From Lichenibacterium minor (lineage in GTDB: Bacteria; Pseudomonadota; Alphaproteobacteria; Rhizobiales; Beijerinckiaceae): 64,000 nt of DNA. Both the position numbers and the translations under genes were made by a program. The stretch lies in assembly GCF_004137685.1 (NCBI RefSeq), contig NZ_QYBB01000011.1:62001-126000 (forward strand), written 5' to 3'. The notes beneath the pieces are model-generated. The model was not told the origin of the DNA. It searched no databases and was given only the letters and a program-made list of their open reading frames with translations. This document shows, piece by piece, positions 1 to 64,000 of the stretch (position 1 is the first letter of the stretch; every line of letters starts with the position of its first letter).

Positions 1-1
1 G

Positions 2-427
2 GCGCTGGGCGCCGTGGCGCTGGGACCGTTGTCGGGGCGGTTCGACGGGCTCGCGCCCTGGCTCCGGGAAGGGGTGCCGGCGGCGCTCGCCGTCGGCGGC
101 TGCGTGCTCGGCCCGCGGTGGGGGGCGAGCCGGGCCGTCCTGGCGCTGGCCCTGCTCGGCGACGCGTCCTACAGCCTGTACCTGTCGCACCCTTTCGCGG
201 TGCGGCTGCTCGGCGCCGCCTGGAAGGGGACGATGCCGGCCGCGGCACCGCCGTGGGTCTACCTCCTGTCCGCCTGCGCGGCCGCGGTCGGCGGCGCGCT
301 GCTGCTGCACCGCTTCGTCGAAAGGCCGATGACCGAGGCGCTGCAGCGCCGGACGCCGGCGGTCGCGGCCGCCGGGCCCGTCCTGCCCGAGGCCGCCGCT
401 GCCGCAGAGCTGGCACGCCCCGGTTGA
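2..427 (+). CDS. Acyltransferase-3 family membrane protein, C-terminal fragment
   Basis: The reading frame is open at the left edge, so only the last 141 or so codons are present and the start lies outside the window. The fragment contains hydrophobic stretches (around nt 60-110, 140-180 and 255-310). It carries the motif ASYSLYLSHPF followed later by HRFVERPM, which together are typical of the end of acyltransferase-3 (OafA/YrhL-type) integral membrane proteins that O-acylate surface polysaccharides. An Ala/Pro-rich cytoplasmic tail follows. The substrate cannot be inferred. The gene ends about 156 bases before topA and appears unrelated to it; in many related genomes dprA, not an acyltransferase gene, precedes topA. 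Confidence 0.75.
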   Translation, partial: ALGAVALGPLSGRFDGLAPWLREGVPAALAVGGCVLGPRWGASRAVLALALLGDASYSLYLSHPFAVRLLGAAWKGTMPAAAPPWVYLLSACAAAVGGALLLHRFVERPMTEALQRRTPAVAAAGPVLPEAAAAAELARPG

Positions 428-583
428 TACGACGCCGCGTTGCCATCGCCGGCTGAGGCGTTCGGCGCCCGGCCCGGTTTGACTTGGCCGAACCCCTCCC
501 CCATTTTCCGGCCCACCCGGCCATCGCTCCGCACCACCGACCCCGCGCCGGCCCCGCCCCGGACCACCGAGGATCACGCATCC

Positions 584-3355
584 ATGAACGTCGTCATCGT
601 CGAGTCCCCGGCGAAAGCGAAGACCATCAACGGCTATCTCGGCAAGGATTACGAGGTGCTGGCGTCCTTCGGCCACGTGCGCGACCTGCCCGCGAAGGAC
701 GGCTCCGTCGACCCCGAGCAGGACTTCGCCATGCTGTGGGAGGTCGGCGACAAGTCCACCAAGCACATGAGCGACATCGTCCGGGCCGTGAAGGCGTCGG
801 ACAAGGTGATCCTGGCGACCGATCCGGACCGCGAAGGCGAGGCCATCTCGTGGCACGTGCTGGAAGTCCTGCGCGCCCGCAAGGTGCTGAAGGACAAGAA
901 GGTCGAGCGCGTCACCTTCAACGCGATCACGAAATCGGCGGTGCGGGACGCCATGCTGCACCCGCGTGAACTCGACCAGCCTCTCGTCGACGCCTATCTG
1001 GCGCGGCGCGCGCTCGACTACCTCGTGGGCTTCAACCTGTCGCCGGTGCTGTGGCGCAAGCTGCCGGGCTCGCGATCGGCTGGCCGCGTCCAGTCCGTCA
1101 CGCTGAGGCTCGTCTGTGCCCGGGAGCGCGAGATCGAGGAGTTCCGCAAGAAGGAATACTGGTCGCTCGTCGCCCACCTGCGCACCGCCGCCAACGTCGC
1201 CTTCGAGGCGCGGCTGGTCGGGGCCGACGGGCGCAAGATCACCCGTCTCGACATCGGCACCGGCGAGGAAGCCCTCGCCTTCCGGGCCGCGCTGGACACC
1301 GCGCGCTATTCCGTCACGAGCGTCGAAGCGAAGCCGGTCAAGCGGCACCCCTTCCCGCCCTTCCGCACGTCGACCCTGCAGCAGGACGCGTCCCGTAAGC
1401 TCGGCCTGTCGCCGGCCCGCACCATGCAGATCGCCCAGAAGCTTTACGAGGGCGTGACGATCAAGGGCGAGACCACCGGCCTCATCACCTACATGCGAAC
1501 CGACGGCGTCGATATGGCGCCCGAAGCCATCGCGGGCACGCGCCGCGTGGTCGGCGAACTCTACGGCGAGCGCTACCTCCCATCGGTGCCGCGCAAATAC
1601 ACCGTCAAGGCGAAGAACGCCCAGGAGGCCCACGAGGCCATCCGGCCCACCGACCTGTCGCGCCTGCCCCGTGACATGGCGCCCTACCTCGACGCGGAAC
1701 AGCAGCGGCTTTACGAACTGATCTGGAAGCGCACGGTGGCGAGCCAGATGGAGTCCGCCGAGCTGGAGCGCACCACCGTCGACATCCTGGCCGAGGTGGA
1801 CGGTCGACGGTTCGAGCTCCGCGCCACCGGGCAGGTGGTCCGGTTCGACGGCTTCCTGGTGCTCTACGGCGTCGACGACGACGAGGAAGACCAGGACGGC
1901 AAGCTGCCCGCCATGGCGGCGGGCGAGGGGCTGTCGAAGGAGAAGGTCGACGCCGACCAGCACTTCACCGAGCCACCGCCGCGCTATTCCGAGGACTCTC
2001 TCATCAAGAAGATGGAGGACCTCGGCATCGGACGGCCGTCGACCTATTCGGCCACGCTGGCGACGCTCCGCGACCGCGAATACGTGCGGCTCGACAAGAA
2101 GAAGCTGGTGCCGGAGGACAAGGGCCGGCTGGTGACGGCCTTCCTGGAATCCTTCTTCGAACGCTGGGTCGACTACGACTTCACCGCCGGCCTCGAGGAA
2201 AGCCTCGATCGCGTGTCCAACGACGAGGTCGACTGGCGCCAGATCCTGCGCGACTTCTGGCGCGACTTCTCCGCCGCCATCGGGGAAACCAAGGAGCTGC
2301 GCACCACGGAGGTGCTCGACAACCTCAACGAGGTGCTGGCGCCGCTGGTGTTCCCGCCCAAGGCGGACGGCACCGACCCGCGGACCTGCCCGGTCTGCGG
2401 CGCGGGGCGGCTGTCGCTGAAGCTCGGCAAGTTCGGCTCCTTCGTGGGCTGCTCGAACTACCCGGAATGCAAGTTCACCCGCACGCTGTCCTCGGACCCC
2501 GACGCGCCCCCGATCGGCGACGCCGAGAAGCCCGGCCAGCGCCTGCTCGGCACCGACCTCGAATCGGGGCTGGAGGTGACGCTGCGCGACGGGCGGTTCG
2601 GGCCCTACCTCCAGCTCGGCGAGGGCGAGAAGCCGAAGCGCTCGTCGCTGCCCAAGGGCCTGAGGCCCGCCGACGTCGACCTCGAGGCGGCGCTGACGCT
2701 GCTGTCGCTGCCCCGCGAGGTGGCGAAGCATCCGGGCACCGGCGAGCCGATCCTCGCCGGCATCGGTCGCTACGGCCCCTACGTGCAGCACGGGAAGACC
2801 TACGCCAACCTGTCGGACGACGACGACGTGCTGACCATCGGCGCCAACCGGGCGATCGACCTGGTCGTCGCCAAGGAGGAGGGCCGCGGCGGCGCCCGGC
2901 GCGGCGGCGGCACGCCCGCCGGCACGGTGCTGGGCGAACATCCGGACGGCGGTCCGGTGACGGTGCGCGACGGGCGCTTCGGGCCCTACGTCAATGCCGG
3001 GAAGGTGAACGCCACGCTGCCGAAAGGCACGGATCCGGCGACGCTCACGCTGGAGGACGCGCTGCGGATGATCGCCGCCAAGGCGGAACAGACGGGCCTG
3101 TCGCCATCCAAGAAGGCGCCGGCCCGGAAGGCGGCCAAGCCCAAGACCGCCGGAACCAAGACGGCCGGAACCAAGACGGCCGGGGCCAAGACTGCCGGAA
3201 CCAAGACGACCGCGACCAAGGCGGCCGTGTCCAAGGCCGCCGACGAGGCGCCGGTCCCACCCCAGGCCGCGCCGAAGGCCACCACCAGAACTGCCACCAA
3301 GGCGGCGGCGAAACCCAAGGCCACCGCGGCGCCACGGGCCAAGAAGACGGCCTGA
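584..3355 (+). CDS. topA: DNA topoisomerase I
   Basis: Type IA topoisomerase, 923 residues, which relaxes negatively supercoiled DNA by single-strand passage. The start is the ATG opening MNVVIVESPAKAKT, the conserved beginning of the TOPRIM domain; the 48 in-frame codons upstream are low-complexity and a GAGGA lies 10 bases before this ATG. The TOPRIM acidic motif DPDREGEA is present. The active-site tyrosine is Y303 in the motif ITYMRTDG. One C4 zinc finger is formed by C602, C605, C623 and C629, followed by three topoisomerase C-terminal repeat domains (each containing an RDGRFGPY or GRYGPY motif). The last 90 or so residues are a Lys/Ala/Thr-rich tail with short repeats, probably a DNA-binding extension. 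rnr follows in the same direction after 130 bases. Confidence 0.97.
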   Translation: MNVVIVESPAKAKTINGYLGKDYEVLASFGHVRDLPAKDGSVDPEQDFAMLWEVGDKSTKHMSDIVRAVKASDKVILATDPDREGEAISWHVLEVLRARKVLKDKKVERVTFNAITKSAVRDAMLHPRELDQPLVDAYLARRALDYLVGFNLSPVLWRKLPGSRSAGRVQSVTLRLVCAREREIEEFRKKEYWSLVAHLRTAANVAFEARLVGADGRKITRLDIGTGEEALAFRAALDTARYSVTSVEAKPVKRHPFPPFRTSTLQQDASRKLGLSPARTMQIAQKLYEGVTIKGETTGLITYMRTDGVDMAPEAIAGTRRVVGELYGERYLPSVPRKYTVKAKNAQEAHEAIRPTDLSRLPRDMAPYLDAEQQRLYELIWKRTVASQMESAELERTTVDILAEVDGRRFELRATGQVVRFDGFLVLYGVDDDEEDQDGKLPAMAAGEGLSKEKVDADQHFTEPPPRYSEDSLIKKMEDLGIGRPSTYSATLATLRDREYVRLDKKKLVPEDKGRLVTAFLESFFERWVDYDFTAGLEESLDRVSNDEVDWRQILRDFWRDFSAAIGETKELRTTEVLDNLNEVLAPLVFPPKADGTDPRTCPVCGAGRLSLKLGKFGSFVGCSNYPECKFTRTLSSDPDAPPIGDAEKPGQRLLGTDLESGLEVTLRDGRFGPYLQLGEGEKPKRSSLPKGLRPADVDLEAALTLLSLPREVAKHPGTGEPILAGIGRYGPYVQHGKTYANLSDDDDVLTIGANRAIDLVVAKEEGRGGARRGGGTPAGTVLGEHPDGGPVTVRDGRFGPYVNAGKVNATLPKGTDPATLTLEDALRMIAAKAEQTGLSPSKKAPARKAAKPKTAGTKTAGTKTAGAKTAGTKTTATKAAVSKAADEAPVPPQAAPKATTRTATKAAAKPKATAAPRAKKTA
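3141..3224 (+). repeat. 15-bp tandem repeats inside the topA tail
   Basis: About five imperfect copies of a 15-base unit encode KTAGT-type pentapeptides (roughly residues 853-880 of topoisomerase I). Copies differ by one to three bases. Such repeats make the length of the basic tail prone to vary between strains by slippage. Confidence 0.8.
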
Positions 3356-3485
3356 TCGCCGTCGCGACGTCGGCCGCTCCCGCGAGGGATCGGCGGCGTC
3401 CCGCGACCTGCGATCACGCCCGCCTCGCCATCCCGGCTCCGCGAGCCTATCTTGGTGGAGATTTCCGCCGAGACACCCCAGCCGA

Positions 3486-5846
3486 ATGCCGAAGAACACC
3501 GAAACGCGCTCCGCCCTGCCCTCGAAGGCCGAGATCCTGGCCTTCATGGCCCGCGAGGCCACGCTCATCGCGGAAGGCAAGGGGTCGGTGGTGAAGAGCC
3601 GCAAGCGCGAGGTGGCGCGGGCCTTCAACATCAAGGGTTCCGATCGCGTCGCGCTGAAGCGCATGCTGCGGGAACTGGAGGAAGACGGCCAGATCGAGCG
3701 CCGCCGCTCGGCGGAGCGCGGGAGTTCGGCGCCGACCACCGTGGCCGGCGGCGGCGACGGCGTGGCCGCGATGCCCGCCATCGTGGTGGCCGACATCGTG
3801 TCGCGCGACCGGGACGGCGACCTGGTCGCCAAGCCGGTCGAATGGCCCGCCGAGAACGGCCCCGCGCCCCGCATCCTGGTCCACGTCCCGAAGCTGCATA
3901 GGCCCGGCCGGCCGGTGCCGGGGGTCGGCGAACGCGCCCTGCTCCGCCTCGAGCCCACGGCCGATGCCGGGCCGGACGACCCCGCGCTGACCGGCCGCGT
4001 CGTCAAAATGATCGCCCGGGACCGCGCCCGCCTGCTCGGCGTGGTGCGGCTCGACCGGGCCAACGGCGCGCGCGTCCAGGCCGTCGACAAGAAGAACGCG
4101 TCCGAGGAGTATTTCCTGCCCGACGAGGAGCGCGGCGGGGCCGAGGACGGCGAGTTGGTCGCCATCGAGGCGATCGGCCGGCAACGCGTCCTCGGGCTCC
4201 AGGCCGTGCGGGTCGCCGAGCGGCTCGGTTCGCTGAAGGGCGAGAAGGCGGTGAGCACCATCGCGATCCTGACCCACGGCATCCCGCACGTGTTCCGCCC
4301 CGAAACCCTGGCGGAAGCGGCCCGTGTCGCGGCGCCGGGCCTCGACGGGCGCGAGGACTGGCGGGCCCTGCCCCTGGTCACCATCGACCCGCCCGACGCC
4401 AAGGACCACGACGACGCCGTGCATGCGGCGCTCGACGAGGCGGCCGACAACCCGGGCGGGATGGTGGTGACGGTGGCGATCGCCGACGTGGCATCGCTGG
4501 TCGCGCCCGGCTCCGCGATGGACCGCGAAGCCGTCGACCGCGGCAACTCCGTGTATTTTCCCGACCGCGTCGTGCCGATGCTGCCCGAGCGCGTTTCGAC
4601 CGACCTCGGCTCGCTTCGGCCGCTGGAGGACCGGCCGGCGCTGGCGGTGAAGCTCGTGCTCTCCGCCGACGGCCACAAGCGCCGCCACTCCTTCCACCGC
4701 GTGATGATCCGCTCGGCCGCGAAACTGTCCTACGCGCAGGCGCAGGCGGCGATCGACGGGGCCACCGACGGCACGACGGCGCCCCTGCTCGACACCGTGC
4801 TGAAGCCGCTGTGGGACGCCTACCGCATCGCCGGCCGGGCCCGGCAGGACCGTTCGCCGCTCGACCTCGACCTGCCCGAACGCAAGCTCGTGCTCAAGGG
4901 GGACGGGACCGTCGATCGCGTCGTGGTGCCCGAGCGCCTCGACGCCCACAAGCTGATCGAGGAGTTCATGATCCTCGCCAACGTGGCGGCCGCCGAAACC
5001 CTGGAGGAGAAGCGGCAGATCCTGGTCTACCGGGTGCACGACGAGCCTTCGCTGACGAAGCTCAACGCCCTGAGCGAGTTCCTGCAGACGATCGGCATCA
5101 AGCTCGCCAAGGGACAGGTGCTGCGGCCGGCGCAGTTCAACGGCATCCTCGGCCGCGTGAAGGACACCGAGCACGAGCACCTCGTCAACGAGGTGGTGCT
5201 GCGCTCGCAGGCGCAGGCCGAATATGCGGTCGAGAACTACGGGCATTTCGGCCTCAACCTGCGGCGCTACGCCCATTTCACCTCGCCCATTCGGCGCTAT
5301 GCCGACCTCGTCGTACATCGCGCCCTGATCCGGGCGCTCGGCCTCGGCTCGGACGGCCTGCCCGACACGGCGCCCAAGGACCTCGGCGAGACCGCGGCCC
5401 GCATCTCCGCCGCGGAGCGCCGCGCCATGGCGGCGGAGCGCGAAACCATCGACCGGCTCATCGCGGGGTTCCTGTCGGAGAAGATCGGCGCCACGTTCCA
5501 GGCCCGCCTGTCGGGCGTCACCAGGGCCGGCCTGTTCGTGCGCCTGGTCGACACGGGGGCCGACGGCTTCGTGCCCGCCGCCCACCTCGGGGACGAGTAT
5601 TTCTCCTTCGACGAGCCCGGCCGCGCCATGGTGGGGACGCGCACCGGCACGACGTTCCGGCTCGGGGACGAACTCGAGGTCCGGCTGGTGGAAGCGGCTC
5701 CCGTGGCCGGCGCCCTGCGGTTCGAGATCGCCAACGGCGGGCCGCGGCGGGCCAGGAAGGGCGGCGACGCACCGCGGCCCCGCAAGGCGGCCGACGGGGG
5801 CGGAAGCGAGCCCCTGCCCTGGCGGAGGTCCCGCCGCAACCGCTAA
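3486..5846 (+). CDS. rnr: Ribonuclease R
   Basis: Processive 3'-5' exoribonuclease of the RNase II/R family, 786 residues, acting on structured RNA in the cytoplasm. Residues 1-75 look like the N-terminal winged-helix domain, followed by cold-shock-type domains. The RNB catalytic motif IDPPDAKDHDDAV begins at residue 300; D301, D307, D309 and D310 match the Mg2+-binding aspartates of RNase R. An S1 RNA-binding domain occupies about 660-740, and the protein ends in an Arg/Lys-rich tail typical of RNase R rather than RNase II. The topA-rnr-rpmG order is common in Hyphomicrobiales. Large open frames on the opposite strand here are coding shadows. Confidence 0.96.
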   Translation: MPKNTETRSALPSKAEILAFMAREATLIAEGKGSVVKSRKREVARAFNIKGSDRVALKRMLRELEEDGQIERRRSAERGSSAPTTVAGGGDGVAAMPAIVVADIVSRDRDGDLVAKPVEWPAENGPAPRILVHVPKLHRPGRPVPGVGERALLRLEPTADAGPDDPALTGRVVKMIARDRARLLGVVRLDRANGARVQAVDKKNASEEYFLPDEERGGAEDGELVAIEAIGRQRVLGLQAVRVAERLGSLKGEKAVSTIAILTHGIPHVFRPETLAEAARVAAPGLDGREDWRALPLVTIDPPDAKDHDDAVHAALDEAADNPGGMVVTVAIADVASLVAPGSAMDREAVDRGNSVYFPDRVVPMLPERVSTDLGSLRPLEDRPALAVKLVLSADGHKRRHSFHRVMIRSAAKLSYAQAQAAIDGATDGTTAPLLDTVLKPLWDAYRIAGRARQDRSPLDLDLPERKLVLKGDGTVDRVVVPERLDAHKLIEEFMILANVAAAETLEEKRQILVYRVHDEPSLTKLNALSEFLQTIGIKLAKGQVLRPAQFNGILGRVKDTEHEHLVNEVVLRSQAQAEYAVENYGHFGLNLRRYAHFTSPIRRYADLVVHRALIRALGLGSDGLPDTAPKDLGETAARISAAERRAMAAERETIDRLIAGFLSEKIGATFQARLSGVTRAGLFVRLVDTGADGFVPAAHLGDEYFSFDEPGRAMVGTRTGTTFRLGDELEVRLVEAAPVAGALRFEIANGGPRRARKGGDAPRPRKAADGGGSEPLPWRRSRRNR

Positions 5847-5868
5847 CCCCCGACCGCGCGAGTCGCGG

Positions 5869-5896
5869 TTGACATCGCGGCGCGGCCGATTAGTGT
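5869..5896 (+). promoter_or_regulatory. Possible promoter of rpmG
   Basis: A TTGACA hexamer at 5869-5874 is followed after 16 bases by a weak -10-like TAGTGT. It lies in the 147-base gap between rnr and rpmG, about 100 bases before the rpmG start. The -35 match is perfect, the -10 match poor, so this is tentative. Confidence 0.3.
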
Positions 5897-5993
5897 CCCG
5901 GCCGACGATCAGCGTGGCTCACGGCCGGCGCAGGTCTCCTGTTTTCGACCCATCTCCCGTCGCCCCGGTGACGGCACCGCGCGAGGACCCGCC

Positions 5994-6161
5994 ATGGCCA
6001 AGGCCGCCACCATCAAGATCAAGCTGCTGTCGACGGCGGACACCGGCTTCTTCTACGTCACCGAGAAGAACGCCCGCACCAAGACCGACAAGTTCACGTT
6101 CAAGAAGTACGATCCCGTCGCGCGCAAGCACGTCGAGTTCAAGGAAACCAAGATCAAGTGA
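5994..6161 (+). CDS. rpmG: 50S ribosomal protein L33
   Basis: A 55-residue basic protein starting [20 protein letters not shown] and ending FKETKIK, the typical form of bacterial L33 in alphaproteobacteria, which binds near the E site of the large subunit. It is the type without the zinc-binding cysteine pairs. The gene stands alone behind rnr and is closed by a strong intrinsic terminator 61 bases after its stop. Confidence 0.97.
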
Positions 6162-6222
6162 TCCGACGCCGTCCCGCGTCCGGCGACTGCCGGATGCGGG
6201 ACGGACAAGACGAGCTTGGACC

Positions 6223-6260
6223 AACAAAAAAGCCGCCCTTCGCAGGGCGGCTTTTTTGTT
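6223..6260. terminator. Bidirectional intrinsic terminator
   Basis: Two perfectly complementary 17-base arms (6223-6239 and 6244-6260) enclose a TCGC loop. The arms carry a six-base A run at the outer left and a six-base T run at the outer right, so the hairpin works as a Rho-independent terminator in both directions, for rpmG on the plus strand and pleD on the minus strand. Confidence 0.95.
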
Positions 6261-6280
6261 GATTCCACCGAAGAATGGTG

Positions 6281-6332
6281 GCCGGTCGGAAGTGGCGATC
6301 GAGGAGGCCACTCTAGCCACTTCCGAACCGGC
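6281..6332. repeat. Long bulged inverted repeat downstream of rpmG
   Basis: Left arm 6281-6296 and right arm 6316-6332 pair over 16 bases with a single bulged base, around a 19-base loop. No T run follows on either strand, so it does not look like an ordinary terminator. It lies only 20 bases beyond the bidirectional terminator. Confidence 0.75.
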
Positions 6333-6562
6333 CGACCCCACGGACCCAGGAGATGCGGCGGACCTGAGCACTCCGTAGGGTATCTGTGGACGGCGAAACC
6401 GCCGCCCGAACCCTGCCGCCGACCCGAACCTCACGGCCCGTCCTGCGACATTGATGAGAATACGAGGCAAACCTTTACATCATCTGACCGACTGTCAAGC
6501 CGAGTCCCGGTCGGGGCCGAAATCTCGGGTGGACAACATCCGACGCCCGCGGGCCGGTGGCG

Positions 6563-7936
6563 TCAGGCGGCGTCGGCCGACACCCGGTTGCGGCCCGCCG
6601 CCTTCGACCGGTACAGCGCGCGGTCCGCGCGCTTCAGCATCGCGTCGGCTTCGCGACCGTTGCGCCGTTCCGCCAAGCCGATCGACACGGTGACGGGGAT
6701 CTGACGGGCGCCCTTCTCGATCGCGAAGGGGCTGCCGCCCACCGTCTGCCGCACGCGTTCGGCCACCCGCCCGGCGATGTCGAGCGAAGTGTCCGGCATG
6801 ACGATGATGAACTCCTCGCCGCCGAGCCGGCAGAACACGTCGACGCCGCGGATCACGGTCTTGACGCGCTCGGCGAAGGCTTTCAGCACGTCGTCGCCCG
6901 CGTCGTGGCCGAAGGTGTCGTTCACCGCCTTGAAGTGGTCGATGTCGAGGATCATCAGCGCCAGCGGCTTGTCGCCGTCCGCCGCGGTGTCGATGAGGCC
7001 GCCCAGGTGCGATTCGAGGTAGCGGCGGTTGTGCAGGCCGGTCAGCGGGTCCGTCACGGCCATCTGCAGGGACGCCTGCATGATGTCGCGCAGCCGGTCG
7101 GCGTAGCGCTTGCGGCGCAGCTGGCTGCGGACGCGCGCCATCAGCTCGTTGCGGTCCACCGGCCGCACCAGGTAGTCGTTCACCCCGATGTCGAGCCCCC
7201 GCACGATCCGAGCGCGGTCTTCCGCCTCGGCCAGCAGCAGGATGGGCAGGTCGCGCGTGCGCTCCAGGGAGCGGAGCTGGCTGCACACGCGCAGCGAATC
7301 GTAGTCCTTCAGCGTGGAGCTCAGGACGACGAGGTCGTAGCCGCCCGTGGCGGCGCGGAACAGGGCGTCGTCGGCGACGGCTTCCAGGTCGACCGTGTGG
7401 CCCTGCGACAGGGTGGCGGACAGTCGCTCGGCCGACACCTGGCGATCCTCGATGAGCAGCACGCGTCCGCGCCCGCCTTCGTCCACCAGCGCCGCAGGCT
7501 TGCCGCCGGACTGGAGCCCGAGCGTCGCCGAAGCGTCCACCTGACGCCGCAGTTCATCCACGACATGCTTGAACCGCGCGAGCGAGCGCACGCGCGCGAT
7601 CAGCGCCAGTTCGTCGACCGGCTTGGTGAGGAAGTCGTCGGCGCCGGCTTCGAGCCCCCGGACGCGATCGGACGAGCCGTCGAGCGCCGTGACGAGGATC
7701 ACCGGCACGTGTGCGGTCGCGGGATCGGACTTCAACCGCCGGCAAACCTCGAAACCGTCCATCCCGGGCATCATCACGTCGCAGAGCACGACGTCGAAGG
7801 CGCCGCGGGCGCACAAGCGCAGTGCTTCCAGCCCGTCGGACGCCGTCCGGACGTCGAAATACTCGGCCGACAGGCGCGCCTCGAGCAGCTTCACGTTGGC
7901 GAGGACATCGTCGACGACCAGGATACGCGCCGTCAT
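6563..7936 (-). CDS. pleD: Response regulator / diguanylate cyclase PleD
   Basis: 457 residues with the PleD architecture: receiver domain (1-120), second receiver-like adaptor domain (about 155-280), and GGDEF domain (about 295-455) that makes cyclic di-GMP from two GTP. The first receiver has D9, D10, phospho-acceptor D53 and the conserved Lys in TKPVD. The active-site loop reads GGEEF at 372-376. An RGVD motif at 363-366, five residues before it, is the allosteric inhibitory (I) site, so product inhibition is likely retained. In Caulobacter PleD is activated by phosphorylation and drives the swarmer-to-stalked transition. divK lies 118 bases upstream on the same strand, the usual pair. Confidence 0.96.
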   Translation of the reverse strand: MTARILVVDDVLANVKLLEARLSAEYFDVRTASDGLEALRLCARGAFDVVLCDVMMPGMDGFEVCRRLKSDPATAHVPVILVTALDGSSDRVRGLEAGADDFLTKPVDELALIARVRSLARFKHVVDELRRQVDASATLGLQSGGKPAALVDEGGRGRVLLIEDRQVSAERLSATLSQGHTVDLEAVADDALFRAATGGYDLVVLSSTLKDYDSLRVCSQLRSLERTRDLPILLLAEAEDRARIVRGLDIGVNDYLVRPVDRNELMARVRSQLRRKRYADRLRDIMQASLQMAVTDPLTGLHNRRYLESHLGGLIDTAADGDKPLALMILDIDHFKAVNDTFGHDAGDDVLKAFAERVKTVIRGVDVFCRLGGEEFIIVMPDTSLDIAGRVAERVRQTVGGSPFAIEKGARQIPVTVSIGLAERRNGREADAMLKRADRALYRSKAAGRNRVSADAA

Positions 7937-8054
7937 GGTTCAAAGCCCTTCCAAGCCGTTGCCGCCCGAACGATCGGCGATGCCGGGCCCGGACCCGCCC
8001 AGGCGCCGCAGCGTCCCGTGGCCCGCAGGCAGTTCGGTCCGCCCGGGGCGCCGG

Positions 8055-8426
8055 TCACGCATCGCCGAGGTAATTGCGCACCGTTTCCAGGAATTTGACG
8101 ACCGAGATCGGCTTGGACAGGTAGGCTTCGCAACCGCCCTGGCGGATCTTCTCCTCGTCGCCCTTCATGGCGAAGGCCGTGATGGCGATGACCGGGATGG
8201 CGCGCAGGTCGTCGTCGTCCTTCAGCCACTGCGTCACCTGCAGGCCCGACACCTCGGGGAGCTGGATGTCCATGAGGATGAGATCGGGCCGGTGCTGGCG
8301 CGCCAGGCCCACCGCTTCCACGCCGTTGCGCGTCTGCACGGTCGCATAGCCGTTGGCCTCCAGCAGGTCGCTGAAGAGTTTCATGTTGAGTTCGTTGTCT
8401 TCGACGATCAGGATCGTTTTCGACAT
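8055..8426 (-). CDS. divK: Single-domain response regulator DivK
   Basis: 123 residues, a receiver domain with no output domain. Acidic pocket E9/D10, phospho-acceptor D53 in [13 protein letters not shown], a conserved Thr ([10 protein letters not shown]) and Lys (LSKPIS) are all present. In Caulobacter and related bacteria DivK shuttles phosphate within the DivJ/PleC-CckA-CtrA pathway that controls cell-cycle progression and polarity. It lies directly upstream of pleD and is divergent from the DUF3572 gene; the 118-base divergent gap presumably holds its promoter. Confidence 0.96.
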
Positions 8427-8544
8427 GGTTTCGGCGCCTCGGTGGCTTCAGGACTGCGCCTGGGAACGGCGAACCTCGCCGGGGGCGGCTCGTTTCGCCC
8501 GCGCACCGTTAGCCGAACGTGACCGAATCGAGCACGGAAAAAGC

Positions 8545-8847
8545 ATGATCATGAAAAACGGCCCGACCGGTCCCTCGCGGCGGACGACCCCGGCCGTCGA
8601 CCCCGACTTCATTGCCATTCAAGCCTTAACATTCATTGCGAGCAATCCCGATCACGCGGAGCGATTCCTCGCCCTGTCCGGGATCGGTTTCGGCGACCTC
8701 CGCCAGGCGGCCGCCGATTCCGGCTTCCTGCTCGGCGTCATGGACTACGTGGTGGGGAACGAACCGCTCCTGCTGCTCGTCGCCGCCGACGCCGGCGTCG
8801 CCCCCGAGGCCGTCGTGGGCGCCCACGACCGCATGAGCCGGCGGTAG
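8545..8847 (+). CDS. DUF3572 family protein
   Basis: 100 residues, helical, cytoplasmic. The core FIAIQALTFIASNPDHAERFLALSG and the following GFGDLR and GVMDYVVGNE segments match the DUF3572 family of alphaproteobacteria. The function is unknown. It is conserved opposite divK in Hyphomicrobiales. The start is ATG at 8545; a second in-frame ATG at 8551 is also possible. GGAAA lies just upstream. Confidence 0.85.
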   Translation: MIMKNGPTGPSRRTTPAVDPDFIAIQALTFIASNPDHAERFLALSGIGFGDLRQAAADSGFLLGVMDYVVGNEPLLLLVAADAGVAPEAVVGAHDRMSRR

Positions 8848-8948
8848 CGGTCCCGCGCCGTCGACGACGGTGCCTCGGAGCCGGGTCGTGCCGCGCGGGC
8901 AGCGGCGCGCCTTCGCCGGCCCGCCACCCGAGCGCCCGGCCGTCCGCC

Positions 8949-9773
8949 TCACTTCTTGCAGGGGCCAGCCGGCGGCGCGACGGTGAGCTGGTCGAGGGCG
9001 CCGGCGAGGACGAAGTCGCCGTAATCCAGCTTGAGCGCCCGCGAGATGCCGTTCTCGTAGAGGTCGGACGAGAGCACGTAGTCGGGCTGGTCCTTTCCGT
9101 CCTCGAAATAGCTGATCACCACGGGCCAGCGGCGCATCCCCTTCAGCGCCTCGGCCTGGCCGGCGGGGTCGTCCGGCGCGTCGGTGAGCGGGGCGCCGAT
9201 CACCGTCAGCGTGTGAAACAGCTTCTTGCCGGTTTCCGAGCCGTCGAAGATGTCGGCCGACAGGATCTTGTCGCCGCGCTCGGCCGCCGCGATGATGTGG
9301 CGGAGGTGCTGGGTGGGGAACAGCACGTCGGACGCGAAATCGGCGTGGCCCTTGGGCGACTTGGTGTCGACGGCGATGCGGCCGTCCGCCCCGCGCTGGG
9401 CCTTGCCCGCCACCGTGTCGGGCGTGTCGTCGCCGGACGACGTCTTGGTGTTGAAGGTGTAGTCCGTGGCGGCCTCGTTCTCGAAGGTGTTCGACGTCAT
9501 GTCGTTCAGTTTCGAATCGCCCTCGGCCGGCTGCACCTCCACGAGCTGGCGGAAGTTCGTCGTGTAGCCGTCGCAGGCCGAACCCGTGACGTCGTAGTCG
9601 ATGGCGCCGGACGCCGACGCGGGCGCGTTGGTGCCCTTGGCGCTCCTGAGCGACAGCTTGTAGACCGCGTGATGCGCCGCCATCACGACGGGGGCGTCCT
9701 CGGCCCGGGCGGGACCCGCGGCGGCGACCCCGAGGGCGAGAAACGTGAGGCAGGTCAACTCGAAGCGGTTCAC
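8949..9773 (-). CDS. eipB: Cell-envelope integrity protein EipB (DUF1849)
   Basis: 274 residues with a signal peptide (cleavage likely after A24), so periplasmic. The pattern AHHAVYKLSL at the mature N terminus, the long stretch of predicted beta strands and a terminal PAGPCKK match DUF1849, the family of Brucella EipB. EipB folds as a beta-spiral and supports envelope integrity. The two mature cysteines, C67 (GSACDGY) and C272, correspond in position to the conserved disulphide of that family. It is transcribed away from the RidA-like gene, with a 130-base divergent gap. Its exact partner in this organism is unknown. Confidence 0.85.
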   Translation of the reverse strand: MNRFELTCLTFLALGVAAAGPARAEDAPVVMAAHHAVYKLSLRSAKGTNAPASASGAIDYDVTGSACDGYTTNFRQLVEVQPAEGDSKLNDMTSNTFENEAATDYTFNTKTSSGDDTPDTVAGKAQRGADGRIAVDTKSPKGHADFASDVLFPTQHLRHIIAAAERGDKILSADIFDGSETGKKLFHTLTVIGAPLTDAPDDPAGQAEALKGMRRWPVVISYFEDGKDQPDYVLSSDLYENGISRALKLDYGDFVLAGALDQLTVAPPAGPCKK

Positions 9774-9903
9774 GCGGGCGGACTCCTGGGATCGGCGCCG
9801 ACCATCGTGGCCGGACGTGGCGGAACTGAGATCATTGGCGGAGCGGGCCGGTTTCGCCTAGATCCCCGGGACGGCCGGCATGCGGCCGCGGCGGAGACAC
9901 ACC

Positions 9904-10377
9904 ATGGCGACCATCGAAGCGCGGCTGAGCGAGCTCGGCATCACCCTGCCCAAGGCCGCCGCGCCGGTGGCCAACTACGTCGCCACCGTGCTCGGCCGCG
10001 ACACGCTGGTGATCTCCGGCCAGCTCGCGCTCGGCCCCGACGGCGTGCTCGACGCGGCCCACAAGGGCAAGCTCGGCGCCGACGTGTCGGGGGAGGCCGG
10101 CCGCGCCGCCGCCCGCAACTGCGCCATCAACGTGCTGGCGCAGGCCAAGGCCGCGCTGGGCGACCTCGACCGGATCGAGCGCTGCGTGCGCCTCGGCGGC
10201 TTCATCAACGCCGCCCCGGATTTCATCGACCTCGCCCTGATCATGAACGGCGCGTCGGACCTGATGGTCGAGGTGCTGGGCGACAAGGGGCGCCACGCGC
10301 GCTCGACCGTGGGCGTCGCGTCGTTGCCGCTCGGCTGCGCCGTGGAGGTCGAGGCGCTGTTCAGCATTCGTCCGTGA
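9904..10377 (+). CDS. RidA/YjgF family protein
   Basis: 157 residues, the longer subgroup of the RidA (YjgF/YER057c/UK114) family, which hydrolyse reactive enamine/imine intermediates. The motif GRHARSTVGVASLPLG near the C terminus contains the arginine that binds the substrate carboxylate in RidA. The start is the ATG of MATIEARLSELG. The last four bases (GTGA) form the start of the next gene, so the two are translationally coupled. Length and N-terminal sequence differ from E. coli RidA, so the native substrate may differ. Confidence 0.88.
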   Translation: MATIEARLSELGITLPKAAAPVANYVATVLGRDTLVISGQLALGPDGVLDAAHKGKLGADVSGEAGRAAARNCAINVLAQAKAALGDLDRIERCVRLGGFINAAPDFIDLALIMNGASDLMVEVLGDKGRHARSTVGVASLPLGCAVEVEALFSIRP

Positions 10378-11135
10378 TCGGCGAACCCAACGCGCCGGAC
10401 TGGCTGGTCCGGCGCCCGATCGCGCACCGCGGCCTGCACGACCGCGCCGCCGGCACGATCGAGAACTCGCTCGCGGCGGCGCGGGCCGCGGTCGCGGGCG
10501 GCTTCGCCGTCGAATGCGACGTGCAGCTCGCCGCGGACGGCGAAGCCGTCGTGTTCCACGACGCCGCGCTCGACCGCCTCACGGCGTCCACGGGTCCGGT
10601 GGCGGCGCTCCGTTCCGCGGACCTCTGCGCCATCGCGCTCGCCGGCTCGGCGACCGACCGCATCCCGACCCTCACCGCGCTGCTCGACGCGATCGACCGG
10701 CGCGTGCCGCTGATCTGCGAGGTGAAGAGCGGGTTTTCGGGGGACATGCGGCTCGCCGACCGCGTCGCCGAGCTGGCGACTGCCTATGGGGGGCCCCTCG
10801 CCATCAAGAGCTTCGACCCCGCCGTGATCGCCCACCTGCGCGGCCTCGGCACGGCGATCCCCCTCGGCATCGTGGCGGAAGCCTCCTACGACGACCCCGA
10901 ATGGGCGGCGCTGGCGCCCGACATGCGTGCCGGACTCGCCGCACTGGCGCATGTCGCCGACACGCGGCCCGACTTCCTGTCGTGGCGCGTGCACGACCTG
11001 CCCCACGCCGCGCCGATGCTGTTCCGCGTCGCGCTGGGCCGCCCGGTGATGAGCTGGACCGTGCGCACGCCGGATCAGCGGCAACGCGCCGCAAGATGGG
11101 CGGATCAGATGGTGTTCGAGGGCTTCGCGCCTTGA
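10374..11135 (+). CDS. Glycerophosphodiester phosphodiesterase family protein
   Basis: 253 residues when started at the GTG overlapping the upstream TGA (GTGA). This is the only start that gives the intact N terminus; the open frame runs on upstream but is nonsense there. The TIM-barrel GDPD signatures are present: AHRGLHD, the E-N pair in TIENSLAA, VECDVQLAADGEAVVFHD and a late CEVKSGF. Such enzymes release glycerol-3-phosphate from deacylated phospholipids. There is no signal peptide, so it should be cytoplasmic (UgpQ-like). Coupling to a RidA-like gene is common in alphaproteobacteria, but the reason is unclear. Confidence 0.9.
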   Translation: MIGEPNAPDWLVRRPIAHRGLHDRAAGTIENSLAAARAAVAGGFAVECDVQLAADGEAVVFHDAALDRLTASTGPVAALRSADLCAIALAGSATDRIPTLTALLDAIDRRVPLICEVKSGFSGDMRLADRVAELATAYGGPLAIKSFDPAVIAHLRGLGTAIPLGIVAEASYDDPEWAALAPDMRAGLAALAHVADTRPDFLSWRVHDLPHAAPMLFRVALGRPVMSWTVRTPDQRQRAARWADQMVFEGFAP

Positions 11136-11249
11136 CGCCCGCCGACGGAGGAAGACCTTAGGGGGGAAGGCCGGACCGCGCATCCGCGGCGAGCCGGCCC
11201 CCGCCACGCCCCGCCGCCGTCGCGACGGCGGGCAGGATCGAAGGCTCCC

Positions 11250-12434
11250 ATGACCTCACCGATCACCGTCCAGGTCGCGACCTCCATCGCGGCGCTCGAC
11301 GCCGCCCACTGGGACCGCTGCGCCAACCCGCCGGCCGAAGCGGGTCCGGACCCCTCCGGCGAGCGCCACAACCCCTTCCTCAGCCACGCCTTCCTGAAGG
11401 CGCTGGAAAGCTCGGGCTCGGTCGGCGGGCGCAGCGGCTGGTCGCCGGCTCACGTGGCCGTCGAGGAGGGCGGCCGGCTCATCGCCGCGGCGCCGACCTA
11501 CATCAAGACGAATTCGCAAGGCGAATACGTCTTCGATCATTCCTGGGCCGACGCCTATGCGCGGGCCGGCGGCCGTTACTACCCGAAGATCCAGGTGGCG
11601 GTGCCCTTCACGCCGGCCACGGGGCGCCGCTTCCTCGTCAGCCCCGGGCAGGACGTCGAAGCCGCCCAGGGCTACCTCACGGCCGGGTTGCGCGCGCTGC
11701 GCAAGGAGGTCAAGGCGTCCTCCACCCACGCCACCTTCGTCACGAAAGCCGAATGGGACAGCCTCGGGGCCCAGGGCTGGCTGCAGCGCACGGACCAGCA
11801 GTTCCACTTCGTCAACGAGGGCTACGCGGGCTTCGACGATTTCCTGGCGGCGCTCGCGTCGCGCAAGCGCAAGAACATCCGTAAGGAACGCGAAAGCGCG
11901 CTCGCGGGCGGCATCACGATCGAGCACCTCACGGGTCCCGACATCCGCGAAGAGCATTGGGACGCGTTCTTCGCCTTCTACATGGACACGGGCTCGCGGA
12001 AGTGGGGCCGGCCCTACCTCAACCGCCGCTTCTTCTCGGAGATCGGCGCCGGAATGGCGGACCGCATCCTCCTCGTGATGGCCAAGCGGGCCGGGCGCTA
12101 CGTGGCGGGCGCCATCAACTTCATCGGCGACGACGCGCTCTACGGCCGCAACTGGGGCTGCGTCGAGGAGCACCCGTTCCTGCATTTCGAGGTCTGCTAC
12201 TACCAGGCCATCGATTTCGCGCTGTCGCGGGGGCTCGGCCGCGTCGAAGCCGGCGCCCAGGGGGAGCACAAGCTCGCCCGCGGCTACCGGCCGACGACCA
12301 CCTATTCGGTGCACGACATCGCCGACCCGCGCCTCGCCGCCGCCATCGCCGACTACCTCGACCACGAGCGCGGCTACGTGGAAAACGCGGTCGAGCAGCT
12401 CGGCGAGCACCTGCCCTTCCGCCACGAGGACTGA
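11250..12434 (+). CDS. COG3146 (DUF482) acyltransferase-like protein
   Basis: 394 residues, cytoplasmic. The motifs NPFLSHAFLKALE near residue 45, DHSWADAYARAGGRYYPKIQVAVPFTPATG near 95-125, and the late segment HPFLHFEVCYYQAIDFALSRGL with GAQGEHKLARGY are characteristic of COG3146, a FemAB/GNAT-fold family of predicted N-acyltransferases. No substrate is established. It stands alone, 114 bases after the phosphodiesterase gene, in the same direction. Confidence 0.85.
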   Translation: MTSPITVQVATSIAALDAAHWDRCANPPAEAGPDPSGERHNPFLSHAFLKALESSGSVGGRSGWSPAHVAVEEGGRLIAAAPTYIKTNSQGEYVFDHSWADAYARAGGRYYPKIQVAVPFTPATGRRFLVSPGQDVEAAQGYLTAGLRALRKEVKASSTHATFVTKAEWDSLGAQGWLQRTDQQFHFVNEGYAGFDDFLAALASRKRKNIRKERESALAGGITIEHLTGPDIREEHWDAFFAFYMDTGSRKWGRPYLNRRFFSEIGAGMADRILLVMAKRAGRYVAGAINFIGDDALYGRNWGCVEEHPFLHFEVCYYQAIDFALSRGLGRVEAGAQGEHKLARGYRPTTTYSVHDIADPRLAAAIADYLDHERGYVENAVEQLGEHLPFRHED

Positions 12435-12523
12435 GCGCGGCCCGGGACCGTTAAACTTTTAGTGACCTCGATTCGCCACCGTGTCGACACGGCACCGCCA
12501 ACGTATCGGGGACACGACCACCC

Positions 12524-12835
12524 ATGGCCTTCACGGCTTCCAGCCTGCGCGCGCTCGCCGCCGGCGTCCTGCTCACATCGTGCTTCTGCCTGCCGGCCCG
12601 CGCGGCCGAGAACTACGTCATCCCGGCGAGCGACGAATACGGCATCGGCGAGTGCATGCACGCCGGCATGGATTGCGGCCGCGTCATCGCCGACAGCTGG
12701 TGCGAGTCGCACGGCCACGCCCATGTGCTGGCCTACGGCACCGTCGAGGACGTGACCGGCTCCATCCAGGCCAGCACCAGGCCGGAGGTGCTGAAGGGCG
12801 ACCCGCGCGACATCGTCATCCGCTGCGGGGACTAG
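12524..12835 (+). CDS. Small secreted cysteine-containing protein
   Basis: 103 residues with a signal peptide ending near RAA (residue 28). The mature part of about 75 residues contains four cysteines (C44, C51, C60 and C101), which could form two disulphides in the periplasm. The N-terminal mature segment is YVIPASDEYGIGECMHAGMDCG. I do not recognise the family with certainty; similar short proteins occur in other Hyphomicrobiales. It converges on creA with only 37 bases between the stops. Confidence 0.75.
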   Translation: MAFTASSLRALAAGVLLTSCFCLPARAAENYVIPASDEYGIGECMHAGMDCGRVIADSWCESHGHAHVLAYGTVEDVTGSIQASTRPEVLKGDPRDIVIRCGD

Positions 12836-12872
12836 CCCGGGCCCGGGGGGGTGGTCGGTCCGGCGGGGCCGA

Positions 12873-13385
12873 TCAACCCTTGAACATGTCGGCGCAGCAC
12901 GGCGGGTCGCCGGCCGCGCCCCAGGGCATGATCGGCACCGCCGAGGTCGAGTTCTTCGGCGAACCGTCGATCAGCTTGTCCGAATATACCATGTAGACGA
13001 GGGTATTGCGCTTCGCGTCGCAGCCGCGCACGATCTGCATGTGCTTGAAGAAGAACGAGCGCTTTTCGGAGAACATGACGTCGCCCTGGGCGAGCTTGTC
13101 CTTGATCTTGATCGGGCCGACCTGTCGGCAGGCCAGCGAAACGTCCGACACCTCCTCCGCCACCCCGAAGGCCCCCGCGACGCCGCCCTTCTCCGGCACC
13201 GTGTAGAAGCAGGCCACGCCTTCGACCGCCGGATCGTCGACCGCGTAGGTGGCGAGCTTGTCGTCCGGCGTCAGCGCCCGCCACTTCGTGGATTCCTTGA
13301 AGATCAGGTCCGGCTTGTCGGCGGCGTGGACGGGTGCGGCCGCCAGGGCGAGGGCGCCCGAGACCAGGAGAACGTGAACGCGCAT
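12873..13385 (-). CDS. creA: CreA family secreted protein
   Basis: 170 residues with a 22-residue signal peptide (MRVHVLLVSGALALAAAPVHA). The mature region begins IFKESTKW and carries the CreA landmarks DDPAVEGVACFYT, GVAEEVSDVSLACRQVGPI, SEKRSFFFKHMQIVRGCD and NTLVYMVYSDKLIDGSP. CreA is a conserved periplasmic protein of unknown role. Five cysteines occur, including a CC pair near the C terminus. The start at 13385 is chosen because it opens the signal peptide; the longer open frame upstream overlaps the divergent gene. Confidence 0.93.
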   Translation of the reverse strand: MRVHVLLVSGALALAAAPVHAADKPDLIFKESTKWRALTPDDKLATYAVDDPAVEGVACFYTVPEKGGVAGAFGVAEEVSDVSLACRQVGPIKIKDKLAQGDVMFSEKRSFFFKHMQIVRGCDAKRNTLVYMVYSDKLIDGSPKNSTSAVPIMPWGAAGDPPCCADMFKG

Positions 13386-13480
13386 GGGGCATCCCTGAAG
13401 CGGCGGCACCGAGCGAGCCGACGTCGCGACGTTAACCAGACTCCTTGTTTCGGCCAAGAAACTCGTCATGCTTTCGCGCC

Positions 13481-14476
13481 ATGACCCGCCCCGGATCGCG
13501 TCGCTTCCCCGTCCCGTCCCTCGCCCTGCTGATCGCGCTCGCGGCGTCGCCGGGGGCGGCATCGGCGCAGGCCGTCGACTGCTCGGCCCTGCGCGCCGCG
13601 ATCGACGCGGCGGGGCGGACCGCCGATCCGGCGCAGGCGGACGCGGCCCTGCAGCGCCAGCGCGACGAGATCGTCCGCATGCGCGACGCGGCCAGCCGGA
13701 CGGGCTGCGGCGACGGCCTGTTCGACGACCCGGACTCGACGCCGTGCCGCGCCCTCGCGCGCCGCATCGGCCTGCTCCAGGTCGGCCTCCAGCGGCTGCA
13801 GGACCGGGCATTCCGGGACGATCCCGCCGGCGACGGCCGGAGCCGCGACCTCCAGGCGCGGTTCGACGCGGAATGCTCGGCCGATCGCGCCGAGGACGCG
13901 CCCGTCACCACGGTGCCGGTCGACCCCGACGCCCCGCCCGGCCCCGCCGCGGCGCCCAAGGCCAGCCGCGTCCTCTGCGTGCGGCATTGCGACGGCGCCT
14001 TCTACCCGTTGGCGGTCTCCGTGGCGGCGGACCGCATGCCCGACATGGACCGGATCTGCCAAGCGCAGTGCCCCTCGGCGGAGTCGTCCGCCTACGCGGG
14101 CGACGACGGCGACGTGTCGGGCGCGACCGCGACGGACGGCTCTCCCTATTCGGCGCTGCCGACGGCGTTCCGATACCTCAAGGGCCCCAGCCAGGCTTGC
14201 GCCTGCCGGGCGCCGCATCAAAGCTGGTCGGCGGCGCTGGCGGGGGCCGAGGCCCTGCTGCAGCCGAACAAGGCCGACGTCACCGTGACGGCGGAACTCG
14301 CCGCCTCCATGGCGCGGCCCGTGCCGGCCGCCCGGGCGGCGGTGCCGGCCGCCGCGAAGCCGGCGCCGAGCGCCCCGAAGAAGAAGGCGAAGTCGCCGCC
14401 CTCGCTCGCGGCGCCCTCGCCCCTGCCCGACCGCGACCTCACGCGGGAGTTCCGCGGATCCGATCCCACGCTCTAG
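13481..14476 (+). CDS. DUF2865 family secreted protein
   Basis: 331 residues with a signal peptide ([30 protein letters not shown]). A coiled-coil-like, Gln/Arg/Asp-rich region follows (about 25-115). The conserved DUF2865 core is [32 protein letters not shown] (about 165-200) with paired cysteines. The C-terminal quarter is Ala/Pro/Lys-rich and disordered. The function is unknown. An ATG 12 codons upstream (13445) is possible, but the start at 13481 gives a clean signal sequence. Its last 38 bases overlap the end of the convergent gltX gene. Confidence 0.85.
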
Positions 14477-15785
14477 CGCGGCCGATCAGCGGCAGCAGTC
14501 CCTTGAGGTCGGGCCCCGCGTCGCGCGCCGTGAGCGCCAGCCGCAGCGGGTGGAACAGCGCCCGGCCCTTGCGGCCGGTGTCCGCCTTGAGCGCCGCCGT
14601 CCAGGTCGCCCAGGTGTCGCCGTCCCAGGGTTCGGACGGCATCGCCGCCGCGGCGCGCGTCAGGAAGGCGGCGTCCTCGATCACCGGCTCGACCACGTCC
14701 TCGACGACGCCCCACCATTCGGCGGCCTCGGCGAAATGCGCGAGGTTGCCCCGCACGGCGTCCCAGAACGGCTCGGCCTTGGCGCCGACGATGCCGAACA
14801 GCGCGAGGCGCGGCGCGACGGCGGCGAAGGGCAGGCCGTGCAGCACCTTCGCCGACAGCGTGCGGAGTTCCGCCTCGTCGAACCGCGCCGGGGCGCGGGA
14901 CAGGCGCGACAGGTCGAACCCTTCGGCGAGCTCGTCGAGCGACGCCACCGGCCGCAACGCCGACGACGATCCCGTCATCACCGCCATGGCGGCCACCGCC
15001 AGCGCCTCCACCCCCTCGTCGCGCAGCGCTCCGATCGACAGCGCGCCCGAGCGCTTCGACAGGCCGTCGCCCGACGCGGTCGTGAGCAGGTTGTGGTGCG
15101 CGAAGGCGGGCGGGGGCGCCCCCAGGGCCTCGAAGAGCTGGATCTGCACGCCCGTGTTGGTGACGTGGTCCTCGCCGCGGATCACGTGGGTGATGCCGAG
15201 GTCGATGTCGTCGACGACGGACGGAAGCGTGTACAGGTAGCTCCTATCGGCCCGGACCAGCACGGGATCGCTCAGCGACGCGCAATCCACCGTGCAGGGA
15301 CCGCGAACCCCGTCGTCCCAGGCGACCGTGCGGCCGTCGAGCCTGAAGCGCCAGTGGGGACGCCGGCCCTCGGCCTCGAAGGCGGCCACCTGCTCGGGCG
15401 TCAGGCGCAGGGCGGCGCGGTCGTAGACCGGCGGCAGGCCGCGCGCCTGCTGGCGCTTGCGGCGGCGGTCGAGCTCGTCGGCGGTCTCGTAGGCGGGATA
15501 AAGGCGCCCCTCCCGCTTCAAGCGCTCGGCTGCGGCGGCGTAGAAGGCGAACCGGTCAGACTGCCGCACCACGAGGTCCGGGCGCACGCCGAGCCAGTGC
15601 AGGTCCGCCTCGATCGACTCGGCGTATTCGACGCGCGAGCGCTCGACGTCGGTGTCGTCGAAGCGCAGCACGAAACGACCGCCGGAGGTCCGCGCGAAGA
15701 GCCCGTTCAGCAGCGCCGGACGGGCGTTGCCGATGTGGATGCGACCGGTGGGGGACGGGGCGAAGCGGACGACGGGTGCGGACAT
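14439..15785 (-). CDS. gltX: Glutamyl-tRNA synthetase (second alphaproteobacterial type)
   Basis: 448 residues, class I synthetase that charges tRNA with glutamate. The N terminus [22 protein letters not shown] carries the HIGH-type motif (HIGN), and LSKRSG near residue 248 is the KMSKS equivalent. At about 450 residues it belongs to the shorter of the two GluRS forms that many alphaproteobacteria carry together, and the C-terminal anticodon-binding region is relatively divergent. Whether it charges tRNA-Glu, tRNA-Gln or both cannot be told from sequence; no gatCAB or glnS is visible here. Its 3' end overlaps the DUF2865 gene by 38 bases. Confidence 0.92.
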
Positions 15786-15830
15786 GCCGAACCTATGGCG
15801 GACCCGCCCCGGACGCGCAACGCGGCGCCG

Positions 15831-16211
15831 TCACGCCGCCCGGCGCGGCGGCCCCGCGGCGGCCAGTTCGGCGACCTCGTCGTCCGTGAAGACGCGGCTC
15901 CGGGTGAGGAAGCGCACCCCTTCCGGCGCTTCCACCGAAAAGCCGGCGCCGCGCCCCGGCACCACGTCGATGAGGAGTTGCGTGTGCTCCCAATAGGCGA
16001 ACTGCGCCGCTCCGATGAAGAAGTCGCAGCCCGCGATGGAGCCCAGGTGCACGTCCTGCGGGCCGACGCGGAAATCGCCGACGGGGAAGCACATCGGGGC
16101 CGAGCCGTCGCAGCAGCCGCCCGACTGGTGGAACAGCAGGGGCCCGTGCTGGCGCTTCAGCCGCTCCAGCATGGCCGTCGCCGCCTCGGTGATCTCGACC
16201 CGCTCGACCAT
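15831..16211 (-). CDS. DUF779 family protein
   Basis: 126 residues, cytoplasmic. The motif LLFHQSGGCCDGSAPMCFP with clustered cysteines, and the later FFIGAAQFAYWEHTQLLIDVVPGRGAGFSVEAPEG, are diagnostic of DUF779. Members are very often encoded beside acetaldehyde/aldehyde dehydrogenases of the AldB/AcoD type, as here (50 bases downstream of the dehydrogenase gene on the same strand), so a supporting role in aldehyde oxidation is likely. The CC pair suggests metal or redox chemistry, but no biochemical role can be stated. Confidence 0.9.
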   Translation of the reverse strand: MVERVEITEAATAMLERLKRQHGPLLFHQSGGCCDGSAPMCFPVGDFRVGPQDVHLGSIAGCDFFIGAAQFAYWEHTQLLIDVVPGRGAGFSVEAPEGVRFLTRSRVFTDDEVAELAAAGPPRRAA

Positions 16212-16260
16212 GCCGCCCCCACCCCGTCGTCGATCCGCTCCGCCCGCTGCCTCGTCCCGC

Positions 16261-17781
<1,521 letters not shown>

Positions 17782-18030
17782 CGTTTCCTCCCGGGGTCGA
17801 TCGCGCCGTTCGGCGTCGTTCGCATGGTCGAGGGAAACGAGGTCGGTCGGCGTCGGCGCCGCTGTGCCCGATCCCACGATGGCGCCAGTCTGCGCTCGCG
17901 ATCCGGCGCGGTCAACGACGGGCTCAACCGTCGGGCTTCGCGCCGAGCCGTCACCGTCGAGCGACCCGTCCCGAGGCGGGGGACCTTCCTGCGCCGATCC
18001 CCACGCCCAGGCTCGCCTCGGCGGGACGGG

Positions 18031-18720
18031 TCAGTCCAGCTCGACGACCAGGCCGTCCTGCAGCGTCACCCGCCGGTCCATGCGGGCCGCGAGGTCCATG
18101 TTGTGGGTGGCGATCAGGGCCGCGAGCCCCGTCGCCCGGATCAGCGACGTGAGGGTCGCGAAGACGTGGTCGGCCGTGCGGGGGTCGAGGTTGCCGGTCG
18201 GCTCGTCGGCCAGCAGCATGCCGGGGGCGTTGGCGACCGCCCGCGCTATGGCGACGCGCTGCTGTTCGCCGCCCGACAGTTCCGCCGGCCGGTGGCCGGT
18301 GCGCTGGCCGAGCCCGAGGAAGGACAGGAGCTCCGTCCCCCGCTCCCCCGCCTCGCGCTTGGTCAGGCCGGCGATCATCTGCGGGAGGACGACGTTCTCC
18401 AGCGCGGTGAACTCCGGCAGCAGGTGGTGCGCCTGGTACACGAAGCCGATGGCGGTGCGCCGCAGCGCGGTGCGCTCGGGGTCGCCCATGGCGGCCGTCG
18501 GCGCGTTCCCGACATACACCTCGCCGCCGTCCGGCTTTTCGAGCAGGCCCGCGACATGGAGCAGGGTCGACTTGCCGGCGCCCGAGGGGGCCACCAGCGC
18601 GACGGACTGGCCGGGCCACAGCGTCAGGTCGGCGCCGCGCAGGATGGACAGCGTCGCCTCGCCCTGGCGGTAGGTGCGGACGACGGCGGACAGCGTCAGG
18701 GCCGGAGCGGAAGACATCAT
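18031..18720 (-). CDS. lolD: Lipoprotein-releasing system ATP-binding protein LolD
   Basis: 229 residues, ABC ATPase. Walker A is APSGAGKST (44-52, with Ala in place of the first Gly), the signature is [14 protein letters not shown] and Walker B is [11 protein letters not shown]. With the LolC/E permease it energises release of lipoproteins from the inner membrane to LolA. The start ATG overlaps the lolC stop by four bases (ATGA), so the two are translationally coupled, which supports the first of two adjacent ATG codons as the start. Confidence 0.95.
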
Positions 18721-20024
18721 TCGTACCGCAGCGCTTCGACGGGATCGAGGTTAGCGGCCCGCCACGACGGGTAGACGGTCGCGAGCAGAGACAGGGCCAG
18801 GGCCATGCCGGTGACGGCCAGGACGTCGCCGGGCTGGATCACCGAGGGCAGGTGCGACAGGAAATACAGCTCGGAGGGGAACAGGTCGGCGTGCATCAGT
18901 CCGTTCAGGAAGGTGCGGATGCGCTCGACGTTGCTCGCCACCAGCACGCCGAGCGCGAGGCCGGCGAAGGTCCCGCACACGCCGATGGACGCCCCGGCGA
19001 TGAGGAAGATGCGCAGGATCGAGCCGCGCGACGCCCCCATGGTGCGCAGGATGGCGATGTCGGAACTCTTGTCCTTCACCAGCATGATGAGGCCGGAGAT
19101 GATGTTGAGCGCCGCCACCAGCACGATCAGCGTGAGGATGATGAACATGACGTTGCGCTCGACGTTCAAGGCGTCGAAGAACGTCTTGTTGCGCTGGCGC
19201 CAGTCCGTCATCACCGCGGGGCGCTCGATGGCGCGGTCGAGCTTGAGCCGCACGGCGTCCATATGGTCGGGATCGTCGACGAAGACTTCGACGACGGACG
19301 CTTCGCCGTCCTTGTTGAAGTAGCTCTGCGCTTCGGCCATCGGCATGTAGACGAAGGAGGAGTCGAACTCCGACATGCCGATCTGGAAGATCGCCGTCAC
19401 GGGATAGCTCTTGATGCGGGGCGCGACGCCGAACGGCGTCTGGGCGCCCTTGGCGGTGAGCACCGACATCTGGTCGCCGATCGACAGGCCGAGCGATTCC
19501 GCCAGCCGTTGACCGATGGCGACGCCGCCCGACTTGTCGAAGTCGTCGAGCGAGCCCTGGACGACGTGTCCCTCGATGCCCGGGAGGCGGCGCAGGTCGG
19601 CGCCCGAGATGCCGCGCACCAGCGCGCCCGATTGGTTGAAGGGCGACGAAACGCCGGCGGCGCCCTCGATCATCGGGATCACCAGCTTGACGCCCGGCAC
19701 GGCTTCGAGCCGCTTCGTCACGGCATCGTAGTCGGTGAACGGCGTGTCCGTGGCCTGCACGAAGACGTGCCCGTTGATGCCGACGATCTTGTTCAGCAGT
19801 TCCTGCCGGAAGCCGTTCATCACCGACATCACGACGATCAGGGTCGCGACCCCGAGCAGGATCCCGGCGAAGGAGAAGCCGGCGATCACGGATACGAAGC
19901 TCTTCTGGCGCCGCGCGCGGAGGTAGCGCAGCGCCACGATCCATTCGAAGGGCGAGAAGGCGCGCGTCGTCCGCGCGGGGCCGCGCGGCGCGGAGGCCGC
20001 CGCCTGGGCCTGGGCCATGGTCAT
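18717..20024 (-). CDS. lolC: Lipoprotein-releasing system permease LolC/LolE
   Basis: 435 residues. An N-terminal membrane helix (about 45-68, in [21 protein letters not shown]) is followed by a large periplasmic domain (about 70-285) and three C-terminal helices. The cytoplasmic coupling motif [21 protein letters not shown] is typical of the LolC/LolE/MacB superfamily. Only one permease gene is present, as in most alphaproteobacteria, so it probably works as a homodimer. GAGG eight bases before the ATG supports the start. It lies 21 bases after proS and overlaps lolD. Confidence 0.94.
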
Positions 20025-20045
20025 GCGGCGATCCTCGTGTTCATG

Positions 20046-21389
20046 TCAGCGCGCGACGGCCGCGGTGAGGCTCTTCAGCTTGGACAGGGCCTCGTCGGGC
20101 GCCAGCAGTTCCTTTTCGCCCGAGCGGCGGTGCTTCAGCTCGACCTTGCCCTCGGCCAGGCCCTTCGGGCCGACCAGGACCTGGTACGGCACGCCGATCA
20201 GGTCGAGGGTGGCGAATTTGGCGCCCGGCCGCTCGTCGCGGTCGTCGTAGAGGGCGTCGACGCCGGCGGCGAGCAGGCCCCGGTACAGCGCTTCGCAGGC
20301 CGCGTCCGTGTCCGGGTTGCCGACCTTCAGGTTGGCGATCCCGACCGTGAACGGCGCGACGGCGTCCGGCCACAGGATGCCGTTGTCGTCGTGGCCCGCC
20401 TCGATCAGCGCCGCGACGACGCGCGACGGGCCGATGCCGTAGGATCCCATGTGGACCGGCACGGTCGCGCCGTCCGGGCCGCTCACCACGGCCTTCATGG
20501 GCTCGGAATATTTCGTGCCGAAATAGAAGATGTGGCCGACCTCGATGCCGCGGGCCGAAAGGCGGCTCTCCTCCGGCACGGCCTCGAAGCCGGCGGCATC
20601 GAACTTCTCGCTCGTGGCGGCGAAGCGCGACGTCCAATGGTCGACCACCGCCTGCAGCCCGGCAGCGTCGTCGAAATCGATGTCGGAGGGGGGCGGCGCG
20701 AAGCCGAGGTAGTCGCGGTGGCAGAACACCTCGCTTTCGCCGGTCGAGGCCAGGATGATGAACTCGTGGCTGAGGTCGCCGCCGATCGGGCCGGTGTCGG
20801 CCACCATGGGGATGGCGGTGACGCCGAGCCGCGCGAAGGTGCGCAGGTAGGCCACGAACATGCGGTTGTAGCTGTGGCGGGCGCCCGCGGCGTCGAGGTC
20901 GAAGGAATAGGCGTCCTTCATCAGGAACTCGCGGGAGCGCATCACGCCGAAGCGGGGGCGCACCTCGTCGCGGAACTTCCACTGGATGTGGTACAGGTTG
21001 AGGGGAAGGTCCTTGTAGGAGCGGACGGAGGCGCGGAAGATCTCCGTCACCATCTCCTCGTTGGTCGGGCCGTAGAGCATCTCGCGCTCGTGCCGGTCCT
21101 TGATGCGCAGCATCTCCTTGCCGTAGTCGTCGTAGCGGCCGGACTCGCGCCACAGATCGGCGGATTGGACGGTCGGCATCTTGATCTCGATCGCGCCGGA
21201 GCGGTTCTGCTCCTCGCGCACGATGGCGTTGACCTTTTCCAGCACGCGCAGCCCCAGCGGCAGCCAAGCGTAGATGCCGGCGGATTCCTGCCGGATCATG
21301 CCGGCGCGCAGCATGAGGCGATGCGACACGATCTCAGCTTCCTTCGGCGTCTCGCGCAGGATCGGCATGAAGTATCGGCTGGAGCGCAT
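20046..21389 (-). CDS. proS: Prolyl-tRNA synthetase lacking the INS editing domain
   Basis: 447 residues, class II synthetase. The start is set at [19 protein letters not shown], the conserved alphaproteobacterial N terminus; 25 further codons upstream are open but not conserved. Class II motifs include the catalytic-core segments [42 protein letters not shown] and [17 protein letters not shown]. coli ProRS has about 570 residues because of an inserted (INS) editing domain that hydrolyses Ala-tRNA-Pro; here motifs 2 and 3 are separated by a much shorter segment, so that domain is absent. Such organisms usually depend on a free-standing ProXp-ala protein, which is not in this window. Confidence 0.95.
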
Positions 21390-21578
21390 CTGACAATCGT
21401 TTCTGGACTCGGGCGCGACCGATGCCGCACCCCGGATGGGGCTGATAAGCGCAGGCGTCGCCAAAACACAAGGCGGCAGCGACCTCGCGCGGAGCTTGCC
21501 GCGCCAGCGTGGCGGTTCTGCGGTTGACGGCGCGACGACCCCGCGCAGCCTCGGGCGTGCCGCCCCGCCCTCGGGCCC

Positions 21579-22724
21579 TCAGTCGCCGAGGCCGCGGTCC
21601 CAGCCCGCCTTGGTTTCGGCGACGACGTCGTCGAGCCGCCGCGCCGCGATGGCGGCCCGCAGCCCCGCCATCAGGCTTTGGTAGTAGCTGAGGTTGACCC
21701 AGGTCAGCAGCATCATGCCGAGGATCTCGTCCGACTTCACCAGGTGGTGCAGGTAGGCGCGCGAATAGTCCCGCGCCGCCGGGCAATCGGACGCCTCGTC
21801 GAGCGGCCGGGGGTCGGCGGCGTGGCGGGCGTTGCGCAGGTTGACCTTGCCGAAGCGCGTGTAGGCGAGGCCGTGTCGGCCCGCGCGGGTCGGCATCACG
21901 CAGTCGAACATGTCGACGCCGCGCCGCACGGCTTCCACGAGGTCGTCCGGGGTGCCGACGCCCATCAGGTAGCGCGGCTTGTCGGCCGGCAGGTGCGGCT
22001 CGACGGTCTCGATGGCGGCGAGCATGTCGGCCTGCGGCTCGCCGACCGCGAGGCCCCCGATGGCGATGCCGCCGAACGGCATGGCGGCGAGCTGCTTCGC
22101 GCTTTCGACGCGCAGCGCCGCCACCGTGCCGCCCTGCACGATCCCGAAGCAGGCGCGTCCGGGCTTGGCCTCGAAGGCTTTCAGGGACCGCTCGGCCCAG
22201 CGCAGCGACAGCAGCATGGCACGCTCGACCTCGGCGTCGGGCGCGGGCAGGCGCACGCATTCGTCGAGCTGCATCTGGATATCGGAACCGAGCAGCGCCT
22301 GGATCTCCATCGAGCGCTCCGGCGTCAGGGCGTGCTTCGAGCCGTCGATGTGGGATTGAAAGGTGACGCCGGTCTCGTCGAGCTTGCGCAGCTTCGCGAG
22401 GGACATGACCTGGAAGCCACCGGAATCGGTCAGCATCGGCCCGGACCAGGTGCTGAACCTGTGCAGCCCGCCGAGTTCGGCCACGCGTTCGGCGCCGGGC
22501 CGCACCATCAAGTGATAGGTGTTGCCGAGCACGATGTCGGCGCCGAGCTCCCGCACCTGGCCCATGTACATGGCCTTGACGGTGCCGGCGGTGCCGACCG
22601 GCATGAAGGCCGGCGTGCGGATCGTGCCGCGGCCGGTGTGGATCAGGCCCGTGCGGGCCGCGCCGTCCTGTCCCAGGTGCTCGTACCTGAATGGGAGGTC
22701 CTGGCGGGTGTCGGCGGTCATCAT
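21579..22724 (-). CDS. tgt: tRNA-guanine transglycosylase with a degenerate zinc site
   Basis: 381 residues. It exchanges guanine-34 for the queuine precursor preQ1 in tRNA. The catalytic residues are intact: D100 in TDSGGFQ and the nucleophile D274 in [13 protein letters not shown]. At the structural zinc site, however, only one of the four ligands remains. By spacing (+2, +5, +31) the positions of the three cysteines and the histidine are S312, C314, A317 and V343. The surrounding sequence ([17 protein letters not shown]) aligns without gaps, so this is substitution, not frameshift. Start ATG overlaps the queA stop by four bases (ATGA). It closes the block of cyclophilin, queA and tgt genes. 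Confidence 0.93.
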
Positions 22725-23815
22725 GCGGGGTCCGGCCGCGGCGCGGCGCTGTCGGCGGCGGGGGCGAGGAGGCTCGCGTCGCCGTAGGAATAAAAGCGGT
22801 AACCGGCGCCGATCGCATGCGCGTAGGCGGCCTGCATGGCGTCGAGCCCCGAGAAGGCCGACACCAGCATGAACAGCGTCGAGCGCGGCAGGTGGAAGTT
22901 GGTCATCAGCCGGTCGACGCAGCGGAAGCGGTAGCCGGGCGTGATGAAGATCGACGTTTCGCCCGCGAAGGGGCGGATGATCCCGTCCTCGCCCGCGGCG
23001 GATTCGAGGATGCGCAGCGACGTCGTGCCCACCGACACGAGGCGACCGCCGCGGCGGCGGGCGGCGTTGAGGGCGTCGGCCGTTTCGGCCGACACGGTGC
23101 CGATCTCGCCATGCATGCGGTGCTCTTCCGTCGTGTCCGCCTTCACCGGCAGGAAGGTGCCGGCGCCGACGTGCAGCGTCACCCGGTGCAGCGCCACGCC
23201 GCGCGCCCGAAGCGCGTCCACGAGGTCCGGGGTGAAATGGAGGCCGGCGGTGGGGGCCGCCACGGCGCCGGGCCGGGCGGCGAACAGCGTCTGGTAGTCC
23301 GACGCGTCGGCATCGTCGCCGGCGCGGCGGTGCTCGATGTAGGGGGGCAGCGGCATCCGGCCGACGAGGGCCGTCGCGGCGTCGAGTTCGTCCCCGGCGC
23401 GGTCGAAGGTGAGGCTGACCTCGCCGCCGTCCTTGTCGGACGCGCGGGCCGACAGCGCCACCGCGCCGCCCGCCTCGAAGTCCAGCGCTTCGCCGTCGGC
23501 CAAGCGCTTGGCGGGTCGGACGAACGCCCGCCAGCGGTCGGCGGCATCGCGCCGGTGCAGCGTCACCTCGATGCGGGCGACGTGCCCGCCGCGGCGGCGG
23601 ATGCCGAAGAGCCGCGCCGGCACGACGCGCGTGTCGTTGACCACCAGAGCGTCGCCGGGCTGCAGCAGCGTCGGCAGGTCGCGGACGGCGCGATCGACCA
23701 GCGGTCGCGGGGCGCCGGGGTCCACGGCGAGCAGCCGGGCGGCATCGCGCGGGGACGCCGGCCGCAGCGCGATGGCGGACTCCGGCAGGGTGAAATCGAA
23801 GGCGTCGACCAGCAT
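22721..23815 (-). CDS. queA: S-adenosylmethionine:tRNA ribosyltransferase-isomerase QueA
   Basis: 364 residues. It transfers the ribosyl part of SAM to preQ1 in tRNA, giving epoxyqueuosine, the step after Tgt. Family hallmarks are [18 protein letters not shown] at the N terminus, [28 protein letters not shown] and [21 protein letters not shown]. Length is normal for the family. It overlaps tgt by four bases and lies 71 bases behind a cyclophilin gene, with a terminator-like hairpin between them. Confidence 0.96.
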
Positions 23816-23833
23816 GGGATCAGGATGCGAGAA

Positions 23834-23862
23834 GGCCCGGCCGGCGGGACGCCGACCGGGCC
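23834..23862 (-). terminator. Terminator-like hairpin after the cytoplasmic cyclophilin gene
   Basis: Twelve-base arms (23834-23845 and 23851-23862) pair with one mismatch around a five-base loop. On the minus strand the hairpin is followed only by a short pyrimidine run (TTCTC), so it may attenuate rather than fully stop transcription into queA. Confidence 0.5.
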
Positions 23863-23886
23863 GAACGGGGTTTCAAACGCTTCGGA

Positions 23887-24339
23887 TCAGCTGATCGTGG
23901 CGGTCTTGATGGAATCGGGTTCGCGCACGGGCTCGCCGCGCTTGATCTTGTCGACGTTCTCCATGCCGGAGGTCACCTCGCCCCACACGGTGTACTGCTT
24001 GTCCAGGAAGCCGGCGTCGCCGAAGCAGATGAAGAACTGCGAGTTGGCGGAATCGGGGCTCTGGGCGCGGGCCATCGAGCAGGTGCCGCGCTTGTGGTGC
24101 TCGGCGTTGAACTCCTGCTTCAGGTTCGGGTACTTCGACCCGCCCGTGCCGGTGCCGTTGGGGCAGCCGGTCTGGGCCATGAAGCCGTCGATGACGCGAT
24201 GGAAGACGATGCCGTCGTAGAACTTCTCGTTCACGAGCTTCTTGATGTGCTCGACGTGCTTGGGGGCGAGGTCGGGACGCATCTTGATGACGACGGGCCC
24301 CTTGGTGGTGTCGAGCGTCAGCGTGTTGGTGTCGGTCAT
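23887..24339 (-). CDS. Cytoplasmic peptidyl-prolyl cis-trans isomerase (cyclophilin)
   Basis: 150 residues without a signal peptide. Cyclophilin motifs FYDGIVFHRVIDGFMAQTGCP, GTCSMARAQSPDSANSQFFICFGDAGFLDKQYTVWGEV are all present; the R in FHRVI and the Q in SQFFI are catalytic-site residues of the family. It accelerates proline isomerisation during folding. GAGGACCAAAG before the ATG is a good ribosome-binding site. Its ATG overlaps the stop of the upstream gene by four bases, linking it to a TonB/TolA-like gene and a second, exported cyclophilin. Confidence 0.95.
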   Translation of the reverse strand: MTDTNTLTLDTTKGPVVIKMRPDLAPKHVEHIKKLVNEKFYDGIVFHRVIDGFMAQTGCPNGTGTGGSKYPNLKQEFNAEHHKRGTCSMARAQSPDSANSQFFICFGDAGFLDKQYTVWGEVTSGMENVDKIKRGEPVREPDSIKTATIS

Positions 24340-25010
24340 CTTTGGTCCTCGTGGATGAAGCGGATGGCGAAGATTTCGCCGGCCACCGCGGCGCCGAGAG
24401 ACGGCGACAGCGGCAAGGGTGTGCAGCTTTTAAGCCCCGCGAGCAGAGAATGCGCAAGCGCGCTCTTCTGGTCCGGCGTGGCGGCGTCGCTGTAGGGCAC
24501 GCGCGGCAGGCCGAACACCGACCCGTCGCGCTTGAACGCCACCCGCAGGGTGATCGAGCCCCAACCGAGGCCGGCGGGTGGCGCGAAGCAGCGGCCGAGC
24601 GCCTGCCCGACCTCCACGAAGCGGTTCAGGGTCGGCGGGGCGGCGAAGGTCCGCCCGGCACCGACCGCGACGTTCAGGTGGAAGCCGTGGGCCAGCGCCG
24701 GCAGGTCCTCGGGCGCGCCCTCGATCAGCGGCGATGGGCCCGGCCCTTCGGGCTGCACGAAAGTGTCGGGCGGGGGCGACGGCAGGAGGAAGGGCGGCGC
24801 GTCCGGGGCGAAGCGCCGACGCAGCAGCGGCCGGAAACCGTAGCGGAACCGCCGCAACTCCAGGCGCGGCCCGATGCGGATCGCCGCGCGCGGGCGCGCT
24901 GTGGGAGGCGGCGGCGCGGGCGGGCCGATGCGCACGGGCGCGGCACCGCAGGGCGCGACCGCCCAGGCCGCCGCGAGCGCGCCGACCCCCCATCGCGCCG
25001 CGCCGCGCAA
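24336..25010 (-). CDS. Proline-rich protein with TonB/TolA-like C-terminal domain
   Basis: 224 residues if started at TTG 25010, eight bases after the upstream stop; no better start is visible, so the N terminus is uncertain. An N-terminal hydrophobic stretch (about 8-23) suggests export. Residues 25-105 are Pro/Arg-rich and disordered. The last 100 residues, with RCFAPPAGLGWGSITLRVAFKRDGS, a Pro-containing turn, KSCTPLPLSP and a final EIFAIRF strand, resemble the C-terminal domains of TolA/TonB-like proteins. That assignment is inference from pattern. The gene is wedged between two cyclophilin genes and overlaps the downstream one (ATGA). Confidence 0.65.
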   Translation of the reverse strand: MRGAARWGVGALAAAWAVAPCGAAPVRIGPPAPPPPTARPRAAIRIGPRLELRRFRYGFRPLLRRRFAPDAPPFLLPSPPPDTFVQPEGPGPSPLIEGAPEDLPALAHGFHLNVAVGAGRTFAAPPTLNRFVEVGQALGRCFAPPAGLGWGSITLRVAFKRDGSVFGLPRVPYSDAATPDQKSALAHSLLAGLKSCTPLPLSPSLGAAVAGEIFAIRFIHEDQR

Positions 25011-25017
25011 GCCGGGG

Positions 25018-25578
25018 CTACTTGGCCGAGGCCATCCGCATGGTGACGATCTTGTCGGGGTTGGTCACCTTGCCGTTGTCGTCGGATGCGCCCTTCTTGA
25101 TCTTGTCGACGACGTCCATGCCCGCCGTGACGTGGCCCACGACCGTGTACTGGTTGTTCAGGAACGGCGCGTCGCCGAGGCAGATGAAGAACTGCGAGTT
25201 GGCCGAATCGGGATCGGACGAGCGCGCCATGCCGACGGTGCCGCGGGTGAAGGGCGTCGCGGAGAATTCGGCCTTGAGGTTGGGCAGCTTCGAGCCGCCC
25301 ATGCCGGTGCCGGTGGGGTCGCCGGTCTGCGCCATGAAGCCGCCGATGACGCGATGGAACACGATGCCGTCGTAGAAGTGATCCTTCACCAGCGCCTCGA
25401 TCTGCTTGACGTGGTTCGGGGCGAGGTTCGGCTCGAGCTGGATGCTGATCTTGCCGTCCTTGGTGGTCATCGTCACCGTGTTGGCGTCGTCGGCCGCGCG
25501 GGCCGGGACGGTGGCGAGAGCGACGCCGGCCGCGAGGGCGGCCGAGGACAGGAGGAGATCACGGCGGCGCAGGGTCAT
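25018..25578 (-). CDS. Exported peptidyl-prolyl cis-trans isomerase (cyclophilin)
   Basis: 186 residues. The N terminus MTLRRRDLLLSSAALAAGVALATVPARA is a signal peptide with consecutive arginines followed by DLLLS, compatible with Tat-dependent export. The mature part is a cyclophilin closely resembling the cytoplasmic paralogue two genes on (FYDGIVFHRVIGGFMAQTGDP, ANSQFFICLGDAPFLNNQYTVVGHV). It should assist folding in the periplasm. Codons before the ATG at 25578 belong to a different short frame whose stop overlaps this ATG by four bases. Confidence 0.93.
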   Translation of the reverse strand: MTLRRRDLLLSSAALAAGVALATVPARAADDANTVTMTTKDGKISIQLEPNLAPNHVKQIEALVKDHFYDGIVFHRVIGGFMAQTGDPTGTGMGGSKLPNLKAEFSATPFTRGTVGMARSSDPDSANSQFFICLGDAPFLNNQYTVVGHVTAGMDVVDKIKKGASDDNGKVTNPDKIVTMRMASAK

Positions 25579-25787
25579 GGTGGGCTCTCTGATGGTGTGC
25601 GGGCCGGAGATAGGCGGGGGGTGTGACGGTGGCAAGGCGGCGGGTCAGCGACCCTTCGCGACCAGAAGCTCGACGGCGAGCCGACGCTGTTCTCTCGTTC
25701 CACGACGTCGAGGGAGGTGAAGCCGACCGGACCGAGGATGGGCGGCAGGATCCGCTCGGCAACCGCACGCACGTCGTCCCGGGTCAT
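25575..25787 (-). CDS. Short ORF coupled to the exported cyclophilin gene, possibly a gene remnant
   Basis: 70 codons. The first 35 or so residues (MTRDDVRAVAERILPPILGP onward through GFTSLDVVERE) look like a real folded protein. The rest is Pro/Ser/Arg-rich and looks like out-of-frame translation. AGGGAGA lies a few bases before the ATG, and the stop overlaps the cyclophilin start by four bases, which favours translation. Alternatively it is the 5' end of a decayed gene: another frame in the same stretch ends with RRLAVELLVAKGR, a plausible protein C terminus. I do not recognise the family. Confidence 0.4.
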   Translation of the reverse strand: MTRDDVRAVAERILPPILGPVGFTSLDVVERENSVGSPSSFWSRRVADPPPCHRHTPRLSPARTPSESPP

Positions 25788-25906
25788 GACCGTCTCCCTG
25801 TCCACCGAGCTGGACGCATCGCCGCTCGCCCTGGCTCGCGCCTGCCTGTCTTCGGGCACCCCTTCGGACGATCGCGGAACTCCGTCCGATCACGATCCAC
25901 TTCAGC

Positions 25907-26398
25907 CTACGCGGCCTCGACCTTCAGCTCCAGCCGCGTGCTCGCCAGCCATTCGCCATTGACCGGGACCGATTGACGGCTCTGCGGCACGTAGCGCCGC
26001 CGCTCGAAGAAGGGCCGCGCCGCGTCCGGCGCGTCGACCGCCAGGGCCTTGGCGCCGCGCGCCTTGGCGAGCTTCTCGCAGGCGTCGACCAGCAGGGTGC
26101 CGATGCCCCGACGGGCCAGGGCGGGGTCGACGAAGAGCATGTCGATCCGGGCATTGTCCTTCAGCGACGCGAAGCCCGCCGGCGCGCCCGCCATCGTGGC
26201 CACCAGGGTCAGCATGGCGGACAGGCGCGCCCCGAAGGCACCCTCGTCCTCGGCCGTCGCCATCCAGGCGGCGCGCTGGTCCTCGTCGTAGTCCTCGGCC
26301 GTCAGCTCGTCGACGCTGGCGCCGAAGATGGCGGCCAAGGCCGGGACGTCGGCGGGCAGCATGGGCCGCAGGGCGGGTTTCTCGTCACGGTCGGCCAT
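25907..26398 (-). CDS. GNAT family N-acetyltransferase
   Basis: 163 residues, a single GNAT domain. IDMLFVDPALARRGIGTLLVDACEKLAKARG contains the acetyl-CoA binding pattern (R-R-G-I-G), and AVDAPDAARPFFERRRYVP is the usual C-terminal part of the fold. The substrate is unknown. The ATG shares one base with the cysS stop (TGATG); a GTG one codon earlier is also possible. Tight linkage to cysS implies co-expression. Confidence 0.85.
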   Translation of the reverse strand: MADRDEKPALRPMLPADVPALAAIFGASVDELTAEDYDEDQRAAWMATAEDEGAFGARLSAMLTLVATMAGAPAGFASLKDNARIDMLFVDPALARRGIGTLLVDACEKLAKARGAKALAVDAPDAARPFFERRRYVPQSRQSVPVNGEWLASTRLELKVEAA

Positions 26399-27789
26399 CA
26401 CGCTGTCCCCTTTCGGCCCACGTCCCAGCTGGTGGTGCCGTCCTTATTGTCCTTGAGAACGACGCCCAGGGCCGCGAGTTCATCGCGGATACGGTCCGAG
26501 TCGGCCCAGCGCTTCTCGCGCCGCGCCGCGAGGCGGTCCGCGATCAGGGCCTCGACGACGGCCGGGTCGACGCCCGTCGACGCGCCGCGCCGTGCCGCCC
26601 AATCGGACGGCGCGTCCCCCAGCAGGCCGAGCAGCCGCGCCGACGCCACCCCGGCGGCCCGCGATTCGGCGTGCCCCATCAGCCCGTGCAGCGCCGCGAT
26701 GGCGCCGGGCGTGTTGAGGTCGTCGGACAGCTCGTCGAGGAAGTCCCGCGCGGGCTCGCCCGCGTCGACGCCCTCGGCCGCCGCGTACCAGCGGTCGAGC
26801 GTGCGCTCGGCCTCGTCGAGCGCCTTGGCGGTCCAGTCGATGGGCTGGCGGTAATGGGTCCGCAGCATGGCCAAGCGCAGCACTTCGCCGGGCCAGCTCC
26901 GGCCGCCGAACCCGTCCGTGTCCAGCAGCTCGCGGATCGTGACGAAGTTGCCGAGCGACTTCGACATCTTCTGGCCTTCGACCTGCAGGAAGCCGTTGTG
27001 CATCCACACCTGGGCCATCACCGGTCGGTGGAAGGCGCAGCAGCTCTGGGCCAGCTCGTTCTCGTGGTGGGGGAAGATGAGGTCGAGCCCGCCGCCGTGG
27101 ATGTCGAACGTTTCGCCCAGGTGCTTCCAGCTCATGGCGGAGCATTCGAGGTGCCATCCCGGTCGGCCGCGGCCCCAAGGGCTGTCCCAGCCGGGCTCGG
27201 CGGGCGTGGACGGCTTCCACAGAACGAAGTCGCCGTCGGCGCGCTTGTAGGGCGCGACCTCGACCCGGGCGCCCGCCAGCATCTCGTCGAGGGTGCGGTT
27301 GGACAGGCGGCCGTAGTCCGGCATCGAGCCCACGGCGAAGAGAACGTGTCCTTCCCCGCCCCCGTCGGTCGGCGCGTAGGCGTGGCCGCCCGCGATCAAC
27401 CGCTCCGTGACGGCTATCATCTCGGGGATGTGGTCGGTGGCGCGCGGCTCCACGGTCGGGCGCAGGCAGCCCAGCGCGTCGACGTCTTCGGTGAAGCCGC
27501 GCGCCGTGCCCTCGGTCAGCTCGCGGATGGATACGCCCCGCTCCGCCGCGCGCAGGATGATCTTGTCGTCGATGTCGGTGATGTTGCGCGCGTAGGCGAC
27601 GTGGTCCGGCCCGTAGACGTGGCGCAGCAGGCGGAACAGCACGTCGAAGACGATGACCGGGCGGGCGTTGCCGATGTGGGCGCGGTCGTAGACGGTGGGG
27701 CCGCACACGTAGACGCGCACCCGCTCGGGGTCGATCGGCGTGAAGTCGTCCTTGCGGCGCGTCAGCGTGTTGTGGAAGCGCAATGCCAT
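26398..27789 (-). CDS. cysS: Cysteinyl-tRNA synthetase
   Basis: 463 residues, class I synthetase. The N terminus [16 protein letters not shown] and [18 protein letters not shown] give the first zinc-ligand cysteine and the HIGH motif. [38 protein letters not shown] contains the remaining zinc ligands, and KMSKSLGNF is the KMSKS loop. The start is placed at MALRFHN; a few open codons upstream are not conserved. First gene of the minus-strand run that continues with the GNAT gene. Confidence 0.96.
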
Positions 27790-27955
27790 CCCGGTCCCTC
27801 GATCGATGCGGAGCGCCGGGGGCGGCATCGATCGAATGGGTAAACCCGCGTCGTCGCCCGCGCCTCCGGCCCGCCGTCCTGCGACAGGCTCTAGAACAGG
27901 CGCGCGGCGAGCGGAAGCATGTGCGTCGGGCCGGCGCCCGTTCCGGCGGTCCCCG

Positions 27956-28324
27956 TCACGCCGGACGGCGGTAGAGCGTGAGGAAGGCGAAGCCGGCGGG
28001 GTGGAGCGGCGCCGCGGCGTCGCGCACGGGCCGGATGCGCGTGGCGCGCTCGCGCTGGCGCAGGGCGCGCTCCGCCATGGCCTGCAACCCCGCCAGCACG
28101 GGCTGGTCGGCGCCCGTCATGGCGGCCGCAAGCTCGCGCCAATCGCGTTCGGACGCGTCGCGGGCGAAACCGGACACCAGCGACGAGGTGAGGGCCCCGA
28201 CCGACAGCCCGGCGCGGTCCGCCTCGGCGCGGACCGCGGCCGCGAAAGGCCCCCCGATCGACGCCACGGCGGCGGCGGCGATGCCCTCGTCGGTGCAGGA
28301 ATGAAGGATATCGGCCATCAGCAT
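27956..28324 (-). CDS. Hypothetical helical protein, 122 residues
   Basis: Start ATG at 28324 is supported by GGAGG five bases upstream. The protein is Ala-rich and mostly helical, with no signal peptide or membrane segment: [20 protein letters not shown], then [34 protein letters not shown], ending [11 protein letters not shown] do not recognise a family. It is monocistronic, 166 bases upstream of cysS and transcribed the same way. Confidence 0.65.
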
Positions 28325-28558
28325 GCAGCCCTCCTCTCGACCGCTCGTCCCCCGGACCGGGGAGCTGCGGACCATCGAAAACGCGTCACCCCCATGACGG
28401 CGCCGTCCTGGACGACGATCGGGGAAACACGATGGCCGGTTCGCGGGAGATGATGGCCGAACAATACCGGAAGTGGCAATCGCTTCCGCGAATCGGACCA
28501 ACATATTTCTACATCCGACAAATCCTCCGCTTTCGGACGCTCGGGGCCTCCGCAGGCG

Positions 28559-29557
28559 TCACGGCGTCCCGAGGCCGGCCGCGTCGGTCACGGCATGCGT
28601 CCAGGCACCCTGCGGCTCCTTCGTGATGACCGGGTCGGAGCCGGACGACAGCAGCACCGCGACGGTCCGGGCGTAGGCGGCGGGGTCGAGCACGCCGGCG
28701 GAATCCTTCGTCAGCTTGTTGATGTCGTCCATCATGTGCTTCTGGTGCTCCTCGGTCTGGGCACCCGAGGAATCGTTGTCGAGGACGATCTTCACGGCCT
28801 CGTCCGGGTGGGCCTGCGCGTCCTGCCAGCCCCGCATGGAGGCCTTGACGAAGCGGGCCATGCGCTCGGCGAAGGCGGGATCCTTCAGCTTGGGTTCGAG
28901 GGCGTAGAGCCCGTCCTCCAGCGTGGCTTCGCCCTGATCGGAATAGTTGAAGACCACGAGCTCCGCGGGCTTCATCCCGGCCTCGATCAGCTGCCAATAT
29001 TCGTTGTAGGTCATGGTCGAGATGCAGGCGGCCTGCTTCTGGAGCAGCGGATCGACGTTGAATCCCTGCTTCAGCACGGTGACGCCGGGCGGGCCGTCGG
29101 TCTTGACGCCGAGCTTCGCCATCCAGGCCAGGAACGGGTATTCGTTGCCGGCGAACCAGACGCCGAGCGTGTGGCCGGGGAAGTCGGACGGTGCCTTCAC
29201 GCCGGCATCGGCCCGGCAGGTCAGCTCCAGCCCCGACCGTTTGAACGGCTGGGCGATGTTGACCACCGGGGAGCCTTTCTCGCGCGTCGCCAGCGCGGAT
29301 GGCATCCAGTCCACCACGACGTCGGCGCCCCCGCCGGCCAGCACCTGCTCGGGGTTCACGTCCGGGCCGCCCGGCTTGATGGTGACGTCGAGGCCGGCAT
29401 CCTTGTAGAAGCCCTTGTCCTTCGCGACGAAATAGCCGGCGAACTGCGCGTCGGCGACCCACTTGAGCTGCAGCGTCACCGGGTCGGCGGCGCGCGCCGC
29501 CCCCGTGCCGGACATGGCGGCGCCGAGCGCCGCGAGGCCGAGAATCATCCGCTTCAT
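28559..29557 (-). CDS. ABC transporter substrate-binding protein (NMT1/ThiY-like), pyrimidine cluster
   Basis: 332 residues with a signal peptide (MKRMILGLAALGAAMSGTGAARA). The mature protein opens VTLQLKWVADAQFAGYFVAKDKGFYKDAGLDVTI, the hallmark of the NMT1/THI5-like periplasmic binding proteins that bind pyrimidine or related heterocycles, sulphonates or riboflavin. It ends the operon of hydrolases, ATPase and two permeases, 14 bases after the last permease. The context points to uptake of uracil, thymine or their reduced forms; this is inference. An earlier in-frame ATG (29575) is possible but has no ribosome-binding site. Confidence 0.9.
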   Translation of the reverse strand: MKRMILGLAALGAAMSGTGAARAADPVTLQLKWVADAQFAGYFVAKDKGFYKDAGLDVTIKPGGPDVNPEQVLAGGGADVVVDWMPSALATREKGSPVVNIAQPFKRSGLELTCRADAGVKAPSDFPGHTLGVWFAGNEYPFLAWMAKLGVKTDGPPGVTVLKQGFNVDPLLQKQAACISTMTYNEYWQLIEAGMKPAELVVFNYSDQGEATLEDGLYALEPKLKDPAFAERMARFVKASMRGWQDAQAHPDEAVKIVLDNDSSGAQTEEHQKHMMDDINKLTKDSAGVLDPAAYARTVAVLLSSGSDPVITKEPQGAWTHAVTDAAGLGTP

Positions 29558-29571
29558 GGTCCGTTCCCCCG

Positions 29572-30438
29572 TCATGATCGGCGCCCGCGGAATGACGGGT
29601 GCCAGAAGGTCGCGCGCCGCTCGACGAGGGCCACGAGCCCGTAGAGCAGCGTTCCCGACAGCGCCGCGACCGTGATCGTGGCCCACACGGTGTCGATGTT
29701 CATGCGGCCGACCTCCGCGTTGATGCGGAAGCCCATGCCGACGATCGGCGTGCCGAAGAACTCGGCCACGACCGCGCCGATCAGCGCCAGCGTGGTGCAC
29801 AGCTTCAAGCCGTTGAACACGAAGGGCAGCGCGGCCGGCAGCCGCATCTTGCGCAGGGCCATGCCGTAAGGCGCCGCCCAGGTGCTCATCAGGTCGCGGT
29901 CGAGCGCGGTGGTGGCGCGCAGGCCCGCATCGCAGTTCACCAGCATGGGGAAGAACGTCATGGCGGCCACGACGGCGGCCTTGGACGGCCAGTCGAAGCC
30001 GAACCACATGACCATGATGGGGGCCACGCCGACGACGGGCAGCGCGGACGCGAAGGTGCCGAGCGGCAGGAGCCCGCGCTGCAGGAACGGAACGCGGTCG
30101 ATCGCGAGCGCCACGAGGGCGCCGCCGCCGCATCCGGCGATGTAGCCCGCGGCGAGTCCCTTCATGGTCTGGGCGAAGTCGGCGGCCAGCAGGCCGGGCG
30201 ATGCGGCGATGCGGGCCGCGATGGCGCTGGGCGGCGGAAGGATCACGGCGGGCACGCCGAGCCCGCGCACGATCGCTTCCCACCAGAACAGGAGGGTCGC
30301 GCCGAAGATCGCCGGGACGGCGACCGCGGCCGCGCGGCCTGCCCAGCCGCGGCGCGGGCCGCGCCGCACGATGAACTCGACCAGCGCCCAGGCGCCGAGC
30401 CACAGGGCCGCGCAGCCGCACCATTGCGGCGCCGTCAT
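29572..30438 (-). CDS. ABC transporter permease (SsuC/ThiX-like), second of pair
   Basis: 288 residues, with about seven hydrophobic segments. The coupling region around AAPYGMALRKMRLPAALPFVFNGLKL is the EAA-type loop that docks on the ATPase. Members of this BPD_transp_1 family transport sulphonates, thiamine precursors and nucleobase-like compounds. The start ATG overlaps the stop of the first permease by four bases (ATGA). The gene is followed after 14 bases by the binding protein. Confidence 0.9.
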   Translation of the reverse strand: MTAPQWCGCAALWLGAWALVEFIVRRGPRRGWAGRAAAVAVPAIFGATLLFWWEAIVRGLGVPAVILPPPSAIAARIAASPGLLAADFAQTMKGLAAGYIAGCGGGALVALAIDRVPFLQRGLLPLGTFASALPVVGVAPIMVMWFGFDWPSKAAVVAAMTFFPMLVNCDAGLRATTALDRDLMSTWAAPYGMALRKMRLPAALPFVFNGLKLCTTLALIGAVVAEFFGTPIVGMGFRINAEVGRMNIDTVWATITVAALSGTLLYGLVALVERRATFWHPSFRGRRS

Positions 30439-31376
30439 CGCCCCGCCCCCATGCGGCGCAGCACGGCCGCCTCGACCGCCGCCACGAGCCCGACCAGCGC
30501 GGCGCCGCAGGCGGAGGCGACGACCAGCGCGGCCCAGATCTGCACGGTCTGCCCATAATAGGAGCCGGCGAGGAGCCGCGCGCCGAGGCCGCCGTCCTCG
30601 CTCTTCGTCACCTCCGCCACCACGGTGCCGACGAGGCTCGCCGCGACGCCGACCTTCAGGCTCGCGAACAGGAACGGCAGGCTGGCCGGCAGCCGCAGGA
30701 CGCGCAGGGCCTGCCAGCGCGAAGCCGAATAGGTCCGCAGCAGGTCGACGTGCGACGGCTCGGGCGAGCGCAGGCCCTTGGCCATGCCGACCGCGACGGG
30801 GAAGAAGGACAGGTAGGCGGCGATGGCCGCCTTCGGCAACAGCCCGGTGACGGACACCTGGGCGAGGATCACCACGATCATCGGCGCCAGCGCCACGATC
30901 GGCACCGCCTGGCTGGCGACGATCCACGGCATCAGGCCGCGGTCGAGGCTCGGCACATGCACGACCAGAAGGCTCAGCGCGAAGCCGACCGCGGCGCCGA
31001 GCAGGAAGCCCAGCGCCGTCGCCTGCAGCGTGACGGCGGCGTGAAACGCCAGCGAACGCTTCGACGTCGGGGACACGTCGAGGACCGAATGCGCGATCTC
31101 GGCGGCGACCTGGTGCGGTGCCGGCAGGCGGGGGTGGCCCTGCGCCCAGGTGCCGGCCACGAAGGCCCGCCACCCGGCATCCGCCGTGCCGGCCCGTTCG
31201 AAGGCTTGCCGCTGCCCGTCGGCGTTCATCGCCACCGCCGCCGCGTACCAGGCGGCGACCAGCACCAGCACCACCGTCAGCACCGGGGCGGCGCGGCCGG
31301 CGAGCGCGCGCAGGCCGGCGCCGAGGCGGCCCCGGGGCGCGGGGCGGCGGAGCGGGAGCGCGGCGTCAGTCGACAT
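30435..31376 (-). CDS. ABC transporter permease (SsuC/ThiX-like), first of pair
   Basis: 313 residues. An N-terminal membrane helix is followed by an extracytoplasmic stretch (about 55-100) and a BPD_transp_1 core with the EAA-type loop TYSASRWQALRVLRLPASLPFLFASLKVG. Similar to the second permease, with which it should form a heterodimer. Its first 11 bases overlap the end of the ATPase gene and its stop overlaps the next permease, so this section is fully translationally coupled. Confidence 0.9.
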   Translation of the reverse strand: MSTDAALPLRRPAPRGRLGAGLRALAGRAAPVLTVVLVLVAAWYAAAVAMNADGQRQAFERAGTADAGWRAFVAGTWAQGHPRLPAPHQVAAEIAHSVLDVSPTSKRSLAFHAAVTLQATALGFLLGAAVGFALSLLVVHVPSLDRGLMPWIVASQAVPIVALAPMIVVILAQVSVTGLLPKAAIAAYLSFFPVAVGMAKGLRSPEPSHVDLLRTYSASRWQALRVLRLPASLPFLFASLKVGVAASLVGTVVAEVTKSEDGGLGARLLAGSYYGQTVQIWAALVVASACGAALVGLVAAVEAAVLRRMGAGR

Positions 31377-32187
31377 AGGCGTGCCCGGCGCGCAGCCCTT
31401 CGCGGACGCGGTGGGCGACGCCGAGGAACGCGGGCGTTTCGCGGATATCGAGCGTGCGGTCCGGCGGGAAGCCGCACTCGACGACGTCGTGGATGCGGCC
31501 GGGCCGGGGCGACATGACGACGATGCGGGTCGACAGGAACACCGCTTCGGGGATCGAATGCGTGACGAACACCACCGTCTTGCCGGTGCGGTGCCACAGG
31601 CGCAGGAGCTGGGCGTTCAGCTTGTCCCGCACGATCTCGTCGAGCGCGCCGAAGGGCTCGTCCATCAGGAGGAGGTCGGGGTCGAACGACAGGGCGCGGG
31701 CGATGGAGGCGCGCTGCTGCATGCCGCCCGACAATTGCCACGGGAACTTGCCCCCGAACCCGCCGAGGTCCACGAGGTCGAGCCCGGCCGCGACGCGCCG
31801 CCGCCGCTCCTCCTTCGGGAAACCCATGATCTCCAGCGGCAGCGCGACGTTGCGGGCCACGCTGCGCCACGGGTACAGGGCGGGCGCCTGGAACACGTAG
31901 CCATAGGAGCGCTTCAGCCGCGCTTCGCGCGGGCCCATGCCCTTCACCGCGATCGAGCCGGACGTCGCGGATTCCAGGTCGGCGATGACGCGCAGCAGGG
32001 TGGTCTTGCCGCAGCCCGAAGGGCCGATCAGCGACACGAACTCGCCGGGGCGGATCGCGAGGTCGACGTGGGACAGGGCGTGGACCGGCCCGTCCCCCGT
32101 GTCGAAGACGAGCGACAGGTCGCGGGCCTCGACGGCGAACGGCGACGCCGGCGCCCCGGCGGGATGCGGGACCGCGGCGGCGCTCAT
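31366..32187 (-). CDS. ABC transporter ATP-binding protein (SsuB/ThiZ-like)
   Basis: 273 residues. Walker A GPSGCGKTT, Q-loop YVFQAPALYPWRSV, signature LSGGMQQRASIARA, Walker B LLLMDEPFGALD and switch His in VFVTHSIPEA are all present, as in the nitrate/sulphonate/taurine subfamily. The ATG overlaps the hydA stop by four bases (ATGA), tying the transporter to the dihydropyrimidinase. The 15 or so residues before the ABC domain are Ala/Pro-rich. Confidence 0.94.
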   Translation of the reverse strand: MSAAAVPHPAGAPASPFAVEARDLSLVFDTGDGPVHALSHVDLAIRPGEFVSLIGPSGCGKTTLLRVIADLESATSGSIAVKGMGPREARLKRSYGYVFQAPALYPWRSVARNVALPLEIMGFPKEERRRRVAAGLDLVDLGGFGGKFPWQLSGGMQQRASIARALSFDPDLLLMDEPFGALDEIVRDKLNAQLLRLWHRTGKTVVFVTHSIPEAVFLSTRIVVMSPRPGRIHDVVECGFPPDRTLDIRETPAFLGVAHRVREGLRAGHAYVD

Positions 32188-33614
32188 GGGCGAACGACGG
32201 CCCGCGGCGCCGCGAGGTCGCTCAGGCGGCGCGCCGCCCGCGCTTCGGGCGTGAAGGGCGCGCGGGCGACGAAGCGGCCCCGCCCCCCTTCGGCCTGGAC
32301 GCGCCCGTCGCGGACCACGACCTCGCCGCGCGACAGCACGGTGCGGGGCAGCCCCGTGCAGTGCAGGCCTTCGAAGACGTTGTAGTCGATGGCGGACACC
32401 TGCGTGGCGGCCGAAACGGTCTTCTGCGCCGCCGGGTCCCACACGACGACGTCGGCGTCCGCGCCGACCTCGAGCGAGCCCTTGCGCGGGTACAGGTTGA
32501 GGATGCGGGCGATGTTGGTGGAGGTGACGGCGACGAACTCCTCCGGCGTCAGACGCCCTTCGCCGACCCCGCGGGTCCACAGCACGGGCATGCGGTCCTC
32601 GAGGCCGCCGGTGCCGTTGGGGATCTTGGTGAAGTCCGAGCGGCCGAAGCGCTTCTGCTCGGTCGTGAAGGCGCAATGGTCGGTCGCCACGACCTGGAGC
32701 GAACCGGCACGCAGCCCGTTCCACAGGTCGTCCTGGTTGCGCTTGTCGCGGAAGGGCGGCGACATCACGCGGCGCGCGGCGTGGTCCCAATCGGGGTTGA
32801 GGTATTCCCCCTCGTCCAGCACCAGGTGCTGAATGAGCGGCTCGCCGTAGACACGCTGGCCGTTCGCCCGCGCCCGGCGGATCGCCTCGTGCGCTTCGAT
32901 CGACGAGGTGTGGACGACGTAGAGCGGCACGCCGGCCTGGTCGGCCAGCATGATGGCGCGGTTGGCGGCCTCGCCCTCGACGCGCGGGGGCCGCGAATAG
33001 CCGTGGCCTTCGGGGCCGGTGATGCCCTGGGCCAGGAGCTCCGCCTGCAGCGCCGCCACGACGTCGCCGTTCTCGGCGTGGACCAGCGGCATGGCGCCGA
33101 GCTCGGCGCAGCGGCGGAACGAGGCGAACATCTCCTCGTCGTTCACCATCAGGGCCCCCTTGTAGGCCATGAAGTGCTTGAACGTGGTGACGCCCCGGGC
33201 GACGACCTCCGCCATCTCGTCGCGGATCGCGGCGGACCAGCCGACGATGCACATGTGGTAGCTGTAGTCCGTGGCGGCGGTGGCGGAGCGCCGGTCCCAG
33301 TCGGCCCAGGCATCCATCAGCTTCTGCCCGTGCGACGGGATGCAGAAGTCGACCACCATGGTGGTGCCGCCCGCCAGCGCGGCGCGGGTGCCCGACGCGT
33401 AGTCGTCGGCCGTGGTGGTGCCCATGAAGGGCATCTCGAGGTGGGTGTGGGGGTCGATGCCGCCCGGCATCACGAGGCAACCCTCGGCGTCGACCGTGTC
33501 GTCGCCGCGCAGCCCCGGGCCCACGGCCGCGACCCGCCCGCCCTCGACCAGCACGTCGGCGGGGAAGCTCCGCGCCGCCGTCACCACCGTGCCGCCCCTT
33601 ATCACCGTCGACAT
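32184..33614 (-). CDS. hydA: Dihydropyrimidinase / hydantoinase
   Basis: 476 residues, amidohydrolase superfamily. It opens the ring of 5,6-dihydrouracil or dihydrothymine to the N-carbamoyl-beta-amino acid. The binuclear metal site is complete: H56 and H58 (DPHTHLEMP), carbamylated K152 (MAYKGAL), H179 (VHAENGD), H235 (VVHTSS) and D312 (ATDHC). The final NVFEGLHCTGLPRTVLSRGEVV block is typical of dihydropyrimidinases. GGGAG seven bases before the ATG supports the start. It lies 77 bases behind the amidohydrolase gene and is coupled to the transporter ATPase. Confidence 0.95.
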   Translation of the reverse strand: MSTVIRGGTVVTAARSFPADVLVEGGRVAAVGPGLRGDDTVDAEGCLVMPGGIDPHTHLEMPFMGTTTADDYASGTRAALAGGTTMVVDFCIPSHGQKLMDAWADWDRRSATAATDYSYHMCIVGWSAAIRDEMAEVVARGVTTFKHFMAYKGALMVNDEEMFASFRRCAELGAMPLVHAENGDVVAALQAELLAQGITGPEGHGYSRPPRVEGEAANRAIMLADQAGVPLYVVHTSSIEAHEAIRRARANGQRVYGEPLIQHLVLDEGEYLNPDWDHAARRVMSPPFRDKRNQDDLWNGLRAGSLQVVATDHCAFTTEQKRFGRSDFTKIPNGTGGLEDRMPVLWTRGVGEGRLTPEEFVAVTSTNIARILNLYPRKGSLEVGADADVVVWDPAAQKTVSAATQVSAIDYNVFEGLHCTGLPRTVLSRGEVVVRDGRVQAEGGRGRFVARAPFTPEARAARRLSDLAAPRAVVRP

Positions 33615-33691
33615 CGCCCGCTCCCACCCTGATCGCCCGACGACGGGCACGCCGCAGTTTCCCTGCCCCGACAGGGGCGACGTCGCGGGCG

Positions 33692-34939
33692 TCAGCCCAC
33701 GACTTCCGCCGTTTCCAGCACGGCGTGGAGCAGAACCTGGGTGCCGGCGCTCGCCCATTGTGGCGAGATTTCCTCGGATTCGTTGTGGCTCACGCCGCCC
33801 ACGCAGGGTGTGAAGATCATCGCCGTGGGGGCCACGCGGGCGATGTAGCAAGCGTCGTGCCCGGCGCCCGACACCATGTCGCGGTGGCTGAAGCCGCCCC
33901 GCTCCGCCGCGCGCCGCACCGCCCCGACGCAGGCCTCGTCGAAGGGCACGGGAGGATAGTTGAACACCTGCTTGACGTCGGCTTCGAGTTTCGCGGCCTC
34001 GCAGATCGCCGCGATGCCGGCGTGCAAGGCCGCGTCCATGGCGACCAGCACGGCCTCGTCCGGATGCCGGAACTCGCAGGTGAGGAACACCTCGCCCGGG
34101 ATGACGTTGCGCGATCCCGGATAGGGGGTGAGCATGCCGGTGGTCGCCACCGCCAGCGGCGGATGGTCGAGCCCGATGCGGTTGACGAGTTCGACCACGC
34201 GCGCGGCGCCCACCAGCGCGTCGCGGCGGCGCGGCATGGGCGTCGACCCGGCGTGGCTTTCGAACCCCTTGAGCGTCACCTCGTACCAGCGCTGCCCCTG
34301 GCCGTGGGTGACGACGCCGATGTCGATGCCCTCGTCCTCGAGGATGGGCCCCTGCTCGATGTGCAGCTCGAACATCGCGCGGATGTCGCGCCCACCGCAG
34401 GGCGCGTCGCCCTTGTAGCCGATGCGGGCGAGTTCGTCGCCGAGGCGGACGCCGTCGCGATCCTCGATCGCATAGGCTTCGTCCAGCGTGTAGGCGCCGG
34501 CGAACACGCCCGACGCCACCATGGCGGGGGCGAAGCGGGAGCCCTCCTCGTTGGTCCAGTTGGCGACCTCGATCGGGTGCCGCGTCCGCACGTTCAGGTC
34601 GTTCAAGGAGCGCAGCACTTCCAGGCCGGCCAGCACGCCGAGCACGCCGTCGTACTTGCCCCCGGTCGGCTGGGTGTCGAGGTGGCTGCCCATCATCACC
34701 GGCGGCAGGCCGCGCTCCGTGCCTTCCCGGCGCGCGAACATGTTGCCCATGGCGTCCACCGTCAGCGCCAGGCCGGCGGACGCGCACCAGCGGGCGAACA
34801 GGTCGCGGCCCTGCCGGTCGACGTCGGTGAGGGTGAGACGGTTGCAGCCGCCCTTCGCCGTGCCGCCGATCCGGCCCATCTCCATCAGGCTGTCCCACAG
34901 GCGCGCGCCATCGATGCGGAGGTTGGACAGATCTGGCAT
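33692..34939 (-). CDS. Zn-dependent amidohydrolase, beta-ureidopropionase / N-carbamoyl amino acid hydrolase type
   Basis: 415 residues, M20 peptidase-like family (HyuC/AllC/PydC). It would hydrolyse N-carbamoyl-beta-alanine to beta-alanine, CO2 and ammonia. Metal ligands are seen in GSHLDTQPTGGKYDGVLG, NEEGSRF, MFELHIEQGP and the C-terminal GGVSHNESEEI. The start is placed at ATG 34939 (MPDLSNLRIDGARLW), the conserved N terminus in related sequences; a GTG 11 codons upstream is possible. First gene of the hydrolase-transporter operon, divergent from the TetR regulator. Confidence 0.92.
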   Translation of the reverse strand: MPDLSNLRIDGARLWDSLMEMGRIGGTAKGGCNRLTLTDVDRQGRDLFARWCASAGLALTVDAMGNMFARREGTERGLPPVMMGSHLDTQPTGGKYDGVLGVLAGLEVLRSLNDLNVRTRHPIEVANWTNEEGSRFAPAMVASGVFAGAYTLDEAYAIEDRDGVRLGDELARIGYKGDAPCGGRDIRAMFELHIEQGPILEDEGIDIGVVTHGQGQRWYEVTLKGFESHAGSTPMPRRRDALVGAARVVELVNRIGLDHPPLAVATTGMLTPYPGSRNVIPGEVFLTCEFRHPDEAVLVAMDAALHAGIAAICEAAKLEADVKQVFNYPPVPFDEACVGAVRRAAERGGFSHRDMVSGAGHDACYIARVAPTAMIFTPCVGGVSHNESEEISPQWASAGTQVLLHAVLETAEVVG

Positions 34940-35001
34940 GAAGGGGCTCGCGACGGTTCGCGCCATCGACACGCGGCGCTTCGACGCGAGTGAACGTCAG
35001 T

Positions 35002-35017
35002 TTTTCCGATCGGTCAA
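35002..35017. promoter_or_regulatory. RutR-like operator in the hydrolase/TetR intergenic region
   Basis: A 16-base site with perfect palindromic centre CCGATCGG and right half CGGTCAA. It agrees with the known RutR consensus TTGACCA-NN-TGGTCAA at 10 of 14 defined positions. It lies eight bases before the TetR start and about 63 bases before the divergent amidohydrolase gene. A better copy occurs at 40358-40373. Confidence 0.55.
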
Positions 35018-35024
35018 ACGCCCC

Positions 35025-35666
35025 ATGTCGTCACGGAACGCCAGCCCGGAGCGCCGGCCCGCGGCCCGCGCGGAGGTCGAAGACGCCATCCTGCGCGCCG
35101 CCGAGGCCGAGTTCGCCGAGAAGGGCTACGACGGCGCCACCACGGCCGCCATCGCGGCGCGGGCCGGCCTGCCCAAGGCCAACCTGCACTATTACGTCGC
35201 CACCAAGGAGGCGCTGTACCGGCGCGTCATCGGCGGCGTGCTCGACGCGTGGCTGGCCGAAGCGCGCAGCTTCGACGAGAACGGCCCGGCGGCGGAAGCG
35301 CTGACGCGCTACATCGAGGGCAAGATGGACCTGGCGCGCGCCCGGCCGCTCGGTTCGCGCATCTTCGCCCGCGAGGTGATGAGCGGCGCCCCCGCGGTGC
35401 GCGACTTCCTCGAGACCACCCTGGCGGAATGGGTGAAGGCGCGCGGCGCCGTCGTGGAAGGCTGGATCGCTTCCGGGCAGGTCCGGCCGCTCGACCCCAA
35501 GGTGCTGTTCTTCACCATCTGGGCCGTCACACAGCACTACGCCGACTTCGGCGCGCAGATCGCGGCGCTGAACGGCGGCGCGCCGCTCGACGACGACGCC
35601 TTCGCGGCGGCGAAGCGGCAGGTCGTCGAGACGATCCTGCGCGGCATCGGCCCCGACCGCGCGTGA
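35025..35666 (+). CDS. TetR family regulator, RutR-like
   Basis: 213 residues. The N-terminal helix-turn-helix DNA-binding domain (about 20-70: ILRAAEAEFAEKGYDGATTAAIAARAGLPKANLHYY) is followed by a ligand-binding domain of the RutR/YcdC type (FAREVMSGAPAVRDFLETTLAEWV, VLFFTIWAVTQHYADF). E. coli RutR binds uracil and thymine and controls pyrimidine use. The position, divergent from the hydrolase operon and with matching palindromes before both catabolic operons, makes it the likely pyrimidine-responsive regulator. No clear ribosome-binding site precedes the ATG. Confidence 0.88.
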   Translation: MSSRNASPERRPAARAEVEDAILRAAEAEFAEKGYDGATTAAIAARAGLPKANLHYYVATKEALYRRVIGGVLDAWLAEARSFDENGPAAEALTRYIEGKMDLARARPLGSRIFAREVMSGAPAVRDFLETTLAEWVKARGAVVEGWIASGQVRPLDPKVLFFTIWAVTQHYADFGAQIAALNGGAPLDDDAFAAAKRQVVETILRGIGPDRA

Positions 35667-35745
35667 CGGCACCCCGAATCTCGCCTAGCCTGGGCAGAGC
35701 CGTCCCCGGGCTTCGGTCGCCGGAGCCGCGTGCGAGGAGATCACC

Positions 35746-35955
35746 ATGCGATTGAGTGCGCGCAATCAGTTGAAGGGCCGGATCGTCGAGGTCACGAAGG
35801 GCCAGACGACCGCCCACGTCCGCATCGACATCGGCGGCGGCGTGATCGTCACGGCTTCGGTGACCAACGAGGCGGTCGACGAGCTCGGCCTCAGGGTCGG
35901 CGAAGCGGCCCACGCCGTCATCAAGGCGTCGGACGTCATGGTGGCCGTGGACTGA
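35746..35955 (+). CDS. TOBE-domain (molbindin-like) protein
   Basis: 69 residues, essentially one TOBE/Mop domain: MRLSARNQLKGRIVEVTKGQ, AHVRIDIGGGVIVTASVT and GLRVGEAAHAVIKASDVMVAVD. Such small proteins bind molybdate or tungstate oxyanions as oligomers. GGAGAT precedes the ATG. One base separates its stop from the next gene. A molybdate role is from family knowledge; no molybdenum transporter or enzyme is encoded in this window. Confidence 0.9.
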   Translation: MRLSARNQLKGRIVEVTKGQTTAHVRIDIGGGVIVTASVTNEAVDELGLRVGEAAHAVIKASDVMVAVD

Positions 35956-35956
35956 G

Positions 35957-36484
35957 ATGCGCCTCGGCACCCCTTCCCTCTTCGCCGTCCTGGCCGTCGC
36001 CGCCCCGCTCGCCGCGTCCTCGCCCGGGACCGCCCTGGCGCAGGACGCGAGCGGCTGCGCCAAGTTCCGATGGCCGGTCGACCGCGAGCGCTCCGCCTTC
36101 GGCACGCCCGGCCTGCGCACGGTCGAGGCGGGCAAGCCCCTGCCCGGCATCATGGACCCCGCGATCGTGGCGCTGCAGCCGGTGGCCGACGTGAAGTTCG
36201 AGCGGCCGCCGAGCCGCAAGCCCAAGGACGGCACCTTCGGGGCCGTGGTGAAGACGCCGCCGCTCGCGGTGGGCGGCATCTACCAGATCACGACGTCCGA
36301 CGACGTCTGGATCGACGTCGTCCAGGACGGGCGCGAGCTCAAGCCCAAGGCCGTCACGGGCGAACGGGACTGCCCGAACGTGCGCAAGAGCGTGCGCTTC
36401 GACTTCGCGGCCGGGCAGGCGACCGTCGAGATCAGCGGTTCGGCGGCGAACAGCGTCAAAGTGGACTTCCTGCCGCCGCCGTGA
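35957..36484 (+). CDS. Secreted protein of unknown function, 175 residues
   Basis: An N-terminal signal peptide ends near ALA-Q (residue 28). The mature part has a likely beta-sandwich pattern: YQITTSDDVWIDVVQDGREL, then a Cys-containing loop (GERDCPNVRKS) and paired strands FDFAAGQATVEISGSAANSVKVDFLP. Two mature cysteines, near residues 34 and 138, could form a disulphide. The domain resembles periplasmic or extracellular proteins with a ligand-binding beta fold, but I cannot name the family. It follows the TOBE gene with a one-base gap. Confidence 0.75.
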   Translation: MRLGTPSLFAVLAVAAPLAASSPGTALAQDASGCAKFRWPVDRERSAFGTPGLRTVEAGKPLPGIMDPAIVALQPVADVKFERPPSRKPKDGTFGAVVKTPPLAVGGIYQITTSDDVWIDVVQDGRELKPKAVTGERDCPNVRKSVRFDFAAGQATVEISGSAANSVKVDFLPPP

Positions 36485-36540
36485 GGGCGGAACGCGCGAC
36501 GGCGCCCGACGTTCTCCCCGTCCCAGACGAGGAGGACCGC

Positions 36541-36717
36541 ATGAGCGACCACAAGCAGGGCCAAGCCGGCAGCGGAAACCACACGCCCCAGAAGGGCGAG
36601 CAGCCCCACGGCAAGGCCGACAAGCATGTCGACACCGGCGAACACGCCAAGAAGACCGCCAAGGTCCACCACGACACGGTGCCGGACGCCAAGGGCACGG
36701 CCAAATATCCGGATTGA
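36541..36717 (+). CDS. Small hydrophilic His/Lys/Gly-rich protein, 58 residues
   Basis: A strong GAGGAGG lies seven bases before the ATG. The product (MSDHKQGQAGSGNHTPQKGE at its start, ending TVPDAKGTAKYPD) has no hydrophobic core, and is rich in His, Lys, Gly and Asp, so it is probably disordered. Such short polar proteins are often stress-related in alphaproteobacteria; that is only analogy. It is 56 bases behind the secreted protein gene and may be co-transcribed. Confidence 0.65.
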   Translation: MSDHKQGQAGSGNHTPQKGEQPHGKADKHVDTGEHAKKTAKVHHDTVPDAKGTAKYPD

Positions 36718-36834
36718 CGTCGGCGATCGAAGGGCTGGGCCGCAGGGGAGCGCGGTTCGCCGCGCGTGCGGCGCGGCGCGGCGAACGCGGATTGGGCCGG
36801 CAGGAGCCGGGGCGCGGGCCAGGGGGAGCAGGAC

Positions 36835-37578
36835 ATGGCTGAACTCGTCGGCACGATCGCCTGGGTCACGGGCGCGGGCAGCGGCATCGGGGAAGCATCC
36901 GCCCTGGCGCTCGCCGGGGCGGGCGCGACGCTGGTGCTGACCGGACGCCGTGCCGAGCCCCTCGACGCCGTCGCGGCCAGGATCACGGCGGCCGGGGGGA
37001 CGGCCCTGGCGCTGCCGGGCGACCTGACGCGGCCCGAAACGGCGGGCGAGATCGTCGCCGAAACGGTGCGCCGCTTCGGGCGGCTCGATATCCTGGTGAA
37101 CAACGCCGGGCTGAACATCGCGGCGCGCGCGTGGCGCGACCTGACGCCGGGCAGCATCGACACGGTTCTGGGCGGCAACCTGTCCGCCGCCTTCTACTGC
37201 TCCGCCGCCGCGCTCCCGCCCATGCGGCGGCAGCGCGGCGGCGTGTTGATCCACACGGCATCCTGGGCGGGGAAATACATCTCGCCCGTGAGCGGGCCGG
37301 CCTACACGGCGGCCAAGCACGCCGTCGTGGCGATGAGCCAGAGCATCAACATGGAAGAATACCGGGACGGCATCCGCTCGACGGCGGTGCTGCCGGCCGA
37401 GGTCGCGACGCCGATCCTCGACCGGCGCCCGGTGCCGCCCAACGCCGACGAGCGCGCCGCCATGCTGCAACCCGAGGACCTCGGCGCCCTGGTGCTGTTC
37501 ATCGCCACCCGGCCGCCGGGCGTGTGCCTCAACGAGGTGACGATCAGCCCGACGATGAATCGCATGTACGGGACGTGA
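36835..37578 (+). CDS. Short-chain dehydrogenase/reductase
   Basis: 247 residues, classical SDR. TGAGSGIG (nucleotide binding), NNAG, the catalytic Ser in HTASWAGKY and YTAAK are present. The C terminus VCLNEVTISPTMNRMYGT resembles YdfG-like NADP-dependent 3-hydroxyacid dehydrogenases. Start ATG 36835 follows GGGGGAG. It lies between the two pyrimidine catabolic operons and is convergent with preA. A role in reducing malonic semialdehyde formed from beta-alanine is an attractive but unproven idea. Confidence 0.85.
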   Translation: MAELVGTIAWVTGAGSGIGEASALALAGAGATLVLTGRRAEPLDAVAARITAAGGTALALPGDLTRPETAGEIVAETVRRFGRLDILVNNAGLNIAARAWRDLTPGSIDTVLGGNLSAAFYCSAAALPPMRRQRGGVLIHTASWAGKYISPVSGPAYTAAKHAVVAMSQSINMEEYRDGIRSTAVLPAEVATPILDRRPVPPNADERAAMLQPEDLGALVLFIATRPPGVCLNEVTISPTMNRMYGT

Positions 37579-37587
37579 CCCCGGCCT

Positions 37588-37611
37588 CTTCCCCCGCCGT
37601 CGCGGGGGAAG
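37588..37611. repeat. GC-rich hairpin between convergent SDR and preA genes
   Basis: Perfect ten-base arms (37588-37597 and 37602-37611) enclose a CGTC loop. It is placed between two convergent stops, but there is no T run on either side. It may be a weak terminator or one copy of a dispersed intergenic palindrome. Confidence 0.7.
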
Positions 37612-37638
37612 GCGACATCCTGCCCGGTCCCGACCGGG

Positions 37639-38952
37639 CTATTCCGCCGCGTTCCGCACCGCCGCGGGGTTGTTGGGGTGGGTCGTCCAGTTGGCGTAGG
37701 GCCGATCGTAATCCATCCCGGTCCGGGGATCTGCGCCCGCCGTGCGGTGCTCCAGCGTGATGCAGTTCTCGACCGGGCAGATCTCGACGCACAGGTTGCA
37801 GCCCACGCAGTCCTCGTCCTTGACCACGAACCTGCGGCGGCCGTCCACCGTCGCCGTGATGGCCTGGTGCGAGGTGTCCTCGCAGGCGATGTGGCATCGC
37901 CCGCAGGAGATGCACAGGTCCTGGTCGATGCGCGCCTTGGCGACGTAGTTGAGGTCGAGGAACTGCCAATCGGTGACGTTGGGCACCGCCATGCCGCGGA
38001 AGTCCTCGATGCCGCGGTAGCCCTTGGCGTCCATCCAGGTGGACAGCCCCGACACCATCTCCTCCACGACCTTGAACCCATAGGTCATCGCGGCCGTGCA
38101 GACCTGCACGGTGCCGGCGCCGAGGGCGATGAACTCGGCGGCGTCGCGCCAGGTGGTGATGCCGCCGATGGCGGAGATCGGCATGCCGCGCGTCGCGGGG
38201 TCGCGGGCGATCTCGCTCGTCATCGACAGCGCGATGGGCTTCACCGCCGGCCCGCAATAGCCGCCGTGCGTGCCCTTGCCGCCGACGTGGGGCGACGGCG
38301 CCATGCGGTCGAGGTCGACCGCCACGATGGAATTGATCGTGTTGATGAGCGACACGGCGTCGGCACCGCCCCGCTTCGCCGCGCGCGCCGGCTGGCGGAT
38401 GTCGGTGATGTTGGGCGTCAGCTTGACGATCACCGGCATGCGGGTGAACGCCTTGCACCAGCGCGCCACCATCTCGATGTATTCGGGCACCTGCCCCACC
38501 GCCGAGCCCATGCCGCGCTCGCTCATGCCGTGCGGGCAACCGAAGTTCAGCTCCACCCCGTCGCAGCCCGTCGCCTCCACGCGCGGCAGGATGCGGCGCC
38601 AGCTGTCCTCGTCGCAGGGCACCATGACGGAGGCCACCAGCGCCCGGTCCGGATGGAGCTTCTTCACCTCGGCCATCTCGCGCAGGTTCACCTCCAGCGG
38701 CCGGTCGGTGATCAGCTCGATGTTGTTGAAGCCCATCAGCCGCCGGTCGGGGCCGTGGATGGCGCCGTAGCGCGGGCCCGACACGTTGACGACGGGAGGG
38801 CCCTCCTCGCCCAGCGTCTTCCACACCACCCCGCCCCAGCCCGCCCGGAAGGCGCGCAGCACGTTGGTCTTGCGGTCGGTGGGCGGCGCGGAAGCGAGCC
38901 AGAACGGGTTCGGCGAACGGATGCCGAGGAAGTCGCTGCGAAGGTCGGCCAT
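37639..38952 (-). CDS. preA: NAD-dependent dihydropyrimidine dehydrogenase subunit PreA
   Basis: 437 residues. An FMN-binding TIM barrel of the dihydroorotate dehydrogenase type (about 1-320) contains GVELNFGCPHGMSERGMGSAVGQ, VKLTPNITDI and AIGGITTWRDAAEFI. A C-terminal ferredoxin domain binds two 4Fe-4S clusters, CISCGRCHIAC and CVGCNLCVEICP. With PreT it reduces uracil and thymine to the dihydro forms, the first step of the reductive pathway. One base separates it from preT. Confidence 0.96.
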   Translation of the reverse strand: MADLRSDFLGIRSPNPFWLASAPPTDRKTNVLRAFRAGWGGVVWKTLGEEGPPVVNVSGPRYGAIHGPDRRLMGFNNIELITDRPLEVNLREMAEVKKLHPDRALVASVMVPCDEDSWRRILPRVEATGCDGVELNFGCPHGMSERGMGSAVGQVPEYIEMVARWCKAFTRMPVIVKLTPNITDIRQPARAAKRGGADAVSLINTINSIVAVDLDRMAPSPHVGGKGTHGGYCGPAVKPIALSMTSEIARDPATRGMPISAIGGITTWRDAAEFIALGAGTVQVCTAAMTYGFKVVEEMVSGLSTWMDAKGYRGIEDFRGMAVPNVTDWQFLDLNYVAKARIDQDLCISCGRCHIACEDTSHQAITATVDGRRRFVVKDEDCVGCNLCVEICPVENCITLEHRTAGADPRTGMDYDRPYANWTTHPNNPAAVRNAAE

Positions 38953-38953
38953 G

Positions 38954-40336
38954 TCAGGCGGCTCCAGGAAGGGCGGTGTCCTGCGCCCGCAGGTGCGCAT
39001 CGATGGCGAGGGCGGCGCGTTTGCCGTCCTCGACGGCGCTGACGGTGAGGTCGGGCCCGCCGGCCACGCAGTCGCCGCCCGCCCACACGCCGGGCAGCGT
39101 GGTGCGGCGGTCGCCGTCGACGCGGATGCGCCCGCCGTCGAGCGCCAGGGTGCCGCCGCCGAGCGCGACGCCGCCCAGCGCATCACCGACAAAGGTTTGG
39201 CCGATGGCGCAGAGCACGAGGTCGGCCGGCATCGCCACCTCCTCGGCCGCGCCGGAACCGGGAAGGCGATGGACGAAGCGCACGGCGGAAACGGCGCCAT
39301 CCCGGTCGTCGAAGCCCGTCGGCGTCATCCAGTGGCGGATCACCACGCCGTCCGTCTTCGCCAGGTCCTGCTCCCAGCGGCTGGCCTTCATGTCGGCCGC
39401 GCCGCGGCGGTAAGCGATCGTCACCTGTTCGGCGCCGAGGCGGCGCGCCTGCACGGCGGCGTCCACCGCCGTCATGCCGCCGCCGATCACCACGACGCGC
39501 CGCCCCACCGGGACGGCGGCCTTGTCCGGCGCCTGGCGCAGGCCCTCGATGAAGCCCAGGGCATCGACCACGTTGCGCCGCCCCCCCATGCCGTCGAGCG
39601 CGTTGACGCCGGCGAGCCCGAGTCCGAGGAACACGGCGTCGTGCCGGTCGCGCAGCGTCGCGAGATCGATGTCCCGCCCCAGGCGGAAGCCGGGCCGCAG
39701 GTCGATGCCGCCGATGCCGAGGATGAAGTCCACCTCGGCCTGGGCGAACCCGGCCGGCGTCTTATAGGCGGCGATGCCGTATTCGTTGAGGCCGCCGGGC
39801 TTGGGCCTGCCGTCGTAGAGCGTCACCGCGTGGCCGAGCATCGCGAGCCTGTGCGCCGCCGCGAGTCCCGACGGCCCGGCGCCCACCACCGCGACGCTGC
39901 GGCCCGACGACGGCGCGCGGGTGAAGGGATGCGTGCCGGCCTCCGCCGAGGCCGCCATCATGGCGTCGGTGGCGTGGCGCTGCAACGAGCCGATGCGCAC
40001 CGGCTTGCCTTCCGCGTGTTCGCGCACGCAGGCCTCCTCGCACAGCTGTTCCGTGGGGCAGACGCGGGCGCACATGCCGCCCATGATGTTCGCCGACAGG
40101 ATGGTGTCGGCGGCGCCGAGCGCGTTGTCCTTGGCGATCTGCCGGATGAAGAGCGGGATGTCGATGCCGGTCGGGCAGCTTCGAACGCAGGGCGCGTCGT
40201 AGCAGAAGTAGCAGCGCTCCGATTCGACGAAGGCCTCGTGGCGCGTCAGCGGCGGGGACAGGTCCGCGAAGTTGCGGGCATAATCATCGGCGGCGAGCCG
40301 CCCGCCCGCAACGCCGTCCGTGGTGATCGACGCCAT
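38954..40336 (-). CDS. preT: NAD-dependent dihydropyrimidine dehydrogenase subunit PreT
   Basis: 460 residues, related to the glutamate synthase small subunit. The N-terminal domain carries iron-sulphur cysteine clusters CYFCYDAPCVRSCP and CARVCPTEQLCEEAC. FAD- and NADH-binding Rossmann motifs are VAVVGAGPSGLAAAHRLA and RVVVIGGGMTAVDAAVQARRLG, and GVWAGGDCV closes the FAD site. It passes electrons from NADH to PreA. GAGAGGT before the ATG fits a ribosome-binding site. A RutR-like palindrome lies 21 bases upstream of the start. Confidence 0.95.
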   Translation of the reverse strand: MASITTDGVAGGRLAADDYARNFADLSPPLTRHEAFVESERCYFCYDAPCVRSCPTGIDIPLFIRQIAKDNALGAADTILSANIMGGMCARVCPTEQLCEEACVREHAEGKPVRIGSLQRHATDAMMAASAEAGTHPFTRAPSSGRSVAVVGAGPSGLAAAHRLAMLGHAVTLYDGRPKPGGLNEYGIAAYKTPAGFAQAEVDFILGIGGIDLRPGFRLGRDIDLATLRDRHDAVFLGLGLAGVNALDGMGGRRNVVDALGFIEGLRQAPDKAAVPVGRRVVVIGGGMTAVDAAVQARRLGAEQVTIAYRRGAADMKASRWEQDLAKTDGVVIRHWMTPTGFDDRDGAVSAVRFVHRLPGSGAAEEVAMPADLVLCAIGQTFVGDALGGVALGGGTLALDGGRIRVDGDRRTTLPGVWAGGDCVAGGPDLTVSAVEDGKRAALAIDAHLRAQDTALPGAA

Positions 40337-40357
40337 CCTGACCTCTCGGGATACGAC

Positions 40358-40373
40358 CTGACCGATTGGTCAA
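40358..40373. promoter_or_regulatory. RutR-like operator upstream of preT
   Basis: On the minus strand the 16 bases read TTGACCAATCGGTCAG and match the RutR consensus TTGACCA-NN-TGGTCAA at 12 of 14 defined positions. The core TGACC-GATT-GGTCA is an exact inverted repeat. It sits 21 bases before the preT ATG, where bound protein would block transcription, and shares the (C/T)GGTCAA half-site with 35002-35017. Confidence 0.7.
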
Positions 40374-40458
40374 GTGTCGGGCCGCGCGAGAGGGCTTGTC
40401 AAGGCGAAGAGATCGGCAGCACAAGACGCCGGAAGCAGCAACGGCCCAGGACTCAGGC

Positions 40459-41370
40459 ATGCCCGACATCATCGCGCTCGGCGAACCCATGGTCGAGCTG
40501 AACCGCCACAAGGGCGCCGAGCATTACGCGGTGAGCTGCGGCGGGGACGTGTCGAACGCCATGGTGGCGGCGGCGCGGTCGGGCGCCTCGTCGGGGATCG
40601 CCACTGCGGTCGGCGACGACGAGTTCGGCCGCACGCTGCTCGCCATGTGGGCGCGCGAGGGGGTCGACGCCGCCCACGTCCGGGTCGACCCGGCGGCCCC
40701 CACGGGGCTCTATTTCGTGTCCCACACCGAAGCGGGCCACGACTTCTCCTACCGGCGCGCCGGCTCGGCGGCGAGCCTCTACGGCTCCGGCGACCTGCCC
40801 CGCGACGCGATCCGGGGCGCCAAGGTGCTGCACGTGTCCGGCATCAGCCAGGCGATCTCGACGCGGGCCGCCGATGCGGTGTTCGACGCCATGGCGGTCG
40901 CCCGCGAAGCCGGCGTCCTCCTGTCCTACGACACCAACATCCGCGTGAAGCTGTGGCCGGTGGCCCGCGCCCGCGCGGTGATCCACGAAGCGATGACGAA
41001 CATCGACATCGCCCTGCCCGGCCTCGACGACGCGCGCCTGCTCGTCGGCGTCGAGGACCCGGACGCCATCGCGGACCGCTACCTGTCCTTCGGGGCGCGC
41101 ATCGTGGCGCTGAAGCTCGGCAGCCAGGGCTGCCTCATCGCCACGGCCGAACAGCGCTTGCGGGTGCCGCCCCACCGCGTCGAGGCCGTCGACGCCACCG
41201 GCGCCGGCGACACGTTCGACGGCGCCTACCTGGCCGAATACCTGCTCACCGGCGACCCGTTCCGCGCCGGGCTCTACGCCAACACGGCTGCCGCCCTGGC
41301 GACGCGGGGCTACGGCGCCGTGGACCCGATGCCGCGCCGCGGCGACGTGCTGGCGGCGCTGGCGGCGTGA
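40459..41370 (+). CDS. PfkB family sugar kinase, 2-keto-3-deoxygluconate kinase-like
   Basis: 303 residues, ribokinase/PfkB fold. GEPMVELN, GGDVSNAMVAAARSG and the catalytic DATGAGDTFDGAYL are the family signatures. The segment GLYFVSHTEAGHDFSYRRAGSAAS is typical of KdgK, which phosphorylates 2-keto-3-deoxygluconate for the Entner-Doudoroff pathway. Divergent from preT; it has no obvious partner gene here, and the sugar specificity rests on the one motif. Confidence 0.85.
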   Translation: MPDIIALGEPMVELNRHKGAEHYAVSCGGDVSNAMVAAARSGASSGIATAVGDDEFGRTLLAMWAREGVDAAHVRVDPAAPTGLYFVSHTEAGHDFSYRRAGSAASLYGSGDLPRDAIRGAKVLHVSGISQAISTRAADAVFDAMAVAREAGVLLSYDTNIRVKLWPVARARAVIHEAMTNIDIALPGLDDARLLVGVEDPDAIADRYLSFGARIVALKLGSQGCLIATAEQRLRVPPHRVEAVDATGAGDTFDGAYLAEYLLTGDPFRAGLYANTAAALATRGYGAVDPMPRRGDVLAALAA

Positions 41371-41462
41371 CGCCGCGTCGGCCCGACACGACGACTCGGG
41401 GAAGCCGCCGTTCCGCCGCGTTTCGCCCGCAGCGTGCCTCTCCAACGATCGAGGACCCTCCG

Positions 41463-42161
41463 ATGCAACGTGCCCCCTTCCCGCGCGCCTTCGCGGCGGC
41501 CTCGTTCGCCGCCCTGCTCTGTGCCGTCACGCCCGCGGCCCGCGCCGCCGAGCCCAACGTCCGCCTTCCCGCCCCGAAGGCCGACCTCGCCGCCAGGGCC
41601 GGCACGCGCAGCGTGGTGCTGGCGGGCGGCTGCTTCTGGGGTTTGCAGGGCATGTTCGAGCACGTGAAGGGCGTCACCCGCGTCGTCGCGGGCTACGCGG
41701 GCGGCGACGCCGCGACCGCGCATTACCGCATCGTCAGCTCCGGCGAGACCGGCCATGCCGAGTCGGTGAAGATCGACTACGATCCCGCCGTGGTGTCATA
41801 CGGGCAGCTGCTGCAGCTGTTCTTCTCGACCGCACACGACGCGTCCCAGGTCGGGGGCCAGGGGCCGGACGAGGGCTCGCAGTACCGCTCGACGATCTTT
41901 GTCGCGGACGCCGCCGAGCGCCGCGTCGCCGCGGGCTACATCGCGGAACTCGGCGCCACGGCGCTGATCCACGGGCCGATCACGACGACGCTGGAGCCCC
42001 TGCGCCGCTTCTACCCGGCCGAGGGCTCCCACCAGGACTACCTGATCCACCACCCGGACAGCCCCTACATCGTGACGAACGACGCCCCCAAGATCGCGGC
42101 GCTGCAGCGGATCTATCCCGAGCTGTACCGTGACAAGCCGGTCGTGTTGGCGTCGGACTAG
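41463..42161 (+). CDS. msrA: Periplasmic peptide methionine sulfoxide reductase A
   Basis: 232 residues. An N-terminal signal peptide (about 1-28, ending AARA) sends it to the periplasm. The catalytic motif is GGCFWG with C57. HYRIVSSGETGHAESVKIDYDP, DEGSQYRST and EGSHQDYL complete the MsrA pattern. There are no other cysteines in the mature protein, so it lacks the resolving cysteines and would need an outside reductant. It repairs oxidised methionine in exported proteins. Confidence 0.93.
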   Translation: MQRAPFPRAFAAASFAALLCAVTPAARAAEPNVRLPAPKADLAARAGTRSVVLAGGCFWGLQGMFEHVKGVTRVVAGYAGGDAATAHYRIVSSGETGHAESVKIDYDPAVVSYGQLLQLFFSTAHDASQVGGQGPDEGSQYRSTIFVADAAERRVAAGYIAELGATALIHGPITTTLEPLRRFYPAEGSHQDYLIHHPDSPYIVTNDAPKIAALQRIYPELYRDKPVVLASD

Positions 42162-42167
42162 AGGCCG

Positions 42168-42770
42168 TCACATCGGGGGCACCAGGCCGTCGACGCCGAC
42201 GATGACCTCGTCGGCCGACAGCGTCCCGTCCGCCGCGGAGGCGGCCGAGATGACCACGTGGGCGCCCGGCGCCAGCATGGATCTCGCTCCGGCCACGAAC
42301 CGGACGACGGGGACGTCCGGCGGGACGTCCAGCACGACCTCGCCCCCGGGATAGGCCAACGTCACCGTGCCGCCGAGGGCGTCGAGGGCGCCCTGATCCA
42401 CCGTGCCGGCCACCGCCACCCCGCCGGGATCGGCGTCCGAGGGGTGTTGACCGGCGCCGGCCCCGCGCAGGTTGCCGGGGAAGATGTGCACCTCGCGGGC
42501 CGTGAGCACGCCGTTGGCATGCCGGGACGCCAAGGCTCCGACGTATCGCCCGGGGGCGACCTCCTCCGGCTTCGCCGCCACGAGCGCGCCGACCCCGTAA
42601 TCCGGGGCGAGCCTGACCGTCACGGTCCGGCCGGCGTCGTCGACGTGCAGGCGATAGCCGTCGAGCGACGTGACGGTGCCGCGGATGCGCCGGCCCGCTT
42701 GGGCCGAAGCCGCACCCGGCAGGAGCACCAGAGCGGCGGCGAGGAGGCTCCAGCGCCGTTTCATCGTCAT
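42168..42770 (-). CDS. Secreted DUF5666-like protein, copy 2 of a tandem pair
   Basis: 200 residues with a signal peptide (to about ASA-Q). The repeat of short beta strands (RIRGTVTSLDGYRLHVDDAGRTVTVRLAP) resembles an OB-like DUF5666 domain. REVHIFPGNLRGAG and the terminal VGVDGLVPPM are shared with the neighbouring gene (KEIHIFPEAMRGSG, VGKDGLVPPM). The two are tandem paralogues 42 bases apart. The function is unknown. The msrA stop on the other strand is six bases away. Confidence 0.75.
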   Translation of the reverse strand: MTMKRRWSLLAAALVLLPGAASAQAGRRIRGTVTSLDGYRLHVDDAGRTVTVRLAPDYGVGALVAAKPEEVAPGRYVGALASRHANGVLTAREVHIFPGNLRGAGAGQHPSDADPGGVAVAGTVDQGALDALGGTVTLAYPGGEVVLDVPPDVPVVRFVAGARSMLAPGAHVVISAASAADGTLSADEVIVGVDGLVPPM

Positions 42771-42812
42771 CTCCTTCCACGGCCGCCGCGATGTCGCGCA
42801 GTCGTTCCCAGT

Positions 42813-43415
42813 TCACATCGGCGGCACGAGCCCGTCCTTGCCGACCGTGACGCGCTCGGCCGTCAACCCGCCGCCTTCGCCGGCCTGCGCCTGCACGATG
42901 ACGTGGGCGCCGGGCGCCAGCATGGCGCGGTCCCCCGGCGCGAACATCACGATGGGCGCGTCCTTCGGCACCGTGATGCTCTTCTCGCCGCCCTTGTAGG
43001 CGACCGTCAGCGTGTCGCCCGCCGCCCCTTTCACCTCGTTGCCCACCGTGCCGTTGGTCATGGTGCTCTGCGGCCCCAGGTCGAAGGCGCGATGGCCCTC
43101 GCCGGAACCCCGCATGGCTTCGGGGAAGATGTGGATCTCCTTGGCCACCAGCGTCCCGTCCGGCTGCGTGTTGGCGGCGGCACCGATGAAACTGCCGGGC
43201 GTCACGTCGCCGAGCTTGGCCGGCACCAGGGCCGTCACGGTGTAGGTCGGCGACAGCGCGATCTGCACGTCGTGGCCCGCCGCGTCGTGGATCCGCAGCG
43301 CCGTGCCGTCGATCGACACCACCGTGCCGCGCAGCCGGGTGGCGCTTTGGGCCATCGCCGCCCCGCCGAGCAGGCACAGGGCCGCCGCGGCCGTCAAAGC
43401 TCGTCTCGTCAGCAT
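42813..43415 (-). CDS. Secreted DUF5666-like protein, copy 1 of a tandem pair
   Basis: 200 residues, signal peptide to about AMA-Q (residue 23). Mature sequence begins RLRGTVVSIDGTALRIHDAAGHDVQIALSP, with KEIHIFPEAMRGSGEGHRAFD in the middle, GGEKSITVPKDAPIVMFAPGDRAMLAPGAHVIV later, and ends VGKDGLVPPM. It has the same length and motif order as the next gene, so the pair arose by duplication. Exported to the periplasm; role unknown. Divergent from mtnA. Confidence 0.75.
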   Translation of the reverse strand: MLTRRALTAAAALCLLGGAAMAQSATRLRGTVVSIDGTALRIHDAAGHDVQIALSPTYTVTALVPAKLGDVTPGSFIGAAANTQPDGTLVAKEIHIFPEAMRGSGEGHRAFDLGPQSTMTNGTVGNEVKGAAGDTLTVAYKGGEKSITVPKDAPIVMFAPGDRAMLAPGAHVIVQAQAGEGGGLTAERVTVGKDGLVPPM

Positions 43416-43507
43416 CGCGAAGTTCTCCCGCGGCGGCGCGCCCGGTTCCCGGTCGCCGCCGATCCCGCTATGGATGGCCCGTTGTCCCGCGACGCAAGGA
43501 ATATCGC

Positions 43508-44617
43508 ATGCGCATCGACGGCCGCGCGTTCCGCACCATCTGGCTCGGTGCCGACGGCGCCTCGGTCGAGGTCATCGACCAGCGCGCCCTGCCCCACCGC
43601 TTCGCGCTCCGCACCCTGCGCGACGCCGGCGACGCCGCCGCCGCCATCGCCGACATGACGGTGCGGGGCGCGCCGCTGATCGGCGCCGCCGGGGCCTACG
43701 GCCTGGCGCTCGCCATGGCGGCCGACCCGTCCGACGCCAACCTGTCGACGGCTCATGGCGCCCTGCTCGTGGCGCGGCCGACCGCCGTCAACCTGCGCTG
43801 GGCGCTCGACCGCATGCGGGCCCGCCTGGCGCCGCTGAAGGCCGGCGAACGCCGGGGCGCGGCCTTCGCCGAGGCCGTCCGGATCGCCGACGAGGATGCC
43901 GGCACCTGCGAGCGGCTGGGGGAACACGGTGCCGCGCTGATCGCCGAAGCCTGGGAGCGCAACGGCCGGTCGCGACCCGTCGACGTGCTGACCCATTGCA
44001 ACGCCGGCTGGCTCGCCGCCGTCGACTGGGGCACCGCGCTGGCGCCGATCTACAAGGCGCATCGCGCGGGCGTGCCGGTCCACGTGTGGGTCGACGAGAC
44101 CCGGCCGCGCAACCAGGGCGCCAGCCTCACCGCCTACGAGCTGCTCGGGGAAGGCGTGCCCCACACCGTCGTGGTCGACAACGTCGGCGGCCACCTGATG
44201 CAGCACGGCCGCGTCGACCTGTGCATCGTCGGAACGGACCGCACCACGCGCACCGGCGACGTGTGCAACAAGGTCGGCACTTACCTGAAGGCCCTGGCGG
44301 CGCACGACAACGGGGTGCCGTTCTACGTGGCGCTGCCGTCCTCCACCGTGGATTGGCGGGTCAGCGACGGCGTGCGCGAGATCCCCATCGAGGAACGCTC
44401 GGCCGACGAGGTGACGTTCGTGTCCGGGGAAACGGCGTCGGGCGCCATCGAAACCGTGCGGGTGGTGCCGCGCGGCAGCGCGGTCAGCAACTACGCCTTC
44501 GACGTCACGCCGGCGCGGCTCGTCACCGGGCTCATCACCGAGCGCGGCGTTTGCGCGGCGTCGGAAGCCGGACTCCTGTCGCTCTTCCCCGGCGAGGAAG
44601 GCGACAAGGCGGCCTGA
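43508..44617 (+). CDS. mtnA: S-methyl-5-thioribose-1-phosphate isomerase
   Basis: 369 residues. It isomerises methylthioribose-1-phosphate to methylthioribulose-1-phosphate in methionine salvage. Family motifs include MTVRGAPLIGAAGAYGLALA, THCNAGWLA with the catalytic Cys, DETRPRNQGA and GTDRTTRTGDVCNKVGTY with the catalytic Asp. Length is typical. No other methionine salvage gene is adjacent, so the pathway must be completed elsewhere. Confidence 0.95.
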   Translation: MRIDGRAFRTIWLGADGASVEVIDQRALPHRFALRTLRDAGDAAAAIADMTVRGAPLIGAAGAYGLALAMAADPSDANLSTAHGALLVARPTAVNLRWALDRMRARLAPLKAGERRGAAFAEAVRIADEDAGTCERLGEHGAALIAEAWERNGRSRPVDVLTHCNAGWLAAVDWGTALAPIYKAHRAGVPVHVWVDETRPRNQGASLTAYELLGEGVPHTVVVDNVGGHLMQHGRVDLCIVGTDRTTRTGDVCNKVGTYLKALAAHDNGVPFYVALPSSTVDWRVSDGVREIPIEERSADEVTFVSGETASGAIETVRVVPRGSAVSNYAFDVTPARLVTGLITERGVCAASEAGLLSLFPGEEGDKAA

Positions 44618-44641
44618 GGCTGGGATCGAGGGGCCCGCGGC

Positions 44642-45934
44642 CTACTGCACCAGCAGCGTGGCGATGCCGAACCCGTCGGTGCCGCAGCGCAGCGGCGTCA
44701 ACCGCAGCCCGGGCCCGTGCGGCGACGCGCAGCCGGCCAGATCCGGCAGGCCGGCGTCCCGCGCCATGTGGCCGGCGTCCAGCGGCAGCAGCCCCGGATG
44801 GGCCTCGACCAGCTTCGCCAAGCGGTCCTCGTTCTCCTCGCGCAACACCGAGCAGGTCACGTAGACGAGGCGGCCGCCCGGCTTCACGCAGGACACGGCG
44901 GTCGCCAGGATCTCGTCCTGCTCCTTGATGCGCTCCTCCAGCGCGCCGGGGCGCAGGCGCCACTTCGCGTCCGGGTTGCGGCGCCACGTGCCTGTGCCGG
45001 TGCAGGGCGCGTCGACGAAGACCACGTCGAACCGTCCTTGCAGGTCGCCGAGCGCCGTCTGGCGCCCCTTCGGGGCTCGCACCTGGACGTTGCGCACGCC
45101 GGCGCGCGCCAAGCGGTCGTAGATCGGCATGAGCCGGCGCCCGTCGAGGTCGGTCGCGAAGATCTGCCCCTTGTTCTCCATCATGGAGGCGAGGGCCAGC
45201 GTCTTGCCGCCGCTCCCGGCGCACAGGTCGAGCACCTGCATGCCGGGCTTCGCCCCGCTGAGCAGCGCCGCCACCTGGCTGCCCTCGTCCTGCACCTCGA
45301 CGAAGCCTTTGACGTAGGCGGGTTCGGCCGCGAGCGCGGGCGCACGGCCGTCCTCGCCGACCGCGATCCGGATGCCGTCGCGCGCGTGTCCCGCCGCTTC
45401 GGGGCGGAGGTGGGCCAGCGACCGCATGGCCTTATCGCGGTCGACCTTCAACCGGTTCGCCCGCAGGTCGACCGGGGCGCGCCGCGCCAGCGCCCGCCCC
45501 TCCTCGACCGCTCCGTCGCCGAAGGCCGCCGCGAAGGAGCCGGCCAGCCATTCCGGGTAGTCGCCGCGGACGTGGTCCGGCGCGCCGTCCAGCGAGCCGG
45601 ACGCGTAGCGCTCCCGCTCTCCGTCGGTGAGCGGCGTCGGCGCGTAGCCTTCGCCGGTGCACAGGGCCGCGACCGCGTCGAGGTCCATGCCGCGCAGCTC
45701 GCGCAGGGCGCCCAGCAGCACCGCCCGGGTCGCGTCGGAGCCCATGACATGGGCGGCCGAACTCTTCACCCGGAGCGAATCGTAGACGAGGCTGCCGATG
45801 GCGGCACGGTCCTTGGAACCGGCGTAGCGATGCGCCGTGCCCCACTCCTTCAGGGCATCGGCGGCGGGGCGCCGTTGTATTTCGATCACATCGAGGATCT
45901 CAATGGCGGCGGAAAGACGGGCACCGGAGTTCAT
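44642..45934 (-). CDS. RsmB/NOP family RNA m5C methyltransferase
   Basis: 430 residues. An N-terminal NusB-like helical region (about 1-120) precedes a Rossmann-fold SAM domain: QVLDLCAGSGGKTLALA (SAM binding), DVVFVDAPCTGTGTWRRNPDAKWR with the PC motif and RLVYVTCSVLREENE with the TC motif, the two catalytic cysteines of m5C methyltransferases. The target is probably 16S rRNA. It lies on the same strand as guaB, the usual neighbour in Hyphomicrobiales, but a small plus-strand gene intervenes. Confidence 0.9.
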   Translation of the reverse strand: MNSGARLSAAIEILDVIEIQRRPAADALKEWGTAHRYAGSKDRAAIGSLVYDSLRVKSSAAHVMGSDATRAVLLGALRELRGMDLDAVAALCTGEGYAPTPLTDGERERYASGSLDGAPDHVRGDYPEWLAGSFAAAFGDGAVEEGRALARRAPVDLRANRLKVDRDKAMRSLAHLRPEAAGHARDGIRIAVGEDGRAPALAAEPAYVKGFVEVQDEGSQVAALLSGAKPGMQVLDLCAGSGGKTLALASMMENKGQIFATDLDGRRLMPIYDRLARAGVRNVQVRAPKGRQTALGDLQGRFDVVFVDAPCTGTGTWRRNPDAKWRLRPGALEERIKEQDEILATAVSCVKPGGRLVYVTCSVLREENEDRLAKLVEAHPGLLPLDAGHMARDAGLPDLAGCASPHGPGLRLTPLRCGTDGFGIATLLVQ

Positions 45935-46030
45935 GCGAGATTCGCCACAATTGAGCCTGGAATGAGAAGAAAACCGGGCGGCGCCGTTCAGCGAACGCGC
46001 CCTCCGATTGCGTAATCAAGGATCATTCGA

Positions 46031-46180
46031 ATGACCCGTATCGTCCGCCAGGCGGCCCTCGCCGCCCTGGCCCTGTCGCTGGCGGCCTGCGCCACCACCC
46101 CGCCGCCCCCGCCCCCGCTGCTGCCGGCGCCCCCGAAGATGCGCCCGGACGCCAAGACGACCCTCGAAAACCACATGTGA
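46031..46180 (+). CDS. Very small proline-rich lipoprotein, 49 residues
   Basis: MTRIVRQAALAALALSLAAC is a lipoprotein signal with lipobox LAAC, cleaved before C20. The remaining 30 residues are TTPPPPPPLLPAPPKMRPDA and a short polar tail. AAGGA lies eight bases before the ATG. A stem-loop terminator follows 48 bases after the stop, which supports a real transcript. No family recognised; the size recalls entericidin-like or anchor lipoproteins. Confidence 0.65.
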   Translation: MTRIVRQAALAALALSLAACATTPPPPPPLLPAPPKMRPDAKTTLENHM

Positions 46181-46227
46181 CCGGGGACGGCGCCCGACGC
46201 GTTCGGGCGCCCGACGGCGACGGAGGG

Positions 46228-46249
46228 GGGCGGCTCGGGCCGCCCTTTT
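46228..46249 (+). terminator. Intrinsic terminator after the small lipoprotein gene
   Basis: Seven-base arms GGGCGGC and GCCGCCC (46228-46234, 46239-46245) with a four-base loop, followed by TTTT. Only the plus strand has the T run, so it serves the lipoprotein gene, not guaB. Confidence 0.65.
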
Positions 46250-46273
46250 CCATGAGGACGATCGCCGCGGCGG

Positions 46274-48946
<2,673 letters not shown>

Positions 48947-49211
48947 CTACTTGCACCGACAGACAGCGTCGCCAGGAACGCGTCGGCATGGACTACCGGA
49001 CGTCACGCCGGTTTCGCAGATCGGAGCGGACGGCTGAACGCATCGTTCACCACGCCGCCGATGTCCCGCCACCGGCGACGCGCCGCGCCGGCTCCATCCG
49101 CAGCGGCCGGCCCAGGAAAAGTCGCACCGGCACCGTAAAGCCCGTCCGAAGGCGTACCGAGCCCTTCGCAGCCCTCCCCACCGAGAGTCCCGCCCCGCCT
49201 TGCCCCGTCAC

Positions 49212-50687
49212 ATGCTGGTCCCCCTCGTCGTGGCCTGTGCGCTGTTCATGGAGAACATGGACTCGACCGTCATCGCGACCTCGCTCCCCGCGATCGCCGC
49301 CGACCTGCACCAGGACCCGATCACGCTGAAGCTGGCGATGACGTCCTATCTCATCAGCCTCGCGGTCTTCATCCCGGCCAGTGGCTGGGCGGCCGACAAG
49401 TTCGGCGCGCGGCCGGTGTTCCGCGGCGCCATCGTGGTGTTCGTGCTCGGCTCCATCCTGTGCGGCCTGTCGAGTTCGCTGGCGACCTTCGTGGCCTCGC
49501 GCGTCGTCCAGGGCCTGGGGGGCGCCATGATGGTCCCCGTGGGGCGGCTCGTCCTCCTGCGGTCCGTCCCGCGCGAGGAACTCGTCACCGCCCTGGCCTA
49601 CCTCACCGTGCCGGCGCTGATCGGTCCCATCCTCGGGCCCCCCCTCGGCGGCTTCATCACGACCTACTTCGATTGGCGCTGGATCTTCTGGATCAACGTG
49701 CCGATCGGCGTGCTCGGCGTGACCCTGGCGACGCTGTTCATCGCCGACATCCGCGAGGCCGACGTTTGGCCGCTCGACGTCACGGGCTTCCTGCTGTCGG
49801 GCGCGGGGCTGTCGTCGTTGTCCTTCGGGCTGACGGTCATCGGCCGCGGCATCGTGCCGGCGCCCGTCACGGCGGCGCTGATCGCCGGCGGCCTGGTCCT
49901 GGTCGGCGGCTACTGCGTCCACGCGCGCTGCGCCGCCCACCCCATCATCGATCTCGCGCTCCTGCGCATCCCCACGTTCCGGGCCAGCGTGGCGGGCGGC
50001 TTCGTGTTCCGCCTCGGTATCGGGGCGCTGCCCTTCCTCTTGCCCCTGATGCTGCAGATCGGCTTCGGGCTGAACCCGTTCCAGTCGGGAACGCTCACCT
50101 TCGCGGCCGCCGCCGGCGCCATGCTGATGAAGACCACCGCCAGACCCATCCTCCGCTGGCTGGGCTTCCGCACCGTGCTGGTGTGGAACGCCGCGCTGTC
50201 GAGCCTCTTCATGGTGGCCTACGGCTTCTTCAGCCCGACGACGCCGGAGGTGCTGCTGTGGGTGGCGCTGCTCGCCGGCGGCTTCTTCCGGTCGCTGATG
50301 TTCACCTCCATCAACGCCATCGCCTATGCCGACATCGACGCTCCTCAGATGAGCCGGGCCACGAGCTTCGCGTCGGTGGCGCAGCAGCTGTCGCTGTCGA
50401 CCGGGGTGGCGGCCGGCGCGGGCTTCATCGAGCTGTCGCAATGGTGGCACGCCGACGCGACCCTGACGGTGCGCGACTTTTCCTTCGCGTTCTACGCCGT
50501 GGCGCTCGTGTCGGCCTCGGCGAGCCTCGTGTTCGCGCGCCTGCCGGCCGACGCCGGAGACCTGATGCGGGGCGTGCGCAAACGCGACGCGTCGGCCGCC
50601 GCGGCGCCGACCGGCGGGCTCGGCGATCAGCCCGCCGCGCTGGTGGGCGAGGCCGGCGCGCCGCGGAAGCCCGTCGCCAGCACGTAG
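49212..50687 (+). CDS. MFS transporter, DHA2 (EmrB/QacA) family
   Basis: 491 residues from ATG 49212 (a TTG four codons earlier is possible; neither has a strong ribosome-binding site). About 14 membrane helices. MENMDSTVIATSLPAIAADL in helix 1 is the D1-type motif of drug:H+ antiporters, GWAADKFGARPVF is motif A and LGPPLGGFITTYFDWRWIFWINVPIG is motif C with its following loop. Likely exports a toxic compound or drug; no regulator or membrane-fusion partner is adjacent. The last 61 bases overlap the convergent rlmE gene. Confidence 0.9.
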   Translation: MLVPLVVACALFMENMDSTVIATSLPAIAADLHQDPITLKLAMTSYLISLAVFIPASGWAADKFGARPVFRGAIVVFVLGSILCGLSSSLATFVASRVVQGLGGAMMVPVGRLVLLRSVPREELVTALAYLTVPALIGPILGPPLGGFITTYFDWRWIFWINVPIGVLGVTLATLFIADIREADVWPLDVTGFLLSGAGLSSLSFGLTVIGRGIVPAPVTAALIAGGLVLVGGYCVHARCAAHPIIDLALLRIPTFRASVAGGFVFRLGIGALPFLLPLMLQIGFGLNPFQSGTLTFAAAAGAMLMKTTARPILRWLGFRTVLVWNAALSSLFMVAYGFFSPTTPEVLLWVALLAGGFFRSLMFTSINAIAYADIDAPQMSRATSFASVAQQLSLSTGVAAGAGFIELSQWWHADATLTVRDFSFAFYAVALVSASASLVFARLPADAGDLMRGVRKRDASAAAAPTGGLGDQPAALVGEAGAPRKPVAST

Positions 50688-51352
50688 AGCTCGGACGAAT
50701 CGGCCCGGCTGGCCTTCGGCTTGACGTGTTTCACCACCGTGAAGTCGCGCTTCAGCATGGCCAGCAGGTCGCCGTCGGTGCCGCCCTGCAGCACCTTCGC
50801 GAGAAAGAAGCCGCGCGGCGCGAGGATCCCTTGCGCGAACTCGTAGGCGAGTTCGACGAGGCCCATGATGCGGAGCTGGTCCGTCTTCTTGTGGCCGGTG
50901 GCGTTGGACGCCATGTCGGACAGCACGCCGTCGGCCCGCCCCCCCATCATCTCGGCGATGCGGGACACGGCCGTCTCGTCGTTGAAGTCCATCACGGCGA
51001 AGTCGACGCCCGGAACGGCGTCCATCTCCAGCAGGTCGATGGCGACGACCTTGCCGGGCCCCGCCACGGCCTCGATGCGCTGCGCCGCCACCTGGGACCA
51101 GCCGCCCGGCGCGGCGCCGAGGTCGATGATGCGCTGGCCGGTCCGCAGCAGCTTGAACTGGTCGTCCATCTCGATGAGCTTGAAGGCGGCGCGCGACCTG
51201 TAGCCCTCCGTCTTGGCGCGGGCCACGTAGGGGTCGTTGAGCTGGCGGCCGAGCCACAGCGCCGACGACATGGTGCGCTTGTTGGCCGACTTGACCCGCG
51301 TCTTCAGCGATCGCCCGCCTTCGCGGCCGGACGACGGCTTGTTCGTGGTCAT
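50627..51352 (-). CDS. rlmE: 23S rRNA 2'-O-ribose methyltransferase RlmE (FtsJ)
   Basis: 241 residues. It methylates the 2'-OH of U2552 in the 23S rRNA A-loop. SAM motif RIIDLGAAPGGWSQVA, the KDKE tetrad within YRSRAAFKLIE, VLSDMASNATGHKKTD, FLAKVLQGG and SRADSSELYVLA are as in FtsJ. The N-terminal 30 residues are Lys/Arg/Ser-rich. It follows ppx/gppA on the same strand after 116 bases, the usual order in Hyphomicrobiales. It overlaps the MFS gene by 61 bases at its 3' end. Confidence 0.95.
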   Translation of the reverse strand: MTTNKPSSGREGGRSLKTRVKSANKRTMSSALWLGRQLNDPYVARAKTEGYRSRAAFKLIEMDDQFKLLRTGQRIIDLGAAPGGWSQVAAQRIEAVAGPGKVVAIDLLEMDAVPGVDFAVMDFNDETAVSRIAEMMGGRADGVLSDMASNATGHKKTDQLRIMGLVELAYEFAQGILAPRGFFLAKVLQGGTDGDLLAMLKRDFTVVKHVKPKASRADSSELYVLATGFRGAPASPTSAAG

Positions 51353-51468
51353 GGACGTGTCTCCTGGAAGCGCGGTCCGCCATCCTATAACGATCGGCAC
51401 CGCCGAAGGACATCGCCGATGTCGCGCCGGTCCGCGCCTTCGCCGACGGTCGAGGTCCTCGACCGCTG

Positions 51469-52578
51469 CTACCGGCCGGCGGCGGCTGGCCGGCCGGCCC
51501 ACACGCCGTCGCGGCTCATCATCTGGATCAGGATGCCCTCGCGCAGACCGCGGTCGGCGACGCGCAGGCGCTCGCTCGGGAACGTCCTGCGCAGGGCTTC
51601 GAGGATGGCGCAGCCGCCGAGCACCAGGTCGGCGCGATCCGGCCCGATGCAGCCGTTCGCCACCCGCGCCTCGAACGGCATGGCCCGCACCCGCCGCACC
51701 GCGTCGTCGACGTCGGCGCGGTCCATCCAAAGCCCGTCCACGCGGCGCCGGTCGTAGCGCGGCAAGCCGAGGAACACCCCCGCCACCGTGGTCACGGTGC
51801 CCGACGTCCCGAGCAGATGGAAGCGGCCGCAGCGGTGCTCCGCCTTCACCTGGGCGGCGAAGGGCGACAGCGCGGCCTCGACGTGGCGCACCATGGCGCC
51901 GAAACAGTCGGGGGACACGTCCACGCCGCCGAAGCGGTCCGCCAGCGACACGACGCCGAGCGGCAGGGACGTCCAGGCACGGATGCGGTCGCGCACGGGC
52001 CGGTCGCCGTCCGCCGAGCGGTCCCTGTCCAGCCACACGATCTCGGACGAGCCCCCGCCGATGTCGAACAGCACCACGCCTTCGGCGGCCGCGTCGGCCA
52101 GCGCCGCGCAACCCTCCGCGGCGAGCGACGCTTCCGTTTCACGGTCGACGATCTCGACCTCGAGGCCGGTATGCGCCCTGACCCGTTCGAGGAAGGCGGG
52201 CCCGTTGCCGGCCGCGCGGCACGCCTCGGTGGCGATGAGCCGGGACCGGCCGACGCCGCGCGCCGCGATCTTGTCCCGGCAGATCGACAGCGCCGCGAGG
52301 GTGCGGGCGATGGCCGCTTCCCCGAGCCGCCCCGTGACCGACAAGCCTTCGCCGAGCCGGACGATGCGCGAAAAGCTGTCGACGATCTGCAGCCCGTCGG
52401 ACGAGGGACGCGCGACGAGCAGGCGGCAGTTGTTCGTCCCGAGGTCGAGCGCGGCGTAGAGGTCCTGTCGCCGCGCTTCGACGGGGTCCGTCGCCCGGGA
52501 CGGGCAGAGCGCAACCCTGTGTTCCACCGCGGCCTCCTGCGCGTGAATCGCGCCGCGCCGGCCGACCCTCCCCGTCAT
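51469..52578 (-). CDS. ppx: Exopolyphosphatase / guanosine pentaphosphatase (Ppx/GppA)
   Basis: 369 residues, the short single-domain form of the family. It splits phosphate from polyphosphate and/or pppGpp. The actin-like nucleotide/phosphate motifs AALDLGTNNCRLLVA, IATEACRAAGN, VVLFDIGGGSSEIVW and LLGTSGTVTTVAG are all present. The first 35 residues are not conserved, so the true start may be later. Which of the two substrates is preferred cannot be told. Upstream gene of rlmE. Confidence 0.92.
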   Translation of the reverse strand: MTGRVGRRGAIHAQEAAVEHRVALCPSRATDPVEARRQDLYAALDLGTNNCRLLVARPSSDGLQIVDSFSRIVRLGEGLSVTGRLGEAAIARTLAALSICRDKIAARGVGRSRLIATEACRAAGNGPAFLERVRAHTGLEVEIVDRETEASLAAEGCAALADAAAEGVVLFDIGGGSSEIVWLDRDRSADGDRPVRDRIRAWTSLPLGVVSLADRFGGVDVSPDCFGAMVRHVEAALSPFAAQVKAEHRCGRFHLLGTSGTVTTVAGVFLGLPRYDRRRVDGLWMDRADVDDAVRRVRAMPFEARVANGCIGPDRADLVLGGCAILEALRRTFPSERLRVADRGLREGILIQMMSRDGVWAGRPAAAGR

Positions 52579-52651
52579 GGACGGAGCTTAAGGGGAATCC
52601 GCCGTCGCCAGCAAGGGCGGCACCGCGCTTCCCCACCGCCGCGCCCGGCCG

Positions 52652-53449
52652 TCAGCGCGCTTCGGCGCGACCGTCCCGAGCCGGCGCCGCATCGGGGGCC
52701 GCCGGGCGCGCGGCGACGCGGCGGCGGCGGCGGTTGCGCTTGGCCCAGATGTTGAGCATCTCGACGCCGCCCGAGAACACCATGGCGAAGTAGAGATAGC
52801 CGCGCGGCACGTCGAACCCGGTGCCTTCCGCCACGAGCGACAGGCCGATCAGCACCAGGAAGCACAGCGCCAGCACCTTGCTGGTCGGGTGCTGGCGGAT
52901 GAAGCCCGCCACCGCGGTGGCGGCGGCGAACATCACCACGATGGAGATCAGGATCGCCGTGACCATGACGGCGAGGTCGCGCGCGATGCCGATGGCGGTG
53001 AGGATGGAATCGAAGGAGAAGACCAGGTCCATCACGGCGATGTTGAGGATCACCAGCGCCAGGGCGCGGGGTTTCGGCACGGCGCCGTCGTCGTCCCCGT
53101 CGCCTTCGTCGATCGCGCCGTGGATCTCCAGCGTCGCCTGCACGATCAGGAACAGGCCGGCCGCCACCAGCACCATGTCGCGCCAGGACAGGGGATGGTC
53201 GAGCACCGTCACCACCGGCCGCGTCAAGGCGATGAGCCAGGTCAGGCCGGCGAGGCTCCCCACGCGGAACAGGAACGCGAGGCCGAGGCCGAGCAGGCGC
53301 GCGAAGCGGGCCCGGCCGGGCGGCAGGTTCGCGCCGATCAGCGACACGAAGATGACGTTGTCGATGCCGAGCACGATCTCCATCGCGGTCAGCGTGCCCA
53401 GCGCGAGCCAGCCCGACGGCGTCGCGACCCAGCCGAAGTCCACGGTCAC
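52652..53449 (-). CDS. TerC family integral membrane protein
   Basis: 265 residues with seven predicted membrane helices. The conserved acidic motifs sit in helices: EIVLGIDNVIFVSL near residue 24 and MDLVFSFDSILTAIGI near 145. TerC/Alx/YkoY relatives handle Mn2+ or related metal ions at the inner membrane. The start is GTG 53449 with GGAG seven bases before; there is no ATG start. A basic RRRRR stretch and a disordered Ala/Pro tail end the protein. No UPF or yybP-ykoY riboswitch-like leader was seen in the 102-base gap upstream. Confidence 0.9.
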   Translation of the reverse strand: MTVDFGWVATPSGWLALGTLTAMEIVLGIDNVIFVSLIGANLPPGRARFARLLGLGLAFLFRVGSLAGLTWLIALTRPVVTVLDHPLSWRDMVLVAAGLFLIVQATLEIHGAIDEGDGDDDGAVPKPRALALVILNIAVMDLVFSFDSILTAIGIARDLAVMVTAILISIVVMFAAATAVAGFIRQHPTSKVLALCFLVLIGLSLVAEGTGFDVPRGYLYFAMVFSGGVEMLNIWAKRNRRRRRVAARPAAPDAAPARDGRAEAR

Positions 53450-53551
53450 GACGCCGCTCCGCCGGCCACAGCGGCGCCGCACCGGAGCGCCGCGGTTGCC
53501 GCGGGGTCGACGCGCCCTCTATGCAGCGGGGATCCCGAGGAGCCACCGTCC

Positions 53552-54781
53552 ATGAGCGCATCGTTGCCCCCCGCCGTCCCCGAGGCGGCCGACGTCGTCG
53601 TGGTCGGCGCCGGCGCCGTCGGCCTGTCGCTCGGCATCGCTCTGGCGCGGGCTGGCATCGGGACGGTCCTGGTCGGCACGGTGGACGCGCGGCCGACGGG
53701 CCGCACCGTGGCTCTGCTGGAAGGTTCCGTCGGCTTTCTGGCACGCCTGGGCGTGTGGGAGCAATTGCGCCCGTCCGCCGAGCCCTTGAAGGTGATGCGC
53801 CTCGTCGACGACACGGGCTCGCTGTTCCGCGGGCCGCCGCTCGATTTCGACGCGCGCGAGATCGGCCGGGACTGCTTCGGCTACAACATCCAGAACCACC
53901 TGCTCGTGGAAGCGCTGGCCGGGGCCGCCCGTGGCGTGCCGGGGCTGACGCTGCGGCCCGGCCGCCTCGACGCCTTCGCGTTCGGGCCGGACCGGGTGAC
54001 GGCGACGGGGCCGGACGGGGTCGCCGCGACGGGAGCGCTGCTGGTGGCGTCCGACGGCCGCCGCTCGGCGGCGCGCAAGGCGGCCGGCATCGGAGCGCGC
54101 GAGACCCCCTATCCGCAGGACGCCCTCACGACGACGCTGCACCACGACCGGCCGCACCGCAACGTATCGACGGAGTTCCACACCCGCGGCGGGCCTTTTA
54201 CCCTCGTGCCCCTTCCGGGGACCGCGGAAGCGCCGCACCGGTCGAGCCTCGTATGGGGCATGGCGCCCGAGGCGGCGGAGCGCCGCGCCGCCCTGTCGCC
54301 GGAGCGCCTGGCGCGCGACATCGAGCGGCAGAGCCGCATGCTGCTGGGCCGCGTCCGCGTGGCGGGCACGGTCGGCCGCTTCCCGATCGGCGCCCTCAAG
54401 GCCGACCGGATCGTCGGCCCGCGCGTGGCGCTGGCCGGGGAAGCCGCCCACGCCATGGCGCCCATCGGCGCCCAGGGCCTGAACCTCAGCCTGCGCGACG
54501 CGGCGGCCCTGGCCGACATCCTGTCGGACGCCGCGCGCGGCCACGAGGACCTCGGCAGCGCCGCCGTGCTGGACCGCTACGCCCGCACCCGCCAGGGCGA
54601 CATCGCGGCGCGGTCCTTCGGCGTCGACTGGCTCAACCGCGCCATCCTGGACGACCGGCTCCCGGTCGACCTGCTGCGCGGGGCGGGGCTCTTGGCGATG
54701 GGCAGCATCGGCCCGCTGCGGCGCTTCGCCATGCGGCGGGGACTGATGCCGGGCGCGGACCGGACGACCGGGGCGGGTTGA
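53552..54781 (+). CDS. FAD-dependent UbiH/UbiF/COQ6 family hydroxylase
   Basis: 409 residues. FAD motif VVVVGAGAVGLSLGIALARAG, the DG-type motif VASDGRRSAARKAAGI and GPRVALAGEAAHAMAPIGAQGLNLSLRDAAAL are the three fingerprints of aromatic hydroxylases for ubiquinone biosynthesis. It probably hydroxylates the quinone ring; which carbon cannot be stated. AGGAG precedes the ATG at 53552. An LpxL-type gene and xthA follow in the same direction. Confidence 0.9.
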   Translation: MSASLPPAVPEAADVVVVGAGAVGLSLGIALARAGIGTVLVGTVDARPTGRTVALLEGSVGFLARLGVWEQLRPSAEPLKVMRLVDDTGSLFRGPPLDFDAREIGRDCFGYNIQNHLLVEALAGAARGVPGLTLRPGRLDAFAFGPDRVTATGPDGVAATGALLVASDGRRSAARKAAGIGARETPYPQDALTTTLHHDRPHRNVSTEFHTRGGPFTLVPLPGTAEAPHRSSLVWGMAPEAAERRAALSPERLARDIERQSRMLLGRVRVAGTVGRFPIGALKADRIVGPRVALAGEAAHAMAPIGAQGLNLSLRDAAALADILSDAARGHEDLGSAAVLDRYARTRQGDIAARSFGVDWLNRAILDDRLPVDLLRGAGLLAMGSIGPLRRFAMRRGLMPGADRTTGAG

Positions 54782-54852
54782 CGGCGGGGAAGGCCATCGT
54801 CCATGGGACGCGCTCCTCCCGTCCCGTTCCCCCCGCCCGACCCCGGACCCCG

Positions 54853-55725
54853 ATGCGATTCGATTGGCGCCCCGTCCGCCACCGCCTGGAACACCGCCTG
54901 TTCCTGGCGGCGGGGCGACTCTTCCGGGGCCTGGGGCTCGACCGCGCGTCCGCCTTCTCGGGGGCAGTGTGGCGCGCCGCGGCGCCGCGTTCCAAGCGGC
55001 ACCGTCGGGCGCTGAACCACCTCGCGCTGGCTTTCCCCGACATGGACGCGCCGCGGCGCGAGGCGATCGTGCGCGCCATGTGGGAGAACCTCGGGCGCAC
55101 CTTCGCCGAAGCCTTCTTCCTCCCCGAGATCGCGGGCAGCGCCAGGATCACCTTCGAGAACGTCGACGCCTTCGACGAATGGAGGGCGTGGCCGGGCGGC
55201 AAGGTCGCCTGCGCGGCCCATCTCGCCAACTGGGAGCTCACCATCGCGCCGGCGACGCTGAGCGGGCTGCGGCCCTGGAGCATCTACAAGCGCCTGCGCA
55301 ATCCCCTCGTCGACCGCGACGTCCACGCGCTGCGCCGGCACCTCTACACCGGCGGCCTCGTGCCCAAGGAGGCCGGCGTGCCGCGGCAGTTCCTCCGGGT
55401 GATCCGGGACGGCGGCACGGTGGGGCTCCTGACCGACCTGCGGGACGGCGCGGGCGCGCTCGTGCCCTTCTTCGGGCGGCCCGCCCATACCACGACGTTT
55501 CCCGCCCTCCTGGCCCTGAGCGCGGGCTCGCCGATCCTGGTCAGCTGCATGCGACGCGTGTCGGGCGTCAGCTTCGTGCAGAGCTACGCGCTGGTCCGCA
55601 TGCCGGACAGCGGCGACCGAAAGGCCGACCTCATCACCGTCACGGCGGACGTGCAGGCGGTGTTCGAACGCTTCATCCGGCGCTGGCCGGAACAATGGAT
55701 GTGGGCGCACAAGCGCTGGGGCTGA
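54853..55725 (+). CDS. Lauroyl/myristoyl acyltransferase of the LpxL/HtrB family
   Basis: 290 residues. It transfers a fatty acyl chain to a lipid A precursor or related lipid at the inner membrane. The catalytic HxxxxE motif is in AAHLANWELTIAP, and the later RDGAGALVPFFGRPAHTTTFPA and the terminal RRWPEQWMWAHKRWG are standard. One hydrophobic segment near the N terminus is likely a membrane anchor. The acyl donor and acceptor are not predictable. Start ATG 54853 opens the conserved protein. Confidence 0.9.
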   Translation: MRFDWRPVRHRLEHRLFLAAGRLFRGLGLDRASAFSGAVWRAAAPRSKRHRRALNHLALAFPDMDAPRREAIVRAMWENLGRTFAEAFFLPEIAGSARITFENVDAFDEWRAWPGGKVACAAHLANWELTIAPATLSGLRPWSIYKRLRNPLVDRDVHALRRHLYTGGLVPKEAGVPRQFLRVIRDGGTVGLLTDLRDGAGALVPFFGRPAHTTTFPALLALSAGSPILVSCMRRVSGVSFVQSYALVRMPDSGDRKADLITVTADVQAVFERFIRRWPEQWMWAHKRWG

Positions 55726-55750
55726 GCCCCGAACCGACAGGACCCGACAG

Positions 55751-56530
55751 ATGCGGATCGCCACCTGGAACGTGAACTCGGTCCGCCAGCGGCTGCCCCA
55801 CCTCCTCGACTACCTCGGCAAGGCTGCGCCGGACGTCCTGTGCCTGCAGGAACTGAAGTGCGTCGACGACGCGTTCCCGCGCGCCGAGATCGAGGCGGCG
55901 GGCTACCGCAGCGCCGTGCACGGCCAGAAGGGGTTCAACGGCGTCGCCATCCTGACCAGGGCGGAACCGCTGGAGGTCCGCATCGGCCTGCCGGGCGACG
56001 AGGGCGACGTCCAGTCCCGCTACATCGAGGCCGTGATGGCGGGACCCGCCGGCCCGGTGCGCGTCGCCAGCATCTACCTGCCCAACGGCAACCCGCCGGA
56101 CACGGACAAATTCCCCTACAAGCTGGGCTTCATGGACCGGCTGATCCGCCGCGCCTCGGAGCTGATCCAGGCCGAGGACTGCTTCGTCCTGGCGGGGGAC
56201 TACAATGTCATCCCCGAGCCGCGCGACGCCTACGACGCGGCGGCCTGGACGGGCGACGCGCTGTTCCTGCCCGACACCCGCCGGCGCTTCCGCACGCTCC
56301 TCAACCTCGGGCTGACCGAGGCGGTGCGGGCCACGACCGACGCGGCCGGCGTGTACAGCTTCTGGGACTACCAGGCCGGGGCCTGGCAGAAGGACCGCGG
56401 CATCCGCATCGACCACCTGCTGCTGTCGCCCCGCGCCGCCGACCGGCTCCGCTCGGCCGCCATCGACAAGCATGTCCGCGCCGCCGACAAGCCGTCCGAC
56501 CACGTCCCGGTGCGGATCGACCTCGGCTGA
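55751..56530 (+). CDS. xthA: Exodeoxyribonuclease III
   Basis: 259 residues, exonuclease-endonuclease-phosphatase fold. It acts as AP endonuclease and 3'-5' exonuclease in base-excision repair. MRIATWNVNSVRQRL, LCLQELK with the metal-ligand Glu, GDYNVIPEPRD, and the C-terminal RIDHLLLSP and SDHVPV with the catalytic His are all present. 25 bases behind the LpxL-type gene; convergent with exoR, six bases apart. Confidence 0.95.
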   Translation: MRIATWNVNSVRQRLPHLLDYLGKAAPDVLCLQELKCVDDAFPRAEIEAAGYRSAVHGQKGFNGVAILTRAEPLEVRIGLPGDEGDVQSRYIEAVMAGPAGPVRVASIYLPNGNPPDTDKFPYKLGFMDRLIRRASELIQAEDCFVLAGDYNVIPEPRDAYDAAAWTGDALFLPDTRRRFRTLLNLGLTEAVRATTDAAGVYSFWDYQAGAWQKDRGIRIDHLLLSPRAADRLRSAAIDKHVRAADKPSDHVPVRIDLG

Positions 56531-56536
56531 CCCGGG

Positions 56537-57385
56537 TCAGTTCCGCTTGTGGTGCTCGTCGAGGTACAGCGACGCCACCTGCCGGTCGCTGTCGGAGGCC
56601 GACGAGGCGGCCTTGCCGTAGAGGTCGACGATCCAGGCGTCCTTCGGGTCCTTGCCGCCCAGGGCGGCGTCACGCGCCATCGTCAGCCACATCAGCCCCT
56701 TGGCCCGCTGGGGCGGCATTCCGTCGAAGCCGTTGAACAGCATGTGGCCGAGCAGCGCCTGCGCCTGCAGGTGCCCCTTGTCGGCCGCCAGGGCGAGCCA
56801 CCGCACGGCCTGGCGGGGGTCCTTCGGCAGGGCGCCGTCGGCGCCGTCGAGGTAGAGCCGGGCGAGGTTGTACTGGGCATCCGCATTGCCGAAGTTCAGC
56901 GCCGCGTATTGGAACATCTCGAGCGCGCGCTCGGGATCGGCCTTGACGCCGGTCTTGGGCAGGCCGTTCAAGCTGTACACGCCCACCGCCACGAAGGCGT
57001 TGGACACGACGGACAGGTCGCGGCGGTCGCCGTCCTCCTCGTCGTAGTTGGCGACGATCTGCGAAAAGTACCGGTAGGCCTTGTCGTCGTCCTGGGGGAC
57101 GCCGTCCCCGGACGCGTACATGCGGCCGAGCTTCCAGCGGGCGAGCGGGTTGCCGTTGGCGGCCGCATATTCGAAGGCCTCGACGGACGTCTTGAAGTTG
57201 CCGGAGCGGTAGCCGTCCATCCCCTGCCGGAACGCCTGCGACGGGGTTTCGAAGAGGGACAGCCTGCCGGCGGCCTTGACGCCCTGCGACGCCACGTCGG
57301 CGCCGTCGAAGGCCGACGCCGGGGAAGCCCAGCACGGCACGACGGCGACCAGCAGGGTGAGGGAGATGCGACGCGAGATCGTCAT
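56537..57385 (-). CDS. exoR: ExoR-like periplasmic Sel1-repeat regulator
   Basis: 282 residues. A signal peptide (to about ASA-F) and several Sel1 repeats follow one another: AFEYAAANGNPLARWKLGRMYASGDGVPQDDDKAYRYF, NAFVAVGVYSLNG, MFQYAALNFGNADAQYNLARLYLDG, AADKGHLQAQALLGHMLFNG and GLMWLTMARDAA. Length and repeat order match ExoR of Sinorhizobium and Agrobacterium, which binds and restrains the sensor kinase ExoS and thereby ChvI-controlled exopolysaccharide, motility and acid-response genes. No exoS/chvI is in the window. Start ATG 57385 gives the signal peptide; a TTG five codons earlier is not favoured. Confidence 0.8.
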   Translation of the reverse strand: MTISRRISLTLLVAVVPCWASPASAFDGADVASQGVKAAGRLSLFETPSQAFRQGMDGYRSGNFKTSVEAFEYAAANGNPLARWKLGRMYASGDGVPQDDDKAYRYFSQIVANYDEEDGDRRDLSVVSNAFVAVGVYSLNGLPKTGVKADPERALEMFQYAALNFGNADAQYNLARLYLDGADGALPKDPRQAVRWLALAADKGHLQAQALLGHMLFNGFDGMPPQRAKGLMWLTMARDAALGGKDPKDAWIVDLYGKAASSASDSDRQVASLYLDEHHKRN

Positions 57386-57924
57386 GGATCCGGAACTCAA
57401 CCGCGGCGGGATGCTGAAACGATGCGAAGCGCGGACGCGGAAAACGCGGTGCCGGTCCGTCGGACAAGACTGCGGAATGCCCCCATAGATTCCGGTTCCC
57501 CTCGACCGCCGGGCCGGCGCCCCGCGCGCCCCCGTGGATGGCGCGAGACGGCCCCGCCGGTCGCCCGGCGGTCATCTCCCGTTCATCTCGCCTCGGATCG
57601 GCGATCAACTCTCGATGGGGGAGAGTAGCGGTCGGTTTATGGCTGAATAGCGGCGCCCACGCTGCCCCAATCGGGCCGAGTTGGGATGATCCAGGATTGT
57701 TGCGCCAATGCCACGTTCAGGTCGCGGACCGTTGTGGAAAGGCAACGCCGTCGATACTTCACGGCATGGCGAACGACGATTCAGCATCGCGCCTCGCCGA
57801 TTCTGCCCGCGCCGCTGCGGGGCCGGCGATTCGACATGCCAGGCGAAGCCGGGGCCGCACAGCGAAACGGCCCCCGCGGGAGCGGGAGCCGTCGAAATCG
57901 GTGCCGGTCGTGTTGGGCCGGGGT
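57386..57924. other. 539-base noncoding region upstream of exoR
   Basis: No convincing protein-coding frame is seen on either strand. It should hold the exoR promoter on the right side of its start, and the 3' end of popZ transcription on the other. At 57867-57892 eleven-base arms with one mismatch form a hairpin next to the popZ stop. The stretch 57600-57790 is noticeably less GC-rich than the genes around it. No tRNA or known riboswitch was recognised. Confidence 0.6.
57867..57892 (-). terminator. Terminator-like hairpin after popZ
   Basis: Arms 57867-57877 and 57882-57892 pair at 10 of 11 positions around a four-base loop. On the minus strand only TTC follows, a weak T run. It lies 33 bases beyond the popZ stop. 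Confidence 0.4.
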
Positions 57925-58596
57925 TCAGCCGCGGGGGCCGCGCGCGACGCGCTCGATCTCGCTGCGCACGAGCCGCTCCACGAGCTGCGGGAGGTTGTCA
58001 TCGAGCCAAGTCTTCAGCATCGGCCGCAGGAGGTCGCGCATGACGCGCTCGAGCATCGGGGTGTTCTGCAGCACCACCGTGGCGGCCAGCGTTTCGAAGG
58101 CCGACATGACCGATTCGCCGAGCGGCGGGGACAGCAGGTCGCCTTCGGCGTCGTCGCCCAGGGCAGGAACGGGATGGTCTGGCATATCGTGGTCCTCATC
58201 CTGCGCCTGCGCGCGCATCGCGGGTTCGGGCAATCTTGCCCGCAGGCCGGAGATGCCGCCGGCATCCCTCTCGTCCTGCGCCCCGCCGTGGTAAGCCGCC
58301 TCGTCCGCGTCCGATGGCACCGGGGCCGCCGCCTGCAGGGGGGGACGGTCCGCGGAAGGCACGAGCCGGGCGAGGTCGAGCACGTCGTCGTAAGGTGTGC
58401 GGGCGCGGGCCAAGCTGCGCTCCCCTTCGGCCGCCGCATCCGGGCGGCGGGCCGCGACCGGGGTGAGGGCCGGCTTGCCGCCGCCGTTCTGATCGTCGGC
58501 GATGATCCGCCGGATCGAGGCCAGGATGTCTTCCATCGAGGGCTCCGAGGACCGACCCTCGGCCGGCTCGGGGGGATAGGCGCTGGCAGCGGTCAT
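57925..58596 (-). CDS. popZ: Polar organizing protein PopZ (DUF2497)
   Basis: 223 residues. The conserved N-terminal helix SMEDILASIRRIIADD recruits partner proteins. The middle (about 40-150) is acidic, Pro/Asp-rich and disordered. The C-terminal oligomerisation helices are PMLKTWLDDNLPQLVERLVRSEIERV. PopZ forms a hub at the cell pole that anchors the chromosome centromere and signalling proteins. It is downstream of tolC on the same strand, as usual in Hyphomicrobiales; valS, which often follows, is absent here and exoR takes that place. Confidence 0.93.
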   Translation of the reverse strand: MTAASAYPPEPAEGRSSEPSMEDILASIRRIIADDQNGGGKPALTPVAARRPDAAAEGERSLARARTPYDDVLDLARLVPSADRPPLQAAAPVPSDADEAAYHGGAQDERDAGGISGLRARLPEPAMRAQAQDEDHDMPDHPVPALGDDAEGDLLSPPLGESVMSAFETLAATVVLQNTPMLERVMRDLLRPMLKTWLDDNLPQLVERLVRSEIERVARGPRG

Positions 58597-58667
58597 GAGC
58601 CTGAGGACCTTCTTACGCTTTACGGGGTCACGAGCCAGGTCGTCGGCGCCACGGAAAGATTGCGGCG

Positions 58668-58682
58668 TAAACCTGTCCTTAA
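58668..58682. promoter_or_regulatory. Possible CtrA-type half-sites upstream of popZ
   Basis: The sequence TAAA-N7-TTAA matches the CtrA consensus TTAA-N7-TTAA at seven of eight defined positions. It lies 72 bases before the popZ start in an otherwise GC-rich gap. A chance match is possible, so confidence is low. Confidence 0.3.
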
Positions 58683-58865
58683 CGGATACGTCCGGTCCCG
58701 TCCGCAAACAAGCCATGTGTGGCGAAGTTCCGTGGACAATCGGGCCGGACGGTTGACGCCGTCGCGTCGGAATTGGTGCAAGTTCGCGTTTGTTTCCGCC
58801 CGACCGCTGAAAACGCAGGGGAATGCCTGCCCGCCGTCGATCGGCGGGGCGTCGGTGAACGGCCC

Positions 58866-60503
58866 TCAGCGGCCGTCGGGGGTCCGCAGGCCGAACCACT
58901 TGTCCTTGACCTGGTCGAAGTGGACCGTCGGGTTGTAGGGCTGCAGGCGCAGGTTCAGGCCGGACGCCGACAGCCGCCCGCAGGACGCCAGGATGGCGTA
59001 TGTGGCGACGACGCGGTCGCGCTGGGCGCCGACGAGCTGCACGCGCGCGTTCAACAGCGTTTGCTGGGCGTTGAGCACGTCCAGCGTCGTGCGCTGGCCG
59101 ACGCGGGCCTCCTCGCGGGTGCCGTTCAGCGCGATCTCGGCCGCGTTGACCTGGGCCTGGTCGGCCTGAACGGCGGCTTTCGACGACACCAGGAGCCCCC
59201 ACGACGAGATCACGGCGGCGCGGACGTTGTCGCGCGACACGTCGACCTGGAACTCGGCGGTCCCGAGCTGCTCCTTGGCCTGCCGGATGGTCGCGTAGGA
59301 GGCGCCGCCCTCGTAGATCGGCACCGTCAGCGACCCCACGATGGAGGCCACCAGGGCGGACGAACCGCCCGTCTGGCTGACGTCGTAGCGCTGCTGGGCC
59401 GAGCCGTTGAGGCTCAGCGTCGGGTAGAGCGCGCCTTCGGCGATCTTCACCTGCAGGGCCGCGACGTCCACGCTGTGCAGCGCCGCCTGCACGGACGGAT
59501 GTTCGATCATCGCCACCGCGATGGCGTTTTCGAGCGAAGGCGGGATGCCCCGGTCGAGCGGGCGCGCCGGCTCGAGCCGCGTCGGTTGCTCGCCGATGAC
59601 CTGCCGGTAGCTGGCGATGGAGTTCTGCAGCTGCGACTGCGCCGCGAAGTAATCGGCCCGCGAGCCCGCCACGCTGGCTTCCGCCTGGGCCACGTCGGTG
59701 CGCGTCACCTCGCCGACCTTGAAGCGGTCCTGGGTTTGGCGGAGCTGCTCTTCCAGCACCTTGATGTTGGAGTTGCGCAGGTCGAGGATCGCGGTGTCGC
59801 GCAGCACGTCCATGTAGTTCTGCGCGCCGCTCTGCAGCACGCTCTGCTCGACGTTGCGCAGCGCTTCGCGGCTGGCGAAGACGTTGGATTCGGCGGACCG
59901 GATGTTGTTCGTCGTGCGCAGCCCGTCGAACAGCGTCTGGGTGACGCTGATCCCGGCGCCGCGCGGGATGACGGTGCCCGACGCGTTGGTCCGCGTGGCT
60001 CCCCCCAGCGCCGTCGACGACGTCGTGCCGGCCGACGTGCCGGTCGAGGCCGCGAGGGCCTGGCTGGACAGGGTGCCGGTCCCCGCCGTCGTGGTGGTGC
60101 CGACGCCCGTCGTGGTGGTGCCGGTTCCCACCGTTGTGGTGCCAGCCGTCGACGTGCCGCCGAGGCCCGAAATGCTGGTCGTGCTGGTGGTGTTGGTGGT
60201 GAGGGGGCCGGAATACTGCTCGTATTGGGCGCCGAGATCGCCCGACGCCGAAACATGCGGCATGTAGCCCGAGTTGGCTATCGGGATGTTCTCGTCGGCC
60301 GCGCGGGTGTTGGAGCGCTGGGCGTTGAGGTTGGGATTGTTGAAATAGGCCTTCGACAGCGCGTCGGGCAGGTTCTCGGCGCCGACGGGGCCGGCCAGCG
60401 CCGACAACGCCACGGCGCCCATCAGCGCCAGGGCGGGCGACACGCGGTGTCGCGTCTGGCCGCGGAACACGACGGCGCTGCCTGTGACGCTGGTACCACT
60501 CAT
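58866..60503 (-). CDS. tolC: TolC family outer membrane efflux protein with Thr/Gly/Ser-rich insertion
   Basis: 545 residues, the trimeric outer-membrane channel of type I secretion and efflux systems. The signal peptide ends near VGA-E (residue 42). The two OEP repeats are recognisable: LPDALSKAYFNNPNLNAQR with VTQTLFDGLRTTNNI, and VEHPSV-type IEHPSVQAALHSV with LTVPIYEGGASYATIRQAKE. Residues 98-178, between GAQYEQYSG and IPRGAGISVTQ, are nearly all Thr, Gly, Ser and Ala, where relatives have a short surface loop. Start ATG 60503; the open frame upstream is not conserved. pcm precedes and popZ follows. Confidence 0.92.
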   Translation of the reverse strand: MSGTSVTGSAVVFRGQTRHRVSPALALMGAVALSALAGPVGAENLPDALSKAYFNNPNLNAQRSNTRAADENIPIANSGYMPHVSASGDLGAQYEQYSGPLTTNTTSTTSISGLGGTSTAGTTTVGTGTTTTGVGTTTTAGTGTLSSQALAASTGTSAGTTSSTALGGATRTNASGTVIPRGAGISVTQTLFDGLRTTNNIRSAESNVFASREALRNVEQSVLQSGAQNYMDVLRDTAILDLRNSNIKVLEEQLRQTQDRFKVGEVTRTDVAQAEASVAGSRADYFAAQSQLQNSIASYRQVIGEQPTRLEPARPLDRGIPPSLENAIAVAMIEHPSVQAALHSVDVAALQVKIAEGALYPTLSLNGSAQQRYDVSQTGGSSALVASIVGSLTVPIYEGGASYATIRQAKEQLGTAEFQVDVSRDNVRAAVISSWGLLVSSKAAVQADQAQVNAAEIALNGTREEARVGQRTTLDVLNAQQTLLNARVQLVGAQRDRVVATYAILASCGRLSASGLNLRLQPYNPTVHFDQVKDKWFGLRTPDGR

Positions 60504-60706
60504 CTTTCGACCTCGACGTCGGTGACGCTGCGCTACGCCGGACGGGCCCGCTCCGCGCTTCGACCGCCCGGCAAGCGCCCGTTCGATGCGCCCGAGGCGC
60601 CACCATACTCCTCCGCGCCGTGCGATGGACCTCGATCGGTCGAAGCGACCGGACAAATCCGGGGTCTGGCGCAAAAATGCGACACAGCGGCGCGCTGCCC
60701 GACGAG

Positions 60707-60740
60707 AAAAAGCCCACCGCCGACGTCGTCGGGGTGGGCT
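60707..60740 (-). terminator. Intrinsic terminator after pcm
   Basis: On the minus strand AGCCCACC and GGTGGGCT pair (outer 8 bp) around an inner CCGAC/GTCGG stem, and five Ts follow. It lies 26 bases beyond the pcm stop, so tolC is likely transcribed from its own promoter in the remaining gap. Confidence 0.9.
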
Positions 60741-60765
60741 CGGCGGCCGACCGAGGACCGCTGGA

Positions 60766-61476
60766 TCAGAACACGAAGCCGGCGTTCGCCTTGAACTCCG
60801 CCAGGACCGGAACCGTGGCGTCGAAGATCACCCGCCCGCTCACGTCCTCCCCCGCCTTGGTGTAGAGCGTGACGCGTCCGGAGCGCCGGCCGTTGTCCTC
60901 CGTCGAGGTGGCCACCGCCGCCAGGGTGCCGCGCGGCTTCAACTGCGCGAAGAGCGCATCGAGCCCGGACTCGACCGCGCCGAGCACGACGATGGCGTCG
61001 TAGGGGGCGCGGGCCGCCCAGCCCTCGGCGAGCGGACCGGTCACCGCCGAAGCGCGCCCTGCCGACCCCTTCACCAGCACGTCGGCGGCGAGGGCGGTGA
61101 GGCCCGCGTCCGATTCGAGCGTCACCACGCTGCCGACCATTTCGAGCAGCACGGCTGCGGCATAGCCCGCGCCGCCCGCGACGACGAGCACATGCGCGTC
61201 CGGCGCGGGGTCGACGCCCTGGAGCATGCGGGCGAGATGCATCGGCTGCATCAGCGTGCGGACCGGCCTGCCGGTGCCGGGCGACTTGAGGGTGAGGATC
61301 GCGTCGGAATAGCTGAAGGCGCGCAGGTCCTCGGGCAGGAACAGTTCGCGGCGCGTCAGGTCGAAGGCGCGCACGACGCGCGCGTCCGTCACGTCGAACG
61401 TGCGGATCTGGCCGTCAACCATGGCCCGCCTTTGGGCCGAGAACACCTGCTCGGTCGCCGCAACCTCGCCCTGCAT
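60766..61476 (-). CDS. Protein-L-isoaspartate O-methyltransferase family protein
   Basis: 236 residues from ATG 61476. The N-terminal RRAMVDGQIRTFDVTDARVVRAFDLTRRELFLPEDLR and PVRTLMQPMHLARMLQG are typical of the alphaproteobacterial Pcm relatives next to tolC. The SAM-binding motif I is unusual, VLVVAGGAGYAAAVL, where most members have an acidic or Gly-rich xxIGxGxGY sequence, and a second loop reads AVTGPLAEGWA. It is thus a probable repair methyltransferase for damaged aspartyl residues, but activity is uncertain. The gene is separated from tolC by a strong terminator. Confidence 0.85.
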   Translation of the reverse strand: MQGEVAATEQVFSAQRRAMVDGQIRTFDVTDARVVRAFDLTRRELFLPEDLRAFSYSDAILTLKSPGTGRPVRTLMQPMHLARMLQGVDPAPDAHVLVVAGGAGYAAAVLLEMVGSVVTLESDAGLTALAADVLVKGSAGRASAVTGPLAEGWAARAPYDAIVVLGAVESGLDALFAQLKPRGTLAAVATSTEDNGRRSGRVTLYTKAGEDVSGRVIFDATVPVLAEFKANAGFVF

Positions 61477-61712
61477 GGAATCCCGCCCTTCGCTGAGATG
61501 ACCGGCCGCTCGCGGCCGAACGGATGCCGATCCGTCCCTGTCGAGCCGCGCCGCATGGGCGACGGCGCGCGTTCGCGCTGCCGGCGGCCAGACCGGCGGC
61601 ATTATAGGCGAGCGACGCTCGCTGTCCATTCGCCGGGCCGGGGCTGGTCCGCCGCCCGCGGCCCCCGCAAGGTGGACACAGACCGAATCGCCCCGAGCCG
61701 GAGGCTGGCGCC

Positions 61713-62279
61713 ATGGACAACGAGATCAGCGAACAGATGGAGCACCGGGAACACGCCGAGCACGCGGCCCACAGCGGCGAGCCGCTGCTGCTGCGGGTTT
61801 CGGCGACGATCGCCATCCTGGCCGTGGTGGCGGCTTCCGTCGGCAGCCTCGAAACCATCGAAAGCGGCGCCGCCATCTCGAAGAAGAGCGAATCGGTGCT
61901 GGTCCAGAACAGGGCCACGGACCGCTGGGCCTTCTTCCAGGCGCAGAGCATCAAGAAGAACATGTACGACATCGCCAAGGCGGCGAACCCCGGGCAGGCG
62001 GACGCGTTCGACGCCAAGGCGCGGGGCTACGAGAAGGACGGGGACGTCACGCGCGAGAAGGCCGAGGAACTCGGCCGCGAAAGCGACGCCCTGCTCGAAG
62101 CCGGCGAGCGTCACGAGAAGCGCCACCATGTCCTCACGGTGGGCGTGACCCTGCTCCACGTCGGCATCGCGGTCGCGACGCTGTCGATCATCATGCGCGG
62201 CCGGCGCTGGCCCTGGTACGCCGCCATGGTGCTGGGCGTCGTCGGGACGCTCGTGGCTGCCGCCGCCTACGCGGTGTGA
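61713..62279 (+). CDS. DUF4337 family membrane protein
   Basis: 188 residues. A His/Glu-rich start (MDNEISEQMEHREHAEHAAH) leads to a membrane helix (about 27-46). A helical, charged region follows (48-135; KKSESVLVQNRATDRWAFFQAQSIKKNMYDIA). Two C-terminal helices (about 140-160 and 167-187) complete it. This arrangement matches DUF4337, of unknown function. It is divergent from pcm by 236 bases and convergent with the next gene, four bases apart. Confidence 0.85.
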   Translation: MDNEISEQMEHREHAEHAAHSGEPLLLRVSATIAILAVVAASVGSLETIESGAAISKKSESVLVQNRATDRWAFFQAQSIKKNMYDIAKAANPGQADAFDAKARGYEKDGDVTREKAEELGRESDALLEAGERHEKRHHVLTVGVTLLHVGIAVATLSIIMRGRRWPWYAAMVLGVVGTLVAAAAYAV

Positions 62280-62283
62280 CCCC

Positions 62284-62733
62284 TCACCGCCCCGTCGTTT
62301 TCAGGCGCGTGTTGCAGCGGCTCCAATATTTCGGCCAGGTCAGGCCGGGCGTTTCGGCGATCAGCGCGGCCTTGCCGGCGGTCCATTCGGCGCCACACTG
62401 CTTCTGCCGGGCGTGCATCCCGGCCATGCCGGAGCCGGCTTCCGCAGCGGCGGCGGGGGCCGCGGCCGCAGGCGCCGGGACGCCCGGCCGAACGGCGGAC
62501 GCGTTCGTCGCCGGGGCGGGCGCCGGCGTGGCCGGCGACGGCGTGGCGGCGCCCTTCAGGCGCTCGGCGCAGGCGACGCGGTAGCCGTTCCAATCCGCGC
62601 CGTTCAGCGTGCCGGCCGCGCGGGCCGCCTGGTATTCGCGCCCGCATTGCAGCATCACGGGTTCGGCGGCCCGCGCGGGCAGCGCCGTCGCGGCGAGGCC
62701 TGCCGCCGTCAGAAGCACCCGCACGGCCGTCAT
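62284..62733 (-). CDS. Secreted protein with duplicated Cys motif
   Basis: 149 residues. GGAGG six bases before ATG 62733 fixes the start and gives a signal peptide ending at ARA-A (about residue 22). Two copies of one pattern surround an Ala/Pro linker: CGREYQAARAAGTLNGADWNGYRVACAERLKG and CGAEWTAGKAALIAETPGLTWPKYWSRCNTRLK. Each has two cysteines about 25 residues apart and a central Trp, so each should form a small disulphide-bonded helical hairpin. Common in Hyphomicrobiales in similar form; function unknown. Confidence 0.75.
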   Translation of the reverse strand: MTAVRVLLTAAGLAATALPARAAEPVMLQCGREYQAARAAGTLNGADWNGYRVACAERLKGAATPSPATPAPAPATNASAVRPGVPAPAAAAPAAAAEAGSGMAGMHARQKQCGAEWTAGKAALIAETPGLTWPKYWSRCNTRLKTTGR

Positions 62734-62902
62734 CGGCATCCTCCCCGCCTTCCGGTGCCACCCCGGCTCCGCCGCACGCAGGCTGCGCCATCCCGGGGCC
62801 GGCGGCAAGGCGGGCGGCCCCGCCGAACCGCGCCCTCGCTTCGCGCGTCTCCTTGCCGACGGTGGGGTCCCCTACCCCGCCCCCAGCAGGAGCCCGCGCG
62901 CC

Positions 62903-63868
62903 ATGGTCGACGATTCGCAGCCCGGGGACCGCGCCGCGCCGCTCCAGCCACTCGCGCCCGAGCCGCGCGACCCTGGCGCCCCGGTGCCGGGGACGGGGCG
63001 GCCCGACGCGCTGTCGCCGGAAGACGAGGCGGCCCTCGCCGGCGCGGTGCGGGCACTCGAAGGCACGAGCTTCGCCGCGCACCTGTCCGGCCTCGTCGGC
63101 CGCCAGCTCGGCTTCTCGGGCAGCCTCCTGCCCGCGCGGGTCGCGGAGGTCGCCGACAAGGCCGCCGGCGCGGCGCTGCGATTCGCGCTGCGCGGCGCCG
63201 TGAGGTCGCTGTCGGGCGAGGACCGCCCGCCGCAGAACCGCTTCCATCTCGCCGCCGTGGCGACCACGGGTGCGATCGGGGGCGCCTTCGGGCTCGCCAC
63301 CCTGCCGGTCGAGCTGCCGCTGTCGACCGCGTTGATCCTGCGCTCCGTCGCCGACATTGCGCGCGCCGAGGGCGAAGACCTGCACGACCCCGAGGCCGTG
63401 TTGAGCTGCCTCGAAGTCTTCGCCCTCGGTACGGGCGGCGAAGCTGCGCTGGGCGAAAGCAGCTATTTCGCCGTGCGGGCGCTGCTCGCCAAATCCGTCA
63501 CCGAGGCGGCTCGTCACCTCGTGGCCCGCGGTGTGGCCGACGAGGCCGCGCCCGTCCTGTCGCGGCTGCTCGGGCAGATCGCATCGCGCTTCGGCCTCGC
63601 CGTGTCGCAGAAGGTCGTCGCCCAGGCGGTGCCGGTCATCGGCGCCGTGACGGGCGCGGGCATCAACGCGGCCTTCATGGACCACTACCAAAGGCTGGCA
63701 CGCGGCCACTTCACGGTGCGCCGCCTGGAACGGGTCTACGGGCCGGACCTCGTGCGGGCCGCCTACGAACGGCTTCGCACCGCGGCGGGGGGCGACGACC
63801 CGATGGAAAAGGCCGCCGTGCCGGCGCGGCCGAGCGGTATCGCCGCGCTGGCGGAGGAACGGACCTGA
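62903..63868 (+). CDS. EcsC family protein
   Basis: 321 residues from ATG 62903, preceded by AGGAG at 11 bases. The N-terminal 40 residues are Pro/Asp-rich. The body has the EcsC pattern: DEAALAGAVRALEGTSFAAHLSGLVG, VAEVADKAAGAALRFALRGAV, AAVATTGAIGGAFGLATLPVELPLSTALILRSVADIARAEGED, and GQAVPVIGAVTGAGINAAFMDHYQRLARGHF-type C-terminal region. Two hydrophobic segments suggest membrane association. The role of EcsC proteins of this type is not established. Confidence 0.85.
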   Translation: MVDDSQPGDRAAPLQPLAPEPRDPGAPVPGTGRPDALSPEDEAALAGAVRALEGTSFAAHLSGLVGRQLGFSGSLLPARVAEVADKAAGAALRFALRGAVRSLSGEDRPPQNRFHLAAVATTGAIGGAFGLATLPVELPLSTALILRSVADIARAEGEDLHDPEAVLSCLEVFALGTGGEAALGESSYFAVRALLAKSVTEAARHLVARGVADEAAPVLSRLLGQIASRFGLAVSQKVVAQAVPVIGAVTGAGINAAFMDHYQRLARGHFTVRRLERVYGPDLVRAAYERLRTAAGGDDPMEKAAVPARPSGIAALAEERT

Positions 63869-63940
63869 AGGCCGCCGCGAGTCGCTCATGATACGGTCTC
63901 GAGGCGGCCGGCCCGGAATGCTGGCGTTTCGGCGACAGGG

Positions 63941-63975
63941 GCGGCTCCCGCGCTGCCCCGGTTCGCGGGAGCCGC
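63941..63975. terminator. GC-rich hairpin after the EcsC-family gene
   Basis: Perfect 12-base arms (63941-63952 and 63964-63975) enclose an 11-base loop, 73 bases after the stop. No T run follows, so it may be a weak or factor-dependent terminator. Nothing else is visible between 63869 and the window end. Confidence 0.5.
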
Positions 63976-64000
63976 GTCCGACCGCGCCGGGCTCGACGCG

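Follow-up and report, generated by a model that had tools for sequence, protein, structure and literature searches.

The window, by which we mean the whole 64,000-nucleotide stretch of Lichenibacterium minor DNA analyzed here, contains two groups of pyrimidine-degradation genes and the gene of a TetR-type regulator. The features under study, including two putative operators, are the following:

28559–29557, minus strand: ABC transporter substrate-binding protein, NMT1/THI5-like (PF09084; predicted start codon)
29572–30438, minus strand: second ABC transporter permease (PF00528, 67.5 bits; predicted start codon)
30435–31376, minus strand: ABC transporter permease (PF00528)
31366–32187, minus strand: ABC transporter ATP-binding protein (PF00005; predicted start codon)
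32184–33614, minus strand: hydA, dihydropyrimidinase (TIGR02033, 594.6 bits with a cut-off of 393.25; PF01979)
33692–34939, minus strand: M20-family Zn amidohydrolase, probable β-ureidopropionase (N-carbamoyl-β-alanine amidohydrolase; PF01546; NF006769, 669 bits)
35002–35017, no strand: putative operator 2, TTTTCCGATCGGTCAA, in the gap between the amidohydrolase gene and the divergent TetR gene, with a degenerate left half
35025–35666, plus strand: PydR-type TetR regulator of 213 amino acids, clade W, a RutR paralogue by PF08362, RutR structures and trees
37639–38952, minus strand: preA, dihydropyrimidine dehydrogenase large subunit (PF01180, PF14697)
38954–40336, minus strand: preT, dihydropyrimidine dehydrogenase small subunit (PF14691, PF07992; preT/preA pair in relatives)
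40358–40373, no strand: putative operator 1, CTGACCGATTGGTCAA, 21 bp upstream of the start codon of preT
40397–40402, minus strand: TTGACA, which probably serves as the −35 element for preT (within a conserved CTTGACA)

The gene calls for the TetR protein, the amidohydrolase and PreT hold up. The substrate of the amidohydrolase was assigned on the basis of its gene cluster. The gene of the ABC transporter ATP-binding protein occupies the same position in many relatives. For comparison, loci L023–L102 were picked by a match to the regulator or to PreT; where preA is present among them, its relatives are 71–94% identical.

RutR of E. coli recognizes the consensus TTGACCA-NN-TGGTCAA. The original prediction had placed a 16-base palindrome with 12 matches to the 14 defined positions of this consensus before preT, and both the sequence and a scan of the window (two mismatches) agree with it for operator 1. 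When up to three mismatches were allowed, the window scan returned two matches, the other being at 21736, which is not a significant number (at least two were reached in 11 of 100 shuffles). In the genome as a whole (5,916,175 bases; 5.92 Mb) the tighter consensus YTGACCRNNYGGTCAR has a single exact match, which is operator 1; its reversed control has none. A counterpart of operator 1 is present in all seven aligned genomes of the window's family, and in all seven CTTGACA is found 21–24 bp before the preT palindrome. With TTGACA as the −35 element of preT, operator 1 would cover the transcription start. Scans for σ70 promoters found none that fits either operator, and the TTGACA at 40397–40402 was not called. 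Operator 1 also precedes a divergent sugar-kinase gene and could act on it.

Operator 2 had likewise been predicted as a related palindrome between divergent genes, and its 10 matches to the 14 consensus positions were reproduced by count, the left half, TTTTCC, being poor. It was missed by the window scan because its four mismatches exceed the limit of three. A looser pattern, TTGACCNNNNGGTCAA with up to two mismatches, occurs at 211 places in the genome versus 110 for the reversed control, and with 211 equally good places operator 2 is unremarkable by score. What gives it weight is conservation: an alignment with the other examined genome of the genus shows all 16 of 16 bases identical, and the operator plus about 15 flanking bases is unchanged between the two genomes while the surrounding spacer has diverged. 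Moreover, perfect palindromes, TTGACCAATCGGTCAA and TTGACCAAATGGTCAA, are found at the position of operator 2 in two further genera of the family.

Conservation upstream of orthologous operons, to which the original prediction had pointed as a check, was found on a broader scale as well. Among loci L023–L102 (L097, a lone long branch, was left out of the site counts) 40 of 45 loci, window included, have a palindrome with at most two mismatches within 450 bp ahead of preT, the other five having none, and 50 of 75, window included, have one upstream of the regulator gene; the background is about 0.04 such palindromes per 300 bp over all loci. Each of the seven genomes of the window's family that have this TetR type carries palindromes of this quality ahead of preT as well as ahead of the TetR gene. 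A further genome of this family, G014, has a weak preT site, and a RutR-family protein was not found in it at E 1e-8. The regulator gene is far from preT in genomes G010 and G027 and on another contig in G031; in G010 and G027 sites accompany the regulator gene despite this distance. In a set of eight genomes, 13 of 18 exact consensus matches belong to the upstream regions of preT or of a RutR-family gene and the remaining five lie elsewhere, the reversed control giving four matches. The other genome of the window's genus has an exact site within an MFS/GNAT region, and G037 has a further one.

Changes in the operator are matched by changes in the protein. Where the regulator has the recognition helix PKSN(V/I)VYYF, which marks a subclade of 10 loci from two families, one half of the site preceding its gene is altered. 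Exact GCACGATCGGTCAR is present in eight of these loci and a copy with two mismatches in the other two; none was found in the six canonical loci examined. Recognition helix and operator co-vary.

By its domains the TetR protein of the window belongs to the YcdC/RutR type (PF08362, 155.8 bits with a cut-off of 25; PF00440, 47.8 bits with a cut-off of 24), and it is the only PF08362 protein in the whole genome. It matches RutR structures with E about 2e-41 and is 38.8% identical to E. coli RutR (b1013) over 201 residues. The uracil contacts of RutR listed in PMC10891134, i.e., W77, Y97, W167, Q171 and Q179′, are all kept, as is K52. With the NCBIfam models for RutR the protein scored below both cut-offs (TIGR03613, 174.5 of 368 bits; NF011584, 155.4 of 230 bits). 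In the same search E. coli RutR reached 385.5 and 463.6 bits, respectively, and an R-type protein of Ensifer (L170) reached 248.1 bits, below the TIGR03613 cut-off, and 231.1 bits, just over that of NF011584. The RutR clade of E. coli is supported by 100/99 in three trees, and the window protein lies outside it, in a clade found mostly beside genes of the reductive (Pyd) pathway. Members of this clade include a protein of Burkholderia multivorans whose gene adjoins preA and hydA; an Azospirillum protein was placed outside the clade. The palindrome CTGTCCGATTGGACAG is located near the Burkholderia regulator gene. The neighbors of the TetR gene in the window are Pyd genes, and profiles of RutA–G had no match in locus L023 of the nearest kin. 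The separate clade and the scores under both NCBIfam cut-offs exclude the TetR protein as a RutR orthologue; judged from its sequence, it is a RutR paralogue.

Of the 74 regulator-bearing loci among L023–L102, 66 contain HydA or PreA, three contain rut genes and five neither, a Pyd-linked fraction that is no census because selection of the loci required a match to the regulator or to PreT. The window as an unusual coupling is ruled out by these 66 loci. The predicted link between a RutR-type regulator and the reductive pathway is supported by gene context and conserved sites, with the amendment that the regulator is a paralogue of RutR. The locus resembles a PydR-like system in that a RutR-like TetR gene stands beside dihydropyrimidine dehydrogenase and dihydropyrimidinase genes and a RutR-type palindrome (40358–40373) is located at the dehydrogenase promoter.

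Taking these data together, one RutR-like protein probably controls both halves of the uracil-breakdown cluster through two palindromes. We consider it very likely that the TetR protein acts as a PydR-type repressor of both catabolic operons and of its own gene which is released by a pyrimidine. Sites, conservation, protein family, pocket residues and the co-variation of helix and operator were computed directly, and binding, repression and inducer are what we infer. A TetR dimer would bind the 16-bp palindrome with the consensus YTGACCRNNYGGTCAR. One copy of it follows closely on the probable −35 element of the preTA promoter; the other, half-degenerate, is placed between the divergent amidohydrolase-hydA-ABC transporter operon and the regulator's own gene. 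In the absence of pyrimidine, TetR would keep the two catabolic operons off and hold down its own production. Binding of uracil, thymine or a reduced derivative in the RutR-type pocket would free the DNA from TetR, and the steps of the reductive pathway would then be induced in concert.

A narrower reading takes the preT site as the true operator and the palindrome at 35002 as a decayed remnant, which would leave preTA as the sole target, the TetR gene unregulated and the amidohydrolase operon constitutive or otherwise controlled. The left half TTTTCC, the mismatches at four of 14 positions and the 211 equally good places in the genome are compatible with such decay. Against decay, the palindrome has stayed unchanged, together with about 15 flanking bases, amid a spacer that has diverged between two genomes, and it has intact palindromes as counterparts at the same position in two other genera; moreover, one altered half is the usual form of the operator in a regulator subclade. 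We regard decay as unlikely. It appears very unlikely that a regulator encoded elsewhere, of TetR type or unrelated, recognizes the sites while the neighboring TetR protein has a different target. Similar palindromes can be read by other regulator families, and TetR is paired with the sites here through sequence evidence. However, the single PF08362 protein of the genome is the TetR protein of the window, sites go with the regulator gene even where it is far from preT (G010, G027), and operator and recognition helix change together. Least of all do we believe in chance matches: the count within the window was indeed reached in 11 of 100 shuffles, but the preT site is the unique exact match in the genome and the palindromes are conserved in all seven family genomes with this regulator type; for operator 1 the conservation data already count against chance. 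A PydR-type repressor acting on both operons and its own gene remains the reading that we favor.

Many relatives carry both cousins, i.e., a PydR-type protein and a true RutR, in most cases along with a pair of operators spaced by about 33 bp. In one genus, four genomes encode the cousins as a single protein of 424–427 residues. Where both cousins are present, two operators are found at the PydR-type gene in 15 of 16 loci of the L023–L102 sample and in 30 of 32 loci of a second sample, chosen for similarity to the fusion protein (its best 80 of 564 matches); both samples are phylogenetically clustered. Pyd loci with true RutR alone have one operator before the regulator in 25 of 35 cases, none in nine and two in one (L023–L102), and one operator in 44 of 45 cases among the best 80 of 564 matches, where PydR type and true RutR were told apart by best match and not by tree. 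Left out of the second sample were L168, whose gene is cut by a contig end, and L149 and L154, which have no Pyd genes in reach and no site in either. In the window's family the PydR type occurs alone, with one operator. A rule by which operator number equals regulator number is broken by seven f44 loci, where the PydR type alone is accompanied by two altered sites 23–24 bp apart, and by six Mesorhizobium loci with both cousins, which have two operators upstream of one regulator gene and a single one upstream of its cousin.

It is tempting to speculate that in many Alphaproteobacteria PydR type and true RutR act as a hetero-repressor or cooperatively on paired operators roughly three helix turns apart, that the fusion in one genus is a single-chain TetR with two uracil pockets and a single operator, and that the window's genus has a reduced form with the PydR half only; we hold this scenario to be rather doubtful. 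Single-chain TetR exists as an engineered protein. A literature search for natural TetR fusions, done with poor terms, gave nothing relevant, which is weak evidence. The pair of cousins, above all the natural fusion, lends itself to testing whether obligate heterodimers arise among TetR-family repressors.

A RutR-like repressor of the reductive pathway is already known, judging from the title of a cited work: PydR of Pseudomonas putida (Hidese et al. 2012, J. Biochem. 152, 341–346, cited in PMC7332683) is named there as a RutR-like transcriptional regulator repressing the dihydropyrimidine dehydrogenase gene of that pathway. On the strength of this title, PydR has the same role as that proposed for the TetR protein of the window. 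E. coli RutR shares Pfam domains and uracil-contact residues with the latter but belongs to a separate clade, and its gene adjoins the rut operon whereas that of the window adjoins Pyd genes. The regulator of the window's reductive uracil pathway is assigned to its own clade next to RutR, and its set of operators is precise and testable. The operator of RutR is described as a palindrome of approximately 16 bp (PMC10891134), and the RegPrecise prediction of the RutR regulon in Proteobacteria (68 genomes in 13 taxonomic groups, 273 sites, 743 genes) reports taxon-specific changes of the motif (PMC5343134). In Sinorhizobium meliloti, the TetR gene SMc01819 (CycR) is followed by the adenylate cyclase gene cyaC (SMc01818) and a LysR gene (SMc01817); CycR was studied as the partner of the adenylate cyclase, and its target genes are stated to be unknown (PMC10463352). 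The same order is seen in the Ensifer sp. locus L170, where a RutR-type gene is followed by genes for a 2Fe-2S-domain cyclase and a LysR protein, with an amidohydrolase gene on the other side. Based on this likeness in gene order, CycR is probably a true-RutR cousin of the system described here, which predicts targets for the S. meliloti protein.

The window cluster represents a reductive pyrimidine (Pyd) gene set that is split about a TetR gene:
preT and preA (dihydropyrimidine dehydrogenase subunits), on one side of the cluster
M20 amidohydrolase, dihydropyrimidinase and ABC transporter genes, on the other side
dihydropyrimidinase, assigned by TIGR02033 above cut-off
35025-35666 (+), TetR gene, divergent from the amidohydrolase gene

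Judging from the cluster, the amidohydrolase would be a beta-ureidopropionase. Both palindromes were found where the original prediction had placed them. That at 40358-40373 before preT (CTGACCGATTGGTCAA) agrees with TTGACCA-NN-TGGTCAA at 12 of 14 positions, and that at 35002-35017 between the amidohydrolase and TetR genes (TTTTCCGATCGGTCAA) at 10 of 14. The palindrome count inside the 64-kb window alone means little. Genome-wide (5.92 Mb), the preT site is the single exact match to YTGACCRNNYGGTCAR, with none for the reversed control. TTGACCNNNNGGTCAA at up to two mismatches occurs at 211 places versus 110 for the reversed control; the 35002 site is one of the 211, so its support comes not from its score but from conservation. 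All of its 16 bases and the adjoining bases are identical in G013, a genome of the same genus whose regulator is 83.8% identical to the window regulator over 204 residues, and genomes G029 and G037 carry perfect palindromes at the equivalent position.

Conservation extends to further relatives. The search covered 40 genomes of the window's family, of which 11, the window's own among them, have a preT relative at E 1e-60. Seven of these encode a regulator of the window's type, assigned by tree (G000, G013, G029, G037) or by best match (G010, G027, G031), and in all seven a palindrome with at most two mismatches precedes both preT and the regulator gene. In G010, preT and the regulator gene occupy different contigs, neither gene close to a contig end, and in G027 about 17 kb lies between them; G031 has them on two different short contigs, where they may or may not be adjacent. 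G019 and G020 have a regulator of the true RutR type, and their preT sites are variants (TTGATC...). Of the remaining preT-bearing family genomes, G014 has a weak site without a regulator and G038 neither regulator nor site. Across a larger collection of 81 loci (the window plus L023-L102, chosen by regulator or preT hit), the site precedes preT in 40 of 45 cases and the regulator gene in 50 of 75. All seven aligned preT promoters contain CTTGACA with the palindrome 21-24 bp downstream of it, a spacing that would place the predicted operator over the transcription start. Exact palindromes also occur away from Pyd genes (G037:C1:1455124, G013:C1:5384519, G010:C23:94989, G027:C34:90389 and G027:C57:182232); that at G013:C1:5384519 adjoins a probable MFS transporter gene and a GNAT-like gene (ORFs read by eye).

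The window regulator, the sole PF08362 protein found in the genome, matches RutR structures 6z1b and 3loc (E about 2e-41) and is 38.8% identical to E. coli RutR. It keeps all of the residues that PMC10891134 lists as uracil contacts (W77, Y97, W167, Q171 and Q179'), as well as K52, located in the DNA-binding helix according to the same paper. The NCBIfam RutR criteria did not accept it as RutR. In three trees, which fix neither root nor sister order, its clade (W, PydR type) is apart from that of E. coli RutR (R). Many genomes hold both types, and W and R are thus paralogues. W members adjoin Pyd genes not only in other Alphaproteobacteria, of which Thalassospira marina is one, but also in Burkholderia multivorans. 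The regulator that adjoins preA in Azospirillum lipoferum belongs not to W but to a weakly supported group next to it. R members are adjoined by Pyd genes in most loci examined and by rut genes in L077, L099 and L102. Regulators of ten loci (L235, L237, L239, L243, L245, L248, L250, L252, L256, L258) form a third RutR-family clade; no neighbouring Pyd or rut genes were detected in these loci, and two of the regulators adjoin an aminotransferase gene.

A W subclade comprising eight loci of family f44 plus L228 and L240 of family f60 shares the recognition helix PKSN(V/I)VYYF, and here the site upstream of the regulator gene is altered. Its support was 100/100, both in one tree with the f44 rows and in two trees with four rows sampled across both families. 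GCACGATCGGTCAA and GCACGATCGGTCAG lie 23-24 bp apart in seven f44 loci; L228 has an exact copy of the altered site, and L062 and L240 have copies with two mismatches. Upstream of the regulator in L054 and L056-L061, the altered predicted operators read GCACGATCGGTCAR and form a direct repeat of two copies with a 23-24 bp spacing. The altered form is absent from all six canonical W loci examined. Upstream of the regulator, eight of the ten subclade loci lack any TTGACCNNNNGGTCAA match with up to two mismatches; the altered site of L062 and that of L240 pass this looser test too. Such co-variation of helix and site links the protein to its site more directly than neighbourhood does.

W and R also occur in tandem. 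In 16 of the loci L023-L102 both lie in the same Pyd locus with W first, preceded by two predicted operators in 15 and by one in the other; in L042, W has two operators and R follows about 10 kb further on. A second, named set was chosen by likeness to the fusion protein described below and comprised the best 80 of 564 relatives. Here, 32 loci combine W, R and Pyd genes: 30 with two operators at a spacing of 29-34 bp (33-34 in most), L150 with one and L138 with none. Among 45 assessable loci of these best 80 with R and Pyd genes (L168 was dropped from the count), 44 have one operator and L203 none. R alone in the window plus L023-L102 set (35 loci) has one operator in 25, none in nine and two in one. 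Among the best 80, W plus R is found, for example, in Rhodobacter ruber, in Tabrizicola aquatica and at six Mesorhizobium loci; the remaining Mesorhizobium loci have R alone, as do those of Ensifer, Rhizobium and Agrobacterium. This relation between operator number and regulator may be due to shared descent.

Four genomes of genus g89 (family f51) encode W and R as one open frame of 424-427 residues:
L049:9055-10338 (-), fusion, genome G187
L047:9101-10378 (-), fusion, genome G158
L053:9168-10442 (-), fusion, genome G089
L055:99-1376 (+), fusion, genome G125

The proteins contain two TetR_N and two TetR_C_3 stretches. In trees with one fusion sampled, the N half clusters with the W proteins and the C half with those of R, and the uracil-contact motifs are kept in both halves of all four (alignment read by eye). 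In G212, a fifth g89 genome, the copy stops just past the linker, close to a contig edge. No fusion was flagged among the named loci of the best 80 of 564 relatives. One perfect palindrome precedes the fused gene in three of the four loci; none was found in the mere 98 bp upstream of it in L055. TTTACCATTTGATAAA, a 3-mismatch form, precedes preT in three of three fusion loci. This architecture fits, yet does not show, a natural single-chain repressor. A class-III aminotransferase gene (PF00202) runs divergently from the fused gene at L049:10505-11833 (+) and L047:10544-11872 (+); it may encode a beta-alanine:pyruvate aminotransferase, and relatives of it are present in many related clusters. 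Of all these results, the tandem and fused arrangements are those that merit pursuit.

The two palindromes are confirmed, and comparison across genomes supports the proposed control of Pyd genes by a RutR-like protein, and with it the proposed coupling of a RutR-type regulator to the reductive pathway. By the title of a 2012 paper cited in PMC7332683, PydR of P. putida is RutR-like and represses the gene for dihydropyrimidine dehydrogenase; PMC5343134 reports predicted RutR regulons for 68 genomes from 13 groups of Proteobacteria. In the light of these systems, the original prediction was sound, yet of a kind already known. On a Pseudomonas aeruginosa plasmid, a RutR-type TetR gene (L262:6968-7618) beside the gcl-hyi glyoxylate genes resembles PA1504, proposed in a 2025 paper as regulator of glyoxylate genes. 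In Ensifer sp. (L170:7992-14150) the R gene lies between an amidohydrolase gene and the genes for a 2Fe-2S-domain adenylate/guanylate cyclase and a LysR protein. This R-cyclase-LysR order is the same as that given in PMC10463352 for S. meliloti SMc01819-SMc01817 (cycR-cyaC-SMc01817), and because of this likeness in gene order S. meliloti CycR is probably an R-type protein of the system described here, which predicts that pyrimidine breakdown is under CycR control.
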